A stretch of DNA of 64,000 nucleotides from Pengzhenrongella sicca. GTDB taxonomy: Bacteria > Actinomycetota > Actinomycetes > Actinomycetales > Cellulomonadaceae. Each line of letters begins with the position of its first letter. Within the stretch, counting starts at the first letter, position 1. Under the pieces are notes generated by a model, which worked only from the letters and a program-made list of their open reading frames with translations, did not search any database and had not been told where the DNA came from. The position numbers and the translations under genes were made by a program. The stretch lies in contig NZ_CP071868.1 of NCBI RefSeq assembly GCF_017569225.1, positions 62,001-126,000 of the forward strand, written 5' to 3'. Positions 1 through 64,000 of this stretch are shown one piece after another.

Positions 1-90
1 GGCGAGGGTCACGGCGAGCACGAGCAGCGGGACGAGGCCGGCCCGTCGCCGGTGGGTCGGGCGCTGGCCGGTCGCGCGCCTGCCGGTCAT
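1..90 (-). CDS. Partial CDS: N-terminus of a membrane or exported protein (runs off left edge)
   Basis: On the minus strand an ATG at 90 opens a frame that stays open to the window edge (30 codons, no stop). The first 18 residues are rich in Arg, Thr and Gly, with an RRR cluster, and are followed by a hydrophobic stretch beginning LVPLLVLAV. This is what a signal peptide or first membrane segment looks like. The ATG overlaps the TGA of the preceding minus-strand gene in an ATGA, so the two are probably co-transcribed and translationally coupled. The function cannot be told from 30 residues. Confidence 0.6.
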   Translation of the reverse strand, partial: MTGRRATGQRPTHRRRAGLVPLLVLAVTLA

Positions 91-512
91 GCGCTCGCGG
101 GGGTGCCCGGGCCGGTGTTCTCGCGGCCCGGAGTGCGCTTGTCGAGCACGCGCTTGACCACGATGACGGGCAGCAGGAGCGTCGCGATCATGGTCGTGAT
201 CCACACGATGAGGGAGGCGAAAACCCACGTGTCGAACCCGTCGATCGTCAGCCCGTCGGTCACGAAGGACGTGATCAGCAGGGCGACGACGGTCGTCACG
301 AGGCCGATGCCGCCGAGGACGGGCGGCGCGTACCGTTTGGCCAGCATGGCCACGAAGGGGGCGAGGATCGACTGCGCCGCGGCGAACACGACGACCACGG
401 TGACGAAGCCGCTCGTGGTGAGGTTCATGCCGTCGAGCAGGTAGGTCGCGACCAGGAGACCCGCCGCCGCCGAGACGAGCCAGACCGCCAAGCCGAGGAG
501 AAATCGGATCAT
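87..512 (-). CDS. Small four-helix membrane protein, phage-holin-4 (YvlD-like) family
   Basis: A 141-residue protein with four hydrophobic segments (roughly residues 3-23, 30-50, 60-82 and 90-115) and a charged C-terminal tail. Length and topology fit the Phage_holin_4_2/YvlD family of chromosomal membrane proteins. Despite the family name, nothing nearby is phage-like, so lysis is not implied. I chose the ATG at 512 over the GTG at 515 because AAGGGAG sits 6 nt before the ATG. Its stop overlaps the start of the next minus-strand gene, suggesting a two-gene unit. The biological role is unknown. Confidence 0.85.
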   Translation of the reverse strand: MIRFLLGLAVWLVSAAAGLLVATYLLDGMNLTTSGFVTVVVVFAAAQSILAPFVAMLAKRYAPPVLGGIGLVTTVVALLITSFVTDGLTIDGFDTWVFASLIVWITTMIATLLLPVIVVKRVLDKRTPGRENTGPGTPASA

Positions 513-595
513 CACAGGCTCCCTTGGGTGCGGACTCCCCTGACAGCACGGGCCAGCGAGAGCGAGGCGCCACGGTGCGTCTCATTCCGCGCATT

Positions 596-1060
596 TCAGG
601 CTAGCGCGTCGCCCGCACGCTGACCAGGACCCTCCGCCCGGGCGCGCAGCTTGAGGCACAGCCGCTTGAGCTCCGCCTGCTCGGCCGGGCTCAACGCCGT
701 GCCGACCCGCGCCACGATCGACCGGCTGTGCCGGCGGCCGAGCTCGAGCTGGGCCGCACGGCCGTCGGCCGTCAGCCCGACGAGCGTGCCCCGACCGTCG
801 AGAGGATCGCGTTCGCGCCGGACGAGCCCCTCGCCCTCCATGCGCTCGATGAGGCGGCTCAGGCCCGGCTGGCTGAGCCGCACCGTCGCCGCGAGCTCGC
901 CGAGCCGCGCCGTCCCGCCCGGAAACCCGGTCAGCGTGTAGAGCACGTCGTACTCGGCCATGGAGACGCGCTCGCCGCGAAAGTCCTCGGCGAACTCCTT
1001 GATGAGGGTGACGTGGGCGCGCAGCAGCGCCTCCCAGGCATCGACGGCGAGGTGGGTCAT
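596..1060 (-). CDS. MarR-family winged-helix transcriptional regulator
   Basis: A 154-residue protein, the usual size for MarR regulators. The central winged helix is recognisable: a helix ending RLGELAATVRLSQPGLSRLIERME is the helix-turn-helix (about residues 50-75), followed by the wing motif RRERDPLDGRGTLVGLT (about 80-96), which matches the classic DxRxxxxxLT signature. Long helices at both ends would form the dimer interface. The ATG at 1060 is the only good in-frame start. It is divergent from ybaK with about 120 bp between them, so it may control itself or its neighbour. Ligand and targets are not evident. Confidence 0.88.
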   Translation of the reverse strand: MTHLAVDAWEALLRAHVTLIKEFAEDFRGERVSMAEYDVLYTLTGFPGGTARLGELAATVRLSQPGLSRLIERMEGEGLVRRERDPLDGRGTLVGLTADGRAAQLELGRRHSRSIVARVGTALSPAEQAELKRLCLKLRARAEGPGQRAGDALA

Positions 1061-1183
1061 CGGCCCGGCCTGCTCTCGTGGGGGCGGATCCGGGGGAGGG
1101 CGCGGGGTCGATGCGGGTGCATGGAGACAACGGTAGGCCGCCAGTGCCGACCCCGGCCGCCGCGCGAGCCCTAGAGTGCCGGG

Positions 1184-1699
1184 ATGACGGCTGAAGGGAC
1201 GGGCACCGGGGCTGCGGCGCCTGAGGGTGCGGCGCGCGCTGCGGCGGCGCTCGACGCCGCGGGGCTCGGCTACGTGCTGTCCGCGCACGGCCCGGTCTCG
1301 TCCCTCGCCGAGGCAGCGGCGGCGCGGGGGCTCGACCCGAGCGCCATCGTGAAGACGCTCGTGGTGCGCCGGGCGGATGACGACTTCCTCTTCGTGCTCG
1401 TCCCGGGCGACCGGTCGATCTCGTGGCCCAAGCTGCGCGAGCTGCTCGGCGTCGCGCGCCTGTCGATGCCCGACGCCGCGATCGCCAAGGCGGTGACCGG
1501 GTACGCGCGGGGCACGATCACCCCGTTCGGCGCGGCGCGCGCCTGGCCCGTGGTCGCCGACGAGCGCGTGACCGGCCGGCCGGTCTCGATCGGCGCGGGT
1601 GCGCACGGCGTCGCGGCGACGGTCGACGGCACGGAGCTCGTCCGGGTCCTCGGGGCGACCGTCGCGGACGTGACCGAGGCCCTCGCGCCGCCCGCCTGA
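1184..1699 (+). CDS. YbaK/EbsC-family aminoacyl-tRNA deacylase
   Basis: A 171-residue single-domain protein of the YbaK/ProX editing family, which hydrolyses mischarged Cys-tRNA(Pro) or similar in trans. Visible family features are the conserved lysine in AIVKTLVV (Lys57), the central LPGD-like segment (VLVPGDRSI), and the YARGTITPFG and PVSIGAGAHG motifs near the C-terminus. The first 20 residues are low-complexity Gly/Ala. A TAGAGT box at 1172-1177 lies 6 nt before the ATG, so the mRNA is probably leaderless. It stands alone; a 16-bp tandem repeat and the first 110-bp element follow it. Confidence 0.9.
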   Translation: MTAEGTGTGAAAPEGAARAAAALDAAGLGYVLSAHGPVSSLAEAAAARGLDPSAIVKTLVVRRADDDFLFVLVPGDRSISWPKLRELLGVARLSMPDAAIAKAVTGYARGTITPFGAARAWPVVADERVTGRPVSIGAGAHGVAATVDGTELVRVLGATVADVTEALAPPA

Positions 1700-1712
1700 G
1701 CCTGGGGACGAC

Positions 1713-1760
1713 GGGACCCCGGGAAGTCGGGACCCGGGGAAGTCGGGACCCCAGGTAGTC
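1713..1760. repeat. Tandem repeat, 3 x 16 bp, just after ybaK-type gene
   Basis: Three units of GGGACCCCGGGAAGTC with one or a few changes each (1713-1728, 1729-1744, 1745-1760), and a decayed fourth starting at 1761. The array starts 14 nt after the stop of the deacylase gene. Each unit contains a CCCGGG-like dyad, so the RNA could fold. The rest of the 1700-2077 gap holds the 110-bp element at 1813 and the sbcD promoter; I see no gene in it. Confidence 0.8.
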
Positions 1761-1812
1761 GGGCCCCCAGGCCCCCGAGACGTCGACCCGACGCCGAGCG
1801 CGCTTGCGGCGA

Positions 1813-1922
1813 GTGTGGGCAATCTGCTGACGCACCGGCCGGTGTGGGCAATCTGCCGGTTCAGATCGCTCGAGGGGGACCGAAGGACCACATTCGCGTG
1901 CGTGAGAGCCGAACGCCCACAC
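1813..1922. repeat. 110-bp nested-palindrome element, copy 1
   Basis: It starts with GTGTGGGCAATCTGCT and ends with the inverted form GAACGCCCACAC. A second direct motif copy (GTGTGGGCAATCTGCCGG) starts at 1842, and a decayed inverted copy lies around 1883-1895 (ACCGAAGGACCACAT). The length is identical to the copies at 23873 and 55945. The apex hairpin is less well kept here than in the other two. It lies 113 nt after the deacylase stop and about 140 nt before the sbcD promoter. I do not recognise it as a named family. Confidence 0.85.
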
Positions 1923-2077
1923 GCCCGACCCCGCTCGGCCCCGCCCGACGCCGCCCGACCCGGTCCGGGGGCTCCGGGCCGGCCGGGCGGGTCGCTTCCG
2001 GGCTCAATCGACCCGATCCGGGCGTCGCGCGGAGCGCCTCGGCGGAGGTGTCGGTGGTCCGGGCTACCGTCGCAGCC

Positions 2078-3280
2078 ATGCGGCTCTTGCACACCTCCGA
2101 CTGGCACCTCGGCCGGACCCTGCACGGCGTCGACCTGCTCGAGCACCAGGCCGCGCACCTCGAGCACCTCGTCGACGTGACGCGCAGCGAGGGCGTCGAC
2201 GCCGTCCTCGTCGCGGGCGACGTCTACGACCGCGCCGTCCCTCCGGTCGAGGCGGTCGCGCTGTTCTCGGAGACCCTCGCCCGCCTCGCCGAGCACGCCG
2301 TCGTCGTCGTGACCTCGGGCAACCACGACTCGGCGATTCGGCTCGGCTTCGCGGCCGGACTCATGCGCCCGGGCGTGCACCTGCGGACACGGGTGGCCGA
2401 CGTCGCGGCGCCGGTCCTGCTCCCGGGCGCCGGGCGGGCGGGCGGCCCGGACGTGCTCGTCTACGGCCTGCCCTATCTCGACCCGGACGTGGTCCGCCGC
2501 ACGCTCGCCGCCGACCCGGAACAACCGCTCGCCCGCTCGCACGAGGCCGTGACGCGCGCCGCGATGGACCGCGTGCGCGCCGATCTCGCGGCCCGTACGG
2601 CCGTCGCGGCGGCCGCCGGCACCGCTCGCCCGCGGTCGGTGGTGCTCGCGCACGCGTTCGTGCTCGGCGGTGCGGCGTCGGAATCGGAGCGGGACATCCG
2701 CGTCGGCGGTGTCGACCACGTGCCGGCGGGGATCTTCGCCGGGACGGACTACGTCGCGCTCGGGCACCTGCACGGGCCGCAGCGGGTGTCGGGCCCGGCC
2801 GGGACGGTGCTGCGATACTCCGGCTCGCCGCTCGCGTACTCGTTCTCGGAGGTGCACCACGCCAAGTCGAGCGTGCTGGTCGAGATCGGGGCCGGCGGCG
2901 TCGTCGGCGAGCCCGCGCTGATCGCGGCCCCCGTGCCGCGGCGGATCGCCGAGGTGTCCGGGACGCTCGAGCAGCTGCTCGGGCCTGCGGGCGACGGCCA
3001 CGTCGAGGACTGGCTGCGGGTGCTCGTGACCGACCCCGCCCGGCCGGCGGACCTGTACGCCCGCGTCAGGGCACGATTCCCGCACGCACTCGTCGTGCAG
3101 CACCGGCCGCCGGCGGCCGGCGGCGGGTACGAGCACCAGGTGGTGACCTCGGCGCGGGACCCGCTCGAGGTCGCCGCCGAGTTCGTCCGGCACGTCACGG
3201 CGGCCGGGCCGACCGCCGCGGAGGCCGGCGCGCTGCGCGCGGCGCTCGAGCGCGTCGTCGCCCTGGAGCGCAGCGCCTGA
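2078..3280 (+). CDS. sbcD: Exonuclease SbcCD, nuclease subunit SbcD
   Basis: A 400-residue Mre11-type calcineurin-like phosphoesterase, the nuclease of the SbcCD complex that trims DNA hairpins and protein-blocked ends. The metal-binding motifs are all present in order: D8-x-H10 in SDWHLG, GDVYDRA (about 48-54), GNHDS (about 85-89), the LAHAFV histidine (about 192) and GHLHGPQ (about 229-235). The ATG at 2078 follows a TACCGT box (2065-2070) by 7 nt, indicating a leaderless start. Its TGA shares one base with the ATG of sbcC (TGATG), so the subunits are translationally coupled. Its C-terminal part should be the capping and SbcC-binding region. Confidence 0.96.
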   Translation: MRLLHTSDWHLGRTLHGVDLLEHQAAHLEHLVDVTRSEGVDAVLVAGDVYDRAVPPVEAVALFSETLARLAEHAVVVVTSGNHDSAIRLGFAAGLMRPGVHLRTRVADVAAPVLLPGAGRAGGPDVLVYGLPYLDPDVVRRTLAADPEQPLARSHEAVTRAAMDRVRADLAARTAVAAAAGTARPRSVVLAHAFVLGGAASESERDIRVGGVDHVPAGIFAGTDYVALGHLHGPQRVSGPAGTVLRYSGSPLAYSFSEVHHAKSSVLVEIGAGGVVGEPALIAAPVPRRIAEVSGTLEQLLGPAGDGHVEDWLRVLVTDPARPADLYARVRARFPHALVVQHRPPAAGGGYEHQVVTSARDPLEVAAEFVRHVTAAGPTAAEAGALRAALERVVALERSA

Positions 3281-6200
3281 TGCAGCTCCGTTCCCTCACC
3301 CTGCAAGCCCTCGGCCCGTTCGCGGGCAGGTACACGATCGACTTCGAGCAGCTCGGAGCCTCCGGGCTCTACCTGCTCGAGGGCCCCACCGGCGCCGGCA
3401 AGTCCACGCTCATCGACGCGATCGTCTTCGCGCTCTACGGCAAGGTCGCCTCGGCCGACGCGAGCGACGACCGCCTGCGGTCCGGTTACGCCGACGACGC
3501 GACGGAGACGTTCGTCGACCTCGTCTTCGAGACGGGCGCGGGCTGCTACCGGGTGCGCCGCAGCCCCGAGTGGCAGCGGGCGAAGAAGCGCGGGTCCGGC
3601 ACGACGAAACAGCAGGCGACCGTGAAGCTCTGGCGGCTGGCCGGGCCCGACGCAGCGCGGTCCGGGCCCGGAGGCGGCATCGACCCCGACGCGGGCGAGC
3701 TGATCTCCGCCCGGCTGGACGAGGCCGGCCCGGAGATCCAGCGCGCGATCGGACTGGATCGCGCCCAGTTCGTCCAGACGATCGTGCTGCCGCAGGGTGA
3801 GTTCGCGAGCTTCCTGCGCGCAGACCCGGAGCACCGCCGAGGGCTGCTCCAGAAGGTGTTCGGCACCGCCGTCTACGAGAAGGTCCAGGAGCAGCTCGGC
3901 GCGATGCGCGTCGACGCCCAGCGTGCGGTCACCCAGGCGCTCTCCGGCGTGGGGACCGCTGCGGCGCACTTCGTCGGTGCGGCGGGCATCCCCGAGCTTT
4001 CGGGCGACGAGACGCCCGAGAGCGAGCTGGTGGGCGGTGCGCGGATCGGGCTCGCGAGCGGCGCCCAGCTGAGGGCGCTCGCCGACGTCGCCGCCCCGGA
4101 GCTGGTGCTGGCCGTGAGCGCGCACGTCGAGTCCCTGGCGATCGAGGCCGAGCGTGCCGGCGACGCCGAGGCGCGCGCGTCGGCGGCGCTGCGGCTCGCG
4201 CGCGACGTTCTCGACGACACGCGGGCGCTCGGGGAGCTCCTCGCGCGTCGCGAGAAGCTGCGGGCCGAGCGCACCCAGTTCCACGCCAGCGCCGCGACCT
4301 TCGCCGACGGCGTCGCGCGCCGCGACCGCGCCCGGCGGGCGGCTGTCGTGGCGTCGGTGCTCACCGCCGCGCGGCTGGCCGACGGTGCGGCCGAACGCGC
4401 CCGGGAGCAGCTCGCGGGCGCGCGGTCTCGGGTGCCGGCGGCGCTCGCGCGGCTGGATCGCGCCACGCTCGCGACGGCGCGCGACGCGATCGCCGCGCAG
4501 GTCGCGACGCTGCATCGGCTCGAGGCGCTCGAGCGCGGCCTGCCGGCCCGGCGCAAGCGGCTCGCGGCGGACGAGGCGACGTTGTCCGCCGCGGTGGCCG
4601 AGCAGCAGGCGCTCGCCGCCGACGCCGCGGCCCGGCCGCAGCGGCGCCGCGAGCTCGTGGCCGCGGTCGACGCGGCGCAGGAGGTGGCCGCCGACCTGCC
4701 GATGCGCCGGCAGCGCGCCGAGGGGGCCCGCGGCGGGCTCGCCGCCGCCGTCGCGGTGCGCGACCTCGACCGCAGGCTCGCAACGGCGAGCACCGCCGCG
4801 GCGGCCGCGCTCGGGATTGTCACGGCGGCGATCTCGACCGAGGCACGGCTGCGCACGCGCCGGCTCGCGGGCATGGCGGGCGAGCTCGCGGCCGGCCTGT
4901 CCGACGGAGCGCCGTGCCCGGTGTGCGGCGGCCTCGAGCACCCCACGCGGGCCGCGCTCGAGGCCGACCATCCGTCCGCCGCGCAGGTCGAGGCCGCCGA
5001 ACGCGAGCGTGTCGAGGCCGAGAAGGTGTCGGCGCGAGCGAGTGCCCTGGTCGCGACGCTGACGGAACGAACCGCGGGGCAGCGCGAGCTCGCCGGCGAG
5101 CGCACGGTCGCCGAGCACGAGGCCGCCGTCGCCGGGCTGGTCGCGGACGTCGACCGCGCGACGGCTGCCGTGACCGAGGCCGCGACGCTCCGGGCGCAGC
5201 TTGCCGACCACGACGTCGCGAGCGGCGAGCTCCAGGACCGCCGCCACGCCCTCGCGACCTCGATCGCCGCGGCGGTCGCCTCGATCGGGGCGCTGCGGGC
5301 CGAGGTCGCGGCCGCCCAGGACGAGGTCGACGCGGCCCGCGGGAGCTCGCCGTCGGTCGCGGCGCGCGTCGCCGAGCTCTCCGCGCAGGTGCGCGCCTGC
5401 GACGGGTTCGCCGCGGCGCTCGAGGCCGCGGCCCGGGCCGAGGACGACCGGGGCAGGCGCGCCGCCGAGCTGGCGGGCGGCCTCGCGGCCCAGGGCTTCG
5501 CCGACGAGGCGGGGGCGTCGTCGGCGCTGCTGCCGGCGGCGGACCTCGCGCAGCTGGAGAGCACGCTCGCCGCCTACGAGGTCGGACTCGCGCGGGTCGA
5601 GGCGGGCCTGGCGGAACCGGCGCTCGCGGCCCTGGCGGACGACGTCGTGGTCGACCTCGGGCGTGCCCGCGAGGCGCATGCCCGCGCGGAGGCGGTCGCG
5701 GGCGCCGCGGGCCGTGCGGCCGCGCTCGCGGCGAGCTCGGCGTCGTCGGCGGTGACGGCGCGGGCGGCCGTCGAGGCGGCGCTCGCGGCGCACGAGACCG
5801 CGCGCCGGGTCGCGGCGCCAGTGACGCGCATGGCCGACCTCGCCGCGGCGTCGGGCGGCGACAACGCCAAGCGCCTCACGCTCGCGACGTACGTGCTGGT
5901 CAAGCGGTTCGAGGACGTCGTCGCGGCCGCGAACGAGCGACTGCTGTCGATGTCCGACGGGCGGTTCGAGCTGATCCGCAGCGACGAGCGGGAGGACGTC
6001 CGCAGCCGGCGCACCGGCCTGTCGATGAAGGTGATCGACCACCGGATGGACGCCGCGCGCGACCCGCGCACGCTGTCCGGCGGCGAGACCTTCTACGTCT
6101 CGCTCTGCCTCGCGCTCGGGATGGCCGACGTCGTGACCGCGGAGGCCGGCGGCATCGAGCTCGGGACCCTGTTCGTCGATGAGGGCTTCGGGTCGCTCGA

Positions 6201-6369
6201 CCCCGAGACGCTGGAGGCCGTGCTCGTCGTGCTCGGCAAGCTGCGCACGGGGGGGCGGGTGGTCGGCGTCGTCTCGCACGTCGAGGCGCTCAAGCAGGCG
6301 ATCGCGGAACGGATCGAGGTCCGGCGGCTCCCCGCGGGCCCGAGCACGCTGACGGTCCGGGCGGGCTGA
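3280..6369 (+). CDS. sbcC: Exonuclease SbcCD, ATPase subunit SbcC
   Basis: A 1029-residue SMC/Rad50-like ATPase partner of SbcD. The Walker A motif GPTGAGKST is at about residues 35-43. Long Ala/Glu/Arg-rich coiled-coil arms run from about 200 to 870. The zinc hook CPVCG (about 546-550) sits midway between them. The C-terminal lobe has the ABC signature LSGGE (about 932) and the Walker B LFVDEGFGSLD (about 964). All parts of a functional Rad50-type head-coil-hook protein are intact, and length is normal for actinobacteria. It overlaps sbcD by one base and converges on the exonuclease gene 24 nt downstream. Confidence 0.97.
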   Translation: MQLRSLTLQALGPFAGRYTIDFEQLGASGLYLLEGPTGAGKSTLIDAIVFALYGKVASADASDDRLRSGYADDATETFVDLVFETGAGCYRVRRSPEWQRAKKRGSGTTKQQATVKLWRLAGPDAARSGPGGGIDPDAGELISARLDEAGPEIQRAIGLDRAQFVQTIVLPQGEFASFLRADPEHRRGLLQKVFGTAVYEKVQEQLGAMRVDAQRAVTQALSGVGTAAAHFVGAAGIPELSGDETPESELVGGARIGLASGAQLRALADVAAPELVLAVSAHVESLAIEAERAGDAEARASAALRLARDVLDDTRALGELLARREKLRAERTQFHASAATFADGVARRDRARRAAVVASVLTAARLADGAAERAREQLAGARSRVPAALARLDRATLATARDAIAAQVATLHRLEALERGLPARRKRLAADEATLSAAVAEQQALAADAAARPQRRRELVAAVDAAQEVAADLPMRRQRAEGARGGLAAAVAVRDLDRRLATASTAAAAALGIVTAAISTEARLRTRRLAGMAGELAAGLSDGAPCPVCGGLEHPTRAALEADHPSAAQVEAAERERVEAEKVSARASALVATLTERTAGQRELAGERTVAEHEAAVAGLVADVDRATAAVTEAATLRAQLADHDVASGELQDRRHALATSIAAAVASIGALRAEVAAAQDEVDAARGSSPSVAARVAELSAQVRACDGFAAALEAAARAEDDRGRRAAELAGGLAAQGFADEAGASSALLPAADLAQLESTLAAYEVGLARVEAGLAEPALAALADDVVVDLGRAREAHARAEAVAGAAGRAAALAASSASSAVTARAAVEAALAAHETARRVAAPVTRMADLAAASGGDNAKRLTLATYVLVKRFEDVVAAANERLLSMSDGRFELIRSDEREDVRSRRTGLSMKVIDHRMDAARDPRTLSGGETFYVSLCLALGMADVVTAEAGGIELGTLFVDEGFGSLDPETLEAVLVVLGKLRTGGRVVGVVSHVEALKQAIAERIEVRRLPAGPSTLTVRAG

Positions 6370-6393
6370 CCGCTCCCGCCCGACTGACGTCGG

Positions 6394-7095
6394 CTAGCGC
6401 GTGAGCGTGCGCACGGGCTCCGGCGCGCGCGCGGGCGCGGGCGCCGGCATCACGCTCGCGAGGTCGAGCATGCCCTCGAGCTCCCCGCCGCCCAGCCAGG
6501 CCGGCGGCGGTGCGGGCGTGGACCGTGCGGCGACGGGCCAGGGTGCCCGGGCGGCGGCGTCGTGCAGGGCCCGCCACGGCGCCGGGACCGGGCCGTGGCG
6601 CAGGAAGTACTGCAGCAGCCCCGCGGTCGCGCGCGTGTCCCCGAGCGCGGAGTGCGCGTCGAGGTGGTCGACGCCGGCCTGCTCGCAGCATGCGGCGAGC
6701 GTGCGCTGCGGCCCGGGGAGGTGGTCCCGGGCCAGCGCCTGCGTGCACAGGCACCGGTTCGCCTGGAGCGGCACGTCCATGCCGACGGCGTCGAACTCGG
6801 CGTGCAGGAAGCGCGCGTCGAAGGCCACGTTGTGCCCGACGACGAGGCGGCCGGAGAGTAGGTGGGCGAGGTAGCCCGCGATGTCGGCGAACCGCGGCGC
6901 CCGCTCGATGATCGCGGGCGTGATGCCGTGGATGTGCACGGGGCCGACGCCGCGGCCCGGGTTGAGCAGGGTCTCCCACTCGGTCTCGACGCGCCCGGCG
7001 GAGTCGAGGAGCACGACCGCGACCTCGAGGACGCGGTCGCCGGTGGCCGGGGAGAAACCTGTGGTCTCGGTGTCGAGGACCGCATAGCCGGGCAT
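6394..7095 (-). CDS. DnaQ-like 3'-5' exonuclease (DEDDh)
   Basis: A 233-residue protein whose first 175 residues form an RNase-T/DnaQ exonuclease domain. ExoI is LDTETTG (Asp8, Glu10), ExoII is VVGHNVAFDARFL (about 86-98) and ExoIII is HSALGDTRAT, placing it in the DEDDh class with His as general base. The remaining 55 residues are Pro/Ala-rich and look disordered. It could be a polymerase III epsilon-like proofreader or a stand-alone repair or RNA exonuclease; there is no polymerase gene nearby. GAGGA lies 7 nt before the ATG. It converges with sbcC. Confidence 0.9.
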   Translation of the reverse strand: MPGYAVLDTETTGFSPATGDRVLEVAVVLLDSAGRVETEWETLLNPGRGVGPVHIHGITPAIIERAPRFADIAGYLAHLLSGRLVVGHNVAFDARFLHAEFDAVGMDVPLQANRCLCTQALARDHLPGPQRTLAACCEQAGVDHLDAHSALGDTRATAGLLQYFLRHGPVPAPWRALHDAAARAPWPVAARSTPAPPPAWLGGGELEGMLDLASVMPAPAPARAPEPVRTLTR

Positions 7096-7196
7096 GGCGC
7101 GATCCTCGCACCGGACCCCGCCCGCCCAGCGGCCCCACGCCGTACGACGGGCAAGTCCGTGCGCCGGACGATTCGGCCGGGGCTAGCCGCGGCTCG

Positions 7197-8510
7197 TCAG
7201 CGGGTGAGGTCGGCCGCAGTGAGGCTGGCCGCAGTGAGGTCGGCCGGGGTGAGCTCGGTTGGGGTGCGGTCGGCCGCCACCACCCCCGCGACGGCGGCCC
7301 GGCGCCAGGAGCGCGAGACGACCAGGAGCAGAGCCGCGCTGAGGGCGACCATCGTGAACATCACCGCGGACATCGCGAGCACGGGGTCGCCGCCGAGCAG
7401 CCCCGTCAGCGGCGCGACGAGCGCGCCGATCCCGAACTGGAGCGCGCCGAGCAGGGCCGCCGCGCTCCCCGCCCGGTGAGGGTTGGCCGCGAGCGCGATC
7501 GCGGGCGCCGACGGCATCACGAAGCCCGCGGTCGCCAGGACGCCGATCACGAGCGCCGTCACCGGTACCAGCCCGCCGCCCGCAAGGGCCACGATGAGCA
7601 GCGCCGTCGCGAGCACGAGACCGGCCGCGATCGCCGCCGTGAGGATCTGCTCGGGCTCGAAGCGGCCGACCAAGGCCCCGTAGAACTGGCTCGCGATCGT
7701 GATCGCCGCCGCGCCGCCCGCGAAGACGAACCCGAACTGCTGCGCGTCGAGCCCGAAGCCGTCCTGGAACACGAACGTGGACGCCGCGACGTAGGTGAAC
7801 AGAGCGGACATGTAGAACGCCGACAGCAGCGCGAGTCCGAGGAATGGCCGGTCGGTGAGCAGGTCGCGGTACGTGCGGACGGCGGCGCGGGTGCCGCCGG
7901 TGCGCCGTCGCTCGACCGGCAGCGACTCGCGCAGGGTCACGCTGGCGAGCGCGAGCAGCACGGCGCCGACGATCGCGAGGAAGCCGAAGATCATCCGCCA
8001 CGACCCGAACTGCAGCAGCTGCGCGCCGATGGTCGGGGCGAGGATGGGCGCGACCCCGACCACGAGCATGAGTCGCGCTATGACCTTGGAGACCTGGATT
8101 CCGGAGTACTTGTCGCGCACGATCGCGAGCGAGAGCACCATCCCGGCGGCCGCGCTGAAGCCCTGCACGAAGCGCAGCGCCGTGAGCCAGGCGATCGAGT
8201 CGAGCGTCGTCATCGCGGCCGAGACGGCGACGTAGATCGCGAGCGCCGCGAGCAGCGGCCGGCGGCGGCCGTACGCGTCGGAGAGCGACCCGATCAGCAC
8301 CTGCCCGAGGGCGAGACCGGCGAGCGAGGCGGTGAGCGTGAACTGGACCATCGCGGGCGTTGCGGACAGGTCCTGCGCGATCTCCGGGAACGCCGCGAGG
8401 TACGTGTCGAAGGTGAGGGGGCCGATCGCCGTCAGCGCGGAGAGCAGCAGGACGAAGCCGACGCCAATGCGGGTTGGGGTGGTCGGGGCGGGAACGGGTG
8501 ACGGCGGCAT
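7197..8510 (-). CDS. Bcr/CflA-type drug-efflux MFS transporter with C-terminal pentapeptide tail
   Basis: A 437-residue major facilitator protein with twelve predicted membrane segments. The N-terminal half carries LTFDTYLAAFPEIAQDL after helix 1 and the loop 2-3 motif GSLSDAYGRRRPLL, both typical of the Bcr/CflA drug:H+ antiporter branch (bicyclomycin, chloramphenicol and similar substrates). The last 25 residues are unusual: five imperfect pentapeptides (TELTP, ADLTA, ASLTA, ADLTR and a decayed ADRTP) encoded by 15-bp repeats. The substrate cannot be inferred. The Arg/Ser-rich gene lies 69 nt upstream on the same strand and may share its transcript. Confidence 0.87.
   Translation of the reverse strand: MPPSPVPAPTTPTRIGVGFVLLLSALTAIGPLTFDTYLAAFPEIAQDLSATPAMVQFTLTASLAGLALGQVLIGSLSDAYGRRRPLLAALAIYVAVSAAMTTLDSIAWLTALRFVQGFSAAAGMVLSLAIVRDKYSGIQVSKVIARLMLVVGVAPILAPTIGAQLLQFGSWRMIFGFLAIVGAVLLALASVTLRESLPVERRRTGGTRAAVRTYRDLLTDRPFLGLALLSAFYMSALFTYVAASTFVFQDGFGLDAQQFGFVFAGGAAAITIASQFYGALVGRFEPEQILTAAIAAGLVLATALLIVALAGGGLVPVTALVIGVLATAGFVMPSAPAIALAANPHRAGSAAALLGALQFGIGALVAPLTGLLGGDPVLAMSAVMFTMVALSAALLLVVSRSWRRAAVAGVVAADRTPTELTPADLTAASLTAADLTR
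7201..7275. repeat. In-frame tandem repeat, 5 x 15 bp, at the 3' end of the efflux gene
   Basis: Five 15-bp units (7201-7215 through 7261-7275) related to GCAGTGAGGTCGGCC end one codon before the stop of the MFS gene. They encode A-D/S-L-T-x pentapeptides, which match the A(D/N)Lxx rule of pentapeptide-repeat proteins. Five units are too few for a stable beta-helix, so this may be only a slippage-driven tail. Confidence 0.8.
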
Positions 8511-8579
8511 CTCATCGGAACCACCGCCGAGGCCCCGGTTCTTCCCCCGCGTCCAGATCGTGGACAGCGCCCGGTGTCA

Positions 8580-9125
8580 CTACCAGGACCAGCCGCGGGA
8601 GGCCAGCTCGACCTCCTCGCGGAACCGTTCGATCTCGTCCTGCGGCACGGTGGCGCGCGCGCCGCCGGCGATCGCGATCCCCGCAAGGACGCACGCCTCG
8701 ATGAGCAGGGCGTCGTACGCCGCCTGGGTCGCCTTGAGGTGATGCCCGCGCGCGTACAGGCCGCCGTTGCGCTCGAGAGCCCGTACCTCCTCCGCGAGCG
8801 CCCCCAGCCGGATCTGCACGCGGAGCACCTCGAACGGGTCGGGCGCCGACCCCGGCTGCGCCTTCCCGGCCGAGCCGAGCGGCTGGCTGCGGGCCGTGGG
8901 GTCGGGGCGGACCTGAATCCCGCGCGACGTGGACCGCGACTGCTTCGTCGACCGGGACCGCGACCGCTTCGTCGACCCGGAACTCGACCGGGAACTCGAC
9001 CCGGACCGGGACTGGGACCGGGACCGGGACCGCACGACGGCGCGCCCGATCAGCAGGGCGGCGGCCAGCAGCCCCGCAGCGAGCAGTCCCAGGAGAATCC
9101 AGCGCATGTGGGTGTCCTCGCCCAT
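8580..9125 (-). CDS. Membrane-anchored protein with Arg/Ser-dipeptide linker, function unknown
   Basis: A 181-residue protein with one membrane helix (about residues 9-25, WILLGLLAAGLLAAALLIG), followed by about 45 residues dominated by Arg-Ser dipeptides with a few STK and GSS interruptions. A soluble domain of about 90 residues ends the protein. It includes a Leu-rich helix (about 100-118) and a segment ALLIEACVLAGI, and resembles helical DUF-type tails that I cannot name. The RS tract is encoded by GGGACC-type repeats, so slippage may change its length. GAGGA precedes the ATG at 9125; an ATG at 9107 is possible. The very basic linker beside the membrane suggests binding to nucleic acid or anionic lipid, which is inference only. 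Confidence 0.75.
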   Translation of the reverse strand: MGEDTHMRWILLGLLAAGLLAAALLIGRAVVRSRSRSQSRSGSSSRSSSGSTKRSRSRSTKQSRSTSRGIQVRPDPTARSQPLGSAGKAQPGSAPDPFEVLRVQIRLGALAEEVRALERNGGLYARGHHLKATQAAYDALLIEACVLAGIAIAGGARATVPQDEIERFREEVELASRGWSW

Positions 9126-9134
9126 GAAGGTTCC

Positions 9135-10667
9135 TCACTCAAAGGCTAGGCGCGACCCCGGGCCATTGCCACCCCAGGGCGGCCCTACGATGGCGGCCAT
9201 GGCCACCCGCGCAGTCGTGATGGGCGCGGGGCTGATCGTGATCGTGCTCGGCGGCGCGGTCGTTGCCGACCGGCTCGCCGCCGCGACCGCGCGGAACATC
9301 GCGGTGCGCGAGGTGACGGCCGCGTTCGACGAGGTCGACGGCGAGCCGGTGGTCGCCATCGACGGCTTCCCGTTCCTCACCCAGCTGCTCGCCGGGTCGC
9401 TCACCGGAGTCACCGCCAGCGTCGACGGCCTGTCCTTCGACGGCATCACGGTCACCGACGTCGAGCTCGTCGCCGCCGGGATCACGACGAGCGAGCCGTA
9501 CACGGTCGACCACGCCGTCCTGACCGCGACCCTGCCGCTCGCGACCCTCGAGGACCTGATCGCCGCCCGCGCGGACGTCGACGTCACGTTAGGCGTCGAC
9601 GGCTCCCGGCTCACGGCCGGCACGACGCTGCTCGGGCTCGAGGTCGCGGCGGAGCTCGAGCCGCGGGTCGCCGACGGAGGGCTGCGCGTCGACGTCGCCG
9701 GCGTCACCCTCGGCGGGTTCTCGATCGACGCCGCCGACCTTCCTGGCGGGCTCGGCGACCGGCTACGCGACCTGCGCATCCCGATCGACGGCCTGCCCGC
9801 GGGCGTCCGACTCACCGACGTGGCCGTGGTCGACGGCGGGGTTCGCCTCACGGCGACGGGCACAGACGTCGTACTCACAGCCGCGGCGGGCGCCGCCGCC
9901 ACGACGTCGCAGTGGCCGAGCACGCGCTCGATGGCGGCGCGCTCCGCCGCCGTGACCCAGAGCCCATAGGTCGCCTTGACCCGCACCTGGCGCAGCACGT
10001 AACGGCAGCGGAACGGCCTGTGCGGCGGGAGCCAGGTCGCCGCGTCCGAGCCGCCCTTGGCCTGGTTCAGGTCGCCGTCGACGGCGAGGAGGTTCGCCGG
10101 ATCGTTCCCGAACTCCTGCCGGACCTGCGCCGACCAGCCCTGCGCGCCCTTGCTCCACGCGTCGGACAGGGGCACGACGTGGTCGATCTGCACGAGGCTG
10201 CTCGTGCGGGCCCCGCGCTCGAACGCGATCGGCTGCCCGCCGTACGGGTCGGCGAGCGTTCCCGCGAGGACGAGGCAGCCGCCGGTGCCGGCCTTGAGGA
10301 CGACACCGGTGAGGTCGCGCCGCAGGATGTCGTTGCGCGTGTCGCAGCCGTTGCCGTCGACGTCCAGCCAGGCCTGGCCGAACGCGGAGCGCTCGTAGCC
10401 CGTGCGCGGCGCGCGGCCCTTCACCGGTAGCGCGGCGAGCATCGCGCGACCGGCCGCGACGTCGTCGGCAGTGACGGGGTAGCGCGCGCCGGAGCGCGCC
10501 GCGACGAGCCCGGGGGCGGCGAGCGCCACGCCGACCGCGACCGCGACCGCCGAGACCGCGTACACGAGCGCCGCCCCGACGCGCCGGCTCGGGCGGGGCG
10601 CGGGCGCCCGGCCGGGGGCCGGGGGCCGGGCGGCGGGCGGGGTGGCGGGCCGGGCGCGAGCGGTCAC
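9135..10667 (-). CDS. Secreted HNH endonuclease (DUF1524/GmrSD-C type), reading frame runs on through the LmeA gene
   Basis: The real domain is the first about 255 residues (10667 down to about 9880). A Pro/Ala-rich N-terminus with a membrane or signal helix (VGAALVYAVSAVAVAVGVAL) is followed by a DUF1524 nuclease: CDTRNDILRRDL, the HNH core QIDHVVPLSDAW, NLLAVDGDLNQAKGG and a closing ERVLGHC. Related proteins end at about that point. Here the frame continues for about 250 low-complexity residues that are only the antisense of the LmeA gene. A TGA at 9877-9875 is one frame off, so a single-base indel between about 9880 and 9990 would restore a normal stop. It starts with GTG. An assembly error or a recent frameshift are both possible. 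Confidence 0.65.
   Translation of the reverse strand: MTARARPATPPAARPPAPGRAPAPRPSRRVGAALVYAVSAVAVAVGVALAAPGLVAARSGARYPVTADDVAAGRAMLAALPVKGRAPRTGYERSAFGQAWLDVDGNGCDTRNDILRRDLTGVVLKAGTGGCLVLAGTLADPYGGQPIAFERGARTSSLVQIDHVVPLSDAWSKGAQGWSAQVRQEFGNDPANLLAVDGDLNQAKGGSDAATWLPPHRPFRCRYVLRQVRVKATYGLWVTAAERAAIERVLGHCDVVAAAPAAAVSTTSVPVAVRRTPPSTTATSVSRTPAGRPSIGMRRSRSRSPSPPGRSAASIENPPRVTPATSTRSPPSATRGSSSAATSSPSSVVPAVSREPSTPNVTSTSARAAIRSSRVASGRVAVRTAWSTVYGSLVVIPAATSSTSVTVMPSKDRPSTLAVTPVSDPASSWVRNGKPSMATTGSPSTSSNAAVTSRTAMFRAVAAASRSATTAPPSTITISPAPITTARVAMAAIVGPPWGGNGPGSRLAFE
9199..9969 (+). CDS. LmeA/DUF2993-family phospholipid-binding protein, C-terminus reads into the opposing gene
   Basis: The frame gives 256 residues. 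An N-terminal hydrophobic helix (MATRAVVMGAGLIVIVLGGAVVAD) is followed by the DUF2993 pattern: FPFLTQLLAGSLTGVTASVDGL, VTDVELVAAGI and a final VRLTDVAVVDGGVRLTATGTDVVL. Characterised members (mycobacterial LmeA) are exported, bind phosphoinositide lipids and help mannan elongation. A TACGAT box (9186-9191) 7 nt before the ATG at 9199 makes this start better than the ATG at 9190. The family normally ends shortly after TGTDV; here about 29 more residues are antisense to the HNH gene, so the natural stop seems to be lost. Confidence 0.8.
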   Translation: MATRAVVMGAGLIVIVLGGAVVADRLAAATARNIAVREVTAAFDEVDGEPVVAIDGFPFLTQLLAGSLTGVTASVDGLSFDGITVTDVELVAAGITTSEPYTVDHAVLTATLPLATLEDLIAARADVDVTLGVDGSRLTAGTTLLGLEVAAELEPRVADGGLRVDVAGVTLGGFSIDAADLPGGLGDRLRDLRIPIDGLPAGVRLTDVAVVDGGVRLTATGTDVVLTAAAGAAATTSQWPSTRSMAARSAAVTQSP

Positions 10668-10786
10668 CCGCCCGACGGTGGCACGGGCCGCACCGCGCGA
10701 GGCCGGCCAGATCGGCGGGCTGTGGATGGCCGGACGGCGACTCCGACCGGGTGTCGGCCCGCCGTGTCGGTCGATAGCCTGCCCCC

Positions 10787-11506
10787 ATGGCTACCCCGCA
10801 CCTGAGCGCCGAACCCGGCGACTTCGCCCCCGACGTCCTCATGCCCGGCGACCCGCGGCGCGCGCGGCACATCGCCGAGACCGTGCTCGACGACGCGCGT
10901 CTGGTCACCGAGGTGCGCGGGATCGTCGGCTACACCGGCACGTACGCGGGCCGCCCGGTCTCGGTGCTGGCCTCCGGGATGGGCGTGCCGTCGATCTCGA
11001 TCTACGCGACCGAGCTCTACCGGTTCTACGGCGTGCGCCGCATCATCCGGATCGGCACGGCTGGGGGCATGTCGCCGGTGCTCGAGCTCGGCGACGTCGT
11101 GATCGTGACGGCGGCGCACACGGACTCCGCCGTCAGCGCGAACCGCATCCCGGGCATCCACTACAGCCACGCGCCGAGCTTCTCGCTCGCGGCCGCGGCG
11201 GTCGCGGCGGGTCGTGCGCCCGGGGCGGGGTCGGGTGCCGTGCACGCGGGCGCCGTGCTCACGAGCGACGTGTTCTATGCCGACCGGCCGGCCACGAACG
11301 ACCTCCTGGTCAGCCACGGCACGCTCGCCGTCGAGATGGAGGCGGCGGGGCTGTACGCCGTCGCCGACGCCGAGGGCGGGCAGGCGCTCGCGATCTGCAC
11401 GATCTCCGACCTGCTCTTCCGCGACGAGGCGCTGTCCGCCGCCGAGCGCGAGCTGCTGTTCGACCGGTCCGTGCAGCTCGGGCTCGCGGCGTTCGCCGCG
11501 GCCTGA
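10787..11506 (+). CDS. deoD: Purine-nucleoside phosphorylase, DeoD type
   Basis: A 239-residue protein of the hexameric low-molecular-weight PNP family, which cleaves (deoxy)purine nucleosides with phosphate for nucleobase salvage in the cytoplasm. Visible motifs are the phosphate-binding VLMPGDPRRAR (about residues 17-27), IRIGTAGG (about 86-93), VEMEAAGLYAVA (about 184-195) and the catalytic aspartate in TISDLLF (Asp208). Length is as expected for DeoD. TAGCCT at 10775-10780 lies 6 nt before the ATG, so the transcript is probably leaderless. The flavoprotein gene 83 nt downstream has its own promoter. Confidence 0.96.
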   Translation: MATPHLSAEPGDFAPDVLMPGDPRRARHIAETVLDDARLVTEVRGIVGYTGTYAGRPVSVLASGMGVPSISIYATELYRFYGVRRIIRIGTAGGMSPVLELGDVVIVTAAHTDSAVSANRIPGIHYSHAPSFSLAAAAVAAGRAPGAGSGAVHAGAVLTSDVFYADRPATNDLLVSHGTLAVEMEAAGLYAVADAEGGQALAICTISDLLFRDEALSAAERELLFDRSVQLGLAAFAAA

Positions 11507-11589
11507 CGGCGCTGCCGACCGCGGGCGTCCCGGCGTCCACGGCGGCCGTTCCGGTTGCCGCCGCGGCGGCCGCGACCTACGTTGCCCAG

Positions 11590-12858
11590 ATGGCGAGCAC
11601 GCAGACCTTGGTCATCGTCGGCGCGAGCCTCGCGGGCGCGATCGCCGCGCAGACGCTGCGCCAGGAGGGCTTCGACGGGCGGGTCGTGCTCGTCGGCGCG
11701 GAGTCGCACCCTCCGTACGAGCGACCCCCGCTGTCCAAGAGCTACCTGCAGGGCTCCTCCCCGCGCGACGACGTGTTCGTGCACGCGGCGGACTGGTACA
11801 CCCGCCACGACATCGAGCTCCGGCTCGGCGTGGCCGCGACCTCCCTCGACCGCGTCGCCCGCACGGTGACCCTCGCCGGCGGGGAGACGATCGCCTATGA
11901 CCGGCTGCTGCTGGCGACAGGCTCGGTGCCCCGGCTCCTCGAGGTGCCGGGCGCGACGGCCGACGGCGTGCGCTACCTGCGCACGCTCGACGACAGCGAG
12001 GCCCTTCGCGCGGCGTTCGCGGGTTCGCCGCGCGTGGTGGTCATCGGTGCCGGCTGGATCGGGCTCGAGACCGCGGCGGCCGCCCGGGCCGCCGGGCTCG
12101 AGGTCACCGTGCTCGAGGCGGCCGAGCTGCCGCTGCTGCGGGTGCTCGGCCCCGAGCTGGCGCGGGTGTTCGCGGACCTGCATCGCGAGCACGGGGTGGA
12201 CCTGCGGCTCGGGGCGCAGGTCACCGGCCTGCGCGTGGCGAGCGGCGGCGATTCGGCGGGCAGTGCGGGAGGTGCCGACGGGGGCGGCTCGGTCACCGGC
12301 GTCGAGCTCGGCGACGGGTCGGTCGTCCCGGCCGACCTGGTGATCGTCGGCATCGGGGTCAGCCCCGCGGTGCAGCTCGCGGCCGATGCCGGGCTCGATG
12401 CGTCCGACGGGATCCGGGTCGACGAGTACCTGCGCAGCCCGGACCCGGCCGTGTTCGCCGCCGGTGACGTCGCGAGCGCCTACCACCCGCGCATCGGGCG
12501 ACACCTGCGCGTCGAGCACTGGGAGAACGCTCGCCGGCAGGGCGTCATCGCGGCGCGGTCGATGATCGGCGAGCGGGTGGCGTTCGACCGGCAGCCCTAC
12601 TTCTTCACCGACCAGTACGACCTCGGGATGGAGTACGTCGGGCACGTGGGACCGGAGGGCTACGACGAGCTGGTGGTGCGGGGGGACCTCGGCAAGCGCG
12701 AGTTCATCGCCTTCTGGCTCGGCGGCGGCCGCGTGCTTGCTGGCATGAACGTCAACGTCTGGGACGTCGTCGACGATGTCGAGGCGCTCATCTCCCGAGA
12801 CCGCTCGGTCGACCCGAGGCGGCTCGCCGACCTGCAGATCCCGCTCGCACAGGTGTGA
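11590..12858 (+). CDS. FAD-dependent pyridine nucleotide-disulphide oxidoreductase, ferredoxin/rubredoxin reductase type
   Basis: A 422-residue flavoprotein. An N-terminal FAD-binding Rossmann motif (VIVGASLAGAIAA, about 7-19) is followed by the PPYERPPLSKSYL segment (about 41-53) typical of ferredoxin reductases that serve cytochrome P450 or ring hydroxylases. An NAD(P) Rossmann motif VVIGAGWIGLETA comes next (about 149-161), then the second FAD motif FAAGDVA (about 294-300), and a reductase C-terminal domain. It presumably passes electrons from NAD(P)H to a [2Fe-2S] ferredoxin, but no ferredoxin or oxygenase lies nearby. TACGTT at 11578-11583 is 6 nt before the ATG. A Gly/Ser/Ala-rich insert lies at about 220-232. 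Confidence 0.92.
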   Translation: MASTQTLVIVGASLAGAIAAQTLRQEGFDGRVVLVGAESHPPYERPPLSKSYLQGSSPRDDVFVHAADWYTRHDIELRLGVAATSLDRVARTVTLAGGETIAYDRLLLATGSVPRLLEVPGATADGVRYLRTLDDSEALRAAFAGSPRVVVIGAGWIGLETAAAARAAGLEVTVLEAAELPLLRVLGPELARVFADLHREHGVDLRLGAQVTGLRVASGGDSAGSAGGADGGGSVTGVELGDGSVVPADLVIVGIGVSPAVQLAADAGLDASDGIRVDEYLRSPDPAVFAAGDVASAYHPRIGRHLRVEHWENARRQGVIAARSMIGERVAFDRQPYFFTDQYDLGMEYVGHVGPEGYDELVVRGDLGKREFIAFWLGGGRVLAGMNVNVWDVVDDVEALISRDRSVDPRRLADLQIPLAQV

Positions 12859-12865
12859 CCGGCGG

Positions 12866-12983
12866 TTATCCACAGATTGGGGACAGACCTGTTCGCGAGG
12901 TTGGTCCTCGGGCTGCTCCGCCCGCGCCGGGGTCGGACCCGTTGTCCACAGGCTGGGGATGTCCCTGTTCGCGAGGTTTGTCC
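12866..12983. repeat. Direct repeat with two DnaA-box sequences
   Basis: Two copies of a block of about 42 bp lie 76 bp apart (12866-12907 and 12942-12983). Each starts with a perfect DnaA-box match, TTATCCACA at 12866-12874 and TTGTCCACA at 12942-12950. After the box the shared sequence reads TGGGGA, then CCTGTTCGCGAGGTT, then GTCC. The pair occupies most of the space between the flavoprotein stop and the GTG of the helicase-associated gene, so it overlaps that gene's promoter region. It is not a full origin: no dnaA or dnaN gene and no AT-rich unwinding tract is present. Confidence 0.75.
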
Positions 12984-13045
12984 GCCGGCATCGTCACGCC
13001 TGCGCACCCTGGTCACAGTCCCGGTGAAAGGGCACGATAGGTCCT

Positions 13046-15805
13046 GTGACACCTCGCGACGACTTGCGCCGCTGGCTTGCCGGGCGCAGCACCCACGAAC
13101 TGCAGCAGACGCTGACCCTTCGCCCTGACGTGCTCTGGGGTGCGCCGATCCGCGATCTCGACGACCTGGCCGACCGGCTGGTGCACGGGATCTCGGTGTC
13201 CGCCGTCGTCGGCGATCTACCCGCACCGGCCGTGCAGGCGCTCGAGGTGCTCTGCGCGCTGGGGGCCGGCGCGACCACCGACCGAGTCGCCGCGCTCTGC
13301 GACGCGGGCGCGTCCGGGCGCAACGAGGCCGCCCATCGCGAGCACGTCGAGCGCAGCCTGCGGGTGCTCGCCGAGGGCGCGCTCGCCTGGCCGCGCCCCG
13401 ACGGCAGCCTCGTGCTCAACCCCGGCGTGCACGAGGTGATCCCCTACCCGCTCGGCTTCGGTCGGCCGGCGGAGGTGGTGCTCGCCGACATTCCCGTCGC
13501 CGATCTCAAGCGGGTGCTCAAGCGCTGGGGCGTCGCGCAGCCTGGGCGGCGCAGTGAGCTGGTCGAGGCGGTCCGGACCTACCTCGCGGACGGCTCACGC
13601 GTGCGGATGCTCCTCGGGGACGCGCCGACGTCGGTCGCCCGCGTCCTGGTCGACCGGTCGCGGGAGACCGCGCAGCGGGCCCTGGCCGCGCGCGCCGACC
13701 CGGGCGGCGACGACGTCAGCTACGGCACGCTCGACTACCTCGACGACCCGATGGCGTACTCGGCGCACCAGTCCGCGGTCGCGTGGGCGCGCGAGAACGG
13801 GCTCGGGTTCTCCCCCTACTCCAGCTACTCCGGTCACGTCGAGCTGCCGTCCGAGGCGATCCTCGCGCTCGTCGGAGCCGACTTCCGTGCGCCGTTCACC
13901 CCGGTGCCGCCGGCCGTCGCCTCCGCTCCCGTCTCGCTCGAGCACGTGCGCTCCAGCTCGGCGGGCGCGATCACGGACTTCCTGGCGACGGCCATGGCCA
14001 CCCTCGAGGCCATCGGCCGCTCGCCGCTGGCGGGGCTGAAGTCGGGCGGCGTCGGCGCGCGCGAGCTCGGCAAGCTCGCCAAGCGGCTCGGGGCCTCCCC
14101 GGCCCACGTGCGGCTGACCCTCGAGCTTGCGCTGTGGCTGCGACTGCTGCACCGCGACGTCGCCGGCGGGCTCGGGACCGGCCCGGTCTTCGGCGAGTGG
14201 CGGCGGCGCAGCCCGGCCGAGCGCGCGGCTGACCTGCTCACCGTGTGGTTCGGGCTCGACTACGTGCCGACGACCGACCGCGACGCCGACGGCCGGTCGC
14301 TGCCCGCGCTCGGCCGACTCGGCGGTCCCGACCAGGCGCGCGCGGTCCGCGTGCTCACGTTCACGCACCTCGCGCAGCTCGACGACGGCGTCGGGGTCAC
14401 GGCCATCGAGACCCTCGCCGACAAGATCGCGTGGCGCCTGCCGATCATGATGGCCGACGGCGCGGCGCTCGACCTGCAGTCCTGTTGGACCGAGGCACAG
14501 ACCTTGGGGATGATCGCGCACGGCCGGCTGAGCGACGCGGGCGCCGCGATCCTGGCCGACGACCGGTGGGGCCTGGTCGAGGCGCTCACGGTCATGCTTC
14601 CGGGCGTCGAGACGAGCGCGCTGTTCGGCTCGGACCTCACCGTGGTCGTGCCGGGCAGCCCGGACCCGGCGGTCGTCGACCTGCTGGACGCGGTCGCCGT
14701 CCGCGAGGGTCGCGGGGCGGCGAGCACATGGCGCGTGACGCCGGAGAGCCTGCGCGCGGCGCTCGACGACGGCTTCCAGGCGGACGACCTCGTGCGCCGG
14801 CTCCGCCGGCTCGCCGACGGCGAGCTCCCGCAGGCGCTCACCTACCTCATCGCGGACGTCGGGCGTCGGCACGGTCATGCGCAGGTGTGGCCCGCGGGCG
14901 CGGTGGTGCAGAGCGACGACGACGCGCTGCTGGCAGAGATCGTCGTGCACCGGGCGCTGCGCAGGCTCGGGCTGCACCGCATCGCGCCGACGGTGCTGCT
15001 GGCCGCGGCGGGGCCGGCAGAGGTGATCGCCGGCCTGCGCGCGGCGGGCTACCTGCCGCTCGAGCTCACCGGCGACGGGGAGCGGGTGATCCAGCTGCGG
15101 TCGCCGGCGCCGGAACCGGTGGGCGAGCGGGCCGTGGAGGAGTGGCCGGGGCAGCCGTCGGAGCGCGCCGCGGCCACCGGCGCGGAGCTCGGCTCCACCG
15201 GCAACGGTGCCGACCTGGGCGGCGCCGCCGAGCCGGGCCGGGACGGCGGACCGAGCAGCGGTCTCGCGGCCGGCCTCGACCAGTTCGAGTTCGACGCCCT
15301 CGGCGCGGGGTTCAGCGACGAGGACCCGGACGACGTGCTGCGGCAGTGGATCGTCGAGTTCGCGACCGAGGGTATCGGCGGTGCGATCGACGACGGAACG
15401 ATCGGCGGTGGCGCGATCGACGACGGCGCGGCGCGGTTCGGCGGGTCGCTCGGCGACCCCGGGGCCGGCCCGGGTCAGGAGACGGCTGCGCAGGTGGCCG
15501 AGCGACTGACGGGCGGGGTGCTGCCGCCCCAGGCCGAGCGCGCGAGCGTGCTCGAGCGCCGGATCGAGCTGGCCGCCCCGCGGCTGTCGGCCGACGAGGT
15601 GCGGCAGCTCGCGCACGCGGTGGCTCACGGGGAACCGGTCAAGATCGTCTACCGGTCGTCCTCGGGCGGGCTGACCGTGCGGATCGTCTCGAGCCTGAGC
15701 CTCGAGCCCGGCCACCTCGTCGGCTGGTGCCACCTGCGTCAGGACGAGCGGACGTTCGCCCTGACGAGCATCCAGGCGGTCACCCCGGCCCCGCCGCCCG
15801 GCTAA
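13046..15805 (+). CDS. Large XPB/Ssl2-like helicase-associated protein (no ATPase core)
   Basis: A 919-residue protein found across actinobacteria as 'helicase-associated domain protein'. It begins like the XPB N-terminal region (LRRWLAGRSTHELQQTLTLRPDVL). A domain at about 560-690 resembles the Helicase_C_3 damage-recognition fold (LTVVVPGSPDPAVVDLLDAVA then WRVTPESLRAALDDG). The C-terminal about 60 residues look WYL-like (VKIVYRSSSGGLTVRIV). A Gly/Asp-rich linker at about 775-805 contains a repeated GAIDDG. I see no Walker A or B, so it likely assists a separate XPB-type helicase in DNA repair. It starts with GTG. A 6-bp hairpin (CCGCCC/GGGCGG, 15794-15811) spans its stop codon. Confidence 0.85.
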   Translation: MTPRDDLRRWLAGRSTHELQQTLTLRPDVLWGAPIRDLDDLADRLVHGISVSAVVGDLPAPAVQALEVLCALGAGATTDRVAALCDAGASGRNEAAHREHVERSLRVLAEGALAWPRPDGSLVLNPGVHEVIPYPLGFGRPAEVVLADIPVADLKRVLKRWGVAQPGRRSELVEAVRTYLADGSRVRMLLGDAPTSVARVLVDRSRETAQRALAARADPGGDDVSYGTLDYLDDPMAYSAHQSAVAWARENGLGFSPYSSYSGHVELPSEAILALVGADFRAPFTPVPPAVASAPVSLEHVRSSSAGAITDFLATAMATLEAIGRSPLAGLKSGGVGARELGKLAKRLGASPAHVRLTLELALWLRLLHRDVAGGLGTGPVFGEWRRRSPAERAADLLTVWFGLDYVPTTDRDADGRSLPALGRLGGPDQARAVRVLTFTHLAQLDDGVGVTAIETLADKIAWRLPIMMADGAALDLQSCWTEAQTLGMIAHGRLSDAGAAILADDRWGLVEALTVMLPGVETSALFGSDLTVVVPGSPDPAVVDLLDAVAVREGRGAASTWRVTPESLRAALDDGFQADDLVRRLRRLADGELPQALTYLIADVGRRHGHAQVWPAGAVVQSDDDALLAEIVVHRALRRLGLHRIAPTVLLAAAGPAEVIAGLRAAGYLPLELTGDGERVIQLRSPAPEPVGERAVEEWPGQPSERAAATGAELGSTGNGADLGGAAEPGRDGGPSSGLAAGLDQFEFDALGAGFSDEDPDDVLRQWIVEFATEGIGGAIDDGTIGGGAIDDGAARFGGSLGDPGAGPGQETAAQVAERLTGGVLPPQAERASVLERRIELAAPRLSADEVRQLAHAVAHGEPVKIVYRSSSGGLTVRIVSSLSLEPGHLVGWCHLRQDERTFALTSIQAVTPAPPPG

Positions 15806-15825
15806 GGGCGGGCGCGCTCCCGGCT

Positions 15826-15873
15826 CAGCCGCTATTGCGCGCAGCCGCTGTGGCGCGCAGCCGCTATGGCGCG
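15826..15873. repeat. Tandem repeat, 3 x 16 bp, spanning the stop of the TM0106-family gene
   Basis: Units CAGCCGCTATTGCGCG, CAGCCGCTGTGGCGCG and CAGCCGCTATGGCGCG run head to tail. The last unit contains the TAG stop (15864-15866 on the minus strand) of the nuclease-helicase gene. The array fills nearly the whole gap between two convergent genes. Confidence 0.85.
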
Positions 15874-18800
15874 CACAGCCCGATGAACGCGCCGAGCTCC
15901 TCGAGGCCGCCCGGCTGCGTGGGGAGGTAGTCCGTGAGCGCGCGCGAGCGCACGATGATGGCGCCCCACTTGCCCCGGGACACGGCGACGTTCAGCCGGT
16001 TGCGCGAGAGCAGGAACTCCATCCCGCGCGGCACGTCCTCGGCCGACGACGCCGCCGTCGTCAGGATGACCATCGGTGCCTCCTGACCCTGGAACTTGTC
16101 CACCGTGCCGACCCGGGCACCGCCGAGGCCCGCAGCGGCGAGGGCGCGCTGCACGGTCCAGACCTGGGCGTTGTAGGCCGCGACGACGACGACGTCGCTC
16201 GCCTCGAGCAGCCGGTCCTCGCCGCCGGCCGCAGTCGCGCCCGCACCCGCACCCGCAGGGTCACTCCAGCGCCGCCCGACCAGCTGCCGGACCTGCCGTA
16301 CGACGTCCGCCGCCTCCTCGATCGAGGCGACCGCGTTGCCCGCGTGCTCGACGAGCACCGTCGTGATGCCCGGCGGCACCCCCTCGAGCTGGCGCAGCGC
16401 CGTCGACGGCATGCTCGTGAGCCGGCCCTCGTACGCGAGCCGCGAGACCGCGGCGCACAGTGCCGGGTGCATGCGCCAGGTGTGGGCGAGGAAGTAGCCG
16501 AGCCCGGGCGGGAGGGTCTCGTGACCGTCGGCGAGCCAGCCCAGCGCCGAGCGGTCGACGGGCTCGGGGTGCCGACCCTGGCTGACCTGGGGCAGCTGCT
16601 GCGGGTCGCCGAGCAGGAGCAGGTTCCGGGCCGCAGCGCTGACGGCGATGGTGTTGGCGAGGCAGAACTGGCCGGCCTCGTCGATCACGAGCAGGTCGAG
16701 CCTCGTCGAGGGCAGCCGCTGGGCGTTGGTGAAGTCCCAGGCCGTGCCGCCGACGACGAAGCCGCCCGGCTGGGTCGCGTAGAACGCGGCGAAGGCGGCG
16801 GTGTCCTTGAGGGGGCGCCACGGCGCCGCCGGCAGTGCGGCCGGCGCGGGTGCGCCCGCGGCCAGCTTCTTGCCGATCTGTTCGGGCGGCACGCCGGCCG
16901 CACCGACCGCGGTCAGCATGTTCTCCACGACGGCATGGGACTGCGCGACGACGCCGATGCGCCAGCCCCGCGCGACGAGCTCGGCGATCACCCGCGAGCC
17001 GGCGTAGGTCTTGCCAGTCCCGGGCGGACCCTGCACCGCGAGGTAGGAGTCGTCGAGGGCGAGCAGCCCGGCGGTGATCGCGTCGATGGCGGCGCGCGGC
17101 CCGGTGCCTACGGCCGGCAGCGGCCGACCGTCACGGGTGCGCGGCGGGACGCGCCGCATCAGGTCGAGCGCCGGCTGGTCGGGAAGGCGCGGTGCGCCGG
17201 GGGCGGCGGCGAGCTTGCCCAGTACCTCGGTCGCGAACTCCTCGATCGCGGCGTGGATGGTCGCGGTGGACGGCCCCGCGCAGGGACCGAGCGCCATCGG
17301 CAGGGCCTCGAACGGGGTGCCGCCGCGGGGCAGCTTCTCCTCGATCTCGAGCACGCTCTGCTCGGTGTCCGTGGGCCGCACGGACAGCACTGTGGCACCC
17401 GCCAGCCAGCCGCGGACTCCGTTCTCCGAGGTCTTCGCGCAGCCGGGGATCGGGGCCTCGTACAGCGCGTAGACCTCGGCGCCGGCGCGCACGTCGCTGC
17501 CGGGCTCGAGCCGGCCGGTCAGCCGCAGCCGGCGTCGCGGGTTCTTGCGCGTCCCCGCGGGAACGGCCCAGCCGTCGAGCACCTCGACGCGGTCGACGAC
17601 GAGCGTGCCCCGCGCCTCGGTCCACTCGGAAGGATCGCTGGCGAGCCGGTCGAAGTGCGCCCACCAGAAGGGCTTGTCCTCGCGCCAGTGGTACCCGAGC
17701 GCGGCGCTGAGCAGCGCGACGGCCTGCTCGTCGGCGGTGCGAGCGCTCGCGGGCCCCGCACCGGCGAACGCGAGCAGCGCCTCGGCGAGGGCGTCGTGCT
17801 CGGGCGCGTCGGCGTCGTCGGTGGGCGGCACCTCGGTGGCGGGCAGGGCGCGCCGGGGGACGACGCCGCTCTCGGCCGCGCGGGCCAGCAGCCAGTCGCG
17901 CAGGCGCAGGGTGGACAGGCAGTCGTAGGCGTTGTAGTCGGCGATGCGCTGCAGCCGGGCGGCGAACCCGTCCGGGCCATCCAGGTCGCCGGCGTCGCGG
18001 ACGTCGCAGGCCTGCGCGTACTCGACGATCGACGCGCTCGCGTCGGTGACCCCGCCGGCGCGGGCGCTCGGCATGTACAGCGGCTCGAGCTTCTTGATCG
18101 AGTACGACTCCTGCCCGACGCGCAGGCTCGCGCGGACGGTCGCGTAGAGGTCGACCAGGACGCCGGACCTCAGCAGGTCGTCGACGAGGTTCTCGCCGAC
18201 GCCGTGCCGCCCGGCGAGGCGCAGCAGCGCGGTCCGCTCGTACGGGGCGTAGTGGTAGACGTGCAGATTCGGGTGCACGGCCCGGCGCGCGTCGACGTAG
18301 GCGAGGAAGTCGACGAGAGTCTGCTTCTCCTGCGCGCGATCGTGGGCCCAGAAGGGGCGGAACACGGGTTCGCCCCCGGGCTCGTGGGGGTGCTCGACGA
18401 CTCCGAAGAGGTACTCGAGCCCCCAGTCCGTCGAGCCGTCCTCGGCCCAGAGCGGGTCGCCCTCGAAGTCGAAGAAGATGTCGCCCGGATCCGGCGCCGG
18501 CAGGGCGCCGACGACCTCGGGCGCGAACAGGTCGAAGGCCACCTCGCCCGCGGGCCGTGCGCCCTGAAGGACCTGGAGCCGGGCCTGTGCGCGCAGCTTC
18601 TCGAGGGCCCCCGCGCCGACGCCGTCGACGTCGCCCTCGCTGGTGGCGAACGCCTCGATCGTGCGGATCCCCGCGCCGAGCAGGCGCGCGCGCTGCGTGC
18701 CGCGCAGGCCGGCGACGAGCAGGACGTCCCGCGTGCGGGCGACCTCGGGCGAGCAGGCCTCGCAGCGGCCGCAGGCGCGGTAGCGCGGGTCACCCCACGC

Positions 18801-19472
18801 GACGGGTGCGGGCTCGGCGAGGTGGGTGTCGAGCATCGCCTGCAGGCGCGCGCGGCGGTCCCGGTACACGGGGAGGAGGTCGACGAGGCGGTGGCTCGTC
18901 GTGCTCGCGTCGCCGAGGATGAGGTGGACGTGCTCGGCCGGCGTCACGCCCGCCGCGACCAGCTGGTCGGCATAGGCGGCGAGTTGCAAGAGCGCGGTGA
19001 CCTTCGCGTGCCGCGCGAGCTTCGTGTCGTAGACGGCGTAGACCGGCGCCGCCCCGGCGGCGCCCTCGCGGACGAGGAAGTCGGCCCACCCGCCGAACCG
19101 GCCGTCGAAGAAGCCCGCCTGGAAGACGACGTCGGCCCCCGCGCGCAGGGCCGCGACGGTCTCGGCGTGCTTGGCCTCGAGGGCGGCGCGGTCCGTCGCG
19201 TGCCCCCGGTCGGGCCGCTGGATCTCGACGACCCCAGTTCCGGCGCGGGGGTCCCACGGGCCGTACTGGTCGCGGTACCGCTGGAGGACGCGCTTCTCGT
19301 GCGCGTCGCCGAGCTGCGCGGTGCGGGCGAGCATCGCGTCGGGGGTCGGGTCGGGACGCTCGATCCGACCGAGCCGGACGTCCATGCCGCGCAGCACCGC
19401 GAACTCGCAGGCGGCGGCACTCGCGAGGTCGCTCGCGCTGTAGACGGGTGCGCCGTCGGCGAGAAGGAACAT
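15864..19472 (-). CDS. TM0106-family RecB-like nuclease fused to a superfamily 1 (Upf1/Dna2-like) helicase
   Basis: A 1202-residue protein. The N-terminal half is a RecB-like nuclease of the TM0106 type: a start YSASDLASAAACEFAVLRG, a PD-(D/E)XK-like core ending YAVYDTKLARHAKVTALLQLAAYADQL (about 140-170), and a cysteine cluster CGRCEAC (about 230-236), possibly an Fe-S or zinc site. An RNase-H-like segment IFFDFEGDPLW follows (about 330-340). The C-terminal half is an SF1B helicase with Walker A GPPGTGKT (about 814), Walker B LVIDEAGQ (about 927), VAAYNAQ, VDKFQGQE and RLNVAVSRGK (about 1160). It should process DNA or RNA ends in the cytoplasm. TAGCCT 6 nt before the ATG suggests a leaderless mRNA. 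Confidence 0.9.
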   Translation of the reverse strand: MFLLADGAPVYSASDLASAAACEFAVLRGMDVRLGRIERPDPTPDAMLARTAQLGDAHEKRVLQRYRDQYGPWDPRAGTGVVEIQRPDRGHATDRAALEAKHAETVAALRAGADVVFQAGFFDGRFGGWADFLVREGAAGAAPVYAVYDTKLARHAKVTALLQLAAYADQLVAAGVTPAEHVHLILGDASTTSHRLVDLLPVYRDRRARLQAMLDTHLAEPAPVAWGDPRYRACGRCEACSPEVARTRDVLLVAGLRGTQRARLLGAGIRTIEAFATSEGDVDGVGAGALEKLRAQARLQVLQGARPAGEVAFDLFAPEVVGALPAPDPGDIFFDFEGDPLWAEDGSTDWGLEYLFGVVEHPHEPGGEPVFRPFWAHDRAQEKQTLVDFLAYVDARRAVHPNLHVYHYAPYERTALLRLAGRHGVGENLVDDLLRSGVLVDLYATVRASLRVGQESYSIKKLEPLYMPSARAGGVTDASASIVEYAQACDVRDAGDLDGPDGFAARLQRIADYNAYDCLSTLRLRDWLLARAAESGVVPRRALPATEVPPTDDADAPEHDALAEALLAFAGAGPASARTADEQAVALLSAALGYHWREDKPFWWAHFDRLASDPSEWTEARGTLVVDRVEVLDGWAVPAGTRKNPRRRLRLTGRLEPGSDVRAGAEVYALYEAPIPGCAKTSENGVRGWLAGATVLSVRPTDTEQSVLEIEEKLPRGGTPFEALPMALGPCAGPSTATIHAAIEEFATEVLGKLAAAPGAPRLPDQPALDLMRRVPPRTRDGRPLPAVGTGPRAAIDAITAGLLALDDSYLAVQGPPGTGKTYAGSRVIAELVARGWRIGVVAQSHAVVENMLTAVGAAGVPPEQIGKKLAAGAPAPAALPAAPWRPLKDTAAFAAFYATQPGGFVVGGTAWDFTNAQRLPSTRLDLLVIDEAGQFCLANTIAVSAAARNLLLLGDPQQLPQVSQGRHPEPVDRSALGWLADGHETLPPGLGYFLAHTWRMHPALCAAVSRLAYEGRLTSMPSTALRQLEGVPPGITTVLVEHAGNAVASIEEAADVVRQVRQLVGRRWSDPAGAGAGATAAGGEDRLLEASDVVVVAAYNAQVWTVQRALAAAGLGGARVGTVDKFQGQEAPMVILTTAASSAEDVPRGMEFLLSRNRLNVAVSRGKWGAIIVRSRALTDYLPTQPGGLEELGAFIGLCAP

Positions 19473-19523
19473 GACGCGAGGCTACTCAGCGCATCTGACA
19501 CGTCTCGGCGGCCCGCGTTGGCC

Positions 19524-21122
19524 CTACCCGTCACACCCGCTGCCGACGTTGCCGCCACCCACGTCGCCGCCGGCGTACACGCGCTCGGCCCGCTCCCGCC
19601 CGAGGTTCCACTCCGCGAGCGCCTGCACCGGCGCGACGTCCTCGATTCCGTCCGCACCGACCCCGCCCGCGCCGGCCTCGTCCTCGAACCTGTACCCGCC
19701 CCCCGCCAGGAGGCAGGACCGCATCGGCTCGTCCAGCTGGTCGAGGGTCGGCGCGGCATCGGCCGAGAGACCGCGCAGGTAGAAGACGTCGAGCCCGGTC
19801 TCGGGCACGTTCGTGGTGTTGTGCCGCGCGATCAGCGCATCCGGGTTGGCGAGCGCGAGCGCGAGCATCGCCACCGCGACGACCTGCACGACGGCCCGGG
19901 GCAGCCAGCGCGCCCGCCACCGCACCCCGGCGACGAGCACGAGCACCAGCACGACGGCGAGCACCACCTCGACGACCTCGACGAACAGCCGGAGTCGCGT
20001 GAGCCCGAACGCGTCGACGTACAGGCCCATCCGACGCAGCGCGGACGCGACGACGCCGAGCGTCCCGAGGCACAGCACCGCGAGCGCGATCCTGGTGACC
20101 AGCCGCTCGCGCGCGTCCGCCCGGGGCGCGTGCCGCGCGGCGACCGCCACCACGAGCAGCGTGAGCGCCGTGACGACCACGAGCTGCGCGAACCCCTCCC
20201 GGGCGTACTGGGCGTACGAGAGGCCGACCGTCTCCAGCACGTGCCGGTGCCCGCCGATCAGCCCGCCGACCTGGACGGCGACGAACGCCAGCACCAGCGC
20301 GTCGAGCGCCGCGACGGGGAGCAGCCACTCGCCGAGCCGGGCCGGGCGCCCGGCGGGCACCGTCACGCCCGACCAGGCCGGCGGCGCGACCGCCAGCTGC
20401 GCGATCGCGGCGGCCAAGGCCGCGAGGACGCCGGCGACGACCACCTGGGCGGGCAGCACGTCCACGTCGATCGTGGGCACGTAGCTCGCGAACACCCTGT
20501 CCGCGCTCGCGAAGAGCACCCCGAACACCGCGAGCAGCACGACCGTCACCCCGACGCTGCGCACCGCGAGCAGGACCTGCGCGCGCCGCGCCCCTGCGAG
20601 CCGCCCGGCGCCGTGCACGAGCCAGCGCACCGCGCGCGCGAGCCCGGCGAGGCTGGTCAGGCCCCCGAGCACGACCGCCGGACCCGACCGCGCCGACGTC
20701 GCCGCGACCGCCCCGATCGCCGTCGCCGTCGCGAGGCACAACCCGACGACCCAGTCGGCGTCGCGCACGGCCACCATCGCGACGAGGGCGACCGCGAGCG
20801 CCGCCGTGACCAGCTCGCCGGCTGCCCGGCGCCGGATCAGAGCCCGCACCGCCGGCGCCCACAGAAGCAGCCCGACGAGCGCCGCGCCCAGCCCGAGCCG
20901 GTGCCCGACCAGCAGCCAGGCGCCGACGACGCCGACGCTCGCGTAGGCGGCGAGCGCGAGCGGCGCCACGGGCTCGCGGTGCGCATCCCAGAAGCTCGCC
21001 AGGACGCCGACGGACGAGCCGGGCGGTCGCTGCGCCGTCGCGCTCGTCGGCGCACGATCCGGGCCGCCGCTCGGCGTCGGTGCTGGTGACGAGGGGGGCC
21101 GCGGCGTTCCTGAGAGGGACAT
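19524..21122 (-). CDS. Multi-pass membrane protein, DUF4173 family
   Basis: A 532-residue protein with a Pro/Ser-rich cytoplasmic start (about 50 residues) followed by around twelve membrane helices. The family pattern is visible in the middle (FGVLFASADRVFASYVP, about 210-226) and toward the end (LTRLRLFVEVVEVVLAVVLV; then NPDALIARHNTTN, about 440-452; LDVFYLRGLSADAAPTL). These fit DUF4173/DUF4153-type proteins, whose function is unknown. The final about 60 residues form a short extracytoplasmic or cytoplasmic domain ending in a Gly-rich tail. The ATG at 21122 has TACGGT 7 nt upstream. It lies 51 nt upstream of the nuclease-helicase on the same strand. Confidence 0.8.
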   Translation of the reverse strand: MSLSGTPRPPSSPAPTPSGGPDRAPTSATAQRPPGSSVGVLASFWDAHREPVAPLALAAYASVGVVGAWLLVGHRLGLGAALVGLLLWAPAVRALIRRRAAGELVTAALAVALVAMVAVRDADWVVGLCLATATAIGAVAATSARSGPAVVLGGLTSLAGLARAVRWLVHGAGRLAGARRAQVLLAVRSVGVTVVLLAVFGVLFASADRVFASYVPTIDVDVLPAQVVVAGVLAALAAAIAQLAVAPPAWSGVTVPAGRPARLGEWLLPVAALDALVLAFVAVQVGGLIGGHRHVLETVGLSYAQYAREGFAQLVVVTALTLLVVAVAARHAPRADARERLVTRIALAVLCLGTLGVVASALRRMGLYVDAFGLTRLRLFVEVVEVVLAVVLVLVLVAGVRWRARWLPRAVVQVVAVAMLALALANPDALIARHNTTNVPETGLDVFYLRGLSADAAPTLDQLDEPMRSCLLAGGGYRFEDEAGAGGVGADGIEDVAPVQALAEWNLGRERAERVYAGGDVGGGNVGSGCDG

Positions 21123-21296
21123 GTGAGCCACCGTAGGCAGGGACCGACCCCGCGCACCCGGCGCCCGCGGGCGGGATCGGTGCAGGTCATGTGCAGGGCA
21201 GTGCCGATTCGGTGAACCTCGGCGGATCGAGGGCGGAGCTGCGCCACCCACCCTCGCGAGCGCTACCGTTCGTGCATACCGACGAGGAGGTCAGAC

Positions 21297-23375
21297 ATGT
21301 CCGCTGGGGACTCGGCGGAGGCCGAGGGGCGCCGCCAGCTCGCGCTCGCGGATGCGCACACTCTGGCCGCCTCCCGGGCTCGGCACGCGGCCTCGCGGTA
21401 CGACCTCGCCGCCAGCACCGAGCGGCGCACCGTCACGGCGCTCGCCGCGCTCGCGGCGGCCGGCCACCACCTCCTGCCCGACCGAGGGTGGCCCGGCAGC
21501 CGGACCGCCCAGGTCGACCTCGTCGTCGTCGGCCCCGGCGGGGTCTTCATCGTGGACACCAAGGCCTGGGCCGACGTCACGATCGACCGCGAGCGCGTGT
21601 ACCGCGGGCAGGCGGACGTGACCGACGACCTGATGGCGCTCGCGGACCTCGCGTACACGGCCGAGGCGGGCTTCGCGGAGGTCGGGCTCGCGCCGGGCGA
21701 GGTGCGGCCCGTCGTCGTCCTCGCGGGCCGCCGTGGGGTCGACGAGCGCGTCGGGCCGTTGCGCGTCGTCGGCGAGCGCGACGTCCTGCGGCACATCGCG
21801 TCGTTCGGCCGCCGGCTCACGCAGGCCCAGATCGACGTCGTCCTCGCGCGGGCGCTCACGCTGTTCCCGCAGGTGGGTCCGCCGTCGCCGGTGAACGTCG
21901 CCGTCGCCGAGCCGGTGCTGTCGCCGCGAGCGGCGGTGGAGCCGGACGCGCTCCTGACGAGAGACGAGGTCGACGCGGCGCAGCTCGAGGCGATCCTCGC
22001 CGCGCCCATCGAGGACTGGATGACGTTCCTGCGGCCGGCGCAGGCCAAGCTGGTCCGGCGCAGCTTCAACGGCCCGGCCCGGATCCGGGGCGCGGCGGGC
22101 ACCGGCAAGACCGTCGTCGGCCTGCACCGCGCTGCCTATCTCGCGCGGTCCCGCCCGGGCACGGTGCTCGTGACGACGTTCGTGCGGACCCTGCCGCAGG
22201 TGCTCCGCCAGCTGCTTGCGCGGCTGGCGCCCGACGTCGTCGACAAGATCGAGTTCGCGAGCGTGCACGGCTTCGCGCGGCGCCTGCTGAGCGAGCGCGG
22301 CGTGCGCGTGCAGCTGGAGCCGGTGCAGGCCGCGAACGCGATGGAGCGCGCGTGGAACGACGTCGGGCGTGACGGGCCGCTGGCCGGGACCGGCCTCGAC
22401 CGCTCGTACTGGGAGGACGAGATCACCCACGTCCTCAAGGGGCGCGGGATCACGAGGTTCGACGACTACGCGAACCTCGCCCGGACGGGGCGGCGCCACC
22501 GGCTCCCGCTCGAGCTGCGCACCGCGGTCTGGGAGCTCTACCTCGCGTACGACCGCGACCTGCGCGCGCACGGCTGCCACGACTACGCGGATCTCATCCT
22601 GCTCGCCGAGGCCGAGCTCCGGCGCGAGCCCCTGGCCGTCCCGTACTCGGCCGTCATCGTCGACGAGGCGCAGGACCTCTCGTGCGCGATGATCCGCCTG
22701 CTGCACGGCCTGGTCGGGGACGCGCACGACGGGCTCACCCTCATCGGCGACGGCCAGCAGGCCATCTACCCCGGCGGGTACACGCTCGCCGAGGCGGGGG
22801 TCTCGCTCGCCGGCCGCGGGGTGGTGCTGGACGTCAACTACCGCAACACCGCGCAGATCATGGCGTTCGCGGCCAAGCTCGTCGCGGGCGACGAGTTCGC
22901 CGACATCGAGGGTGTGCCCTCGTACGGCGACGTGCCGGGGCGCATCGCGCGGAACGGGCCGAAGCCGCACGTCGAGCACTGCGTCAGCTGGCGGGCTCGT
23001 GAGGTGCTGCTCGTCGAGCGGGTGCGATCGGTGATCGAGAACGTCGGCACGGGCCTCGGCGACGTCGGGGTCCTGTGCGCGACGACGACCGGCGTCAGCC
23101 GCGCCGTCGCCGCGCTCGGCCGGGCCGGGATCGCCGTGCAGCCGCTCGCGGACTACGACGGCGCGCGCGGCGCGGCCGTCAAGGTCGGCACCATCAAGCG
23201 CGCCAAGGGGCTCGAGTTCAAGCAGGTGCTGCTCGCCGACGTCCAGGAGAACTGGGTCGCGGACGGCGTCGTGCCGGCCGAGGGCGCCGAGCGCGAGCGC
23301 TGGGAGCTGCGCCGGCGCGAGCTGTACGTCGCGATGACCCGCGCCCGCGACGGGCTGTGGGTCGGGATCGTCTAG
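21297..23375 (+). CDS. NERD-domain nuclease fused to a UvrD/Rep-like helicase
   Basis: A 692-residue protein. The first about 200 residues contain a nuclease-related domain (NERD): ERRTVTALAAL, then QVDLVVVGPGGVFIVDTKAWADVTI (about 75-99), with the Asp and the DTKAW lysine as the expected nuclease-like residues. An SF1A helicase follows: Walker A GAAGTGKT (about 265-272), VIVDEAQDLS (about 452), GDGQQAIYPGGYT, DVNYRN and the closing YVAMTRARDGLWV. The C-terminal 2B region is short for UvrD. It may act in DNA repair or in restricting foreign DNA. A GAGGAGG Shine-Dalgarno precedes the ATG. It is divergent from the DUF4173 gene. Confidence 0.88.
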   Translation: MSAGDSAEAEGRRQLALADAHTLAASRARHAASRYDLAASTERRTVTALAALAAAGHHLLPDRGWPGSRTAQVDLVVVGPGGVFIVDTKAWADVTIDRERVYRGQADVTDDLMALADLAYTAEAGFAEVGLAPGEVRPVVVLAGRRGVDERVGPLRVVGERDVLRHIASFGRRLTQAQIDVVLARALTLFPQVGPPSPVNVAVAEPVLSPRAAVEPDALLTRDEVDAAQLEAILAAPIEDWMTFLRPAQAKLVRRSFNGPARIRGAAGTGKTVVGLHRAAYLARSRPGTVLVTTFVRTLPQVLRQLLARLAPDVVDKIEFASVHGFARRLLSERGVRVQLEPVQAANAMERAWNDVGRDGPLAGTGLDRSYWEDEITHVLKGRGITRFDDYANLARTGRRHRLPLELRTAVWELYLAYDRDLRAHGCHDYADLILLAEAELRREPLAVPYSAVIVDEAQDLSCAMIRLLHGLVGDAHDGLTLIGDGQQAIYPGGYTLAEAGVSLAGRGVVLDVNYRNTAQIMAFAAKLVAGDEFADIEGVPSYGDVPGRIARNGPKPHVEHCVSWRAREVLLVERVRSVIENVGTGLGDVGVLCATTTGVSRAVAALGRAGIAVQPLADYDGARGAAVKVGTIKRAKGLEFKQVLLADVQENWVADGVVPAEGAERERWELRRRELYVAMTRARDGLWVGIV

Positions 23376-23427
23376 CCCGCGCCGCCCAAGGCGAGGTGCG
23401 CGCTCGGAGCGCAGGCCGACGCGCGGG

Positions 23428-23805
23428 TCACGCCTTCTCCGGCGCCGTCCCGAGCACCTGATCCACCGCGAACCGCCGATGCGAGTCCGCGAGCTTCGCC
23501 CGCGTCGCCCCCGCGATGTCCACCCCGAGCACGTCCGCCAGCCGCAGCAGGTACACGAGCACGTCGGCGATCTCCTCCCCGGCCCGCTGCCGCCGGGCCG
23601 GGTCCGCGAACCGCGAGACCGCGCCGTCGGCGGGGATCCACTGGAACAGCTCGGCCAGCTCGCCCACCTCGCCCATGAGCGCGAGGATCAGCGACTTCGG
23701 GTCGTGGAACTGCTCCCAGTCGCGCTCGGCGCTGAACTCGCGCACGAGCCGCGTCAGCTCGGCGAGCTCGGGCTCAGCCGTGGGTGTCTGCGGATCTCTG
23801 TCCAT
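23428..23805 (-). CDS. MazG-like nucleotide pyrophosphohydrolase
   Basis: A 125-residue all-helical protein of the MazG/RS21-C6 superfamily, which hydrolyses nucleoside triphosphates (often dCTP-like or damaged nucleotides) to monophosphates. The metal-binding ExxE-12-ExxD pattern is visible: GEVGELAELFQW (about 45-56) and EEIADVLVYLLRLAD (about 78-92). Size is typical of single-domain house-cleaning enzymes rather than full MazG. I chose the ATG at 23805, with GGTGG upstream, over a GTG at 23823. It is on the opposite strand from the NERD helicase and converges with it. Confidence 0.9.
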   Translation of the reverse strand: MDRDPQTPTAEPELAELTRLVREFSAERDWEQFHDPKSLILALMGEVGELAELFQWIPADGAVSRFADPARRQRAGEEIADVLVYLLRLADVLGVDIAGATRAKLADSHRRFAVDQVLGTAPEKA

Positions 23806-23872
23806 CGCGCCACCCTGGCACACCCGTGCGTTGCCACCCGCCCACCGTCAGCCCTCGTCCGCCGCCTGGCGA

Positions 23873-23982
23873 GTGTGGGCGTTCTGCTCTCGAGTGCGCT
23901 CGTGTGCGCAATCTGCTGGTTCCAGCCCCGATCAGGGGACCGATTGGCCACACCCGAGCCGCAGGGAGCAGAACGCCCACAC
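23873..23982. repeat. 110-bp nested-palindrome element, copy 2 (most symmetric)
   Basis: The outer arms are a perfect inverted repeat: GTGTGGGCGTTCTGCTC at the left edge and GAGCAGAACGCCCACAC at the right. Inside, GTGTGCGCAATC (from 23902) faces GATTGGCCACAC (ending 23953), and the centre is CCCC-GATCA-GGGG. The whole is 110 bp, the same as copies 1 and 3. It lies 20 nt past the stop of the LURP-one-like gene (minus strand) and about 70 nt upstream of the MazG-like gene. Confidence 0.9.
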
Positions 23983-24002
23983 GTGCGCGCCCGCACGCGG
24001 GG

Positions 24003-24602
24003 TCAGCGGGACTGGAGCGCGTCCAGCGCGACCGCCATCGCGGCGGCGACGCGCGAGTCGAGGGCGCCGTCGGGCACGGTGATCACGTACTTGTCGCGCA
24101 GCGAGTGCCGGCGCTCGGACGTCATGACCACGCGGCCGGCGCCGTCGGTGAAGTCGAAGTGGAAGACGAAGGGCAGCGGGAACTCGCCGATGATCGGGAT
24201 GAGCTCCCAGACTCGGCGCAGCAGGGCGATGGCGTAGTTGCGCTCCTGCCCGACGGCGCTGACCCCCGGGGCGTTCAGGTCCCACGTCGAGCGCAGCAGG
24301 GACTTGCCGAAGTCCTTGTGGAACGAGCCGATCGGCAGGCCCGCGGCATCCGTGACGTCGTAGGTCGCGCCGAGGTCAAGGCGCTGGCGGGCCTTGAACG
24401 AGAACACGGGGGTCTGCCGGTCCTCGCCCGTGTAGAACGTGACCTGCTCCTTGAACGCCATGCGCTTCTGCTGCGCGTACGCGAGCAGCTCGCCGGGCTC
24501 GTTGTTCGGGCCGAGCGCACGGATCTCGTACCGGTTCACCATCAGCGTGATCGTCTGCATGACGCCGAACCGCGTGATTCCAACCAGACCCTGCACGCTC
24601 AT
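24003..24602 (-). CDS. LURP-one-related (tubby/scramblase-like fold) protein
   Basis: A 199-residue protein lacking a signal peptide. The pattern of short beta-strands with RYEIRALGPNNEPGELLAYAQQKRMAFKEQVTFY at the start, FSFKARQRLDLGATYDVTD in the middle and VGSFHKDF-like SFHKDFGKSLLRSTW next matches LURP-one/scramblase family proteins. This is a beta-barrel around a central hydrophobic helix, here LDALQSR-preceding VAAAMAVAL at the end. Bacterial members have no firm function. AAGGGGG stands about 5 nt before the ATG. Element copy 2 follows directly after its stop. Confidence 0.75.
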   Translation of the reverse strand: MSVQGLVGITRFGVMQTITLMVNRYEIRALGPNNEPGELLAYAQQKRMAFKEQVTFYTGEDRQTPVFSFKARQRLDLGATYDVTDAAGLPIGSFHKDFGKSLLRSTWDLNAPGVSAVGQERNYAIALLRRVWELIPIIGEFPLPFVFHFDFTDGAGRVVMTSERRHSLRDKYVITVPDGALDSRVAAAMAVALDALQSR

Positions 24603-24768
24603 GGTGCCCCCTTGTCGCTGCTGAGGGGGCTGATGCTGTCACGCCGGTGCGGGACGGCGGGTGCGCTTGGGCGCGGCAGTCGAGTGACGTCAGCGGTCCG
24701 CGCATGAGGCCAGCCTTTCCTGGCACAGGAACCTCTCAGGAGGTCCCCAGGGATCCGGCAGGAGGAGG

Positions 24769-24787
24769 CGAGAACCTTCTGTTCTCG
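24769..24787. promoter_or_regulatory. Inverted repeat upstream of the ferric-reductase-type gene (candidate operator)
   Basis: CGAGAACCTTCTGTTCTCG: 7-bp perfect arms with a 5-bp spacer, 74 nt before the ATG at 24861. It is placed like an operator or a 5'-leader hairpin. It lies in the 258-bp gap 24603-24860, which otherwise shows only two GGAGG-like purine runs and no gene. Confidence 0.5.
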
Positions 24788-24860
24788 GGTCGCAGCGCGT
24801 CGTTCGCGGCCCACCGACCGTGCGCCCGGCCAGGCAACGCCATCGAAACGGAGAGCTCGC

Positions 24861-26282
24861 ATGAGTGCCGCCGTCATCTCGAATCAGCCGTCCCTCGCCG
24901 CCGCCCCGCGGCCGCTGCACGGTCCAGTGCGTCGTACGTGGTGGAGCGGGGCCGTGGGGCTCGCCGTGTGGGCGTGCCTGCTGTTCGTGGTCGCGCTGTG
25001 GGTGTCGAACTCCGGCGTCCAGGCGCTCGGCCAGGGCCTGGGTTCGGCGCTGACCTCGACCGGGCGCCTGACGGGGCTGGTGAGCTCGGCCCTGCTGCTG
25101 GTGCAGGTGATCGCGATGGCGCGCGTCCCGTGGATCGAGCGGGCGTTGGGCCAGGATCGGCTGGCGCACTGGCACCGCCTGGTCGGGTTCACCTCGTTCA
25201 ACCTGATGCTTGCGCACATCCTGCTGATCACGCTCGGCTACGCCTCGCTCGCCCAGACCGGGGCGCTGGGGGAGCTCTGGTCCCTGGTGACCACGGCGCC
25301 TGGCATGCTGCTCGCGGCCGCCGGCACCGTGTGCCTCGTCATGATCGTCGTCACCTCGATCCGGGCCGCGCGACGCCGGTTGCGCTACGAGTCGTGGCAC
25401 CTGCTGCACCTGTACGCGTACCTCGGCGCGGGCCTGGCGCTGCCGCACCAACTCTGGACCGGCACCGACTTCCTCTTCTCGCCGTGGGCGACCGCGTTCT
25501 GGTGGGCGCTGTACGCGGCGGCGCTTGCGTCCGTGCTCGTCTACCGGGTCGCCGTGCCGCTCGCGGCGTCCCGCCGGCAGCGGCTGGTGGTCAGCCGCGT
25601 CGTGCCCGAGGGGCCCGGCGTCGTCACCGTGTACCTGACGGGCCGGCGCGTCGCGACGCTGCGCGTCAGCGCCGGGCAGTTCTTCGTCTGGCGGTTCAAG
25701 ACGGGCACGGGCTGGACCCGCGGCCACCCGCTGTCGCTCTCCGCCGCGCCGACGAGCGCCGGCCTGCGCGTGACGATCGGCACGCACGGCGACGACGGCG
25801 CGCGGCTCGCGTCGATCACCGTCGGCACCCCGGTGCTGATCGAGGGCCCCTACGGTCGGCTCACCGCCGACACGCGGGTGCGCCCACGGCTGGTGGTGTT
25901 CGCGGCGGGGCTGGGGATCGCGCCGCTGCTCGCCCTGCTGCAGGAGGCGGCCGGCGACCGCCTGCCGGCCACCCTGGTGTACCGCGCTCGCTCGGCGGAC
26001 GAGCTCGCCCTGCGCGCCGACGTCGAGCAGCTCGCCGCGACCTCGGGCCTGCGGGTCATCGAGCTGCTCGGCTCGCGCAGCCGGATCGGGGCGAGCTGGC
26101 TGCCCGCGCAGTTCGGCCACGTGCCCGGTCCAGAGGCGGTCCGCCGGTTGATCCCCGACCTGCCGGACCACGACGTCTTCGTCTGCGGGCCAGCGCCGTG
26201 GGCGCGGGCCGTCGTCGCCGACCTTCGCGCGGCTGGCGTGGCCCCGGAGGCGATCCACCTGGAGCTGTTCGCCCTCGAGTAG
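24861..26282 (+). CDS. Ferric-reductase-like transmembrane oxidoreductase with FAD/NAD(P) domains
   Basis: A 473-residue protein. Residues about 28-230 hold six membrane helices with the haem-ligand histidines in LAHWHRLVGFTSFNLMLAHILL (about 96-117) and YESWHLLHLYAYLG (about 175-188), as in the YedZ/Nox ferric-reductase fold. A ferredoxin-NADP-reductase-like part follows: GRRVATLRVSAGQFFVWRF, TRGHPLSLSAAP (FAD, about 293-304), EGPYG (about 331-335), and NAD motifs VVFAAGLGIAP (about 350-360) and DVFVCGPAPW (about 437-446). It likely moves electrons from NAD(P)H across the membrane to an outer acceptor such as ferric iron or oxygen. GGAGAG precedes the ATG. Confidence 0.88.
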   Translation: MSAAVISNQPSLAAAPRPLHGPVRRTWWSGAVGLAVWACLLFVVALWVSNSGVQALGQGLGSALTSTGRLTGLVSSALLLVQVIAMARVPWIERALGQDRLAHWHRLVGFTSFNLMLAHILLITLGYASLAQTGALGELWSLVTTAPGMLLAAAGTVCLVMIVVTSIRAARRRLRYESWHLLHLYAYLGAGLALPHQLWTGTDFLFSPWATAFWWALYAAALASVLVYRVAVPLAASRRQRLVVSRVVPEGPGVVTVYLTGRRVATLRVSAGQFFVWRFKTGTGWTRGHPLSLSAAPTSAGLRVTIGTHGDDGARLASITVGTPVLIEGPYGRLTADTRVRPRLVVFAAGLGIAPLLALLQEAAGDRLPATLVYRARSADELALRADVEQLAATSGLRVIELLGSRSRIGASWLPAQFGHVPGPEAVRRLIPDLPDHDVFVCGPAPWARAVVADLRAAGVAPEAIHLELFALE

Positions 26283-26292
26283 CTCCGCCCTC

Positions 26293-26322
26293 GGCCGCCT
26301 CCGCTTCGGCCGCCTCCGCTTC
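26293..26322. repeat. Tandem repeat, 2 x 15 bp, between two convergent stop codons
   Basis: Two identical units of GGCCGCCTCCGCTTC plus flanking decayed half-units fill the 47-bp gap between the ferric-reductase-type gene and the methyltransferase gene. Confidence 0.7.
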
Positions 26323-26329
26323 GGCCAGC

Positions 26330-26938
26330 TCAGCCGGCGGGGCTCAGGATTGCGACCAGGAAGTCCGACGTCGGCGCGAACGGGCGCAGGTCCCACGTCG
26401 AGAACGTGGCATCGACCACCAGGCCCGCGGCCGCGACGTCGGCGAAGAACACGGGGAACTCGTAGCCGCGGCCGGCCCCGAACCCGACGACGACCCGCCC
26501 GGTCGCGCCGACGTGCACGCCGAGCCGCCGCAGCACCTCCACCTCGGAGCCGGGGGCCAGGAAGGTCAGCACGTTCCCGGCGACGACGGCGATGTCGAAC
26601 GGCTCTGGCACGCCCCGGGCGGGCAGGTCCAGCTCCGCCAGGTCGAAGACGAGCCAGTGGGACCCGGGGTGGTCGGCCTGCGCCGCCTCGATGAGCACGG
26701 GATCGACGTCGACGCCGACGACCGTGTGCCCGCGCGCGGCGAGCTCGGCCCCCACGCGGCCCGGGCCGCAGCCGCCGTCGAGCACGCGCGAGCCGCGCCC
26801 GATCATCGCGTCGATCATCCGCGCCTCGCCGGCGAGGTCGGCGCCGCCGGCGGCCATCCGCCGGAACCGCTCGACGTACCAGCGCGAGTGCTCGGGGTCG
26901 GCGGCCGCCTTGGCTTCCCATCGCGTCGTCTGTCGCAT
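26330..26938 (-). CDS. Class I SAM-dependent methyltransferase
   Basis: A 202-residue Rossmann-fold methyltransferase. Motif I is VLDGGCGPGRVGAELA (about residues 52-67), followed by the acidic end of strand 2 in VVGVDVDPVLIEAA (about 74-87) and the post-motif segment FDIAVVAGNVLTFL (about 115-128). The N-terminus WEAKAAADPEHSRWYVERFRRMA is shared by small-molecule methyltransferases annotated only generically. The substrate is unknown. The ATG at 26938 is the only Met start in the frame before an upstream stop-free stretch without coding character. It converges with the ferric-reductase-type gene. Confidence 0.85.
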   Translation of the reverse strand: MRQTTRWEAKAAADPEHSRWYVERFRRMAAGGADLAGEARMIDAMIGRGSRVLDGGCGPGRVGAELAARGHTVVGVDVDPVLIEAAQADHPGSHWLVFDLAELDLPARGVPEPFDIAVVAGNVLTFLAPGSEVEVLRRLGVHVGATGRVVVGFGAGRGYEFPVFFADVAAAGLVVDATFSTWDLRPFAPTSDFLVAILSPAG

Positions 26939-26994
26939 ACCTCGAGTGTGCGCCACGAACCGGCCCGCCCCCGCATGCCCCCGCGCAGCGCGGC

Positions 26995-27336
26995 TCAGAG
27001 CCCGAGGAAGTCCCGCAGGTAGACGTCGACGTCGCGCAGGCTCGCCGCGTCGACGACGCCCGCTGCCCCGACGATCCGGGCGCGCGAGATGGTGCGCACC
27101 TGCTCCGTCATGGCCCAGCTCGGCCGGTCGAGCCCGTGCCGACCTCGCATCAGCACGTGGTTCGGCCAGCCACGGTCGACCGTCGTCAGCGGCAACACGA
27201 CGGCGAGCGAGGTGATGGTCGCGAGATAGGCGTTCGACGCGACGATCAGGACCGGCCGCCGACCTGCCTGCTCGTGCCCGCGTCCGTCGAGCTCGGCCCA
27301 TGCCACGGTTCCGCGGGTCAGGGCGGCTGCCGTCAC
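26995..27336 (-). CDS. MazF/PemK-family mRNA interferase toxin
   Basis: A 113-residue MazF-fold protein that should cleave mRNA at short sequences. Family marks are the N-terminal RGTVAWAELDG strand, the RPVLIVASNAYL segment (about 26-37), VVLPLTTVDRGWPNHVLM (about 46-63) and the conserved SWAMTEQVRTISRARI (about 73-88), with the arginine and threonine of the active site present. It starts with GTG inside a GTGA overlap with the antitoxin stop. That gives the usual antitoxin-first, translationally coupled order. It looks intact. Confidence 0.92.
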   Translation of the reverse strand: MTAAALTRGTVAWAELDGRGHEQAGRRPVLIVASNAYLATITSLAVVLPLTTVDRGWPNHVLMRGRHGLDRPSWAMTEQVRTISRARIVGAAGVVDAASLRDVDVYLRDFLGL

Positions 27337-27572
27337 GGGTGGAGGCCGTCGCTCGCCAGGTGATCCAGTGCGACCAGGTCCTCCTGGTAGGACGCGGCGA
27401 GCTCGGGTGCGGTCTGGCTCATGGCCGCGCGGATCGCCGCGAAGCGCTCCTCGCGCGTCCAGGCCTCGAGCAGCTCTTCGACGAAGCTGCCCGTGCTCAC
27501 CCCCCGCTTACGCGCGTGTGCCGTCAGGCGGTCCCGCACTGCCGAGTCGATCTTGATGGTTGTCGCCGACAT
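27333..27572 (-). CDS. Ribbon-helix-helix-type antitoxin partner of the MazF toxin
   Basis: A 79-residue protein. The N-terminus TTIKIDSAVRDRLTAHARKRGVSTGSFVEELLEAW (about 4-38) has the beta-strand plus two helices of a ribbon-helix-helix DNA-binding domain. The acidic C-terminal half (SQTAPELAASYQEDLVALDHLASDG) is suited to wrapping the toxin. TAGACT at 27585-27580 is 7 nt before the ATG, giving a leaderless mRNA. Three 13-bp repeats over the promoter are the probable binding sites for autorepression. It overlaps the toxin gene by 4 nt. Confidence 0.88.
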   Translation of the reverse strand: MSATTIKIDSAVRDRLTAHARKRGVSTGSFVEELLEAWTREERFAAIRAAMSQTAPELAASYQEDLVALDHLASDGLHP

Positions 27573-27580
27573 GCCGACAA

Positions 27581-27619
27581 GTCTACGCCGCGCGTCTACC
27601 GGCGGGGTATACCGGTGGT
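27581..27619. promoter_or_regulatory. Three 13-bp iterons over the toxin-antitoxin promoter
   Basis: GTCTACGCCGCGC, GTCTACCGGCGGG and GTATACCGGTGGT follow each other at 13-bp steps. The first carries the -10 box (TAGACT on the minus strand). Ribbon-helix-helix antitoxins normally bind such repeated short sites cooperatively with the toxin. Confidence 0.65.
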
Positions 27620-27622
27620 ATG

Positions 27623-29455
27623 TCAGGTCGGGACCCCGCCGGCCGCCACGGCGTGCGCGTCGCGCGCCGCCGCGAGCACGTCCGTGATCTGCGTGCCGAT
27701 CAGCTCGTGCCGATCCAGGAGCGCGTCGCGCAGCGCCTCGACCAGGTGCCGGTTGCGCGCGAGCAGGCCCAGCACGGCGTCCCGCGCGTCGTCGAGCACG
27801 CCCTCGAGCTGCGCGCGGCCGGCGGGGTCGCTCAGGACGGCGGCGACAAGCGTGGGGCCCGCAGCCTGGAACGACACGAGCGACCCGGTCATCCCGGCGG
27901 CCCCGACCATCTGCGCCGCGGTCCGGGTGGCCGCCGCGAGGTCGCTCGCGGGGCCGGTCGAGGTCTGCCCGACCAAGAGCTCCTCGGCCACGAGCCCGCC
28001 CATCGCGATCTGCACGAGCGCGCGCAGGTCGTACGCCGACTGCGTGTAGACCTCCTCGCAGTCGGTGTGCGCGAGCAGGCCGAGCGCGGAGCCGCGCTTG
28101 ACGATCGTGAGCACCTCGAGCGTCCGGTTGGGCGCCACGAGCCAGGCGACGACGGCGTGGCCCGCCTCGTGCGTCGCGATGAGGCGCTGCTCGGCGTCCG
28201 TGTAGCGAACGGGCTGGCCGATGCCGACCATCTCGGTGATGCGGGCCCGCTCGATGTCCTCGAACGACATCTGCCCCGCGCCGCGCCGCAGCGCGTTGAC
28301 CAGCCCCTCGTCGAGGAGGTGCTCGATCATCACGGGCGTCCACCCATTCGTCGCGGCGGCCACGCGGCCGCGCGCCTGGGGATCGTCGAGCCCGGCGTCG
28401 TGCGAGCGCCGGGCGAGGAAGTGGTCGACGAGCGCGCGGCGGCCGTGCGCGTCCGGCGCCGCGAACGTGAGCAGCCGGTCGAAGCGGCCGGGCCGCAGCA
28501 GGGCCGGGTCCAGCGAGTCCGCGCGGTTGGTCGCGGCGATGAGCAGGATCGGCGCCCGGACGGGCTTGCTCAGCGCGAGCTGGCGGTCCGCCGGCAGCAG
28601 CAGGTTGAGCTGCGCGACGAGCCGGTTGCGCACCCGGGCGAACCCGGCGAGCTCGTCGAACGACTGCATCTGCACGAGCAGCTCGTTGACGACCCCGCCG
28701 GTGCCCTCGCTGACGACGGCGTTCCGGATCACCCCGGGCGGACCGGCGTGCCGCAGTGCGCCGCCCGGCCCGCGGCTCGAGCTCCACCCGTCGGCGGCGA
28801 GGACTCCGCCGCGGCGCGTCCCGATCGCGTCGATCTCCTCGATGAACCCGATCGCGCCGCCCTCGGCGCGGGCCGCCTTGCGCAGGGCGACGAAGTACGC
28901 GCGTATCTTCTTGGCGGTCGCGCCGTAGTACATGGACTGGAAGGACGTCGCGGAGACGAACAGGAACGGGACGCCTGCCTCCGCCGCCATGGCCTTCGCC
29001 GTCATGGTCTTGCCGGTGCCGGGCGCACCCTCGAACAGCAGGCCGCGGCGCGGCGTGCCGCCCATCTGGTCGGCGAACCGGCGGTGCGTCTGGAACAGGT
29101 CGATCGACCGGCGCACGTCTTCGAGGATCGGGTCGATGCCGATGATGTCGTCGAGGGTGACGTCCATCTGCTCGGGCCGATAGGTCACGTGCGGCGAGCG
29201 ACCCGTCATGACCTGCGAGCCGACGAGCAGGGCGAGCAGGGCGGCGAAGAAGACGATGGGCGTCACGACGAGCGGGTCGATCGCGGGCAGCGCCGGGAAC
29301 TGCGCGTACCCCGCGAGCGGCATCGCGATGAGGTACACCTCGACCGCGATCACGACGCCCGCGACCCGGTACACGCGACGGCGGCGCATGCGCTCGCGGT
29401 CGAGGGCGATGTCGTGTCGGGTGTTGCGCGGCGGCAGCGGGCTGGTGTCCAGCAC
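27623..29455 (-). CDS. FtsH-like membrane AAA+ zinc metalloprotease, divergent
   Basis: A 610-residue protein. Two membrane helices (about 29-48 and 60-78) are followed by an AAA+ module with Walker A GAPGTGKT (about 143), a Walker B-like GFIEEIDAIGTRR, and sensor and arginine-finger segment LIAATNRADSLDPALLRPGRFDR. The peptidase domain has the zinc motif HEAGH (about 428) and a distal ligand in GPASDLAAATRTA. It should unfold and degrade membrane or damaged proteins. Oddities are Glu in place of the Walker B Asp and a Gly/Ser/Arg-rich insert of about 35 residues after Walker B. I prefer the GTG at 29455, preceded by GGAGGGGAGG, over more distal starts. Confidence 0.85.
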   Translation of the reverse strand: MLDTSPLPPRNTRHDIALDRERMRRRRVYRVAGVVIAVEVYLIAMPLAGYAQFPALPAIDPLVVTPIVFFAALLALLVGSQVMTGRSPHVTYRPEQMDVTLDDIIGIDPILEDVRRSIDLFQTHRRFADQMGGTPRRGLLFEGAPGTGKTMTAKAMAAEAGVPFLFVSATSFQSMYYGATAKKIRAYFVALRKAARAEGGAIGFIEEIDAIGTRRGGVLAADGWSSSRGPGGALRHAGPPGVIRNAVVSEGTGGVVNELLVQMQSFDELAGFARVRNRLVAQLNLLLPADRQLALSKPVRAPILLIAATNRADSLDPALLRPGRFDRLLTFAAPDAHGRRALVDHFLARRSHDAGLDDPQARGRVAAATNGWTPVMIEHLLDEGLVNALRRGAGQMSFEDIERARITEMVGIGQPVRYTDAEQRLIATHEAGHAVVAWLVAPNRTLEVLTIVKRGSALGLLAHTDCEEVYTQSAYDLRALVQIAMGGLVAEELLVGQTSTGPASDLAAATRTAAQMVGAAGMTGSLVSFQAAGPTLVAAVLSDPAGRAQLEGVLDDARDAVLGLLARNRHLVEALRDALLDRHELIGTQITDVLAAARDAHAVAAGGVPT

Positions 29456-29610
29456 GGGCCCTCCCCTCCGGGCGTGGTGCCGGCGCCGCGATCGGCGCAT
29501 CCCGCGAGCGCGCGATAGACGGACTGTAGCCACCGAGCGGACAAACCGGACGGACCGGGCGGGGTGAAAGCGCGACGTCACTCGCCCGCCGGCACCGCCC
29601 GGCCGGGTTC

Positions 29611-29658
29611 GTGAGTGACCGACCTCATAATGACGTGAGTGACAGACCTCACAATGGC
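29611..29658 (+). promoter_or_regulatory. Tandem 24-bp repeat with -10-like boxes before the diguanylate cyclase gene
   Basis: Two adjacent 24-bp units (29611-29634 and 29635-29658) match at 21 of 24 positions: GTGAGTGACCGACCTCATAA then TGAC, and GTGAGTGACAGACCTCACAA then TGGC. Each carries a CATAAT/CACAAT box (29626-29631, 29650-29655) and a partial TGAG-CTCA dyad. They look like a duplicated promoter or operator 25-70 nt before the start at 29683. Confidence 0.55.
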
Positions 29659-29682
29659 CCGGCCCCTGACGATGGGTCGAGC

Positions 29683-31089
29683 ATGGCTCAGGACCCGGGC
29701 GCCGCCGTCGCGACCGTCGGCGCGCCGGTACGGGCGGGTGCGGTCCCGCCGGCTGCGAGCCTGGACGAGGTCTGCGCCGCCAACCTGCTCGACGCCTCCG
29801 GTGAGGTCACGTTCTTCTTCAAGGATCTCGATGGCCGGTTCGTGCGGGTCAGCCGCGGCTGCGCCGAGCTGACCGGGCGGACGCCGGAGCAGATGATCGG
29901 GCTGACCGACGTCGACCTGACCGACGCGGCGCACGCGGCCGAGCTCCGCAGGGACGAGCAGCGCATCATCGCGACCGGCGAGCCGATGATCGATAAGCGG
30001 GAGGTCGACCGGTTGGCGAACGTCCAGGGAACCCTGGTCGAGACCAGCAAGTTCCCGCTGCGAGCCCCCGACGGCACGATCGTCGGGACGTTCGGCTACT
30101 CGCGCGACGTGACCCGGTGGGCGCTCGCCGAGCGGAAGGTTGCCGACCTGGCGCAGGCGTCGGCGGCGGCCCACGCGCGGCTGATGCTGGTCGAGGCGCA
30201 GCTGCGGGACGTCCTCAACAGCTCCTCCGACGCGATCGCCATGTATGACACCGCGCTGCGGTATCGGTACCTCAATCCCGCCGCGACGGCGCTGCACGGC
30301 GCTCCGATGGACGAGCTGATCGGCCGCACCGACCGCGAGATCGGGATGACCGAGGACGAGCTGGCCGTCTGGGAGCCTGTCCTGCGCCGGGTGCTCGCCG
30401 AGGGGGAACCCGCCGAGCTCACCTTCTCGGTGCTGGTCGCCGGCAGCGGCGCCCGCGGCTGGTTCCACGCGACGGTGTCGGCGAATCGCGACGCGGCCGG
30501 CGACGTCGTCGGCGTGCTGACCTCCGCGCGTGACATCAGCGAGATCCGCCGTGCCGAGCAGTCGCTCGTCCACCAGGCGAACCACGACCCGCTGACCGGG
30601 CTGGCGAACCGGCACCTGCTGATGGATCGGCTGCACGTCGCGCTCGCGGACCTGGAACGAACCCCGCAGCGGCTCACCCTGCTGTTCGTCGACCTCGACC
30701 ACTTCAAGGACGTCAATGACCAGTACGGACACGAGGTGGGCGACCAGGTGCTCGTCGAGGTCGCGCGGCGGCTCGTGCTCGCGTGCCGCCAGGCGGACAC
30801 GGTGGCGCGCCTCGGCGGAGACGAGTTCGTCGTGCTGTGCGACCACGGTGGCGGGAACGCTCGCGGCGACGAGGTCGCGGTGCGGATCGCGCGGGCGCTG
30901 ATCGAGCCGATCGACGCGGGCGCGGTGACGCTGCGGCTGACGGCGAGCGTCGGCGTCGCCTGGACCGAGGACCCGGCGACGGGCGCCTCCGGCCTGCTCC
31001 GCGCCGCCGACTCGGCGATGTACGCGGCCAAGGAGCGGGGCCGGGACCGCTACGCGCTCGTCGAGGCGACGAGCACCCTCCCGCACTGA
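29683..31089 (+). CDS. PAS-PAS-GGDEF diguanylate cyclase
   Basis: A 468-residue soluble protein from the ATG at 29683. An in-frame GTG at 29611 is possible but would translate the promoter-like repeats. Two PAS domains occur at about 30-150 (FFFKDLDGRFVRVSRGCAEL) and 170-295 (DVLNSSSDAIAMYDTALRYRYLNPAA), ending in the PAC-like VVGVLTSARDISEIRRAE. The GGDEF domain (about 305-465) has DPLTGLANR, DLDHFKDVND and an intact GGDEF at 378-382. RQAD lies exactly five residues upstream, the product-inhibition I-site. It should make c-di-GMP in response to a ligand sensed by the PAS domains. No EAL partner is nearby. Confidence 0.92.
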   Translation: MAQDPGAAVATVGAPVRAGAVPPAASLDEVCAANLLDASGEVTFFFKDLDGRFVRVSRGCAELTGRTPEQMIGLTDVDLTDAAHAAELRRDEQRIIATGEPMIDKREVDRLANVQGTLVETSKFPLRAPDGTIVGTFGYSRDVTRWALAERKVADLAQASAAAHARLMLVEAQLRDVLNSSSDAIAMYDTALRYRYLNPAATALHGAPMDELIGRTDREIGMTEDELAVWEPVLRRVLAEGEPAELTFSVLVAGSGARGWFHATVSANRDAAGDVVGVLTSARDISEIRRAEQSLVHQANHDPLTGLANRHLLMDRLHVALADLERTPQRLTLLFVDLDHFKDVNDQYGHEVGDQVLVEVARRLVLACRQADTVARLGGDEFVVLCDHGGGNARGDEVAVRIARALIEPIDAGAVTLRLTASVGVAWTEDPATGASGLLRAADSAMYAAKERGRDRYALVEATSTLPH

Positions 31090-31254
31090 GCCACCCGCGT
31101 GCCGGCCCGAGCGCGGCTACTCGAGGTGGCGAACGGCCACGTCCTGACCGCCGCCGGCGAGTGGGTTCCGATGCCGCGCGGCGCGGGAGCGCTGGCGCCT
31201 AGAGATGATCTCGCCGAGCCGTCCGCCCGCACCCACGCCCTCCTGATCGACCTG

Positions 31255-31875
31255 CTACTCGAACCGGGCGGGGTCGCCCGCGCCGACCCGCACGACCTCG
31301 GGCATCCCGCCGGACCAGTCGACCACCGTGGACGGCTCCGAGCCGGTGTCGCCCGCGTCGATGACGGCGTCGAGCAGGTGGTCGAGCTCCTCGTTGACCC
31401 GCCAGCCCTGTGTCATCGGGGTGTCGGCGCCGGGGAGCAGGAGGGTGCTTGACAGGAGCGGCTCGCCGAGCTCCTTCAGCAGTGCCCGCACGACGGCGTT
31501 GTCCGGGATGCGCACGCCGACCGTCTTCTTCTTCGGGTGCGCGAGCCTGCGGGGCACCTCCTTCGTCGCGGGCAGGATGAACGTGTACGGGCCGGGCGTG
31601 CTTGCCTTGATCGCCCGGAACGGGGCGTTGTCGAGGTGCACCAGGTGGCCGAGCTGCGCGAAGTCGGCGCACACGAGCGTGAAGTGATGCTTGTCGTCGA
31701 GCTGCCGGATCGCGCGGATGCGATCGGCGCCGGTGTGGCTGTCCAGGACGCACCCGAGCGCGTACCCGGAGTCCGTCGGGTAGGCGATCAGCGCGTCGTC
31801 GCGCAGCATCGCGACGACCTGCGCGATCGACCGGGGCTGCGGGTCCTGCGGGTGAACCTCGAAGTACGTGGCCAT
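31255..31875 (-). CDS. YciO-type Sua5/YrdC-family protein (threonylcarbamoyl-AMP synthase-like)
   Basis: A 206-residue YrdC-fold protein. The nucleotide and substrate pocket motifs are visible: ALIAYPTDSGYALGC (about 28-42), RIRAIRQLDDKHHFTLVC (about 52-69), FILPATKEVPRRL (about 99-111) and KTVGVRIPDN (about 117-126). The order YPTDSGYALGC, rather than PTET-TYGL, is typical of YciO, a paralogue of the tRNA t6A enzyme TsaC/Sua5. A role in t6A synthesis is therefore possible but not certain. TAGGCT at 31887-31882 lies 6 nt before the ATG. It is divergent from the GNAT gene. Confidence 0.88.
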   Translation of the reverse strand: MATYFEVHPQDPQPRSIAQVVAMLRDDALIAYPTDSGYALGCVLDSHTGADRIRAIRQLDDKHHFTLVCADFAQLGHLVHLDNAPFRAIKASTPGPYTFILPATKEVPRRLAHPKKKTVGVRIPDNAVVRALLKELGEPLLSSTLLLPGADTPMTQGWRVNEELDHLLDAVIDAGDTGSEPSTVVDWSGGMPEVVRVGAGDPARFE

Positions 31876-31943
31876 GTGCTCAGCCTAGGCGCGGTCCGGG
31901 TCCCGCACCGCGTCGCCGCCCGCCCGCGTGGCAGGCTGGCTAT

Positions 31944-32429
31944 ATGGCCGTCACCCTGCACCCCCTGGATGCCGACCGGCTCGCCGGCTGGCTCCTGCGG
32001 ATCCGGGACGAGTACGCCGCCGACCTCGTCACGGCCGGCCAGCCCCGAGCCCAGGCCCTCCAGGCGGCGGACGAGAGCAACGCCCGCTGGTTCCCCGCGG
32101 GCGCGCCGACGGCCGGTCACGTGGTGTTCGACGTGGTCGACGACGCCGGCGAGCGCGCGGGCTACCTGTGGATCGGGCCGGACGCCAGCAACGACCGGGC
32201 CGCGTGGTGGGTCTGGGACATCTCGATCGATCCGGGCCGGCGGGGGCAGGGGCTCGGGCGGGCGACCTTGCTCCGCGGGCTGGCCTACGCCCGCGACCAG
32301 GGCGCGCGGTCGATCGGACTCCGCGTCTTCGAGTTCAACGCGGCCGCCCGCGGGCTCTACGAGTCCCTCGGCTTCGAGCCGACGTCGACCGGATCGGGTT
32401 CGATCAGGATGCGCAAGGACCTGGTCTGA
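31944..32429 (+). CDS. GNAT-family N-acetyltransferase
   Basis: A 161-residue acetyltransferase. The acetyl-CoA binding motif is clear: ISIDPGRRGQGLGRATLLRGLAYA (about 94-117, with R/Q-x-x-G-x-G/A), followed by the C-terminal FEFNAAARGLYESLGFEPTS (about 131-150), the usual motif B. The substrate is unknown. CAGGCT at 31932-31937 lies 6 nt before the ATG, so it may be leaderless. It is divergent from yciO-type gene, sharing a 68-bp promoter space. Confidence 0.9.
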   Translation: MAVTLHPLDADRLAGWLLRIRDEYAADLVTAGQPRAQALQAADESNARWFPAGAPTAGHVVFDVVDDAGERAGYLWIGPDASNDRAAWWVWDISIDPGRRGQGLGRATLLRGLAYARDQGARSIGLRVFEFNAAARGLYESLGFEPTSTGSGSIRMRKDLV

Positions 32430-32481
32430 GTCGCCGCCGGACGCGGCCCCGGCGCGGTTCGGCTGCCGCTCCCAGCCGGCC

Positions 32482-32512
32482 TTGACTTCGAGCGCACTCG
32501 AAGGCGCAGGCT
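32482..32512 (+). promoter_or_regulatory. MerR-type promoter of the aldo/keto reductase gene
   Basis: A -35 TTGACT (32482-32487) and a -10 CAGGCT (32507-32512) are separated by 19 bp, the stretched spacing used by MerR activators. The spacer holds the dyad CTTCGAGCGCACTCGAAG (32486-32503). The ATG at 32520 is 7 nt after the -10, so the mRNA is leaderless. The MerR gene downstream has a related promoter. Confidence 0.7.
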
Positions 32513-32519
32513 CGCCTGC

Positions 32520-33560
<1,041 letters not shown>

Positions 33561-33574
33561 TCGAGCGCCGGGGC

Positions 33575-33605
33575 TTGACTCCGAGCGCCCTGCGGGAGCG
33601 AGGCT
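33575..33605 (+). promoter_or_regulatory. MerR-type promoter in front of the merR-family gene
   Basis: TTGACT (33575-33580), a 19-bp spacer and GAGGCT (33600-33605), then the ATG 5 nt later. Sequence and geometry are like the aldo/keto reductase promoter (CTTGACT-CGAGCGC-AGGCTC shared), but the dyad in the spacer is much weaker. Weak autoregulation is the likely reading. Confidence 0.55.
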
Positions 33606-33610
33606 CAGGG

Positions 33611-33997
33611 ATGTCCGTCGCGATCGATACCCCGCCGCTGTCCATCGCCGCCGCCGCGGCCGCGTCGGGGCTGACCGCCCACACGCTGCGGTACTACGAA
33701 CGCGACGGCCTCATGCTCGACGCCGTGGACCGGTCCCCGTCGGGCCACCGTCGGTACGCCGCGGCCGACCTGAGGTGGATCCGGATGCTCACGCGGCTGC
33801 GCTCGACGGGCATGCCGATCCGGGAGCTGCGCGAGTACGCCGCGCTCGTGCGCGCCGGCGACGGGAACGAGGCGGACCGGCTCGCGCTGCTCCGGGCGCA
33901 CCGGGACCGGGTGCTGGCCCAGCTCGCCGAGGTCCGCGAGAACCTCGACGCGATCGAGCGCAAGCTCAGTCTGTACGAGTCCCGCCTGCCCGGCTGA
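33611..33997 (+). CDS. MerR-family transcriptional regulator
   Basis: A 128-residue regulator. The winged HTH is SIAAAAAASGLTAHTLRYYERDGLM (about 11-35) followed by the wing SPSGHRRYAAADLRWI (about 42-57). A dimerisation helix follows (about 80-120, RAHRDRVLAQLAEVRENLDAIERKLSLYE). The C-terminus is short with no ligand cysteines, so it is not a metal or SoxR-type sensor with a redox centre. It most likely controls the aldo/keto reductase gene upstream. The start at 33611 sits directly behind its own promoter. A strong hairpin follows its stop. Confidence 0.9.
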   Translation: MSVAIDTPPLSIAAAAAASGLTAHTLRYYERDGLMLDAVDRSPSGHRRYAAADLRWIRMLTRLRSTGMPIRELREYAALVRAGDGNEADRLALLRAHRDRVLAQLAEVRENLDAIERKLSLYESRLPG

Positions 33998-34015
33998 CGC
34001 CGTCCGCCGACGGCG
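33998..34015 (+). terminator. Hairpin directly after the merR-family stop codon
   Basis: CGCCGTC-CGCC-GACGGCG: 7-bp perfect stem, 4-nt loop, starting at the base after the TGA. No U-tract follows, which is normal for high-GC actinomycete terminators. Confidence 0.6.
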
Positions 34016-34069
34016 AACTCGGGGCATGCGGGGCCGTCCCCGCTCGTTGTGGTCGCTATGGAGGAGGCG

Positions 34070-34981
34070 ATGGATGCGTACTCGCGCATCGTGACGAGCG
34101 TCGCGGCCGCGCTGCGGCCGAGCGTGCTGTCGGTGCTGGTGCGGACCGGCGGCGGCAGCGGGGCCGGATCCGCCGTCGCCTTCACCACTGACGGGCTGCT
34201 GCTGACGAGCGCGCACGTCGTCGAGGGTGCTCGCGGCGGCGAGGTCGTGGCGGCTGACGGCGAGCAGGCGCCGTTCGCCGTGGTCGGCGCCGACCGGCTC
34301 TCGGACCTCGCCGTGCTGCGCACCGGAACCGCGATCGCGCCGTCGGCCGAGCTCGGCGACGCCGACACGTTGCAGGTCGGGCAGCTCGTCGTCGCGGTGG
34401 GCAACCCGCTGGGCCTCGCGGGATCGGTGACCGCCGGCGTGGTCAGCGCTCTTGGCCGGTCGCTGCCCGTGCGCACCGCGCGCGGGGCGCACTCGATCGA
34501 CGACGTGATCCAGACCGACGCGGCCCTGAACCCCGGCAACAGCGGCGGGGCCCTCGGCGACGCACGCGCGCGCGTCGTCGGGGTCAACACTGCCGTCGCG
34601 GGGATCGGGCTCGGCCTGGCCGTGCCCGTGAACGCGACGACCCGCCGGATCCTGGCCGAGCTGGTCGCCTCCGGGCGGGTGCGCCGGGGCTGGCTCGGCG
34701 TCGGCGGCGTGAGCGTCGCCGTCCCGCCGGCGCTCGCCGAGCGGCTCGGGCGGACCACGGGCCTGCTCGTGTCGGAGGTCGTGCGGGGCAGCCCCGCCGC
34801 CGCCGCTGGCCTGTACCTCGGCGACGTCGTGATCGCGTCGGGGGACACCCCGGTCGCGTCGGCGCAGGACCTGCAGCGTCTCATGCTCGGCGCGTCGCCC
34901 GGCGCGCGCCTGCCGGTGACGGTCTTTCGTCGCGGCGCGCTGGTCGACGTGGTCGTCGACCTGGCCGACCGCGCGGCGTGA
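34070..34981 (+). CDS. HtrA/Deg-like trypsin-fold protease with PDZ domain, no export signal
   Basis: A 303-residue protein. The S1C protease domain has the full triad: His49 in TSAHVVEG, Asp79 in LSDLAVL and Ser158 in NPGNSGGAL. A PDZ domain occupies about 205-300 (RRGWLGVGG, then TGLLVSEVVRGSPAAAAGLYLGDVVIASGD). Unlike usual HtrA proteins it lacks any signal peptide or membrane helix, starting MDAYSRIVTSVAAALRPSVLS. It would therefore be cytoplasmic unless exported by another route. GGAGGAGG lies 3-4 nt before the ATG at 34070; starts at 34058 or 34049 would not add a signal either. Confidence 0.9.
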   Translation: MDAYSRIVTSVAAALRPSVLSVLVRTGGGSGAGSAVAFTTDGLLLTSAHVVEGARGGEVVAADGEQAPFAVVGADRLSDLAVLRTGTAIAPSAELGDADTLQVGQLVVAVGNPLGLAGSVTAGVVSALGRSLPVRTARGAHSIDDVIQTDAALNPGNSGGALGDARARVVGVNTAVAGIGLGLAVPVNATTRRILAELVASGRVRRGWLGVGGVSVAVPPALAERLGRTTGLLVSEVVRGSPAAAAGLYLGDVVIASGDTPVASAQDLQRLMLGASPGARLPVTVFRRGALVDVVVDLADRAA

Positions 34982-35000
34982 CGCGGTCGGCCGGCTGGCG

Positions 35001-35040
35001 CGAGCGGGGTGTAGCGGGGTCGAGCGGGGTCGAGCGGGTC
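35001..35040. repeat. Tandem repeat, 4 x 10 bp, reaching the stop of the second aldo/keto reductase
   Basis: CGAGCGGGGT, GTAGCGGGGT, CGAGCGGGGT and CGAGCGGGTC, followed by a decayed TAGCGGTT. The array fills the gap between the htrA-like gene and the convergent aldo/keto reductase and touches the latter's TAG (35042-35040). Confidence 0.8.
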
Positions 35041-35870
35041 TAGCGGTTGAACGTGGCCGGGTCGGGGCCCGTCCGGCCGTCCGACTCGAGGGAGTCGATC
35101 CGCGCGAGCTCGTCGTCGGTCAGCTCGAAGCTCATCGCGTCGAGGTTCTCGGCGATGCGCGCCGGCGTGACCGACTTCGGGATGACGATCCGGTCCTGCT
35201 GCAGGTGCCAGCGCAGCACGACCTGCGCCGGCGTCCGGTCGGCGCGGGCCGCGATCGAGGTGATGATCGGGTCGGCCAGGACGGTCCCCTTCGCGAGCGG
35301 GCTCCAGGCCTCCGTCCGGATGCCGTGCTCGTGGTTGAAGTCCTGGATGGACCGCTGCTGGAGCGCCGGGTGGACTTCGATCTGGTTGACGGCGGGCACG
35401 GTGCCGCCGGCGTCGATGATCCGCTGGAGGTGCTCGGGCAGGAAGTTGGAGACGCCGATCGCGCGGACACGACCGTCGGCGTACAGCTTCTCGAACGCGC
35501 GCCACGTCTCGAGGTAGCTGTCGCGCGCCGGTGACGGCCAGTGGATCAGGTACATGTCGAGGTACTCGAGGCCCAGCTTGGCGAGGCTCGCGTCGAACGC
35601 GGCCAGGGTGGTGTCATACCCCTGCTCGGCGTTCCACAGCTTCGTCGTGATGAACAGCTCGGACCGTTCGAGCTCGGACTCGGCGAGCGCGCGGCCGGTG
35701 CCCGCCTCGTTGCCGTACACGGCGGCCGTGTCGATGCTGCGGTAGCCGACCTGCAGCGCGGTGGTGACCGCGGCGGTCGTCTCGGCGTCGGGGACCTGGA
35801 AGACGCCGAACCCGAGCTGTGGGATCTCGACGCCGTTGTTCAGGGTGACGGTGGGAATGGTGATCGGCAC
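35040..35870 (-). CDS. Aldo/keto reductase, 2,5-diketo-D-gluconate reductase type (AKR5-like)
   Basis: A 276-residue reductase of standard AKR5 length. Motifs are IPQLGFGVFQV (about 16-26), YRSIDTAAVYGNEAGTGRAL (about 43-62, Asp and Tyr), FITTKLWN (about 73-80, Lys), YLIHWPSP (about 106-113, His), GVSNFLPEHL (about 138-147) and VIPKSVTPARIAENL (about 228-242) for NADPH. It probably reduces sugar ketones or general aldehydes with NADPH. It stands alone, convergent with the htrA-like gene. It is only distantly related to the other aldo/keto reductase here. Confidence 0.93.
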   Translation of the reverse strand: MPITIPTVTLNNGVEIPQLGFGVFQVPDAETTAAVTTALQVGYRSIDTAAVYGNEAGTGRALAESELERSELFITTKLWNAEQGYDTTLAAFDASLAKLGLEYLDMYLIHWPSPARDSYLETWRAFEKLYADGRVRAIGVSNFLPEHLQRIIDAGGTVPAVNQIEVHPALQQRSIQDFNHEHGIRTEAWSPLAKGTVLADPIITSIAARADRTPAQVVLRWHLQQDRIVIPKSVTPARIAENLDAMSFELTDDELARIDSLESDGRTGPDPATFNR

Positions 35871-36008
35871 TGGTGTCCTTCGGTCGCGGGTGTGGGCGGG
35901 CGTCGTCGGGCCGCGGGTGCGAGGCCGCGGCGGGCGCCGACCTCCAGTGTCTCAACGGATGGGCAAGACCGCGCGGCGCCGACTGTGGGTCACCCGCCAG
36001 CGCGACGG

Positions 36009-38090
36009 CTAGCTGGTCGTGAGGGGCGGCGCGGTGACCTTGGCCACGAGCGCGGCGGGCAGGGCGGCGTAGTGGTGCGGAGTCGCCGCGAACTCGCCGC
36101 GCCCGCCGGTGAGGGAGCGCAGCTCGAGCACGTACCGGGTCAGCTCCGCCTCGGGCACCATCGCCTCGATCACCTGCCGGCCGTCGGCGGTCGCCGACGT
36201 GCTGAGGATCCGGCCCCGGCGGGCCGAGAGGTCGCCGAGCACGTCGCCCTGGAAGCCGACCGGAACGGTGACCGTGAGGCTCGCGACCGGCTCGAGCACG
36301 ACCGTGCCGGCGGTGCGGAGCGCCTCGCGCAGCCCGTGCGCCCCCGCGGTGCGGAACGCCATGTCGGAGGAGTCGACCGAGTGGTACTTGCCGTCGTAGA
36401 CCTCGACCCGCACGTCGACGACTGGGAAGCCGTGCAGCCCGCCGGCGTCCATCGCCTCGGTCACCCCGCGCTCGACGGCGGGGATGTAGTTGCGGGGGAT
36501 CGCGCCCCCGACGACGGAGTCCACGAACTCGCTGCCCCGGCCGAGCTCGGCCGGGCTGATCCGCAGCTGCGTCACGGCGTACTGACCGTGCCCGCCGGAC
36601 TGCTTCTTGACCTTGCCCTCGACGTCGGCCGGCCCGGCGATCGTCTCGCGGAACCCGATCGCGATCGGCTCGGTCTCGACGTTGACGCCGAACTTGCGGG
36701 CGAGCCGCTCGAGCGCGACGGCGACGTGCGTGTCGCCGATGCCGCGCAGCACGGTCTGCGACGGCTGCGCGGTGCGCTCGACGACGAGCGACGGGTCCTC
36801 GGCGCACAGGCGCGCCAGCGCGCCCGACAGCTTGTCGTCGTCGGCCTGGGTCAGCGGCCGCAGCGCCAGCCCGTAGGGGGTCGAGCGCGGCGCCGGGCCG
36901 GCGACGAGCACGGGGGTGCTGCGTAGCGCGAGGGCCGAGCCGGTCGGGCTCGCGGCGAGCTTGGCGACCGCCGCGATGTCGCCGGCGACGACGACGTCGG
37001 CCGGCAGGTGGTCCTTGCCGCGCGGGTAGAACAGGCCGTGCAGGCGCTCGTCGGCCTGGGTCGTGGTGTTGACCAGGTGGTCCTCGGCCCGGATCGTCCC
37101 GGACAGGACCTTGAACAGACAGACCTGGCCGACGAACGGGTCGACGACGGTGCGGAACACGTACGCGAGCGGGTCGCCCGCCGGGTCAGCGGTCACCGGG
37201 ATCGCCGCATCGCCGACCCGGACGGTCGTGGCCCGATCGGCCGGCGACGGCCCGATCTCGCAGATGAAGTCCGCCAGCCGGTCGACCCCGACCCCGGTCG
37301 CGGCCGAGCCGACGAGCACGGGAAACTCCAGGCCGTCGCGCACCTCGTGGGCGAGCGCGCGCTCGAGGTCGGCCGCGCTCGGGGTCTCGCCGGCCAGGTA
37401 GCGCTCGAGCTGCTCGTCGTCGCCCGCGACGATCTCCTCCGCGAGCTCGGCGTGCAGGCGTTCCTCCTCCGCCTCGACCGCCGTCGGGATGCCGGCGCTG
37501 TGCTGGTGCCCGTCCGCGTCGTACGCGTAGCCGCGGCCGGAGAGCACGTCCGCGACCCCGCGGAACGACTCCTCCTCGCCCAACGGCAGCTCGAGCGGCG
37601 CGAAGCCCGGCCCGAAGGTCACCCGCAGCTGCTCGAGCACGCGCCGGAAGTCCGCGCGCGCCTTGTCCTCCTTGGTCACGAACACCATGCGCGGCAGCCC
37701 GGCCGCGACGCACTGCGCCCACACGGCCTCGGTGCCCACCTCGACGCCGTCGACCGCGCTGACGACGAGCACCGCGAGGTCGGCGACCGACAGGGCGGCG
37801 TCGACCCCGGCCGCGAAGTCGGCGTAGCCGGGGGTGTCGATGAGGTTGACCTTGTACGTCTCGCCGTCGGTCGCCGTCCACTCGAAGGGCGCGACGGCGA
37901 GCGAGATCGAGATGGCGTGCTTGATCTCCTCCGCCTCGAAGTCGCAGACCGTCGATCCGTCCTCGACCCGGCCGGCGCGCGTGATCACGCCGGCGCGCAG
38001 CAGCAGCGCCTCGGCGAGCGTGGTCTTGCCGCTCCCGCTATGGCCCACGAGGGCCACGTTGCGGATCCTGGGCGTCGTTGCCGCGATCAT
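36009..38090 (-). CDS. Elongation factor G-like protein EF-G2 (FusA2-like)
   Basis: A 693-residue five-domain translational GTPase. G1 is GHSGSGKT (16-23), G3 is DTPGYADF (about 82-89) and G4 is TKED (about 136-139), in place of canonical NKxD. The switch I region lacks the usual RGITI motif (DFEAEEIKHAISIS stands there), as in EF-G2 and ribosome-protection-like paralogues. Domain IV starts near IAIGFRETI and contains KKQSGGHGQYAV. Mycobacterial EF-G2 binds GTP without ribosome-dependent hydrolysis; the role here is unknown. AAGGAG lies 6 nt before the ATG at 38090, so I reject the start at 38126. Confidence 0.9.
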   Translation of the reverse strand: MIAATTPRIRNVALVGHSGSGKTTLAEALLLRAGVITRAGRVEDGSTVCDFEAEEIKHAISISLAVAPFEWTATDGETYKVNLIDTPGYADFAAGVDAALSVADLAVLVVSAVDGVEVGTEAVWAQCVAAGLPRMVFVTKEDKARADFRRVLEQLRVTFGPGFAPLELPLGEEESFRGVADVLSGRGYAYDADGHQHSAGIPTAVEAEEERLHAELAEEIVAGDDEQLERYLAGETPSAADLERALAHEVRDGLEFPVLVGSAATGVGVDRLADFICEIGPSPADRATTVRVGDAAIPVTADPAGDPLAYVFRTVVDPFVGQVCLFKVLSGTIRAEDHLVNTTTQADERLHGLFYPRGKDHLPADVVVAGDIAAVAKLAASPTGSALALRSTPVLVAGPAPRSTPYGLALRPLTQADDDKLSGALARLCAEDPSLVVERTAQPSQTVLRGIGDTHVAVALERLARKFGVNVETEPIAIGFRETIAGPADVEGKVKKQSGGHGQYAVTQLRISPAELGRGSEFVDSVVGGAIPRNYIPAVERGVTEAMDAGGLHGFPVVDVRVEVYDGKYHSVDSSDMAFRTAGAHGLREALRTAGTVVLEPVASLTVTVPVGFQGDVLGDLSARRGRILSTSATADGRQVIEAMVPEAELTRYVLELRSLTGGRGEFAATPHHYAALPAALVAKVTAPPLTTS

Positions 38091-38161
38091 CGGGTCTCCT
38101 TCGTCGGAGGTGTCCTCGCGCCTCATGCTAGTGAACCGGCGGCTGCAACTGGGCGCGAACG

Positions 38162-38200
38162 CCCGACGGGGTAGCGCCTGGTCGGCACTACCCCGTCGGG
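38162..38200 (-). terminator. Strong hairpin terminator after the subtilase gene
   Basis: CCCGACGGGGTAG and CTACCCCGTCGGG form a perfect 13-bp stem around a 13-nt loop. It lies 34 nt past the subtilase stop, between that gene and the EF-G2 gene on the same strand, so it probably isolates the two. There is no T-run. Confidence 0.8.
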
Positions 38201-38233
38201 ACCACTCGCCGCGTCAGGCGGCCTCGACCGCCG

Positions 38234-40012
38234 TCAGCGGACGGCCCGCAGCGCGTTGACGATGCCCGTGCCGTAGATCGAGTTCTTCCACACGTTCCCC
38301 ACGCAGGGCGCGTCGTAGCTCGCGTCGCGGCCCTCCGCCGCGTAGGTGACCACGGGCGCGGGGCAGGCGACGTCGGTCGCCGTCTGCCGGAGGACCTTCT
38401 CCACCGCGACGGGGTCCATGGTGCGGCCGCCGTGGACCCGGTCCCGCTTGCCGTCCTTGCTGACGATCAGCGCGGCGACCCCGACGGCGTGCGGCGCCGC
38501 CATGGAGGTGCCCTGGATCAGCTGGTAGTAGGCGCAGCTGTCGATGCCCGCCGCCGAGCACTCGGCGACCACGAAGTCCGACAGCGACTCGCCCGTGACC
38601 GGGTCGACCTCGCCGTTGGCGATCGCGAGCGCCTTCGGGTACGGCCCGAGGATCAGGTTCCCCGGCGTGGAGAACTTGTTCGTGCCGACGTAGTCGCGGT
38701 AGAACCCGCCGGGGGCGGAGATGTCGTTCTGCTCGAGCCCGTGGTTGGAGAAGTCGGACTTCTTGCCGCTCGGGCCGACCGACGAGACGGAGATGACCCC
38801 GTTCGCCTCGGTCGGCATGTCGAGGCAGTCGTTGGTCACGGTCCGCGTCTTCTCGGTGCCGGGCGGGAAGTCCGGGCTGCTCTCGTCCGTCTTGACCGCC
38901 AGGCCGAGGTCGGTGTTGTCGTTGCCGAGCGCCGAGATCAGGGTGACTCCGTGGCCCCGCGCGTAGTCGAGCGCCCGCTGGGTCGCGTCGATGATGGTCG
39001 CCTGCTCGAGCTGCTCCGCGGCTGAGTCGGCCGGGTTCGCGCGGCAGTTGAACAGCCACGGGTCGATGTAGAAGCTCATGTTGACGACGTCGATCCCGTT
39101 GTCGCCGGCGTACGTCAGCGCGTCGACCGTCGCGGCGAGAAAGAAGTAGCCCGAGTCCTGGCCGGCGCGCAGGTTGACCAGCGACACGTTCGGCGCGACG
39201 CCGGCCATGCCGAGGCCGTTGATCGGCGCGGCGATCGTGCCGGCGACGTGCGTGCCGTGGCCGTCCTCGTCGACGTCGGCCGCGTCCTCGCAGGACTGGT
39301 CGGCCTCCTCGGCGCAGGGGCCGTCGATGAGCTCGATGTCGGTGGTGAAGTTGCGGCTCAGCGCGCTGTTGAAGTTCGGGGCGATGTCAGGGTGGCTGCC
39401 GTCGATGCCCGTGTCGATCACCCCGACCAGGACATCCTTGCGGCCGGGCTGCTTGACGTACGAACCGGTGGCGGTCGCCCCGATCATCTTCATGTCCCAC
39501 TGGTACCCGGCGAGCGGCTCGGGGGTGACCGGGCCGTGCCCCTTCCCGGGGCCCTTGCCCGGGCCGTGACCCGGGCTGCGGCCGTCGGTGCGCAGCAGGG
39601 CGGAGCTGCGCGCGGCGGCGTCGGGGTTGCGGCCCTCCTTCTCGACGGCGTCCCGGCTGGCCGCGACGTCCTGCGGCGCCGAGCCGACCGGCCGGTCGCG
39701 CGCGACGCCCGCGACCGCGGGCTCCGCCGAGACCGTCGCGGCGAAGGACTCGGCGGACGACGCCGCCGTGACGAGCCCGATCGCGCGGTTGACCCGGTCG
39801 ACCGTCCCGCCGGCCGCCTGCACCGCCGCGATCGCGCCGTCGACGGCGGCGGCGTCGTCGGCGAGGACGACGTAGGTCGAGGTGTCGGTCGCGTCGGCGG
39901 CTGCGCCTGCCGCCGCGCCGGGGGTGGCCTGGGCCGCGGTCGAGGTGCTGACGAGGGCGGCCGCGAGCGCGGCGATGCCCACGAGTGCGACCGATCTGCG
40001 AGTTCTGACCAT
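38234..40012 (-). CDS. Secreted subtilisin-like serine protease (S8)
   Basis: A 592-residue preproprotein from the ATG at 40012; one at 40027 is also possible. The signal peptide is RTRRSVALVGIAALAAALVSTSTAAQA. An inhibitor-I9-like propeptide follows to about 110 (TYVVLADDAAAVDGAIAAVQAAGG). A linker of Gly/Pro/Lys/His repeats (HGPGKGPGKGHGP) precedes the catalytic domain. The triad is Asp in VGVIDTGIDGSHPD (about 199), His in GHGTHVAGT (about 253) and Ser in GTSMAAPHAVG (about 502). It should be an extracellular protease. A 13-bp-stem terminator follows. Several cysteine pairs suggest disulphides. Confidence 0.93.
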   Translation of the reverse strand: MVRTRRSVALVGIAALAAALVSTSTAAQATPGAAAGAAADATDTSTYVVLADDAAAVDGAIAAVQAAGGTVDRVNRAIGLVTAASSAESFAATVSAEPAVAGVARDRPVGSAPQDVAASRDAVEKEGRNPDAAARSSALLRTDGRSPGHGPGKGPGKGHGPVTPEPLAGYQWDMKMIGATATGSYVKQPGRKDVLVGVIDTGIDGSHPDIAPNFNSALSRNFTTDIELIDGPCAEEADQSCEDAADVDEDGHGTHVAGTIAAPINGLGMAGVAPNVSLVNLRAGQDSGYFFLAATVDALTYAGDNGIDVVNMSFYIDPWLFNCRANPADSAAEQLEQATIIDATQRALDYARGHGVTLISALGNDNTDLGLAVKTDESSPDFPPGTEKTRTVTNDCLDMPTEANGVISVSSVGPSGKKSDFSNHGLEQNDISAPGGFYRDYVGTNKFSTPGNLILGPYPKALAIANGEVDPVTGESLSDFVVAECSAAGIDSCAYYQLIQGTSMAAPHAVGVAALIVSKDGKRDRVHGGRTMDPVAVEKVLRQTATDVACPAPVVTYAAEGRDASYDAPCVGNVWKNSIYGTGIVNALRAVR

Positions 40013-40169
40013 TGCGTTGTGCTCCATAGGCTCGATGGAGTAGGTCAGGCGGGCGGCCGCGGCCGATCCCTCCTGCCCCGTAGACCTGAGCCAGTGTGCC
40101 GTAGATCACCCACGATGGGCGGTTTGACGGGAGTCCGATTGCGAATGGTTTCGGGTCGTTCGGGGGATT

Positions 40170-41144
40170 TCAGGCCCCGGTGGCGAACCCGGCGCTGAAC
40201 GAGCCCGAGGTCAGCACGTCGAGCCAGGCCCGCGGTCCGGCGATCGTGCAGCGCAGCGCCGCCACGCGGGCGGCGGCGTCGAGCGCGCGGCGCAGGTCGG
40301 CGCCCTCGTCGTCGACCGGGCGCTGGATGACGAACCAGGCGAACGCGCCGTGGAACACGTCGCCCGCCCCGAGCGTGTCGACGGCCGCGATGCGCGGGAC
40401 CGGGATCGACCCGTGCGCGGCCGGGCCGGCCGCCGTCGGCCGCCACCACTGCACCGCGTCACCGCCGTGCGTCGTGGCCACGCTGCCGACGCCGGCCTCG
40501 AGCAGCGCGATCGCGCTCGCGGGGACGTCGGTCGTCCCGGGCGCGCGGAAGTCGGCGGAGCAGACGGCGACGTCGACGGCACGCAGGAGCCGGGCCATGG
40601 CCGGGCGCCAACGCCCGGCGTCGAGCACGACCAGGGGCGCGTCGCCGGCCGGTGCGGCCGCGGCGACCGCGACGGCCGCCGCGGCCAGGCGCGCGTGGTG
40701 ACCGTCGAGCAGCACGACGTCGGCTCCGGCGAGGTGCCGGGCGAGGTCGGGGGGTCCGGCGACGTCGTGCGCGGCGGCGTCGCGCGAGACGACGGCGCGG
40801 TCGCCCGTCGCGTCCGTCACGGCCACGGCGGAGATGGCGGGCGGCGTCGTCGCGTCCGGCGTCACGTCGACCACCTCGACCCCGCGCGCCTCGAGCTCGG
40901 CGCGGATCACGCGGGCGACCGGGTCGGTGCCCAGCGCCGTGACCAGTCGGGCCCGGCCGCCGAGGGCAGCGAAGGTCACCGCCGCGTTGGCCGCCGGGCC
41001 ACCCGCCGCGACGTCCTGGCGCAGCGCCGTGACCTTCTCGTTCGCGCCCGGCGGGCGCTCGACGCGGTGCACGACGTCGAGGGTCGCGAGGCCGACGAAG
41101 ACCCCGAGCGGGCGCCGTGCGCCACTCTCGTCGTCGTCGACCAC
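40170..41144 (-). CDS. PfkB-family carbohydrate kinase
   Basis: A 324-residue ribokinase-fold sugar kinase. The N-terminal glycine motif AAGGPAANAAVTFAALGGRARLVTALGTD (about 46-74) and the C-terminal ATP-site motif DTLGAGDVFHGAFAW (about 255-269, catalytic Asp) are both intact. The substrate could be ribose, fructose, a nucleoside or ketohexose; the C-terminal half is not specific enough to choose. It starts with GTG, with GAAGGGG upstream. No transporter or isomerase is linked to it. Confidence 0.88.
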   Translation of the reverse strand: MVDDDESGARRPLGVFVGLATLDVVHRVERPPGANEKVTALRQDVAAGGPAANAAVTFAALGGRARLVTALGTDPVARVIRAELEARGVEVVDVTPDATTPPAISAVAVTDATGDRAVVSRDAAAHDVAGPPDLARHLAGADVVLLDGHHARLAAAAVAVAAAAPAGDAPLVVLDAGRWRPAMARLLRAVDVAVCSADFRAPGTTDVPASAIALLEAGVGSVATTHGGDAVQWWRPTAAGPAAHGSIPVPRIAAVDTLGAGDVFHGAFAWFVIQRPVDDEGADLRRALDAAARVAALRCTIAGPRAWLDVLTSGSFSAGFATGA

Positions 41145-41209
41145 CGCGACCCCTTCCGTGCTGCCGGCCGAGCCTGCCGGGTCAAGCCTGCCGGATCACC
41201 GGCAGCGAA

Positions 41210-42190
41210 TCAGCTTGCGTCGAGGATGTCCACCACGAACACGAGCGTCGAGTTGGCCGGGATGGAGCCCTGCTCGGTCTCGCCGTAGCCCTTGTCCGGC
41301 GGGACGACGAGCAGCACCTGGCTGCCGACCGTCTGCCCGACGAGGCCCTCGTCCCAGCCCGGGATGACCGCCCCGGTGCCGATCGAGGTCGTGAACGGGG
41401 CGCCGTTCTCCCAGGACGAGTCGAACACCGTCCCGTCCCACAGTGCGCCGGTGTACTGGAACGTCACGGTCTGACCAGCGGTGACCGCGGCGCCGGCGCC
41501 CTTGATGAGCGGCTGCACGACGAGCGCGGTCGGCGCCTCGCCGGTGGCCGCGGTGATCGTCGGCGCGCCGTCGTCGCCGAGCGCGACGGTCGGCAGGCCG
41601 GCCACGGGGGCGACGGCCTCGCCCTCGGCGCGGTTGGGGATGTCCTTCGCTGCGGAGACCTCGACGGCCATGACGGTCGTGGGGGTCTCGGCGGCATCCG
41701 CCGTCGCGGCCGTGCCGGGGATCGCGAGCAGGATCCGGGTGCCGACCTTCTGGCCCGTCAGGACGGTGTTCAGCGCGGTGATGAGGGAGGCGTCCCCGAG
41801 CGTGATGTGGTCCGCCGCGGCGCCGTAGGTTGTGCCCTGGGTCGAGCCGTCGGCGCCGGAGACCGCGATGTAGTTCATGGTGAGGATCTGGCCCTCGGCG
41901 AGATCGGCGCCGGTGCCCTCGCTCGTGACCCGCGCCGTCGGCACGGAGACCGTGAGCGGCTGCGTGAACGTCAGCGTCGGCTCGGCGCCCGCGTCGCCCG
42001 CGACCTCGACGCCCTCGAGCGCTGCGACGTCGGCCGCCGTCGGCTCCTCGGACGCGGCCGCGTCCTCGGTGTCGCTCGACGCGCTCGGCGAGGCCGTGCC
42101 GTCGGAGTCGCCGGAGCACGCCGCGAGCGAGCCGAACAGCAGGAGCGAGACCACGGAGGCAGCCACCGTGACACGAGTAGATCGACGCAA
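41210..42190 (-). CDS. FKBP-type peptidyl-prolyl isomerase lipoprotein
   Basis: A 326-residue lipoprotein. The signal peptide ends in the lipobox SLAAC (Cys25), followed by an Asp/Ser/Glu-rich linker. Two FKBP-like domains occur. The first (about 70-180) is degenerate: TMNYIAVSGADGSTQGTTYG. The second (about 225-325) is a good match: GQTVTFQYTGALWDGTVFDSSW, VIPGWDEGLVGQTVGSQVLLVVPPDKGYGE, IPANSTLVFVVDIL. It should fold secreted proteins on the outer face of the membrane. The start codon is TTG, with GAAGGG 7 nt upstream. It is divergent from the permease gene. Confidence 0.92.
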   Translation of the reverse strand: MRRSTRVTVAASVVSLLLFGSLAACSGDSDGTASPSASSDTEDAAASEEPTAADVAALEGVEVAGDAGAEPTLTFTQPLTVSVPTARVTSEGTGADLAEGQILTMNYIAVSGADGSTQGTTYGAAADHITLGDASLITALNTVLTGQKVGTRILLAIPGTAATADAAETPTTVMAVEVSAAKDIPNRAEGEAVAPVAGLPTVALGDDGAPTITAATGEAPTALVVQPLIKGAGAAVTAGQTVTFQYTGALWDGTVFDSSWENGAPFTTSIGTGAVIPGWDEGLVGQTVGSQVLLVVPPDKGYGETEQGSIPANSTLVFVVDILDAS

Positions 42191-42347
42191 GATAGGCCCT
42201 TCATCGGTTGGCGGCCGTCGGGGATCGGTGCGAAACGCGGTGCGACGCCCCTGACGGCGGACCCAGAAAGCCTACCGGCCGAGACTGGGAGGTCGCTGTG
42301 CGTGGACGTCCCGGCAGGGTGGCCTGGCGCGCGCCTACCCTCTCGAG

Positions 42348-43748
42348 GTGTCAGACAGCGAACCGGAACAGCTCGGCAAGGGCCTGAAGGTCCGTCACCT
42401 GACGATGATGGGGCTCGGTTCGGCGATCGGAGCCGGCCTGTTTCTCGGCACCGGAACGGGCATCGCGACGGCAGGCCCCGCGATCCTCGTCTCGTACTCG
42501 CTCGCCGGTGTCCTTGTGGTCCTGGTCATGCGCATGCTCGCCGAGATGGCGGCCGCGCTGCCGTCCAGCGGGTCGTTCTCGACGTACGCCGAGCGCGGCA
42601 TCGGACGCTGGGCCGGCTTCACGCTCGGCTGGGTCTACTGGTACACGCTCATCATGGTGCTCGGCGTCGAGATCACCGGGGCGTCGTCGATCGTGCACGG
42701 CTGGCTGCCCGGCGTGCCGCAGTGGGTCGTGGCGCTCGCCCTCGTCGCGCTCTTCGCCGCGGTCAACCTCGTCGGGGTGCGGAGCTTCGGCGAGTTCGAG
42801 TTCTGGTTCGCCGCGCTCAAGGTGATCGTCATCGTCGCCTTCCTCGTGATCGGGACGCTTCTCGCGCTCGGATGGCTGCCGGGCACCGAGCCGGTCGGCC
42901 TGTCGCACCTGCTCGGCGACGGCGGGTTCGCGCCGAACGGGTTCGGCCAGGTCGCGGCGGGACTGCTCGTCGTCGTCTTCGCCTTCGGCGGGATCGAGAT
43001 CGTGACGATCGCCGCGGCCGAGTCGGCCGATCCGCAGCGCAGCATCGCCGCCGCGGCGCGGAGCGTCGTCTGGCGCATCATGGCGTTCTACGTCGGCTCC
43101 GTGGCGATCATGGTGCTCGTGCTCCCGTGGGACTCGCCGGCGCTGCTGGCCGGCCCGTTCGTCGCCGTGCTCGAGCTCGCGAGCATCCCGGGGCTCGCCG
43201 CCGTCATGGAGGTCGTCGTCGTCATCGCGCTGCTGTCGGCGTTCAACGCGAACCTGTACGGGACGTCCCGGATGGCGTTCTCCCTCGCCGGCCGCGGCGA
43301 CGGTCCGGCCGGCCTCCTGCGCGTGTCCCGGCAGGGCGTGCCCGTCGTCTCGGTGCTGCTCTCGGTCGCGTTCGCCCTGGTGAGCGTGCTGCTCAACTGG
43401 CTGCTGCCCGAGCAGCTGCTCGGCTTCCTGCTCAACGCGGCCGGCTCGTCGCTCATCTTCATGTGGATCGCGATCGCGGTCTCGCAGCTGCGCCTTCGCC
43501 GCGAGCTCGAGGCGACGGGCCTGCTCACGGTCCGCATGTGGGCGCACCCGCACCTCGGCCGGCTGACGGTCGTGCTGCTCGTCGCCCTCGTCGCCCTCAT
43601 GCTCACCGACGGCGCCGCGCGCTCGCAGATCCTGGCGACGGCCGGCGTCGTCGCCGTCATCGTCGTGATCTACGTGCTCCGCGAGCGCGTGCGGGCCCGC
43701 TCCGCCGCCGCGGGCGACCGCGGCGTTCTGGGAGGATGGCGCCCATGA
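42348..43748 (+). CDS. Amino-acid permease (AAT/APC superfamily)
   Basis: A 466-residue transporter with twelve membrane helices. The family start KGLKVRHLTMMGLGSAIGAGLFLGTGTGIATAGPAI (about 11-46) is the substrate-binding G-S/A-I-G-A-G-L-F-L motif of AAT permeases, which take up amino acids or GABA with protons. Loop and helix 6 motifs FAFGGIEIVTIAAAES (about 208-223) agree. It starts with GTG; TACCCT at 42336-42341 lies 6 nt before it, giving a leaderless mRNA. Its stop overlaps the ATG of the VIT1-type gene by 4 nt, so the two are co-translated. Confidence 0.92.
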   Translation: MSDSEPEQLGKGLKVRHLTMMGLGSAIGAGLFLGTGTGIATAGPAILVSYSLAGVLVVLVMRMLAEMAAALPSSGSFSTYAERGIGRWAGFTLGWVYWYTLIMVLGVEITGASSIVHGWLPGVPQWVVALALVALFAAVNLVGVRSFGEFEFWFAALKVIVIVAFLVIGTLLALGWLPGTEPVGLSHLLGDGGFAPNGFGQVAAGLLVVVFAFGGIEIVTIAAAESADPQRSIAAAARSVVWRIMAFYVGSVAIMVLVLPWDSPALLAGPFVAVLELASIPGLAAVMEVVVVIALLSAFNANLYGTSRMAFSLAGRGDGPAGLLRVSRQGVPVVSVLLSVAFALVSVLLNWLLPEQLLGFLLNAAGSSLIFMWIAIAVSQLRLRRELEATGLLTVRMWAHPHLGRLTVVLLVALVALMLTDGAARSQILATAGVVAVIVVIYVLRERVRARSAAAGDRGVLGGWRP

Positions 43749-44890
43749 CCGACCCCACCCCGACGCGCGCGTCGAGCGCGAAGCACCTGCGCCGGTGGCG
43801 CCAGAATCTCGCCGACGAGCGCGCCGAGGCCGCGGTCTACCGCGACCTCGCCAGCCGCCGTACCGGCGAGGAGCGCGCGATCCTGCTCGCGCTCGCGCGG
43901 GCGGAGGGTCGCCACGAGGCGCACTGGCTCGACCTGCTCGGCGACGACGTCGGCCGGCCGCTGCGGGGGGACTTTCGCACCCGCACGCTCGGCTGGCTTG
44001 CCCGGCGCTTCGGCTCCGTCTTCGTGCTCGCACTCGCCCAGCGCGCCGAGTCCCGGTCGACGTACTCGACCGACCGCGACGCCACCGCGGCGATGGCCGC
44101 CGACGAGCGGATCCACGAGGAGGTCGTCCGTGGCCTCGCGACCCGCGGCCGCAACCGCATGTCCGGCTCCTTCCGGGCCGCCGTGTTCGGTGCGAACGAC
44201 GGGCTCGTGAGCAACCTCGCGCTCATCCTCGGCATCGGCGCGAGCGGGGCGTCGCACTCGACCGTGCTGCTGACCGGCATGGCGGGCCTGCTCGCGGGCG
44301 CGCTGTCGATGGCGGCGGGGGAGTACGTGTCCGTGCGCTCGCAGCGCGAGCTGCTCGAGGCGTCCTCGTCCACCCTGCACGCCGACGGCGCCGTGCTCGA
44401 CCTCGACGTCGACGCAAACGAGCTGGCGCTCGTGTACCGCGCCCGCGGGATGGAGGCCGACGACGCGGCCGCCCACGCGCGCGAGGTGCTCCGGCGCGCC
44501 GGGGAGGGCTCGTACTCGGGCGACGGCGACGGCGACGGCGACGGCGGGGGATCGGGTGCCGGGGCGGGCGAGGGCGCGGGGCGCGACGCCGCCGTCGATG
44601 CCCACGAGTCGGTCGGCACCGGCGCCCAGGCCGCGCTCTCGAGCTTCTGCTTTTTCGCGACGGGCGCGCTCATCCCCGTCTTGCCCTACCTGTTCGGGCT
44701 GGAGGGCCTGGCTGCTGTCGCCGTCGCGTCGCTCCTGGTCGGCGGCGCGCTGCTGATCACGGGCGCGACCGTCGGCGTCCTGTCGGGCGGGCCGCCCGTG
44801 CGGCGGGCGCTGCGCCAGCTCGCGATCGGGTACGGCGCGGCCGCCGTCACCTACGTGCTCGGACTAGTGTTCGGCGCCAACCTCGGCTGA
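43745..44890 (+). CDS. VIT1/CCC1-family metal transporter with ferritin-like N-terminal domain
   Basis: A 381-residue protein. The first about 135 residues are a ferritin-like helical domain with ExxH-type metal ligands (RAEAAVYRDLASRRTGEERAIL, RAEGRHEAHWLDLL, ADERIHEEVV). The rest is a VIT1/CCC1 Fe2+/Mn2+ transporter with five membrane helices: SFRAAVFGANDGLVSNLALILG (about 140-161), GALSMAAGEYVSVRSQREL (about 180-198) and three helices after 295. Between them a low-complexity Asp/Gly run encoded by GACGGC repeats (44521-44550) is inserted in the cytoplasmic loop. It overlaps the permease gene by 4 nt and the convergent permease gene by 27 nt. A role in iron or manganese export or storage is likely. 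Confidence 0.92.
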   Translation: MTDPTPTRASSAKHLRRWRQNLADERAEAAVYRDLASRRTGEERAILLALARAEGRHEAHWLDLLGDDVGRPLRGDFRTRTLGWLARRFGSVFVLALAQRAESRSTYSTDRDATAAMAADERIHEEVVRGLATRGRNRMSGSFRAAVFGANDGLVSNLALILGIGASGASHSTVLLTGMAGLLAGALSMAAGEYVSVRSQRELLEASSSTLHADGAVLDLDVDANELALVYRARGMEADDAAAHAREVLRRAGEGSYSGDGDGDGDGGGSGAGAGEGAGRDAAVDAHESVGTGAQAALSSFCFFATGALIPVLPYLFGLEGLAAVAVASLLVGGALLITGATVGVLSGGPPVRRALRQLAIGYGAAAVTYVLGLVFGANLG

Positions 44891-46264
44891 AGCAGCACGG
44901 CCCCGTCGCGTAGCGAGCCGGTTCAGCAGGTAGAGCACGACGCCGACGCCGAGCAGGATCGCGGCGCGCAGGTACACGGCGCCGTCGCGCCCGGTGAGGG
45001 GGCTCGCGAGCACCAGGGACGCGGTCGCGCCGAGCGCGGGCGCCCACGTCGGCGCGCGGAACGCGGGGGCGGGGTTCTCCGGGTCGGCCGGGGCGCGGCG
45101 AAGCACCAGCACCGAGACGTTCACGCAGGCGAACACGAGCAGCAGGAGCAGGACGGTCGTGTCCGCCAACCCGCTCAGGTCGCCAGTCGTGATGAGGGTG
45201 AACGCGATCGCGACGGTGAAGGCGATCGCGACGAACGGCGTCTGGCGGCCGCGGTGCACTCGACCGAGCACCTTCGGGACGATGCCCTCCTGCGCCATCC
45301 CGTAGACGAGGCGGGACGCCATGATCATGTTGATAAGCGCGGTGTTCGAGACCGCGAGCAGAGCGATGAGCGCGAACAGCGCGGGCGGGAACGCGACCCC
45401 GGCGACCTTGACCACCTCCAGGAGCGGGCCGGTCGAGGCCTCGAGCACGTCGGTCTCGACGAGCATCGACGAGGTGAACGCGACCGCGAGGTAGATCGCT
45501 GCCGCGATGCCGATGCCGGCGAACAGCGCGCGCGGGAAGTCCCGCCGCGGCTGCTGGCACTCCTCCGCGAGGTTGACGGAGTCCTCGAACCCGAGCAACG
45601 CGTAGAACGCCAGCGCGGTGCCGCCGAGCACCCCGACCCAGCCGGCCTCGGGGTCGAGCTCGAGCGCGCGCGCCGGCTCGCCCGCGCCCGTCGCGAGCGA
45701 CCACGCGCCGATCGCGATGATCACAAGCAGGCCGCTCGTCTCGATCGCGGTCAGCACCAGGTTGACCTTGATCGATTCGCTGATCCCCACGAGATTGACG
45801 GCCGTGACCAGCGCCAGGAACGCGTACGCAGCGAGCAGTGTCGGGACGCTCACGAACTCCGTGAGGTAGTCGCCGCCGAAGGCACGCGCCGCCGCGCTCG
45901 CGGACGTGATGCCGGACATCATGACGGCGAACGCCACCATGAACGTCACGAAGGGGCGGTGGAACGCGCGGTTCGCGTAGAGCGCGGCGCCGGCCGCCTG
46001 CGGGAACTTGCCCACGAGCTCCGCATAAGCGGTCGCGGTGAGCGCCGCCAGCGCGAACGCCAGCACGAACGGGAGCCAGATGGCGCCGCCGACCTCACCG
46101 GCGACCTTGCCGGTCAGCGCGTAGATGCCGGCCCCGAGGATGTCGCCGACCACGAACACCAGGAGCACCCGCCGGCCGATCGTCCGCTTCAGCTCGGTGC
46201 CGGGCTCGCTGTCAGGTCCCGCCGCGCCGGCGGTGCCATCGCCCGCCCCGTTCCCAGTCGCCAC
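44864..46264 (-). CDS. APC-superfamily amino-acid permease
   Basis: A 466-residue permease with twelve membrane helices. The N-terminal motif GRRVLLVFVVGDILGAGIYALTGKVAGEVGG (about 30-60) is the unwound substrate-binding helix 1 of APC transporters. ALLGFEDSVNLAEECQQPRRDFPRAL (about 225-250) is the characteristic helix 6 loop. It resembles cationic or broad amino-acid permeases; the substrate is not defined. It is only distantly similar to the AAT permease 1 kb away. The last nine codons overlap the 3' end of the VIT1-type gene on the other strand. Confidence 0.9.
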   Translation of the reverse strand: MATGNGAGDGTAGAAGPDSEPGTELKRTIGRRVLLVFVVGDILGAGIYALTGKVAGEVGGAIWLPFVLAFALAALTATAYAELVGKFPQAAGAALYANRAFHRPFVTFMVAFAVMMSGITSASAAARAFGGDYLTEFVSVPTLLAAYAFLALVTAVNLVGISESIKVNLVLTAIETSGLLVIIAIGAWSLATGAGEPARALELDPEAGWVGVLGGTALAFYALLGFEDSVNLAEECQQPRRDFPRALFAGIGIAAAIYLAVAFTSSMLVETDVLEASTGPLLEVVKVAGVAFPPALFALIALLAVSNTALINMIMASRLVYGMAQEGIVPKVLGRVHRGRQTPFVAIAFTVAIAFTLITTGDLSGLADTTVLLLLLVFACVNVSVLVLRRAPADPENPAPAFRAPTWAPALGATASLVLASPLTGRDGAVYLRAAILLGVGVVLYLLNRLATRRGRAASAEVGAEH

Positions 46265-46372
46265 CGTTGCCCCCAGCTCGTCCGGGGGGCCCGTGGGCCC
46301 GCTCGGCCACCCGTTCGCATCCAGCCTGGCCCACGCCGGGCCGGCCGTCCACCGGAGCGATCCCGCGAGAAG

Positions 46373-46391
46373 TTAGGTAAGCCTGCCCTGC
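46373..46391 (+). promoter_or_regulatory. IdeR/DtxR-type iron-box-like site
   Basis: TTAGGTAAGCCTGCCCTGC matches the actinobacterial iron box TTAGGTTAGGCTAACCTAA at about 13 of 19 positions. The left half-site TTAGGT is perfect. It lies 18 nt before the GTG of the siderophore-interacting-protein gene and about 110 nt from the divergent permease start. Confidence 0.6.
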
Positions 46392-46409
46392 GCATGTCAC
46401 GATAGCTCC

Positions 46410-47369
46410 GTGACCCAGACCGCTGAGCGCGCCGTCGCCACCCAGCCGTTCGCCGTGTTCGACGTGCGCGTCGCCCGGACCGTGCGGCTCGGCCCGACGT
46501 TCGTGCGTGTGACCTTCACGGGCGACCAGCTCGACCGGTTCGCCGACAACGGCTTCGATCAGCGCATCAAGCTTTTCTTCCCGCTCGCCGACGGCCGCCT
46601 GCCCGACCTGCCCCGCGGCGCCGACTGGTATCAGCAGTGGCGCGCGCTGCCCGATGCCGAGCGTCCCCCGATCCGGACGTACACGGTCCGCGAGGTGCGC
46701 CCCGCGGCGCGCGAGCTCGACGTCGACATGGTGCTGCACGGCGACGGCGGGCCGGCCTCGCGCTGGTTGGCGGCGGCGCGCCCGGGAGATCGGTTGACCG
46801 TGCTCGGGCCGAACGCCGACCACGACGGCGTGCACGGCGGCATCGACTTCGTCCCGCCGACCCGCACCGGCTGTGTGCTGCTCGCCGGTGACGAGACGGC
46901 CGTCCCCGCGATCGCCGCGATCCTCGAACGCCTGCCCGCCGACGCCAGCGGCGAGGTGCTGCTCGAGGTGCCCGCGAGCGGCGACGCGATGACGCTCGCC
47001 GCGCCGGCCGGCGTCGTCGTGCGCTGGCTCGGCCGCGACGGCGCCGCGCACGGCGAGCTGCTCCAGCCCGCGGTCCAGGCCGCCGCCGATCGACTGATCG
47101 CGGGCAGCGCCGGCCGCACGTGCAGCGGATCGTGCACCGCGGCCCACCCGCTGCGCGAGATCGACGTCGACACGGAGCTGCTCTGGGAGGTCCCGGTCGA
47201 CGGCGTCGGCCGCCCGCTCGCCGCGTGCCTCGACCTGTACATCTGGCTCGCGGGGGAGGCGGCCGTGATCAAGGCCCTGCGCCGGCACCTCGTGACCGAG
47301 CGCGGCGTCGACCGATCGGCCGTGGCGTTCATGGGCTACTGGCGCCGCGGTCGCGCCGAGAACGGCTGA
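46410..47369 (+). CDS. Siderophore-interacting protein (ferric-siderophore reductase, ViuB-like)
   Basis: A 319-residue flavoprotein. The FAD-binding domain contains GPTFVRVTFTGDQLDRF (about 28-44) and RPPIRTYTVREV (about 87-98). The NAD(P)-like C-terminal domain has VLLAGDETAVPAIAAIL (about 156-172) and ends with the signature YIWLAGEAAVIKALRRHLVTERGV (about 274-297) and MGYWRRGR. It should reduce ferric siderophores in the cytoplasm to release iron. It starts with GTG. The iron-box-like site upstream suggests repression when iron is plentiful. No siderophore transporter gene is next to it. Confidence 0.93.
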   Translation: MTQTAERAVATQPFAVFDVRVARTVRLGPTFVRVTFTGDQLDRFADNGFDQRIKLFFPLADGRLPDLPRGADWYQQWRALPDAERPPIRTYTVREVRPAARELDVDMVLHGDGGPASRWLAAARPGDRLTVLGPNADHDGVHGGIDFVPPTRTGCVLLAGDETAVPAIAAILERLPADASGEVLLEVPASGDAMTLAAPAGVVVRWLGRDGAAHGELLQPAVQAAADRLIAGSAGRTCSGSCTAAHPLREIDVDTELLWEVPVDGVGRPLAACLDLYIWLAGEAAVIKALRRHLVTERGVDRSAVAFMGYWRRGRAENG

Positions 47370-47454
47370 GCCTCCCGACCAGCGGGCGGGCCCCAGGCGG
47401 CCTACGCTCAGAACTCGTGCGGGGCGACCCGCGCATCCGACGAGGGGACATGCA

Positions 47455-47718
47455 ATGAAAGCGAAGCTTGCATTTATCGCCGGCGCCGGTATCGGTTATG
47501 TGCTCGGCACCCGGGCCGGGCGCCAGCAGTTCGAGGCGATTCAGGGCTGGTCGCGCAGCGTCTGGCAGGACCCGCGGGTCCAGTCGCAGGTCAACGATCT
47601 GGAGGCCAAGGCGAGTGATCTCGCGAAGACCGAGGGTGCGGCGCTGAAGGACAAAGTGACCGTCGCGGTCAAGTCGGTCGTCGACGCGGTGAAGGACAAG
47701 TCTTCCGACTCTGCCTGA
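47455..47718 (+). CDS. Small YtxH-like membrane-associated protein
   Basis: An 87-residue protein. A short hydrophobic N-terminus KLAFIAGAGIGYVLGTRAGRQQFEAI carries the GxxxGYVLGTRAGR motif common in actinobacterial YtxH-like proteins. A Lys/Asp/Ala-rich amphipathic helix region with LEA-like character follows (DLEAKASDLAKTEGAALKDK). GAGGGGA precedes the ATG. AT content is higher than in its neighbours, as often seen for stress-expressed small proteins. Function is unknown. Confidence 0.8.
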   Translation: MKAKLAFIAGAGIGYVLGTRAGRQQFEAIQGWSRSVWQDPRVQSQVNDLEAKASDLAKTEGAALKDKVTVAVKSVVDAVKDKSSDSA

Positions 47719-47850
47719 TTCGGTTTTGGCACCGACAAAGGGCACGGTACATTCGAGGCAGCGAATTGCGAGAGATCTGGAAGCGGTCACCCTCGCGCGC
47801 CACAGCAGCCCCGTCCCGGACACAGGTGTCGGCCGGGGCGAGGAGGTGCG

Positions 47851-48615
47851 ATGGCGGAGGCGCTGCACAGGTCAGTGCTCGACGTGCTGGGCACGGAGAT
47901 CACGGCGGGTATCAAGCCGGCGGGCACGGTGCTCACGCTTGAGCGGATCCAGAAGAGGTTCGGGATCTCCCGCACCGTCGCGCGTGAATGCATGCGGCTG
48001 CTCGAGCAGCTCCAGCTGGTGCAGTCGAGCCGACGGGTCGGCATCGTCGTGCTGCCGAGCGACGAGTGGGCGGTGCTCGACCGCCGGGTGATCCGGTGGC
48101 GGCTGGCCGGGCCGGGCCGCGAGGCGCAGCTGCGCTCGTTGGTCGAGCTGCGCGCCGCCGTCGAGCCCCTTGCGGCGGCGCAGGCCGCGCGGTATGCCAG
48201 CACGGTCGAGCGCGCCCGGCTGGTGGCCCTCGCGGCGAGCCTGCGGGTGGCTGCCGACGCGGGCGCGGACGGCCTCGACCTCGACATCGAGTTCCACACG
48301 ACGCTGCTCCGGGCGAGCCGCAATGAGATGTTCGCGGCGATGACGGGCGTCGTCGCGGAGGTGCTCAGCGGGTACACCCCGGCCGAGCCGGGCGCCACGG
48401 AGTCGGGTTCGACCGCCCTCGGCTCCCACGAGGGTGTGGCGCGCGCCGTGCAGCTCGGCGACTCGCGGGGCGCGGAGCTCGCGATGCGCGAGCTGCTGAC
48501 CGACCTCTCGCTCGCGGGCGCTGCGCTGGACGGGCAGTCGTTGGACAAGCGCGCGCTGAACGGGCATGCGTTGGACGGGCACGCCGCGCTGGACGGGCAG
48601 GCGTCGTCGGTCTAG
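47851..48615 (+). CDS. GntR/FadR-family transcriptional regulator
   Basis: A 254-residue regulator. The N-terminal winged HTH contains LTLERIQKRFGISRTVARECMRLLEQLQLV (about 28-57). The FCD effector domain follows (about 90-225), with metal-site residues in LDLDIEFHTTLLRASRNEMFAAM (about 144-166) and a histidine in GSHEGVARAVQLGD (about 191-204). The last 30 residues are imperfect pentapeptide repeats (ALDGQ, SLDKR, ALNGH, ALDGH, ALDGQ). FadR members usually sense organic acids. GAGGAGG lies 4 nt before the ATG. Its TAG overlaps the TAG of the convergent MFS gene within one CTAG. Confidence 0.88.
   Translation: MAEALHRSVLDVLGTEITAGIKPAGTVLTLERIQKRFGISRTVARECMRLLEQLQLVQSSRRVGIVVLPSDEWAVLDRRVIRWRLAGPGREAQLRSLVELRAAVEPLAAAQAARYASTVERARLVALAASLRVAADAGADGLDLDIEFHTTLLRASRNEMFAAMTGVVAEVLSGYTPAEPGATESGSTALGSHEGVARAVQLGDSRGAELAMRELLTDLSLAGAALDGQSLDKRALNGHALDGHAALDGQASSV
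48523..48600. repeat. In-frame tandem repeat, 5 x 15 bp, at the 3' end of the FadR-type gene
   Basis: Five 15-bp units related to GCGCTGGACGGGCAG, with one extra GCC codon at 48583-48585, encode the C-terminal ALDGQ-like pentapeptides and stop 12 nt before the end of the coding stop. Confidence 0.82.
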
Positions 48616-49829
48616 GGGAGCCGGCTCGGGCTGCCCGCCCGGAGCGCGCGGAGCGACGCGAGCGTCGCGACCACGGCGAACCCCGCTGCGACCGCGACGA
48701 CGACGAATCCGCCGCGGGCGCCCCGGTCGTCGATCAGCATGCCCGCGATCGACGACCCGACCGAGACGCCGATCCCGAGCGAGGTGCTGACCCAGGTCAG
48801 GCCCTCGGTCAGCCGGCCGTCGGGCACGCAGTACTGGACGAGGCCGTTGCCGTTGATCAGCGTCGGCGCGATCGCGAAGCCGGTGACGAACATGACGACG
48901 GCGAGCGCGGGCAGGCTGGTGGCGAGGAAGAAGAGGCTGACGCCGGCGGCGAGCGCGACGACGCCGATCGCGAACCGCTTCCAAAGCGGCGCGGCCCAGC
49001 TCCGGGCGCCGTACCCCAGCCCGGAGAGCATCGAGCCGAACGCGAAGGCCGCCAGCACGAACCCCGCGGACCCCTTCGAGCCGTGCTCCTGGGCGAACGC
49101 CACGGTCGCGACGTCGGTCGCGCCGAAGATCGCCCCCATCGCGACGAATACGGCCGCGAGCACCCGCATGCCCGCCACGCGCATCACGCTGCCCTGGTGG
49201 GCGCGCCTGCCCGCGGCATCCAGGGGCGGGGCCTGCGGCGCCGGCTCGGTACCCCGCAGCGAGAGAAACAGGAAGCCGCCGACGAGCAGCGCGAAGATCG
49301 GCACGACCAGGCCGGCGGCGGGCGCGACGGTGGTGGCGAGCACGGTGGCGGCCACGGGGCCGACGACGAACACCACCTCGTCGAGTGCGGACTCGAGCGA
49401 GTACGCGGTGTGCAGCCGGCGCGGGTCCGTGAGCACGTGGGACCAGCGGGCCCGGACGAGCGATCCGAACGACCCCGACGGGGCGCCCGCGACCGCGGCC
49501 GTGAGGTAGAGCCAGCCGGCGTGCGACCCCATCTCGGCGACCGCGATGAGGGCGGCGAGCCCGCCGATCGCGAGGACGGTCGCCGGGCGCATGATGCGCG
49601 CCTGGCCGTGGGCGTCGACGAAGCGGGCCAGCTGGGGGCCGCAGACGGCGCTCGCGACCACGTAGACCGCCGAGACCCGGCCGGCGAGCCCGTACGAGCC
49701 GTACTCGGCGGTGATCATGAGCACGATGCCGATCCCCACCATCGAGATCGGCAGCCGGGCGAGCACCCCGGCCGCGGAGAAGGCCAGTGCCCCGGGGGTG
49801 GTCAGGATGTCGCGATAGGGGCGGAGCAC
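48612..49829 (-). CDS. Major facilitator superfamily transporter
   Basis: A 405-residue MFS protein with twelve predicted helices. Helix 1 begins LTTPGALAFSAAGVLARLPISMVGIGIVLM (about 9-38), a pattern common in actinobacterial drug-efflux-like MFS proteins. The loop 2-3 motif is atypical (ARFVDAHGQARIMRPA, about 67-82) but in the right place. The substrate is unknown. It faces the FadR-type gene and is divergent from the GNAT gene. Its stop shares CTAG with that of the FadR-type gene. Confidence 0.85.
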   Translation of the reverse strand: MLRPYRDILTTPGALAFSAAGVLARLPISMVGIGIVLMITAEYGSYGLAGRVSAVYVVASAVCGPQLARFVDAHGQARIMRPATVLAIGGLAALIAVAEMGSHAGWLYLTAAVAGAPSGSFGSLVRARWSHVLTDPRRLHTAYSLESALDEVVFVVGPVAATVLATTVAPAAGLVVPIFALLVGGFLFLSLRGTEPAPQAPPLDAAGRRAHQGSVMRVAGMRVLAAVFVAMGAIFGATDVATVAFAQEHGSKGSAGFVLAAFAFGSMLSGLGYGARSWAAPLWKRFAIGVVALAAGVSLFFLATSLPALAVVMFVTGFAIAPTLINGNGLVQYCVPDGRLTEGLTWVSTSLGIGVSVGSSIAGMLIDDRGARGGFVVVAVAAGFAVVATLASLRALRAGSPSRLP

Positions 49830-49906
49830 CGGGACATCTTCTCATCGGGATGTGACGTCGGCTCCTGAAGATGCGGTACCCGTCCGGCGTCGGGCAGGAT
49901 CGCCGC

Positions 49907-50218
49907 ATGGACACCCTCACCGTCGTGGACAACCCCAGCGAGTCCCGGTTCGAGGCACGGGCCGACGACGGCGCTGTCGTCGGGTATGTCTCGTACGACG
50001 GGCAGGCGGGCGGCCCCGGCGTCGTCGTGGTCATCCACACGATCGTCGAGCCGGCGTTCGAGGGGCAGGGCGTCGGCGGCAGGCTCGTGCGGGGCACGCT
50101 CGACCTCATCCGCGCGAGCGGCCGCACGGTCGTCCCGCTGTGCCCCTTCGTCAGCGCGTATCTCCGGCGTCACCCGGACTACCAGGACCTGGTGGCGCCG
50201 GACAGCGAACAGCGCTGA
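49907..50218 (+). CDS. Small GNAT-like acetyltransferase (YjdJ-type)
   Basis: A 103-residue protein of the short GNAT subgroup. FEARADDGAVVGYVSYDG begins the fold. VVIHTIVEPAFEGQGVGGRLVRGTLDLIRASGRTVVPLCPFVSAYLRRHPDYQDL (about 42-96) contains the acetyl-CoA loop EGQGVGGRL and the CPFVxxYxxxHPEY ending that defines the group. Substrate is unknown. I chose the ATG at 49907, with AGGAT upstream, over the ATG at 49871. Confidence 0.9.
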   Translation: MDTLTVVDNPSESRFEARADDGAVVGYVSYDGQAGGPGVVVVIHTIVEPAFEGQGVGGRLVRGTLDLIRASGRTVVPLCPFVSAYLRRHPDYQDLVAPDSEQR

Positions 50219-50290
50219 CCCGGTTGCCTGCGTGGGTCTATGCACAGGGCGGGTTGCGGGGTGGGGTGCGTGTGGGTGGTCCGTCCTAGT

Positions 50291-50306
50291 CTGTACACAT
50301 GTTCGA
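50291..50306 (+). promoter_or_regulatory. SOS (LexA) box-like site over the start of the DUF222-HNH gene
   Basis: CTGTACACATGTTCGA compared with the actinobacterial LexA box TCGAAC-N4-GTTCGA: the right half GTTCGA is perfect and the left half matches 3 of 6 positions. It covers the ATG (50299) and abuts a TAGTCT -10-like box at 50287-50292, where LexA would block transcription. Confidence 0.5.
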
Positions 50307-51879
50307 ACCGAGCGATGACGAGGTAACGGGGGCCCCGGCGGGGGCCGGGCTGGCGGTCGCGGGCGCCACCTCGGCGGCCGACACGTCCACGGGCATCACA
50401 TCGGCGTGCGCCACCGCCACGGGTGTCATTGCGCCGGCGTTCTCGGTGGATGTGGCGTTCGGGCTGTTGCTTGGGCGGGTGTTTGCGGAGGCGGGGGCGG
50501 CGTTGGCGCAGGCCGCGGCGGCGGGGTCGTGCATTGCGGGTCCGATCGATCAGGTCGCGTTGGCCGCCGCGTTGATGGGGCAGGCGCCGGGCTCGCCGTT
50601 GGTGGACCTGCTTGAGGGTCTGTGCCCGGGGGATGTGCATGATGCGGTGTTGATCGAGGCGATCGCCGCCTGGGAACGCGTCACCTCACTCGCTGCGGCG
50701 CGGCAAGGCGAGATGATCGCCGAGCTCGCCCGCCGCCGGGACGCGCAGCGGCTGTCGGAGTTCGTGGGTGACGAGGTCGCGTCGGTGCTGGTGATGACCC
50801 GGTCGGTGGCGGAGGCAAAGGTCAGCCTCGGGACCTCACTGGCGGCGTGGCCCGCGGTGAATGAGGCGCTCGCATCTGGGGTGATCGATCACCGCAAGGC
50901 CACCGCCCTGGTCGACGGCGTCGGGCACCTCGACGACGACGCCGCAGCCGCCGTCCTGGACAAGGTGCTGCCGGTCGCGGCGGGTTTGACGGTGCCGGCG
51001 TTGAAGGCGCGCCTGCGTAAGGTCGAGCTGACCGTGAACCCGGCCGCCGTCGCTGAGCGGCGCGCCCGCGACGCCGCGGACAGGTATGTGCGGGTCAGCC
51101 CGGCGCCTGGGGTGATGGCGTGGTTGACCGCGTACCTACCCGCCAAGGACGCGATGACGGTGTTCACCGCGATCGACGCCATCGCGGCGTCCGCGGACCC
51201 CGCCGACCCGCGCGGGGTGGCGGCGCGGCGCGCGGATGCCCTGACCGACCTCTGCGCCGACATCCTCACCACCGGCATCGCCCCCACCACCGCACTGCCG
51301 GGCGGGGTCTTGAAGACCGAGCACGGTCGTCGACCGCACCTGCAGGTGACCGCGGCTGCGACGACGTTGTTGGGGTTGGATGAGGTGCCCGGGGAGCTGG
51401 CCGGGTACGGGCCGATCCCCGCAGACCTGGTCCGGGCGATCGCGGCGGACGCGACGTGGCGGCGGATCTTCACCGACCCCGCCACCGGGTGCGTGACGGG
51501 GATCGGGCCGCGCGGGTACCGCCCCGGCGCCGACCTGACCGGAACCGTCCTGGCCCGGGACAAGACGTGCACGTTCGTGGGGTGTCGGATGCCGGCGTGG
51601 CGGTGCGACCTGGACCACCGCGACCCCTACGACCACAACCACCCCGACCTCGGCGGGCAGACCTGCGCGGAGAACCTGCACTCGCTGTGTCGCCACCATC
51701 ACCGGGCCAAGACGTACGGCGGCTGGCACCCCGACCTCGACACCTCCACCGGCGACACCTGGTGGACCTCACCCACCAAACACCGCTACAAGCGACCGGC
51801 CACCGAGGTCAATCCCGAGCCGCCGCCACCCGACCGGCCCTGGCTCCACACGCCCCAGCCCGACGACCCACCCTTCTGA
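50299..51879 (+). CDS. DUF222 / 13E12-repeat-family HNH endonuclease
   Basis: A 526-residue protein of the 13E12-like family common in actinobacteria. The DUF222 helical region spans about 95-350 (AAWERVTSLAAARQGEMIAELARRR; VNEALASGVIDHRKATALVDGV). The C-terminal HNH domain (about 415-480) has LARDKTCTFVGCRMPAWRCDLDHRDPY and NLHSLCRHHHRAKTYGGW, keeping the zinc-type cysteines, the catalytic His and the final H-N-H pattern. The first about 50 residues are Thr/Ala/Gly-rich. Mycobacterial relatives are SOS-induced, and the LexA-like site here fits. The cellular role of the family is unsettled. Confidence 0.9.
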   Translation: MFEPSDDEVTGAPAGAGLAVAGATSAADTSTGITSACATATGVIAPAFSVDVAFGLLLGRVFAEAGAALAQAAAAGSCIAGPIDQVALAAALMGQAPGSPLVDLLEGLCPGDVHDAVLIEAIAAWERVTSLAAARQGEMIAELARRRDAQRLSEFVGDEVASVLVMTRSVAEAKVSLGTSLAAWPAVNEALASGVIDHRKATALVDGVGHLDDDAAAAVLDKVLPVAAGLTVPALKARLRKVELTVNPAAVAERRARDAADRYVRVSPAPGVMAWLTAYLPAKDAMTVFTAIDAIAASADPADPRGVAARRADALTDLCADILTTGIAPTTALPGGVLKTEHGRRPHLQVTAAATTLLGLDEVPGELAGYGPIPADLVRAIAADATWRRIFTDPATGCVTGIGPRGYRPGADLTGTVLARDKTCTFVGCRMPAWRCDLDHRDPYDHNHPDLGGQTCAENLHSLCRHHHRAKTYGGWHPDLDTSTGDTWWTSPTKHRYKRPATEVNPEPPPPDRPWLHTPQPDDPPF

Positions 51880-51904
51880 ACCGCTGCAACCGTGGATCAG
51901 GTGT

Positions 51905-53590
<1,686 letters not shown>

Positions 53591-53651
53591 AGGGGTGATG
53601 CTCTCACTCCTGGCGGCGCTCGGCACAAGCGCTGCCACGTACTCTGTCGAG

Positions 53652-53972
53652 ATGTTCCCGCCGCAGGTGCCCGCCGTCCACGTTGCCGACCTCGATCCGG
53701 CCGCGCCCGTCCCGGCCGGGACCACCCTGCTCGACGTGCGCGAGCGCGACGAGTGGGACGCCGGCCATGCCCCGGGCGCCCTGCACGTCCCGCTCGGCGA
53801 GCTCGTGGAGCGCGTCGGGGAGCTGCCCGCCGGCGCACCGCTGCTCGTCGTGTGCCACAGCGGCGCCCGGTCCGCGCGCGCGACGGCGTGGCTGAACGAG
53901 TCCGGCTACAGCGCCGAGAACCTCGATGGCGGCATGGTCGCGTGGTCCCGGGCCGGGCTGCCCGTCGTCTGA
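53652..53972 (+). CDS. Rhodanese-like sulfurtransferase, single domain
   Basis: A 106-residue rhodanese domain: VDLxx-like VHVADLDPAA start, LLDVRERDEWDAGHAPGALHVPLGELVERV (about 27-56), the active-site loop CHSGARSARA (about 70-79) with the catalytic cysteine intact, and the ending LDGGMVAWSRAGLPV. It should transfer sulfane sulfur from thiosulfate or persulfide carriers in the cytoplasm. TACTCT at 53640-53645 lies 6 nt before the ATG at 53652, which excludes the longer upstream start. The DUF5926 gene follows after 31 nt. Confidence 0.93.
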   Translation: MFPPQVPAVHVADLDPAAPVPAGTTLLDVRERDEWDAGHAPGALHVPLGELVERVGELPAGAPLLVVCHSGARSARATAWLNESGYSAENLDGGMVAWSRAGLPVV

Positions 53973-54003
53973 GCGGCTAACCGCCCCCGGTACGCTTCCT
54001 GGT

Positions 54004-54831
54004 ATGGCCAAGAAACCTTCCGTTGACTTCGTGCTGCGCCCGTTCGCCGGGCTGCCCGGCGAGCCCGACTGGGTCGCGCTGCGTGAGGTGGTGCCCGCCG
54101 CGACGGCGCCCGTGCGCACGACCGCGGAGTACGGCTCGCGCGACGTCGTCATCGCCACGGTGCTCCCGATGGCCTGGCCCGCGCTGCACCGGGCCGACGG
54201 CGTCGTGCTCGTCGCGCTGCAGACCAACTCCGGCTCGGGCGACGCGAGCCGGGACGTCGCGGCCGCTCTCCTCGAGGCCCTCGAGCTCACGCCCGGGAGC
54301 GCGGTGACCACGAGCGGCGTCCCCGTCCCCGGGCCCCGTCTGCAGGACGTGCTCGACCTGACGCTCGGCTTCGACGTCACGGTGCACGAGGGCTTCGACT
54401 TCTGGCTCGCGCCCGATGCCGAGGTCGGCGCCGACCTGCGCGAGGCGCTCGAGCAGGCGAACGAGTCCATGGTGCCGACGCGCCAGCTCGCGTCGGTGGA
54501 CTCGGCGTACTGGTGCCGCATGGGCGAGCGCGAGTACCTGCGCTGGGCGATGCCGCACGACGAGCAGCTGCTCGTTGACGCGCTCGCGCGGCTGCATGCG
54601 GCGCGCGAGTCGGCGATCGGCGCCGCGAAGTTCGTCGGCTACTTCCGCTCGAGCGGCGTCGTCGTGCCGGTGTGGGAGCTGGCGCCCGGCACGGCCGTCG
54701 AGGACCTCGAGCAGCCGGCCGCCGAGTTCCGGACGCGGTTCGAGGCCGCGCTCGCAGACACCTCGCCGCTGGACGCCAACGCCCGCCGTGCGCGCGCGGG
54801 CCTGGTCGCCCGCCAGGTCACCCTCCGCTGA
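54004..54831 (+). CDS. DUF5926-family protein
   Basis: A 275-residue actinobacterial protein with the family opening MAKKPSVDFVLRPFAGLPGEPDWVALREVVPAATA and internal motifs such as DVIATVLPMAWPALHRADG-like (about 45-62), GFDVTVHEGFDFWL (about 120-133) and MGEREYLRWAMPHDEQLLVDALARLHA (about 175-201). No membrane helix or catalytic motif is evident. Some homologues have a SEC-C-like tail, which is not seen here. Function is unknown. TACGCT at 53991-53996 lies 7 nt before the ATG. It is in a run of plus-strand genes with the rhodanese and glycosyltransferase. Confidence 0.85.
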   Translation: MAKKPSVDFVLRPFAGLPGEPDWVALREVVPAATAPVRTTAEYGSRDVVIATVLPMAWPALHRADGVVLVALQTNSGSGDASRDVAAALLEALELTPGSAVTTSGVPVPGPRLQDVLDLTLGFDVTVHEGFDFWLAPDAEVGADLREALEQANESMVPTRQLASVDSAYWCRMGEREYLRWAMPHDEQLLVDALARLHAARESAIGAAKFVGYFRSSGVVVPVWELAPGTAVEDLEQPAAEFRTRFEAALADTSPLDANARRARAGLVARQVTLR

Positions 54832-54909
54832 GGCCGTCGGCAGACGCGCGGGCGACGGCGCGGGGGGACGGGGATGGCCGACGGCGCCCACCCCGTTAGG
54901 GTGGAACGC

Positions 54910-55869
54910 GTGACAGGGGAAACGGTAGAAGAGCAGGTGCCGGAAGACCCGTCCGCCGCGCGCGAGTCGGGCCCGGCCGGATCCGGCGAGCCCGGGACCG
55001 GCGGCCGCAAGGCCAAGCGTCGGCGGAGCCGGAAGGTGAGCGCGGCCGCCGTGACCGACGGCACGGGCGCCGCCACGACCGCGACGACCGACGCGCTCGG
55101 CCACGTCACCCGCTCGCGCCAGCGCGTCGCCGTGATCATCCCGGCGAAGGACGAGTCCCGGCGGATCGCCGCGACCGTGCGCGCTGCACGCGCGATCCCG
55201 CACGTCGACCTCGTGCTGGTGGTCGACGACGGCAGCGTCGACAACACGCAGGACGTCGCGCGCGAGGCGGGCGCCGTCGTCGTGCGCCACTCGCACAACC
55301 GGGGCAAGGCCGCCGCGATGGAGACGGGCGCGGCGGTGGTCGCGATGCGCGACACCGACGACCGGCCGCCCCGGCTGCTGCTGTTCATCGACGGCGACAT
55401 GGGCGACACCGCGGTGAACACCGCGCCGCTGGTGCCCCCCGTCTTCGAGCGCGCGGCCGACGTGTCGATCGCGCTCCTGCCGCCGCAGCCCGGCGCGGGT
55501 GGCCGCGGGATCGTCGTCGGCGCCGCGCGCCGCGCGATCGCCTCGCTCACGGGGTGGACGCCCACCCAGCCGCTGTCCGGCACGCGCTGCCTCACCCGCG
55601 AGGCGTTCGAGGCGGCGACGCCGCTGGCGCGCGGCTGGGGCGTCGAGACGGGCATGACGATCGACCTGCTGCGGCAGGGGTTCGTCGCGGTCGAGGTGCC
55701 CTGCGAGCTGCGGCACCGCCCGTCGGGCACGGATCTGCGCGGTCAGCTGCACCGGGCGGCCCAGTACCGCGACGTACTGCTCGCGGTCAGCAACCGGCGG
55801 ATGCGCGGCGCGGCCAGCGCCGTCCGCGGCAAGCTCGCGCCCCCCGCGGCCCCGCGCACCCACCGCTGA
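54910..55869 (+). CDS. Family 2 glycosyltransferase (GpgS-like)
   Basis: A 319-residue GT-A enzyme. After a disordered Gly/Arg/Lys-rich first 70 residues, the fold begins RVAVIIPAKDESRRIAATV (about 72-90), continues LVVDDGSVDNTQDVAREAGAVVVRH (about 102-126), and has the metal motif LFIDGDMGDTA (about 158-168). Acceptor-side motifs GTRCLTREAFEA and GWGVETGMTIDLLRQG follow. This pattern fits glucosyl-3-phosphoglycerate synthase and related enzymes using UDP- or GDP-sugars. No phosphatase partner is close, so the product is not fixed. TAGGGT at 54897-54902 lies 7 nt before the GTG at 54910, which I take as the start. Confidence 0.85.
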   Translation: MTGETVEEQVPEDPSAARESGPAGSGEPGTGGRKAKRRRSRKVSAAAVTDGTGAATTATTDALGHVTRSRQRVAVIIPAKDESRRIAATVRAARAIPHVDLVLVVDDGSVDNTQDVAREAGAVVVRHSHNRGKAAAMETGAAVVAMRDTDDRPPRLLLFIDGDMGDTAVNTAPLVPPVFERAADVSIALLPPQPGAGGRGIVVGAARRAIASLTGWTPTQPLSGTRCLTREAFEAATPLARGWGVETGMTIDLLRQGFVAVEVPCELRHRPSGTDLRGQLHRAAQYRDVLLAVSNRRMRGAASAVRGKLAPPAAPRTHR

Positions 55870-55944
55870 CACATGCCGCGGACGAACGGCGCTCACGCAC
55901 GGCGCTGGCGCTCGGCTGACGCCCGACCTTGGCGGGCGCACCGA

Positions 55945-56054
55945 GTGTGGGCGATCTGCTCTCCGGCAGGCCGCTGTCGCGAATCTGCTGGTCGACGGCC
56001 CCGTCGGGGAACCGTTTGCCCACACTCGAACCGCAGGGAGCCGAACGCCCACAC
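55945..56054. repeat. 110-bp nested-palindrome element, copy 3
   Basis: Left edge GTGTGGGCGATCTGCTC and right edge GAGCCGAACGCCCACAC, with inner arms CGCGAATCTGCTGG / CCGTTTGCCCACAC and an apex CCCC-GT-CGGGG. The right half (CGAACCGCAGGGAGC) is nearly identical to copy 2. It lies between convergent genes, 75 nt past the glycosyltransferase stop and 35 nt past the stop of the large membrane protein. Confidence 0.87.
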
Positions 56055-56089
56055 CCGCGAGCCGGCCCGAGGCCCGAGGCCCGCGGCGG

Positions 56090-58495
56090 TCAGCGGGTGG
56101 GGCGGACCCGGAGCATCCAGGCGGCGCACGCCGCCACCAGGAGCGGCACCACCACCGCGATGCCCACGGCGGGGATGACGACGCCGGAGTCGTTGAGCGC
56201 AAACCCGATTCCCAACGTGATCGCGAGCGCGGTCAGGCCCGGGCGCAGCATCGGGGCGTCGGTGCCGAGCTGCGTCAGCGGCGCGCCGGCCGAGAGCCAG
56301 CCGAAGGGGCCACCGTCGGGCGCGCTCGCGAGGGTTCGCAGCGGGCGGCCGAGCACGAGCACCACGAGCGCGACCCCCGCGATCGCCAGCAGCGTCAGCG
56401 GGTTGCCGAACAGGATGTCGACGTTCTGGCTGGCCTTGCGCGTGAGCACCGGGACGAGGCCGCCGTCGAGCACCGTCTGGACGAACCGCCCGAGGTGGGT
56501 CCGCGAGTCGACCGGCCGGAGCCAGTCGAGCACGGCGAAGCTGATCACGACGGCCGCGCCCGCGGACAGGACGGCGAGCACCCGCCACCACGTCAGCCGG
56601 ACGCCGGCGGCGAGCAGGCCGAGCACCGCGAACCCGGGGACGAGCGCGGGCGGCCCGCCGAAGTCGCTGCCGAGGCCGGGCAGGCCGTCCAGCGCCGTGG
56701 CGATGATGCCGATCGCGGCCACGACGGCCACGGCCCGTGCCCGGCGGCCCCGCTTCACGAGCGAGTTGGCCACCGCGACCGCGAGCAGCAGCGTCGCGGC
56801 GGCGAACAGCGCGAACGCCTGGTTGTTGAAGCCGTAGAACCGCGCGCCCACGAGCGGCTGCACCCCCATCAGGGCGGAGATCTGCAGCCGTCCGCCGGTC
56901 CCGATGTCGACGGCGACGACCCCGGCGGTCACGGCGGCGACGACGCCGACCGGGCCGAGCAGCCACGACTTCCACGGCGGCAGCAGCGCGAGCCCCGTGA
57001 TCACGGCGATCCACGCGAGGATCAGCCCGGTGAGCGCGTACGACGGCGGCTGGACGCGCCACCAGGGCGTGAGGTTCGCGAGGAAGGTCGCCACCGGGAT
57101 CGAGGCGACCGCGACGCCCGCGACGCGCAGGCCCGCGAGCACCACCCCCGGGCGGCTGGTCAGCGAGCGCGCGACGGCGCGACCCGCGCGACCCGGCAGC
57201 ACGCGGTTCAGGCCGGTGCTCAGGTTTGCGAGCACGGCCCCGTTCAGGCCGAGCGTCACGAGCGCGTAGAGCACGAGGTTGACGGCGATGAGCAGCGTGA
57301 AGAACGGGCCCACGAGCGGGCGGACCGCCCGCGCGTGCCGATCCTGGTCGATCATCGCTGCCACCCGGCCGCTCGCGAGCTCCGGCCCCGCCGTCGTCGT
57401 GACCGGCGATCCCACGAGGACGCCCTCGGGCGCGCTGTCGCGGATGCCCAGCGCCGAGAGGATCGTCGGGGTCAGGTCGGTGGTCATGAGGTACCCGGGC
57501 TGGCGGGTGGACCGCGACTCGAGCAGGGTCTGCTCGAACGGGGCGCCGCCCTCGACCGCGCTCGGGCCCGTCGCGGCGGCGAGCTGCAGATGCGGCTGCG
57601 TCCCCGAGTCGGCGAGGGACGCCACGAGCACCGTTGCGTCCTGGCCCGAGCGGTCGACGGCGTCGAGCACCGCCGCGATGCGCGCGTCGACGGCGCGGAC
57701 CTGGTCGGACCGCGTCGGCTCGGTCACCGCGTCGGGCGCCGTCAGGTCGGCGTCGTCGCTCTCGCCCGGCTCGAGGGTCGGGGTGGCGCCGGGGTCGGGC
57801 TGGCCGTCGCCGTCCGCGTCGAGGCCCGACGGGACCCGGTCGACCGTGAGCTCGCCGGGATCGCGCACCGTGCCGACGTCGACGACGACGAGCGCCGAGG
57901 TCCCGAGCGCCGTCCGGACCGCGGTTTCGAGGTCGGCCACCGCAAACGGCCGGCGCTGGTGGACGCCGACCGCCCGCCCGCCCGAGTCCGCGAGGGCGAT
58001 CGCGGCGCCGGCGCCGATGCCGGTCGCAGTGACCCCGCCGGCGGCGACGGCGTCGCCCAGCACGCCGAGGTTCGCGTCGTAGTCCTCCTCGAGGGCGGAC
58101 TGCACGTAGTCGGCCCAGCCGGGCACGAGCGCGTCCGCGCCGGGCTCGCGCAGCGTCCGGCAGTCCCCGTACCTCTCGGCGGCGAGGTCGGCCGCGCGAG
58201 CGCCGGCCGACAGGGCGAGCCAGCCGTCCGCCGGGCAGGCGAACGGGTTCAGGCTGCGGGCCGCGACGGTCCCGACCGAGCCGGTGCGGGACAGGTCCCA
58301 CAGCGCGGGGGTCGTCAGGGCGCCGACGTCCTCCCAGCGCAGCCCGGTCATGCCGACGACGACGACCGGCCCGGGCTCGGCGGCCTCGGTCGCGGCCGCC
58401 GCAGCGGGACTCGCGCCCGCGAACGTCGCCAGCGCCGTGACGATCAGCGTCGCCGCAGCGCAGCCGGCACGGGTCAGAAGGGGGGGACGAGGCAC
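56090..58495 (-). CDS. Large exported membrane protein, alkaline-phosphatase-like head plus polytopic tail
   Basis: An 801-residue protein. A signal peptide (residues 1-38, ending SPAAAAA) is followed by an extracytoplasmic domain to about 420. Its start VVVVGMTGLRWEDVGALTTPALWDL resembles the metal-loop start of the alkaline-phosphatase superfamily, and LMTTDLTPTILSALGI (about 335-350) resembles its later strand. An EF-hand-like calcium loop DADGDGQPD lies at about 220-228. The remaining half has about ten membrane helices. I know it only as a conserved actinobacterial protein; the catalytic residues look incomplete. GTG start, with TAGGCT 6 nt upstream. Confidence 0.78.
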   Translation of the reverse strand: MPRPPLLTRAGCAAATLIVTALATFAGASPAAAAATEAAEPGPVVVVGMTGLRWEDVGALTTPALWDLSRTGSVGTVAARSLNPFACPADGWLALSAGARAADLAAERYGDCRTLREPGADALVPGWADYVQSALEEDYDANLGVLGDAVAAGGVTATGIGAGAAIALADSGGRAVGVHQRRPFAVADLETAVRTALGTSALVVVDVGTVRDPGELTVDRVPSGLDADGDGQPDPGATPTLEPGESDDADLTAPDAVTEPTRSDQVRAVDARIAAVLDAVDRSGQDATVLVASLADSGTQPHLQLAAATGPSAVEGGAPFEQTLLESRSTRQPGYLMTTDLTPTILSALGIRDSAPEGVLVGSPVTTTAGPELASGRVAAMIDQDRHARAVRPLVGPFFTLLIAVNLVLYALVTLGLNGAVLANLSTGLNRVLPGRAGRAVARSLTSRPGVVLAGLRVAGVAVASIPVATFLANLTPWWRVQPPSYALTGLILAWIAVITGLALLPPWKSWLLGPVGVVAAVTAGVVAVDIGTGGRLQISALMGVQPLVGARFYGFNNQAFALFAAATLLLAVAVANSLVKRGRRARAVAVVAAIGIIATALDGLPGLGSDFGGPPALVPGFAVLGLLAAGVRLTWWRVLAVLSAGAAVVISFAVLDWLRPVDSRTHLGRFVQTVLDGGLVPVLTRKASQNVDILFGNPLTLLAIAGVALVVLVLGRPLRTLASAPDGGPFGWLSAGAPLTQLGTDAPMLRPGLTALAITLGIGFALNDSGVVIPAVGIAVVVPLLVAACAAWMLRVRPTR

Positions 58496-58578
58496 CGGAC
58501 CAGCCTACGGGCGCGTCGCCACGAGATCGGCGGCGGCTAGGCTCGGCCCCGCTCGTGACCCGATGAAGGAGCCTTCCG

Positions 58579-59544
58579 ATGACCGCCTCGTCCCCGCTCC
58601 CGCGCTACGCCTACCTGGGGCCGGCGGGAACCTTCACCGAGGCCGCGCTGCGGCAGGTCGTCTCGCCCGACATGGCCGAGTACGTGCCGATGGTCGACGT
58701 CGTCTCGGCGCTCGAGGCCGTCCGCTCCGCCCGCGTCGACTTCGCCGTCGTGCCGATCGAGAACTCAGTCGAGGGCGGCGTCACCGCGACGCTCGACACG
58801 CTCGCGACGGGACGCCCGCTCGTGCTCGTGCGCGAGGTGCTGGTGCCCGTGGAGTTCGTCCTGGCCGCGCGCGCCGGGACGGTGCTGGCGGACGTCACCC
58901 GGGTCGCGACCCACCCGCACGCGTGGGCGCAGTGCCGGCGCTGGTTCAACGCCGCGCTGCCGGCGGCGGTGCACGTGCCCGCGACGTCGACGGCCGCCGC
59001 GGGCGCGCTGCTCGCGGACACCGCGCCGGGCCACGACCCGGGCTTCGACGCGGCGCTGCTGTCCCCGCTGAGCGCGCACCTGTACGGCCTCGAGGTGCTC
59101 GCCGAGCACGTCGCAGACAACGAGGCGGCGGTGACGCGCTTCGTCGTCGTCGGCGTCCCGGGGGCGTTGCCGCCGCGAACCGGCTCGGACAAGACCTCGC
59201 TCGTGGTGCACCTGCCCAGCAACGAGGCGGGCGCGCTGCTCGCGATGCTCGAGCAGTTCGCCGCGCGCGGGGTCAACCTGTCCCGGATCGAGTCGCGCCC
59301 GCTCGGTGACCGGCTCGGGCGGTACTCGTTCTCGATCGACGCCGACGGGCACCTCGCCGAGGAGCGCGTCGCCGAGGCCCTGATCGGGCTGCACCGGGTC
59401 TGCCCGCACGTGCGGTTCCTGGGCTCCTACCCGCGGGCCGACGGCGCGCCGACCGACGTGCGCCCGGGCACCGCGGACGCCGACTTCGACGGCGCGCGCT
59501 CGTGGGTCGCGTCGCTGCGCGCCGGGACGTGGCTCGCCGGCTGA
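58579..59544 (+). CDS. pheA: Prephenate dehydratase
   Basis: A 321-residue monofunctional prephenate dehydratase making phenylpyruvate in phenylalanine synthesis. The PDT domain starts YAYLGPAGTFTEAAL (about 10-24), contains VVPIENSVEGGVTATLDTL (about 57-75), and has the catalytic TRF motif at 186-188 (NEAAVTRFVVVG). The ACT domain (about 200-285) includes NLSRIESRPLGDRLGRYSFSIDADG, with the ESRP phenylalanine-binding motif, so feedback inhibition is expected. AAGGAG lies 7 nt before the ATG. It is divergent from the large membrane protein gene. Confidence 0.96.
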   Translation: MTASSPLPRYAYLGPAGTFTEAALRQVVSPDMAEYVPMVDVVSALEAVRSARVDFAVVPIENSVEGGVTATLDTLATGRPLVLVREVLVPVEFVLAARAGTVLADVTRVATHPHAWAQCRRWFNAALPAAVHVPATSTAAAGALLADTAPGHDPGFDAALLSPLSAHLYGLEVLAEHVADNEAAVTRFVVVGVPGALPPRTGSDKTSLVVHLPSNEAGALLAMLEQFAARGVNLSRIESRPLGDRLGRYSFSIDADGHLAEERVAEALIGLHRVCPHVRFLGSYPRADGAPTDVRPGTADADFDGARSWVASLRAGTWLAG

Positions 59545-59589
59545 CCGGTCCCCTCGGCTGACCGGTCCACCCGGCTGACCGGTCCACCC
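59539..59589. repeat. Tandem repeat, 3 x 17 bp, spanning the stop of pheA
   Basis: Units GGCTGACCGGTCCCCTC, GGCTGACCGGTCCACCC and GGCTGACCGGTCCACCC, with a partial fourth at 59590. The first unit contains the TGA of pheA (59542-59544), so each unit carries a TGA in the same phase-shifted place. The array fills the gap to the convergent lipid kinase gene. Confidence 0.85.
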
Positions 59590-59600
59590 GGCTGACCCAG

Positions 59601-60788
59601 CTACGCGACGCGGACCGTCAGCGCGCCGGGGTCCACCCGGACCGTGATCTCGCGGGCCCTGCCCAGCACGTCGCCGTCCACCTGGACGGCCTCGGGGCGA
59701 TCCGCGACCACGCGCAGCCGGCGCGCGCGCGAGTGGTCGATGCGGCCGATCTTGCCCGGCAGCCCGTTGCGCATGCCGACGCCCTGCAGCACGACCTCGC
59801 CGAACAGCTGCGCCCACCCCGCGAGCCCGCCGCGCGTGTCGATCGCGCCGATGTCGAGCCAGCCGTCGTCGAGCACGGCGTCGGGGAGCAGCGTGATGCC
59901 GCCCGGCAGCCGCCCGCAGTTGCCGACGAGCAGGCTGCGCACGCGCAGCGCCGTCGCGGGCGCGCCGTCGACGGTGATCCGCAGGTGCAGCCGGCGCCCG
60001 TGCAGGTGCCGCGCGCCCGCCACGAAGTAGGCGATCCACCCCACGCGGGCCTTGAGCACCTCGTCGGTGTCCGCCACCATCGCGGCGTCGAAGCCGAGCC
60101 CGGCGATGACCAGGAAGATGTGGTCCGTGGGCTGGGCGGGAGGCTCCGCGCGGGAGGCGGCGGGAGCGCCCGCCGCGTCGTCGACAGCCGCGTCGACCGT
60201 GGCCCCGTCGACCGGGGCCCCGTCGACCGTGGCCCCGTCGCGCTCGACCCGCAGCCAGCCGACGTCGATCGTGCGGCCCGTGCCCGTCAGGGCGAGCCCC
60301 AACGCGGCGTCCGCGTCCGTGAGCGGCAGGTCCAGGTTGCGCGCGAGCAGGTTGCCGGTGCCCTGCGGGATCAGCCCCATCGGGACCTGCGTCCCGGCGA
60401 GCGCCTCGGCGACGGCGCGCACGGTGCCGTCGCCCCCGACGGCCACGACGACGACGGCGCCGCGGGCGATCGCCGCCCGCGCCTGGCCGACCCCCGGGTC
60501 CGCGAGCGTCGTCTCGTACCAGAGCGGTTCGGGCATGTTGCGCGCGGCGCACGCGCGGATCGCCGCATCGCGCAGCGCGGACGCGCCGGCCTTGGTCGGG
60601 TTCGCGACGAACGCGACCAGGTCGCCCGTGACCTCGGGGCTGGGCTGGTGCTCCGCGGCGGCGGCGGTCGCGGCGGCCGACCGTGCCCCGCGCACCCCAC
60701 CAGCGCGCCTGATCGCGAGCGCCGCCACGACGATCGCGCCCACGGCGAGGACGAGGGCGATCAGGCTGATCCATTCGGGCCGAGACAT
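59601..60788 (-). CDS. Diacylglycerol-kinase-family lipid kinase
   Basis: A 395-residue protein. One N-terminal membrane helix (about 8-28, [20 protein letters not shown]) is followed by the DAGK catalytic domain: [22 protein letters not shown] (GGDGT at about 117-121), [20 protein letters not shown] (about 137-156) and [14 protein letters not shown] (about 230-243). Homologues phosphorylate diacylglycerol or sphingosine-like lipids. A Val/Asp/Gly-rich insert at about 185-215 is encoded by 15-bp tandem repeats and interrupts the domain. TAGCGT at 60800-60795 lies 6 nt before the ATG. It is divergent from serS. Confidence 0.88.
60192..60236. repeat. In-frame tandem repeat, 3 x 15 bp, inside the lipid kinase gene
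   Basis: GTCGACCGTGGCCCC, GTCGACCGGGGCCCC and GTCGACCGTGGCCCC encode [10 protein letters not shown]-type pentapeptides in a loop of the kinase domain. It is internal, unlike the other arrays, which sit at gene ends. Confidence 0.78.
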
Positions 60789-60886
60789 GGCGCAACGCTA
60801 CGGCCTGTGACCTTCCGCGCCGCGCGAGGTGGGGCCGGCGCACGGCGCGGGACCAGACGGTGCCGGCGGGTCGTTACCCTCGGGGG

Positions 60887-62173
60887 GTGATCGACCTCCG
60901 CCTGCTCCGAGAGAACCCCGACCTCGTCCGCGCCAGCCAGCTGGCCCGCGGCGACGACCCCGCGCTGGTGGACGCCGTGCTGGCCGCCGACGTGCGCCGC
61001 CGATCCGCCCGCACCGAGTTCGAGCAGCTCCGCGCCGAGCAGAAGTCTCTCGGCAAGCTGGTCGCGGGCGCGCGCGGCGACGAGAAGGCGGCACTGCTCG
61101 CGCGGACCAAGGCGCTGGCCCAGGACGTCAAGGCCCGGCAGGCCGACGCCGATGCCGCGGACGCGCTGCTCACCGAGACGGCCTACCGCATCGCCAACGT
61201 GGTCGAGGACGGCGTCCCGGCCGGCGGCGAGGACGACTACGTCGTGCTGCGCACCGAGGGCACCGTTCGCGACTTCGCCGCCGAGTACGGCCCGGACTTC
61301 CGGGTCCGCGACCACCTCGAGCTCGGGGAGATGCTCGCCGCGATCGACACCGAGCGCGGCGCGAAGGTGTCCGGCTCGCGGTTCTACTTCCTCACGGGGA
61401 TCGGCGCGCGGCTCGAGCTGGCGCTGCTCATGGCGGCGATGGACACGGCGCTCGCCGCCGGGTTCACGCCGATGATCACCCCCACCCTGGTCAAGCCCGA
61501 GATCATGGCCGGTACCGGGTACCTGGGGGCGCACGCCGACGAGATCTACCACCTCGAGGCGGACGACCTGTACCTGACCGGCACGAGCGAGGTCGCCCTG
61601 GCCGGGTACCACGCCAACGAGATCCTCGACCTGTCCGCCGGGCCCAAGCGGTACGCCGGCTGGTCGGCGTGCTACCGGCGCGAGGCCGGCTCGTACGGCA
61701 AGGACACCCGCGGCATCATCCGGGTGCACCAGTTCCACAAGGTCGAGATGTTCAGCTACGTGGCGCCCGAGGACGCCGCGGCCGAGCACCGCCGCCTGCT
61801 CGCGTTCGAGGAGGAGATGCTGGCCAAGGTCGAGCTGCCGTACCGGGTGATCGACACGGCCGCGGGCGACCTCGGGCTGAGCGCCGCGCGCAAGTTCGAC
61901 TGCGAGGCGTGGCTGCCGACGCAGCAGCGGTTCCTCGAGCTCACGTCGACCTCGAACTGCTCGACCTTCCAGGCCCGCCGCCTCGCCACGCGCGAGCGCA
62001 CCGAGTCCGGCGAGACCCGGCCCGTCGCCACGGTCAACGGCACCCTCGGCACGACCCGCTGGATCGTCGCGATCCTCGAGAACCACCAGCTGGCGGACGG
62101 GTCGGTGCGCGTGCCCGTCGGCCTGCGGCCCTACCTCGGCGGCCTCGAGGTGCTCGAGCCGGTCGCTCGATGA
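60887..62173 (+). CDS. serS: Seryl-tRNA synthetase
   Basis: A 428-residue class II aminoacyl-tRNA synthetase of normal length. The N-terminal coiled-coil arm that reads the tRNA long variable arm runs about 30-100 ([18 protein letters not shown]). Class II motif 1 lies near [14 protein letters not shown] (about 197-210), motif 2 is [22 protein letters not shown] (about 263-284) and motif 3 is [18 protein letters not shown] (about 384-401). TACCCT at 60875-60880 lies 6 nt before the GTG at 60887, so it is leaderless. Its TGA overlaps the ATG of the HAD gene by 4 nt. Confidence 0.97.
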
Positions 62174-63033
62174 CGCCCGGGCAGGAGATCGCGCCCGGCG
62201 CGGGGCCCGGCGGGCTCGGTGGCGCGCGCCTGGTCGGGACTGGGCCGATGCTCGTCGCGCTCGACATCGACGGCACGCTCGTCACGTACGACGAGGTGAT
62301 GTCCGCCGACATCCGCGCCGCCGTGGCCGCGCTGCTCGACGCCGGCGTCCACGTCGTGCTCGCGACGGGACGCTCGGTGCACGCGACCATGCCGATCGCC
62401 CACGAGCTCGGCATCACCTCGGGGTGGGCGGTGTCCTCGAACGGGTCCGTGACCGTGCGCCTGGACCCCGGCACCGCGCTGGGCTACGAGATCGTGGACC
62501 GGATCACGTTCGACCCGGGCCCGGCGCTGCGGCTCATGCACGCCGAGCTGCCGGAGGCGCACTTCGCGGTCGAGCAGGTCGGCACCGGCTTCCGCGTGAA
62601 CAAGCCGTTCCCCGACGGCGAGCTCAGCGGCGTCCTCGACGTCGTCGACCTCGAGGACCTGTGGAGCGATCACGTCACGCGCCTCGTCGTGCGCAGCCCC
62701 GGGCACACCAGCGAGCAGTTCCACGAGCTCGTGCACCGCATGGGGCTCGACGACGTGTCCTACTCCGTCGGCTGGACCGCGTGGATGGACATCGCGCCGC
62801 ACGGCGTCACCAAGGCGAGCGCGCTCGAGGTCGTGCGCCGCCGGCTGGGGGTCGAGCCGGCCCGCACGGTCGCGATCGGCGACGGCAGCAACGACCTGCA
62901 GATGATCGACTGGGCGGCCCGCGGCGTCGCGATGGGCCACGCCCCGCTGGCCGTCCGCGAGGTCGCCGACGAGGTGACGGGCACCATCGACGACGACGGC
63001 GCCGTCGCCGTCCTGCGCAGCCTGCTCGCCTGA
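62170..63033 (+). CDS. HAD-superfamily hydrolase, Cof-type phosphatase
   Basis: A 287-residue IIB (Cof-like) HAD phosphatase. Motif I is VALDIDGTL (Asp32, Asp34), motif II is [14 protein letters not shown] (about 73-86), and motifs III and IV are [12 protein letters not shown] (about 217-228) with [14 protein letters not shown] (about 236-249). The cap domain lies between. Such enzymes dephosphorylate sugar phosphates or flavin precursors; the substrate is not evident. The start overlaps serS (ATGA). The serS-HAD pairing is common in actinobacteria. Confidence 0.94.
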
Positions 63034-63086
63034 CGCCGGAGCGCAAGGCTGGACGGGCACCCGCAGTGGTGGCACAGTCAGCGACC

Positions 63087-64000
63087 GTGGCGCATGGCAT
63101 CGACGAAGTTGCCCGGGTCGCGGGGGTCTCGACGGCGACCGTCTCCCGCGCGCTTCGTGGACTGCCCAACGTCTCGGACAGCACGCGCGAACGGGTGCGC
63201 AGCGTCGCGACCCAGCTCGGGTACGTCGCGTCGCCGTCGGCCGCCTCGCTCGCCTCCGGCCGGACGATGACGATCGGGCTGCTCACGCCGTGGGTCAAGC
63301 ACTGGTTCTTCGCGAACGTCATCGAGGGCGCCGAGCGGGCGCTGCAGTCCGAGGGCTTCGGCGCGCTGCTGTACACCTTCGAGATCTCTCGCAACGCCCC
63401 GCGCCGGCGGGTCGATCCCGACGTGCTGCGCCGCCGGGTGGACGGCATCCTCGTCGTCGGCCTGCCGCTCGACCCGGCTGAGGTGGCGGCGCTGGTCGGG
63501 CTCGGCCACCCGATGATCTTCGTCGGCTCGGGCGTCGAGGGGCAGCTGACCGTGCGGCTCGACGACCTGGTCACGGGCCGCACGGCGACGGAGCACCTGA
63601 TCGACCTCGGGCACCGGCGGATCGGGCACATCAGCGGCGCGCCCGACGACGTCACCCCGTTCTCGCCGCCCGCGGCGCGGCGCCGGGGCTGGCTCGAGGC
63701 GATGGGGGCCGCGGGCCTGAGCGTCGAGCCGACGCTCGAGGTGCACGGGCACTTCGACCTCGACGGCGGCCGCGACTCGATGCGCCAGCTGCTGGCGCAG
63801 CGGCCGGACGTGACCGCGGTCTTCGCGGCGTCGGACGAGATGGCGATGGGGGCGATCCTCGCGGTGCGCGAGCTCGGGCTGCGCGTGCCGCAGGACGTCT
63901 CGGTGATCGGCATCGACGGCCACGACCTCGGCGAGCTCGTCGGGCTGACCACCATGGCGCACCCGGCCGTCGAGGAGGGCGCCGCCGCCGCGGCGCTTCT
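63087..64000 (+). CDS. LacI-family transcriptional regulator (partial, runs off right edge)
   Basis: The first 304 residues are inside the window. The HTH and hinge are GIDEVARVAGVSTATVSRALRGLPNVSDSTRERVRSVATQLGYVASPSAASLASGRTMTIGLL (about 4-66), with the hinge helix ending SLASGRT. The periplasmic-binding-protein-like domain follows, with GILVVGLPL, HLIDLGHRRIGHISG, AVFAASDEMAMGAI and VPQDVSVIGIDGHD. The effector is probably a sugar, but the target genes lie beyond the edge. I prefer the GTG at 63087; GTGs at 63066 and 63069 are in frame. About 30 residues are missing at the C-terminus by family length. Confidence 0.9.
   Translation, partial: MAHGIDEVARVAGVSTATVSRALRGLPNVSDSTRERVRSVATQLGYVASPSAASLASGRTMTIGLLTPWVKHWFFANVIEGAERALQSEGFGALLYTFEISRNAPRRRVDPDVLRRRVDGILVVGLPLDPAEVAALVGLGHPMIFVGSGVEGQLTVRLDDLVTGRTATEHLIDLGHRRIGHISGAPDDVTPFSPPAARRRGWLEAMGAAGLSVEPTLEVHGHFDLDGGRDSMRQLLAQRPDVTAVFAASDEMAMGAILAVRELGLRVPQDVSVIGIDGHDLGELVGLTTMAHPAVEEGAAAAAL

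What the first reader, a model, noticed from the sequence alone, without database searches (positions are those of the whole stretch)
23873..23982. A dispersed 110-bp element built from four copies of one motif (nested palindrome), three copies in the window
Copies at 1813-1922, 23873-23982 and 55945-56054 are all exactly 110 bp. Each has the order motif, motif, apex hairpin, inverted motif, inverted motif, with motif consensus about GTGTGGGC(A/G)(A/T)TCTGCT. In copy 2 the outer 17-bp arms are perfect. Sequence between the arms has drifted while the arms and total length have not, so the fold or the protein sites are probably what is kept. It could be a REP/MITE-like parasite moved in trans, a structured RNA, or a four-site binding platform. 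I do not recognise a described family.
Basis: seen in the sequence. Interest (0 to 1): 0.85.

Follow-up and report, generated by a model that had tools for sequence, protein, structure and literature searches.

The report
Doubled REP-like palindrome at gene ends
This short DNA palindrome is repeated about forty times across one actinobacterium's chromosome, in the gaps after the ends of genes; it is a doubled-up version of a smaller palindrome that related bacteria carry and that, at one site, stands where neighbouring species have an ordinary stop-transcription hairpin.

Summary
In detail: three 110-bp copies, each with four motif sites (GTGTGGGC-NN-TC-T/G-GC) at offsets 0, 29, 66r and 95r. 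In the 4.40-Mb genome I count 41: 36 near full length, 2 partial, 3 split by an IS30-family element near the apex. Of 35 aligned, 32 are exactly 110 bp despite about 31% mean pairwise difference.

All 41 lie between predicted genes: 26 convergent, 15 tandem, 0 divergent. The arms show no clear compensatory change and keep common mismatches; sites are conserved, pairing is not.

With its CGA...TCG ends the element is 116 bp = 4 x 29. A same-genus genome, Pengzhenrongella frigida, has a single 58-bp (2 x 29) unit, inner-like or outer-like. The nested spacing rose above chance in none of 247 other genomes. In Oerskovia and Cellulosimicrobium the single unit (55 bp) is a strongly covarying hairpin at stop codons; at one Oerskovia site it stands in place of a canonical terminator seen in six of six other species.

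Verdict: a REP-like palindrome family not found in print, in a nested variant here. No RAYT (PF01797) in 21 genomes. Mobiliser and binding protein unknown.

The parts
23873..23982 (+). Copy 2, whole 110-bp nested palindrome (116 bp with 3 bp on each side; 29-bp modules at 23870-23898, 23899-23927, 23928-23956, 23957-23985)
23873..23887 (+). Copy 2 site 1 (outer left) GTGTGGGCGTTCTGC
23902..23916 (+). Copy 2 site 2 (inner left) GTGTGCGCAATCTGC
23917..23938 (+). Copy 2 apex; CCCCGATCAGGGG corresponds to the point where IS30-family copies sit in three other copies
23939..23953 (-). Copy 2 site 3 (inner right, inverted)
23968..23982 (-). Copy 2 site 4 (outer right, inverted) GTGTGGGCGTTCTGC
1813..1922 (+). 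Copy 1, whole element; sites 1813-1827, 1842-1856, 1879-1893(-), 1908-1922(-); between tandem genes (1184-1699 +, 2078-3280 +)
55945..56054 (+). Copy 3, whole element; sites 55945-55959, 55974-55988, 56011-56025(-), 56040-56054(-); between convergent genes (55036-55869 +, 56090-58495 -)

Best explanation
It is a member of a REP-like family of palindromic intergenic elements that live at gene 3' ends in Cellulomonadaceae, in a doubled form. SHOWN: the basic unit is one inverted pair of a roughly 29-bp half (A.A', 58 bp in P. frigida; 55-56 bp in Oerskovia, Cellulosimicrobium, Antribacter and Promicromonospora); this genome carries A.A.A'.A' (116 bp), i.e. by length one unit exactly at the dyad centre of another; copies are dispersed, between genes, and near stop codons; in Oerskovia/Cellulosimicrobium the unit is a hairpin kept by compensatory changes, differs in presence between species at orthologous sites, and at one site stands in place of a canonical terminator. 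INFERRED: the ordinary role at the site is a 3'-end hairpin (two-way transcription terminator or mRNA 3'-end barrier); copies spread by a transposition or replacement process that recognises the conserved ends (GAGTGYGG, plus G at position 16); the nested form arose when one unit inserted at the centre of another of a different subtype and then spread, or copies were converted in place; in this genome recognition of the four sites, not perfect pairing, is what is now selected, so a DNA-binding protein (mobiliser or host factor) probably reads them with fixed spacing.
For: 41 copies, 32 of 35 exactly 110 bp with 772 differences from consensus in the 32; 26 convergent/15 tandem/0 divergent against 8/22/11 of the window's other gaps, Fisher p 1e-4 and 5e-4; single 58-bp unit in P. 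frigida, 18 of the 18 units examined 58 bp, some scoring as inner-like and some as outer-like; two of 15 P. frigida sites match gene ends that carry the element here; pattern GAGTGYGG-N36-46-CCRCACTC in 49 of 248 genomes, up to 36 per genome, reversed control 0-2; covariation 158 vs 61.3 double-changed cells, 0/500, within one genome 20 vs 10.6, 0/500; in 9 of 41 units the TGA at an element end is the predicted stop codon, and 5 convergent pairs have both stops in the element; a terminator of six of six other Oerskovia species replaced in G060; presence/absence and genome-specific interiors at orthologous sites.
Against: No transposase or recombinase was linked to the element; no target-site duplication or precise empty site could be defined because intergenic DNA differs too much. 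No T-run follows the copies here (mean 1.3 T in 12 nt), the terminator scan around copy 2 (23000-25000) found none, and 33 of 44 element gaps here also hold another hairpin of 8 bp or more (no control set), so a terminator role in this genome is unproven. Distances of inner and outer units are uncorrelated (Mantel r 0.07, p 0.25), which does not favour a single nested founder. The conserved ends of the relatives' units are fixed by the exact-match search pattern, and the P. frigida units were found with a 58-column model built partly from seven of them.
Confidence: 0.68

Rival explanations
1. Four-site DNA-binding platform: a dimeric host protein (nucleoid, replication or topology factor) binds four sites with fixed 29/37/29 spacing between gene ends; the palindrome is only the arrangement of its sites.
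For: In this genome sites, not pairing, are conserved; positions 9-10 of the motif vary in all four sites; spacing almost never changes.
Against: Homologous single units elsewhere covary as hairpins; strong bias to gene 3' ends with no divergent site here; the site number differs by lineage (four here, two elsewhere).
Confidence: 0.3
2. Ordinary MITE of a DDE-transposase insertion sequence (terminal inverted repeats recognised in trans).
For: Fixed length, inverted ends, dispersed.
Against: No IS with these ends was met, though none was searched for exhaustively; no target duplication seen; the IS30-family element found with it sits inside copies (3 of its 4 near-identical copies) and has different ends, so it uses the element as a target.
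Confidence: 0.15
3. Only a set of bidirectional terminators made alike by gene conversion, with no mobility.
For: Stop-codon adjacency, covariation, terminator replacement; interiors at an orthologous site match each genome's own consensus.
Against: Presence/absence at orthologous sites; the conserved ends are changed in copies that still pair (G026 at site A; G045 at L418:1584), so the ends seem not needed for the hairpin.
Confidence: 0.2
4. Classical REP/BIME moved by a RAYT.
For: Same gene-end placement and same habit of supplying stop codons as described for REPs (PMC3733652 section 15).
Against: PF01797 in 0 of 5 and 0 of 17 genomes; no unpaired GTAG or CGTC tag.
Confidence: 0.07

Closest known systems
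REP / REP dimers (GTAG- and CGTC-tagged families; Di Nocera et al. 2013, PMC3733652: abstract, passages and section 15 read)
   Same: Short palindromes, many copies, between convergent and tandem genes, conv-REPs mostly under 20 bp from the 3' ends of both genes, GTAG termini often supplying the stop codon; CGTC families also lack a dedicated transposase; some REP dimers sit inside other palindromes.
   Different: No unpaired GTAG/CGTC tag; conserved paired ends on both sides; nested A.A.A'.A' form. The word Actinobacteria does not occur in that paper's main text, though it mentions untagged REP-like sequences of M. tuberculosis.
IS elements that target REPs (IS1397, ISPpu9/10 and others; PMC1525189, passages read)
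   Same: An IS (here IS30 family) inserts at one defined point of the palindrome.
   Different: The IS is a guest, 3 of 4 near-identical copies in the element; it does not explain the element's spread.
Intrinsic terminators
   Same: Hairpin just after the stop codon; takes the place of one at an Oerskovia site.
   Different: Repeated conserved sequence, fixed length, usually no T-run.
Neisseria and Haemophilus uptake-sequence terminators (recalled; no call)
   Same: Inverted pair of a conserved motif at gene ends; the Haemophilus motif, as I recall it (AAGTGCGGT), resembles GAGTGCGG.
   Different: Uptake sequences are mostly single and far more numerous (recalled); an excess of single motifs was not tested here. 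Probably coincidence.

Membership tests
GTAG/CGTC-tagged REP | Unpaired GTAG or CGTC tag at one end of a 20-40 bp palindrome | tested here: not met
   Ends are paired GAGTGYGG/CCRCACTC; some relatives happen to have cgtc next to the unit
GTAG/CGTC-tagged REP | Intergenic, 3'-end biased, avoids divergent gaps | tested here: met
   (divergent: 0 of 41 here, 1 of 18 in P. frigida, 1 of 41 in relatives)
RAYT-mobilised REP | Y1 (PF01797) transposase in the genome | tested here: not met
   0 of 5 and 0 of 17 genomes; 5 of 14 control genomes positive
MITE | Terminal inverted repeats shared with an autonomous element | tested here: inconclusive
   Only the IS30-family element found inside copies was examined; its ends differ
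MITE | Target-site duplication / clean empty site | tested here: inconclusive
   Presence/absence seen, but flanks too diverged
Structured RNA (hairpin) | Compensatory changes in the stems, this genome | tested here: not met
   (also for P. frigida units)
Structured RNA (hairpin) | Compensatory changes, homologous unit in Oerskovia/Cellulosimicrobium | tested here: met
Known Rfam family | Reaches a curated threshold | tested here: not met
   0 matches in the window
Intrinsic terminator | Ends transcripts in vivo | not testable with these tools
   needs 3'-end mapping

The most novel reading that the evidence does not exclude
A RAYT-less mobile palindrome that homes to gene 3' ends and replaces terminators, paying for its place by acting as the terminator and even supplying stop codons to convergent genes; in this genome it targeted its own hairpin tip, producing a 4 x 29-bp element that has become a fixed-spacing four-site platform for an unknown DNA-binding mobiliser.
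Probability: 0.22. Interest if true: 0.78.

Novelty: new variant of a known kind. Interest (0 to 1): 0.52.

Why it matters
Here a REP-like family spans several Cellulomonadaceae genera without the usual transposase; the survey of tagged REPs that I read in part (PMC3733652) does not name Actinobacteria in its main text apart from untagged REP-like sequences of M. tuberculosis. The Oerskovia sites give a side-by-side view of a repeat standing in for a terminator, and the 58-bp and 116-bp forms in two species of one genus show a doubling event within that genus. Both make the question of how transposase-less REPs spread testable.

Tried and rejected
Rfam scan of the window: nothing at gathering scores. 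RAYT: 0 of 5 and 0 of 17. Fold/covariation in this genome: not supported, nor in P. frigida units (323 paired cells vs 325 expected). Autonomous parent between half-elements: rejected; the DNA between the halves is an IS30-family element (HTH_38 plus rve), in one case with a second, IS3-like insertion inside it (my reading of the ORFs). Viral origin: 32 IMG/VR stretches match GAGTGCGGN{37,42}CCGCACTC; 30 of 32 have palindromy 0.62 or less (the others 0.67 and 0.74), read as chance. Insertion into pre-existing palindromes: no excess of complementary flanks in 18, 41 and 36 units. Single nested founder: inner and outer distance matrices uncorrelated (r 0.07, p 0.25), outer left with outer right r 0.39, p 0.013, so unresolved. 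Nested form elsewhere: 39 matches here, 0-2 in each of 247 others, like the control. The R2 model matched 33 of 39 genomes at E<=0.1 (list cut), but only G000, G002, and one place each in G014 (3e-7) and G009 (5e-5) rose clearly above the rest. Rows dropped: two weak G002 matches (C52, C30) fetched and left out as non-palindromic; one G000 copy (3290146) left out of alignment A2; units of 54 and 56 bp (4 of 41) left out of A4.

Literature searches: listings with abstract starts only, except PMC3733652 (abstract, passages, section 15), PMC1525189 (passages) and PMC11165906 (passages; not used for a claim). No paper describing this element appeared in them; one search listed 20 of 51 papers, by title unrelated.

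Full report
WHAT IS THERE. The three copies are as described. Searching the complete own genome (G000, 4,395,128 bp, one contig; the window is 62001-126000) with copy 2, with the motif and with a sequence-only model built from 35 copies gives, by my count, 41 elements: 36 near full length, 2 partial, and 3 split by an insertion. 32 of the 35 aligned copies are exactly 110 bp; mean pairwise difference over 116 bp is 35.7, and the 32 hold 772 differences from consensus, so loss or gain of bases looks strongly disfavoured relative to substitution (inference: no matched neutral control).

WHAT IS CONSERVED. Four sites with consensus GTGTGGGC-NN-TC-(T/G)-GC; positions 9 and 10 vary in all four. Motif columns match consensus at 0.918, other columns at 0.677. 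The element has a direction: left sites mostly end TCTGC, right sites TCGGC or TCGGTCCCC. Pairing between arms is not clearly kept up by compensation: 77.6% of cells paired against 76.8% when partners are shuffled (34/500), 37 double changes against 31.9 (89/500), score 0.111 against 0.101 (35/500); in the inner stem T.C (29/35) and C.A (31/35) mismatches are the rule. A slight tendency to pair remains in the outer arms (three positions with double changes; p 0.12, 0.049 and 0.48).

WHERE IT SITS. With a simple codon-usage gene caller trained on the window, all 44 pieces (41 elements) lie between predicted genes; merging the split ones by hand gives 26 convergent, 15 tandem, 0 divergent, against 8, 22 and 11 for the other gaps over 20 bp of the window (Fisher p 1e-4 for convergent, 5e-4 for divergent). 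Nearest stop codon: 1-277 bp, median 36 over the 44 pieces, IS genes included.

IS30 GUESTS. Four near-identical IS30-family copies exist (98-100% identity; a fifth match is 52%); three sit near the apex of an element, two of them just before CCCGATCAGGGG, the fourth in an unrelated GAGGTAGTCC repeat. So the IS uses the palindrome as a landing site, as known for other IS and REPs (PMC1525189, passages).

THE SIMPLER RELATIVE. In a same-genus genome (G002, Pengzhenrongella frigida: contig lengths and 100% identity over 3.3 and 5.0 kb) the unit is single: 58 bp, CGAGTGCGG...CCGCACTCG; 18 of the 18 units examined are 58 bp (found with a 58-column model built partly from seven of them, and the list was cut). 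16 of 18 lie outside predicted genes; 9 convergent, 8 tandem, 1 divergent. The inner part of the 110-bp element has the same length, and 116 = 2 x 58 = 4 x 29: by length one unit lies exactly at the centre of another. Of the 18 single units, 4 score inner-like by more than 5 bits and 10 outer-like by more than 5 bits (the shared CGA/TCG ends favour the outer model). Of 15 P. frigida sites compared with the stretches held around the own elements, two match gene ends that carry the element here: one has a three-module form here, the other a decayed outer arm; at a third (L144) the same genes occur but the element is in another gap. At the first of these both genomes also have a separate plain hairpin (by eye). 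The nested spacing was found 39 times (both strands) here and 0-2 times in each of the other 247 genomes, like the reversed control. In three other same-genus genomes (G001, G003, G004) neither pattern was found.

THE WIDER FAMILY. GAGTGYGG-N36-46-CCRCACTC occurs in 49 of 248 genomes (47 of 231 good ones), with up to 36 copies (G057, not examined further), 23 (G104), 22 (G060), 20 (G073); the reversed control gives 0-2 per genome (13 genomes by my count), so single matches may be chance. I fetched 41 units of six genomes in three genera: Oerskovia (G026, G045, G073; named from 87-95% DNA identity to O. rustica, and shared units), Cellulosimicrobium (G034 = C. marinum by 100% identity, and G087 of the same genus) and Antribacter (G030, 100% identity). 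37 are 55 bp, 3 are 56, 1 is 54. The 37 of 55 bp pair at 90.2% of cells against 75.9% shuffled, with 158 double changes against 61.3 (0/500); 15 units of a single genome give 20 against 10.6 (0/500). The eight end bases are invariant by construction of the search; the interior is not. Position 16 (G) is invariant there (37/37) and nearly so here (33, 35, 35 and 34 of 35 at the four sites), which ties the two sets together. Predicted folds of four single units are -58.9 to -74.5 kcal/mol, z -9 to -17 (a fifth sequence in that call, meant as the replaced terminator, was cut too short to hold it and gave z -1.2).

WHAT THE HAIRPIN DOES. Of the 41 relatives' units, 22 are convergent, 18 tandem, 1 divergent, against 8, 39 and 23 for other gaps in the same loci; median distance to the nearest stop 13 bp over 40. 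In 9 the nearest predicted stop codon is the TGA of cTGAGTGCGG itself, and 5 convergent pairs end inside the element on both sides. At one Oerskovia site (G060, L418:9395) six of six other species have GGGCCGCCGTCCAC-CCGT-GGACGGCGGCCC, or a close variant, followed by T's; G060 has the 55-bp element followed by GCGTTTTT. At a second (L418:1584) three species (G103, G073, G084) have plain GC hairpins by eye, G094 is partly masked and not judged, G060 has the element, G045 a changed element in which GAGTG/CACTC has become GGGTG/CACCC with pairs kept, and G026 one whose pairs are partly broken. Site A: element in G045, a changed but pairing one in G026, small GC hairpins by eye in the other five. 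Site B: element in G045 and G026, absent in G103 and G084, other DNA of several kb in G060, G073 and G094; one site with the element in G045 and a decayed arm in G026; one with the element in G026 only; one shared by G045, G026 and G073 with interiors like each genome's own other copies; one shared by G045 and G073. I infer a 3'-end hairpin that comes and goes and can stand in for a terminator. In the present genome no T-run follows and the scan around copy 2 finds no canonical terminator, so the same role here is a guess.

HOW IT SPREADS. Unknown. No Y1 transposase, no target duplication that I could define, no excess of complementary flanks. CGTC-tagged REPs are also described as lacking a dedicated transposase (PMC3733652).

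VERDICT. A real, genome-wide repeat; a REP-like family not described in the papers that my searches found; here in a nested double form. It works like a REP; by the tag and transposase tests it is not a GTAG/CGTC REP moved by a RAYT.

Noticed in passing
G000:C1:404095, 3004272, 3608549 (L383, L384, L382): Three of four near-identical IS30-family copies sit near the apex of this palindrome; one (3004272) carries a further IS3-like insertion by my reading.
   Followed up: yes
G000:C1:3265883 (L381): Fourth IS30 copy lies in a tandem GAGGTAGTCC repeat array.
   Followed up: no
window 2078-3280: The gene after copy 1 has Metallophos and SbcD_C domains, i.e. looks like SbcD, a hairpin nuclease subunit (function recalled); probably coincidence.
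   Followed up: no
L225, L227, L232, L235, L236, L245, L257 (Methylococcaceae MAGs); L208, L214, L231, L234, L259 (Planctomycetota MAG): Repeats GTGGAGTGCGGCGACTCGTCGCCGC... and GGAGTGCGGGCTTTAGCCCG..., whose halves form their own hairpins; look like separate REP dimers sharing GAGTGCGG.
   Followed up: partly
L202, L211, L219, L222, L250 (Fodinicola feengrottensis): Unit in which, in the clearest copies, each half is itself a hairpin CGTCGAGTGCGGGA...TCCCGCACTCGACG.
   Followed up: no
G149 (another family of the order), 19 matches: 54-bp GAGTGCGG...CCGCACTC repeat with a different interior (ATCTCG...), possibly a parallel family.
   Followed up: no
L065, just left of G000:C1:404002: A plain hairpin GGCGCCCGCACTC-CCGCC-GGAGTGCGGGCGCC with the motif pointing inward, beside an element.
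   Followed up: no
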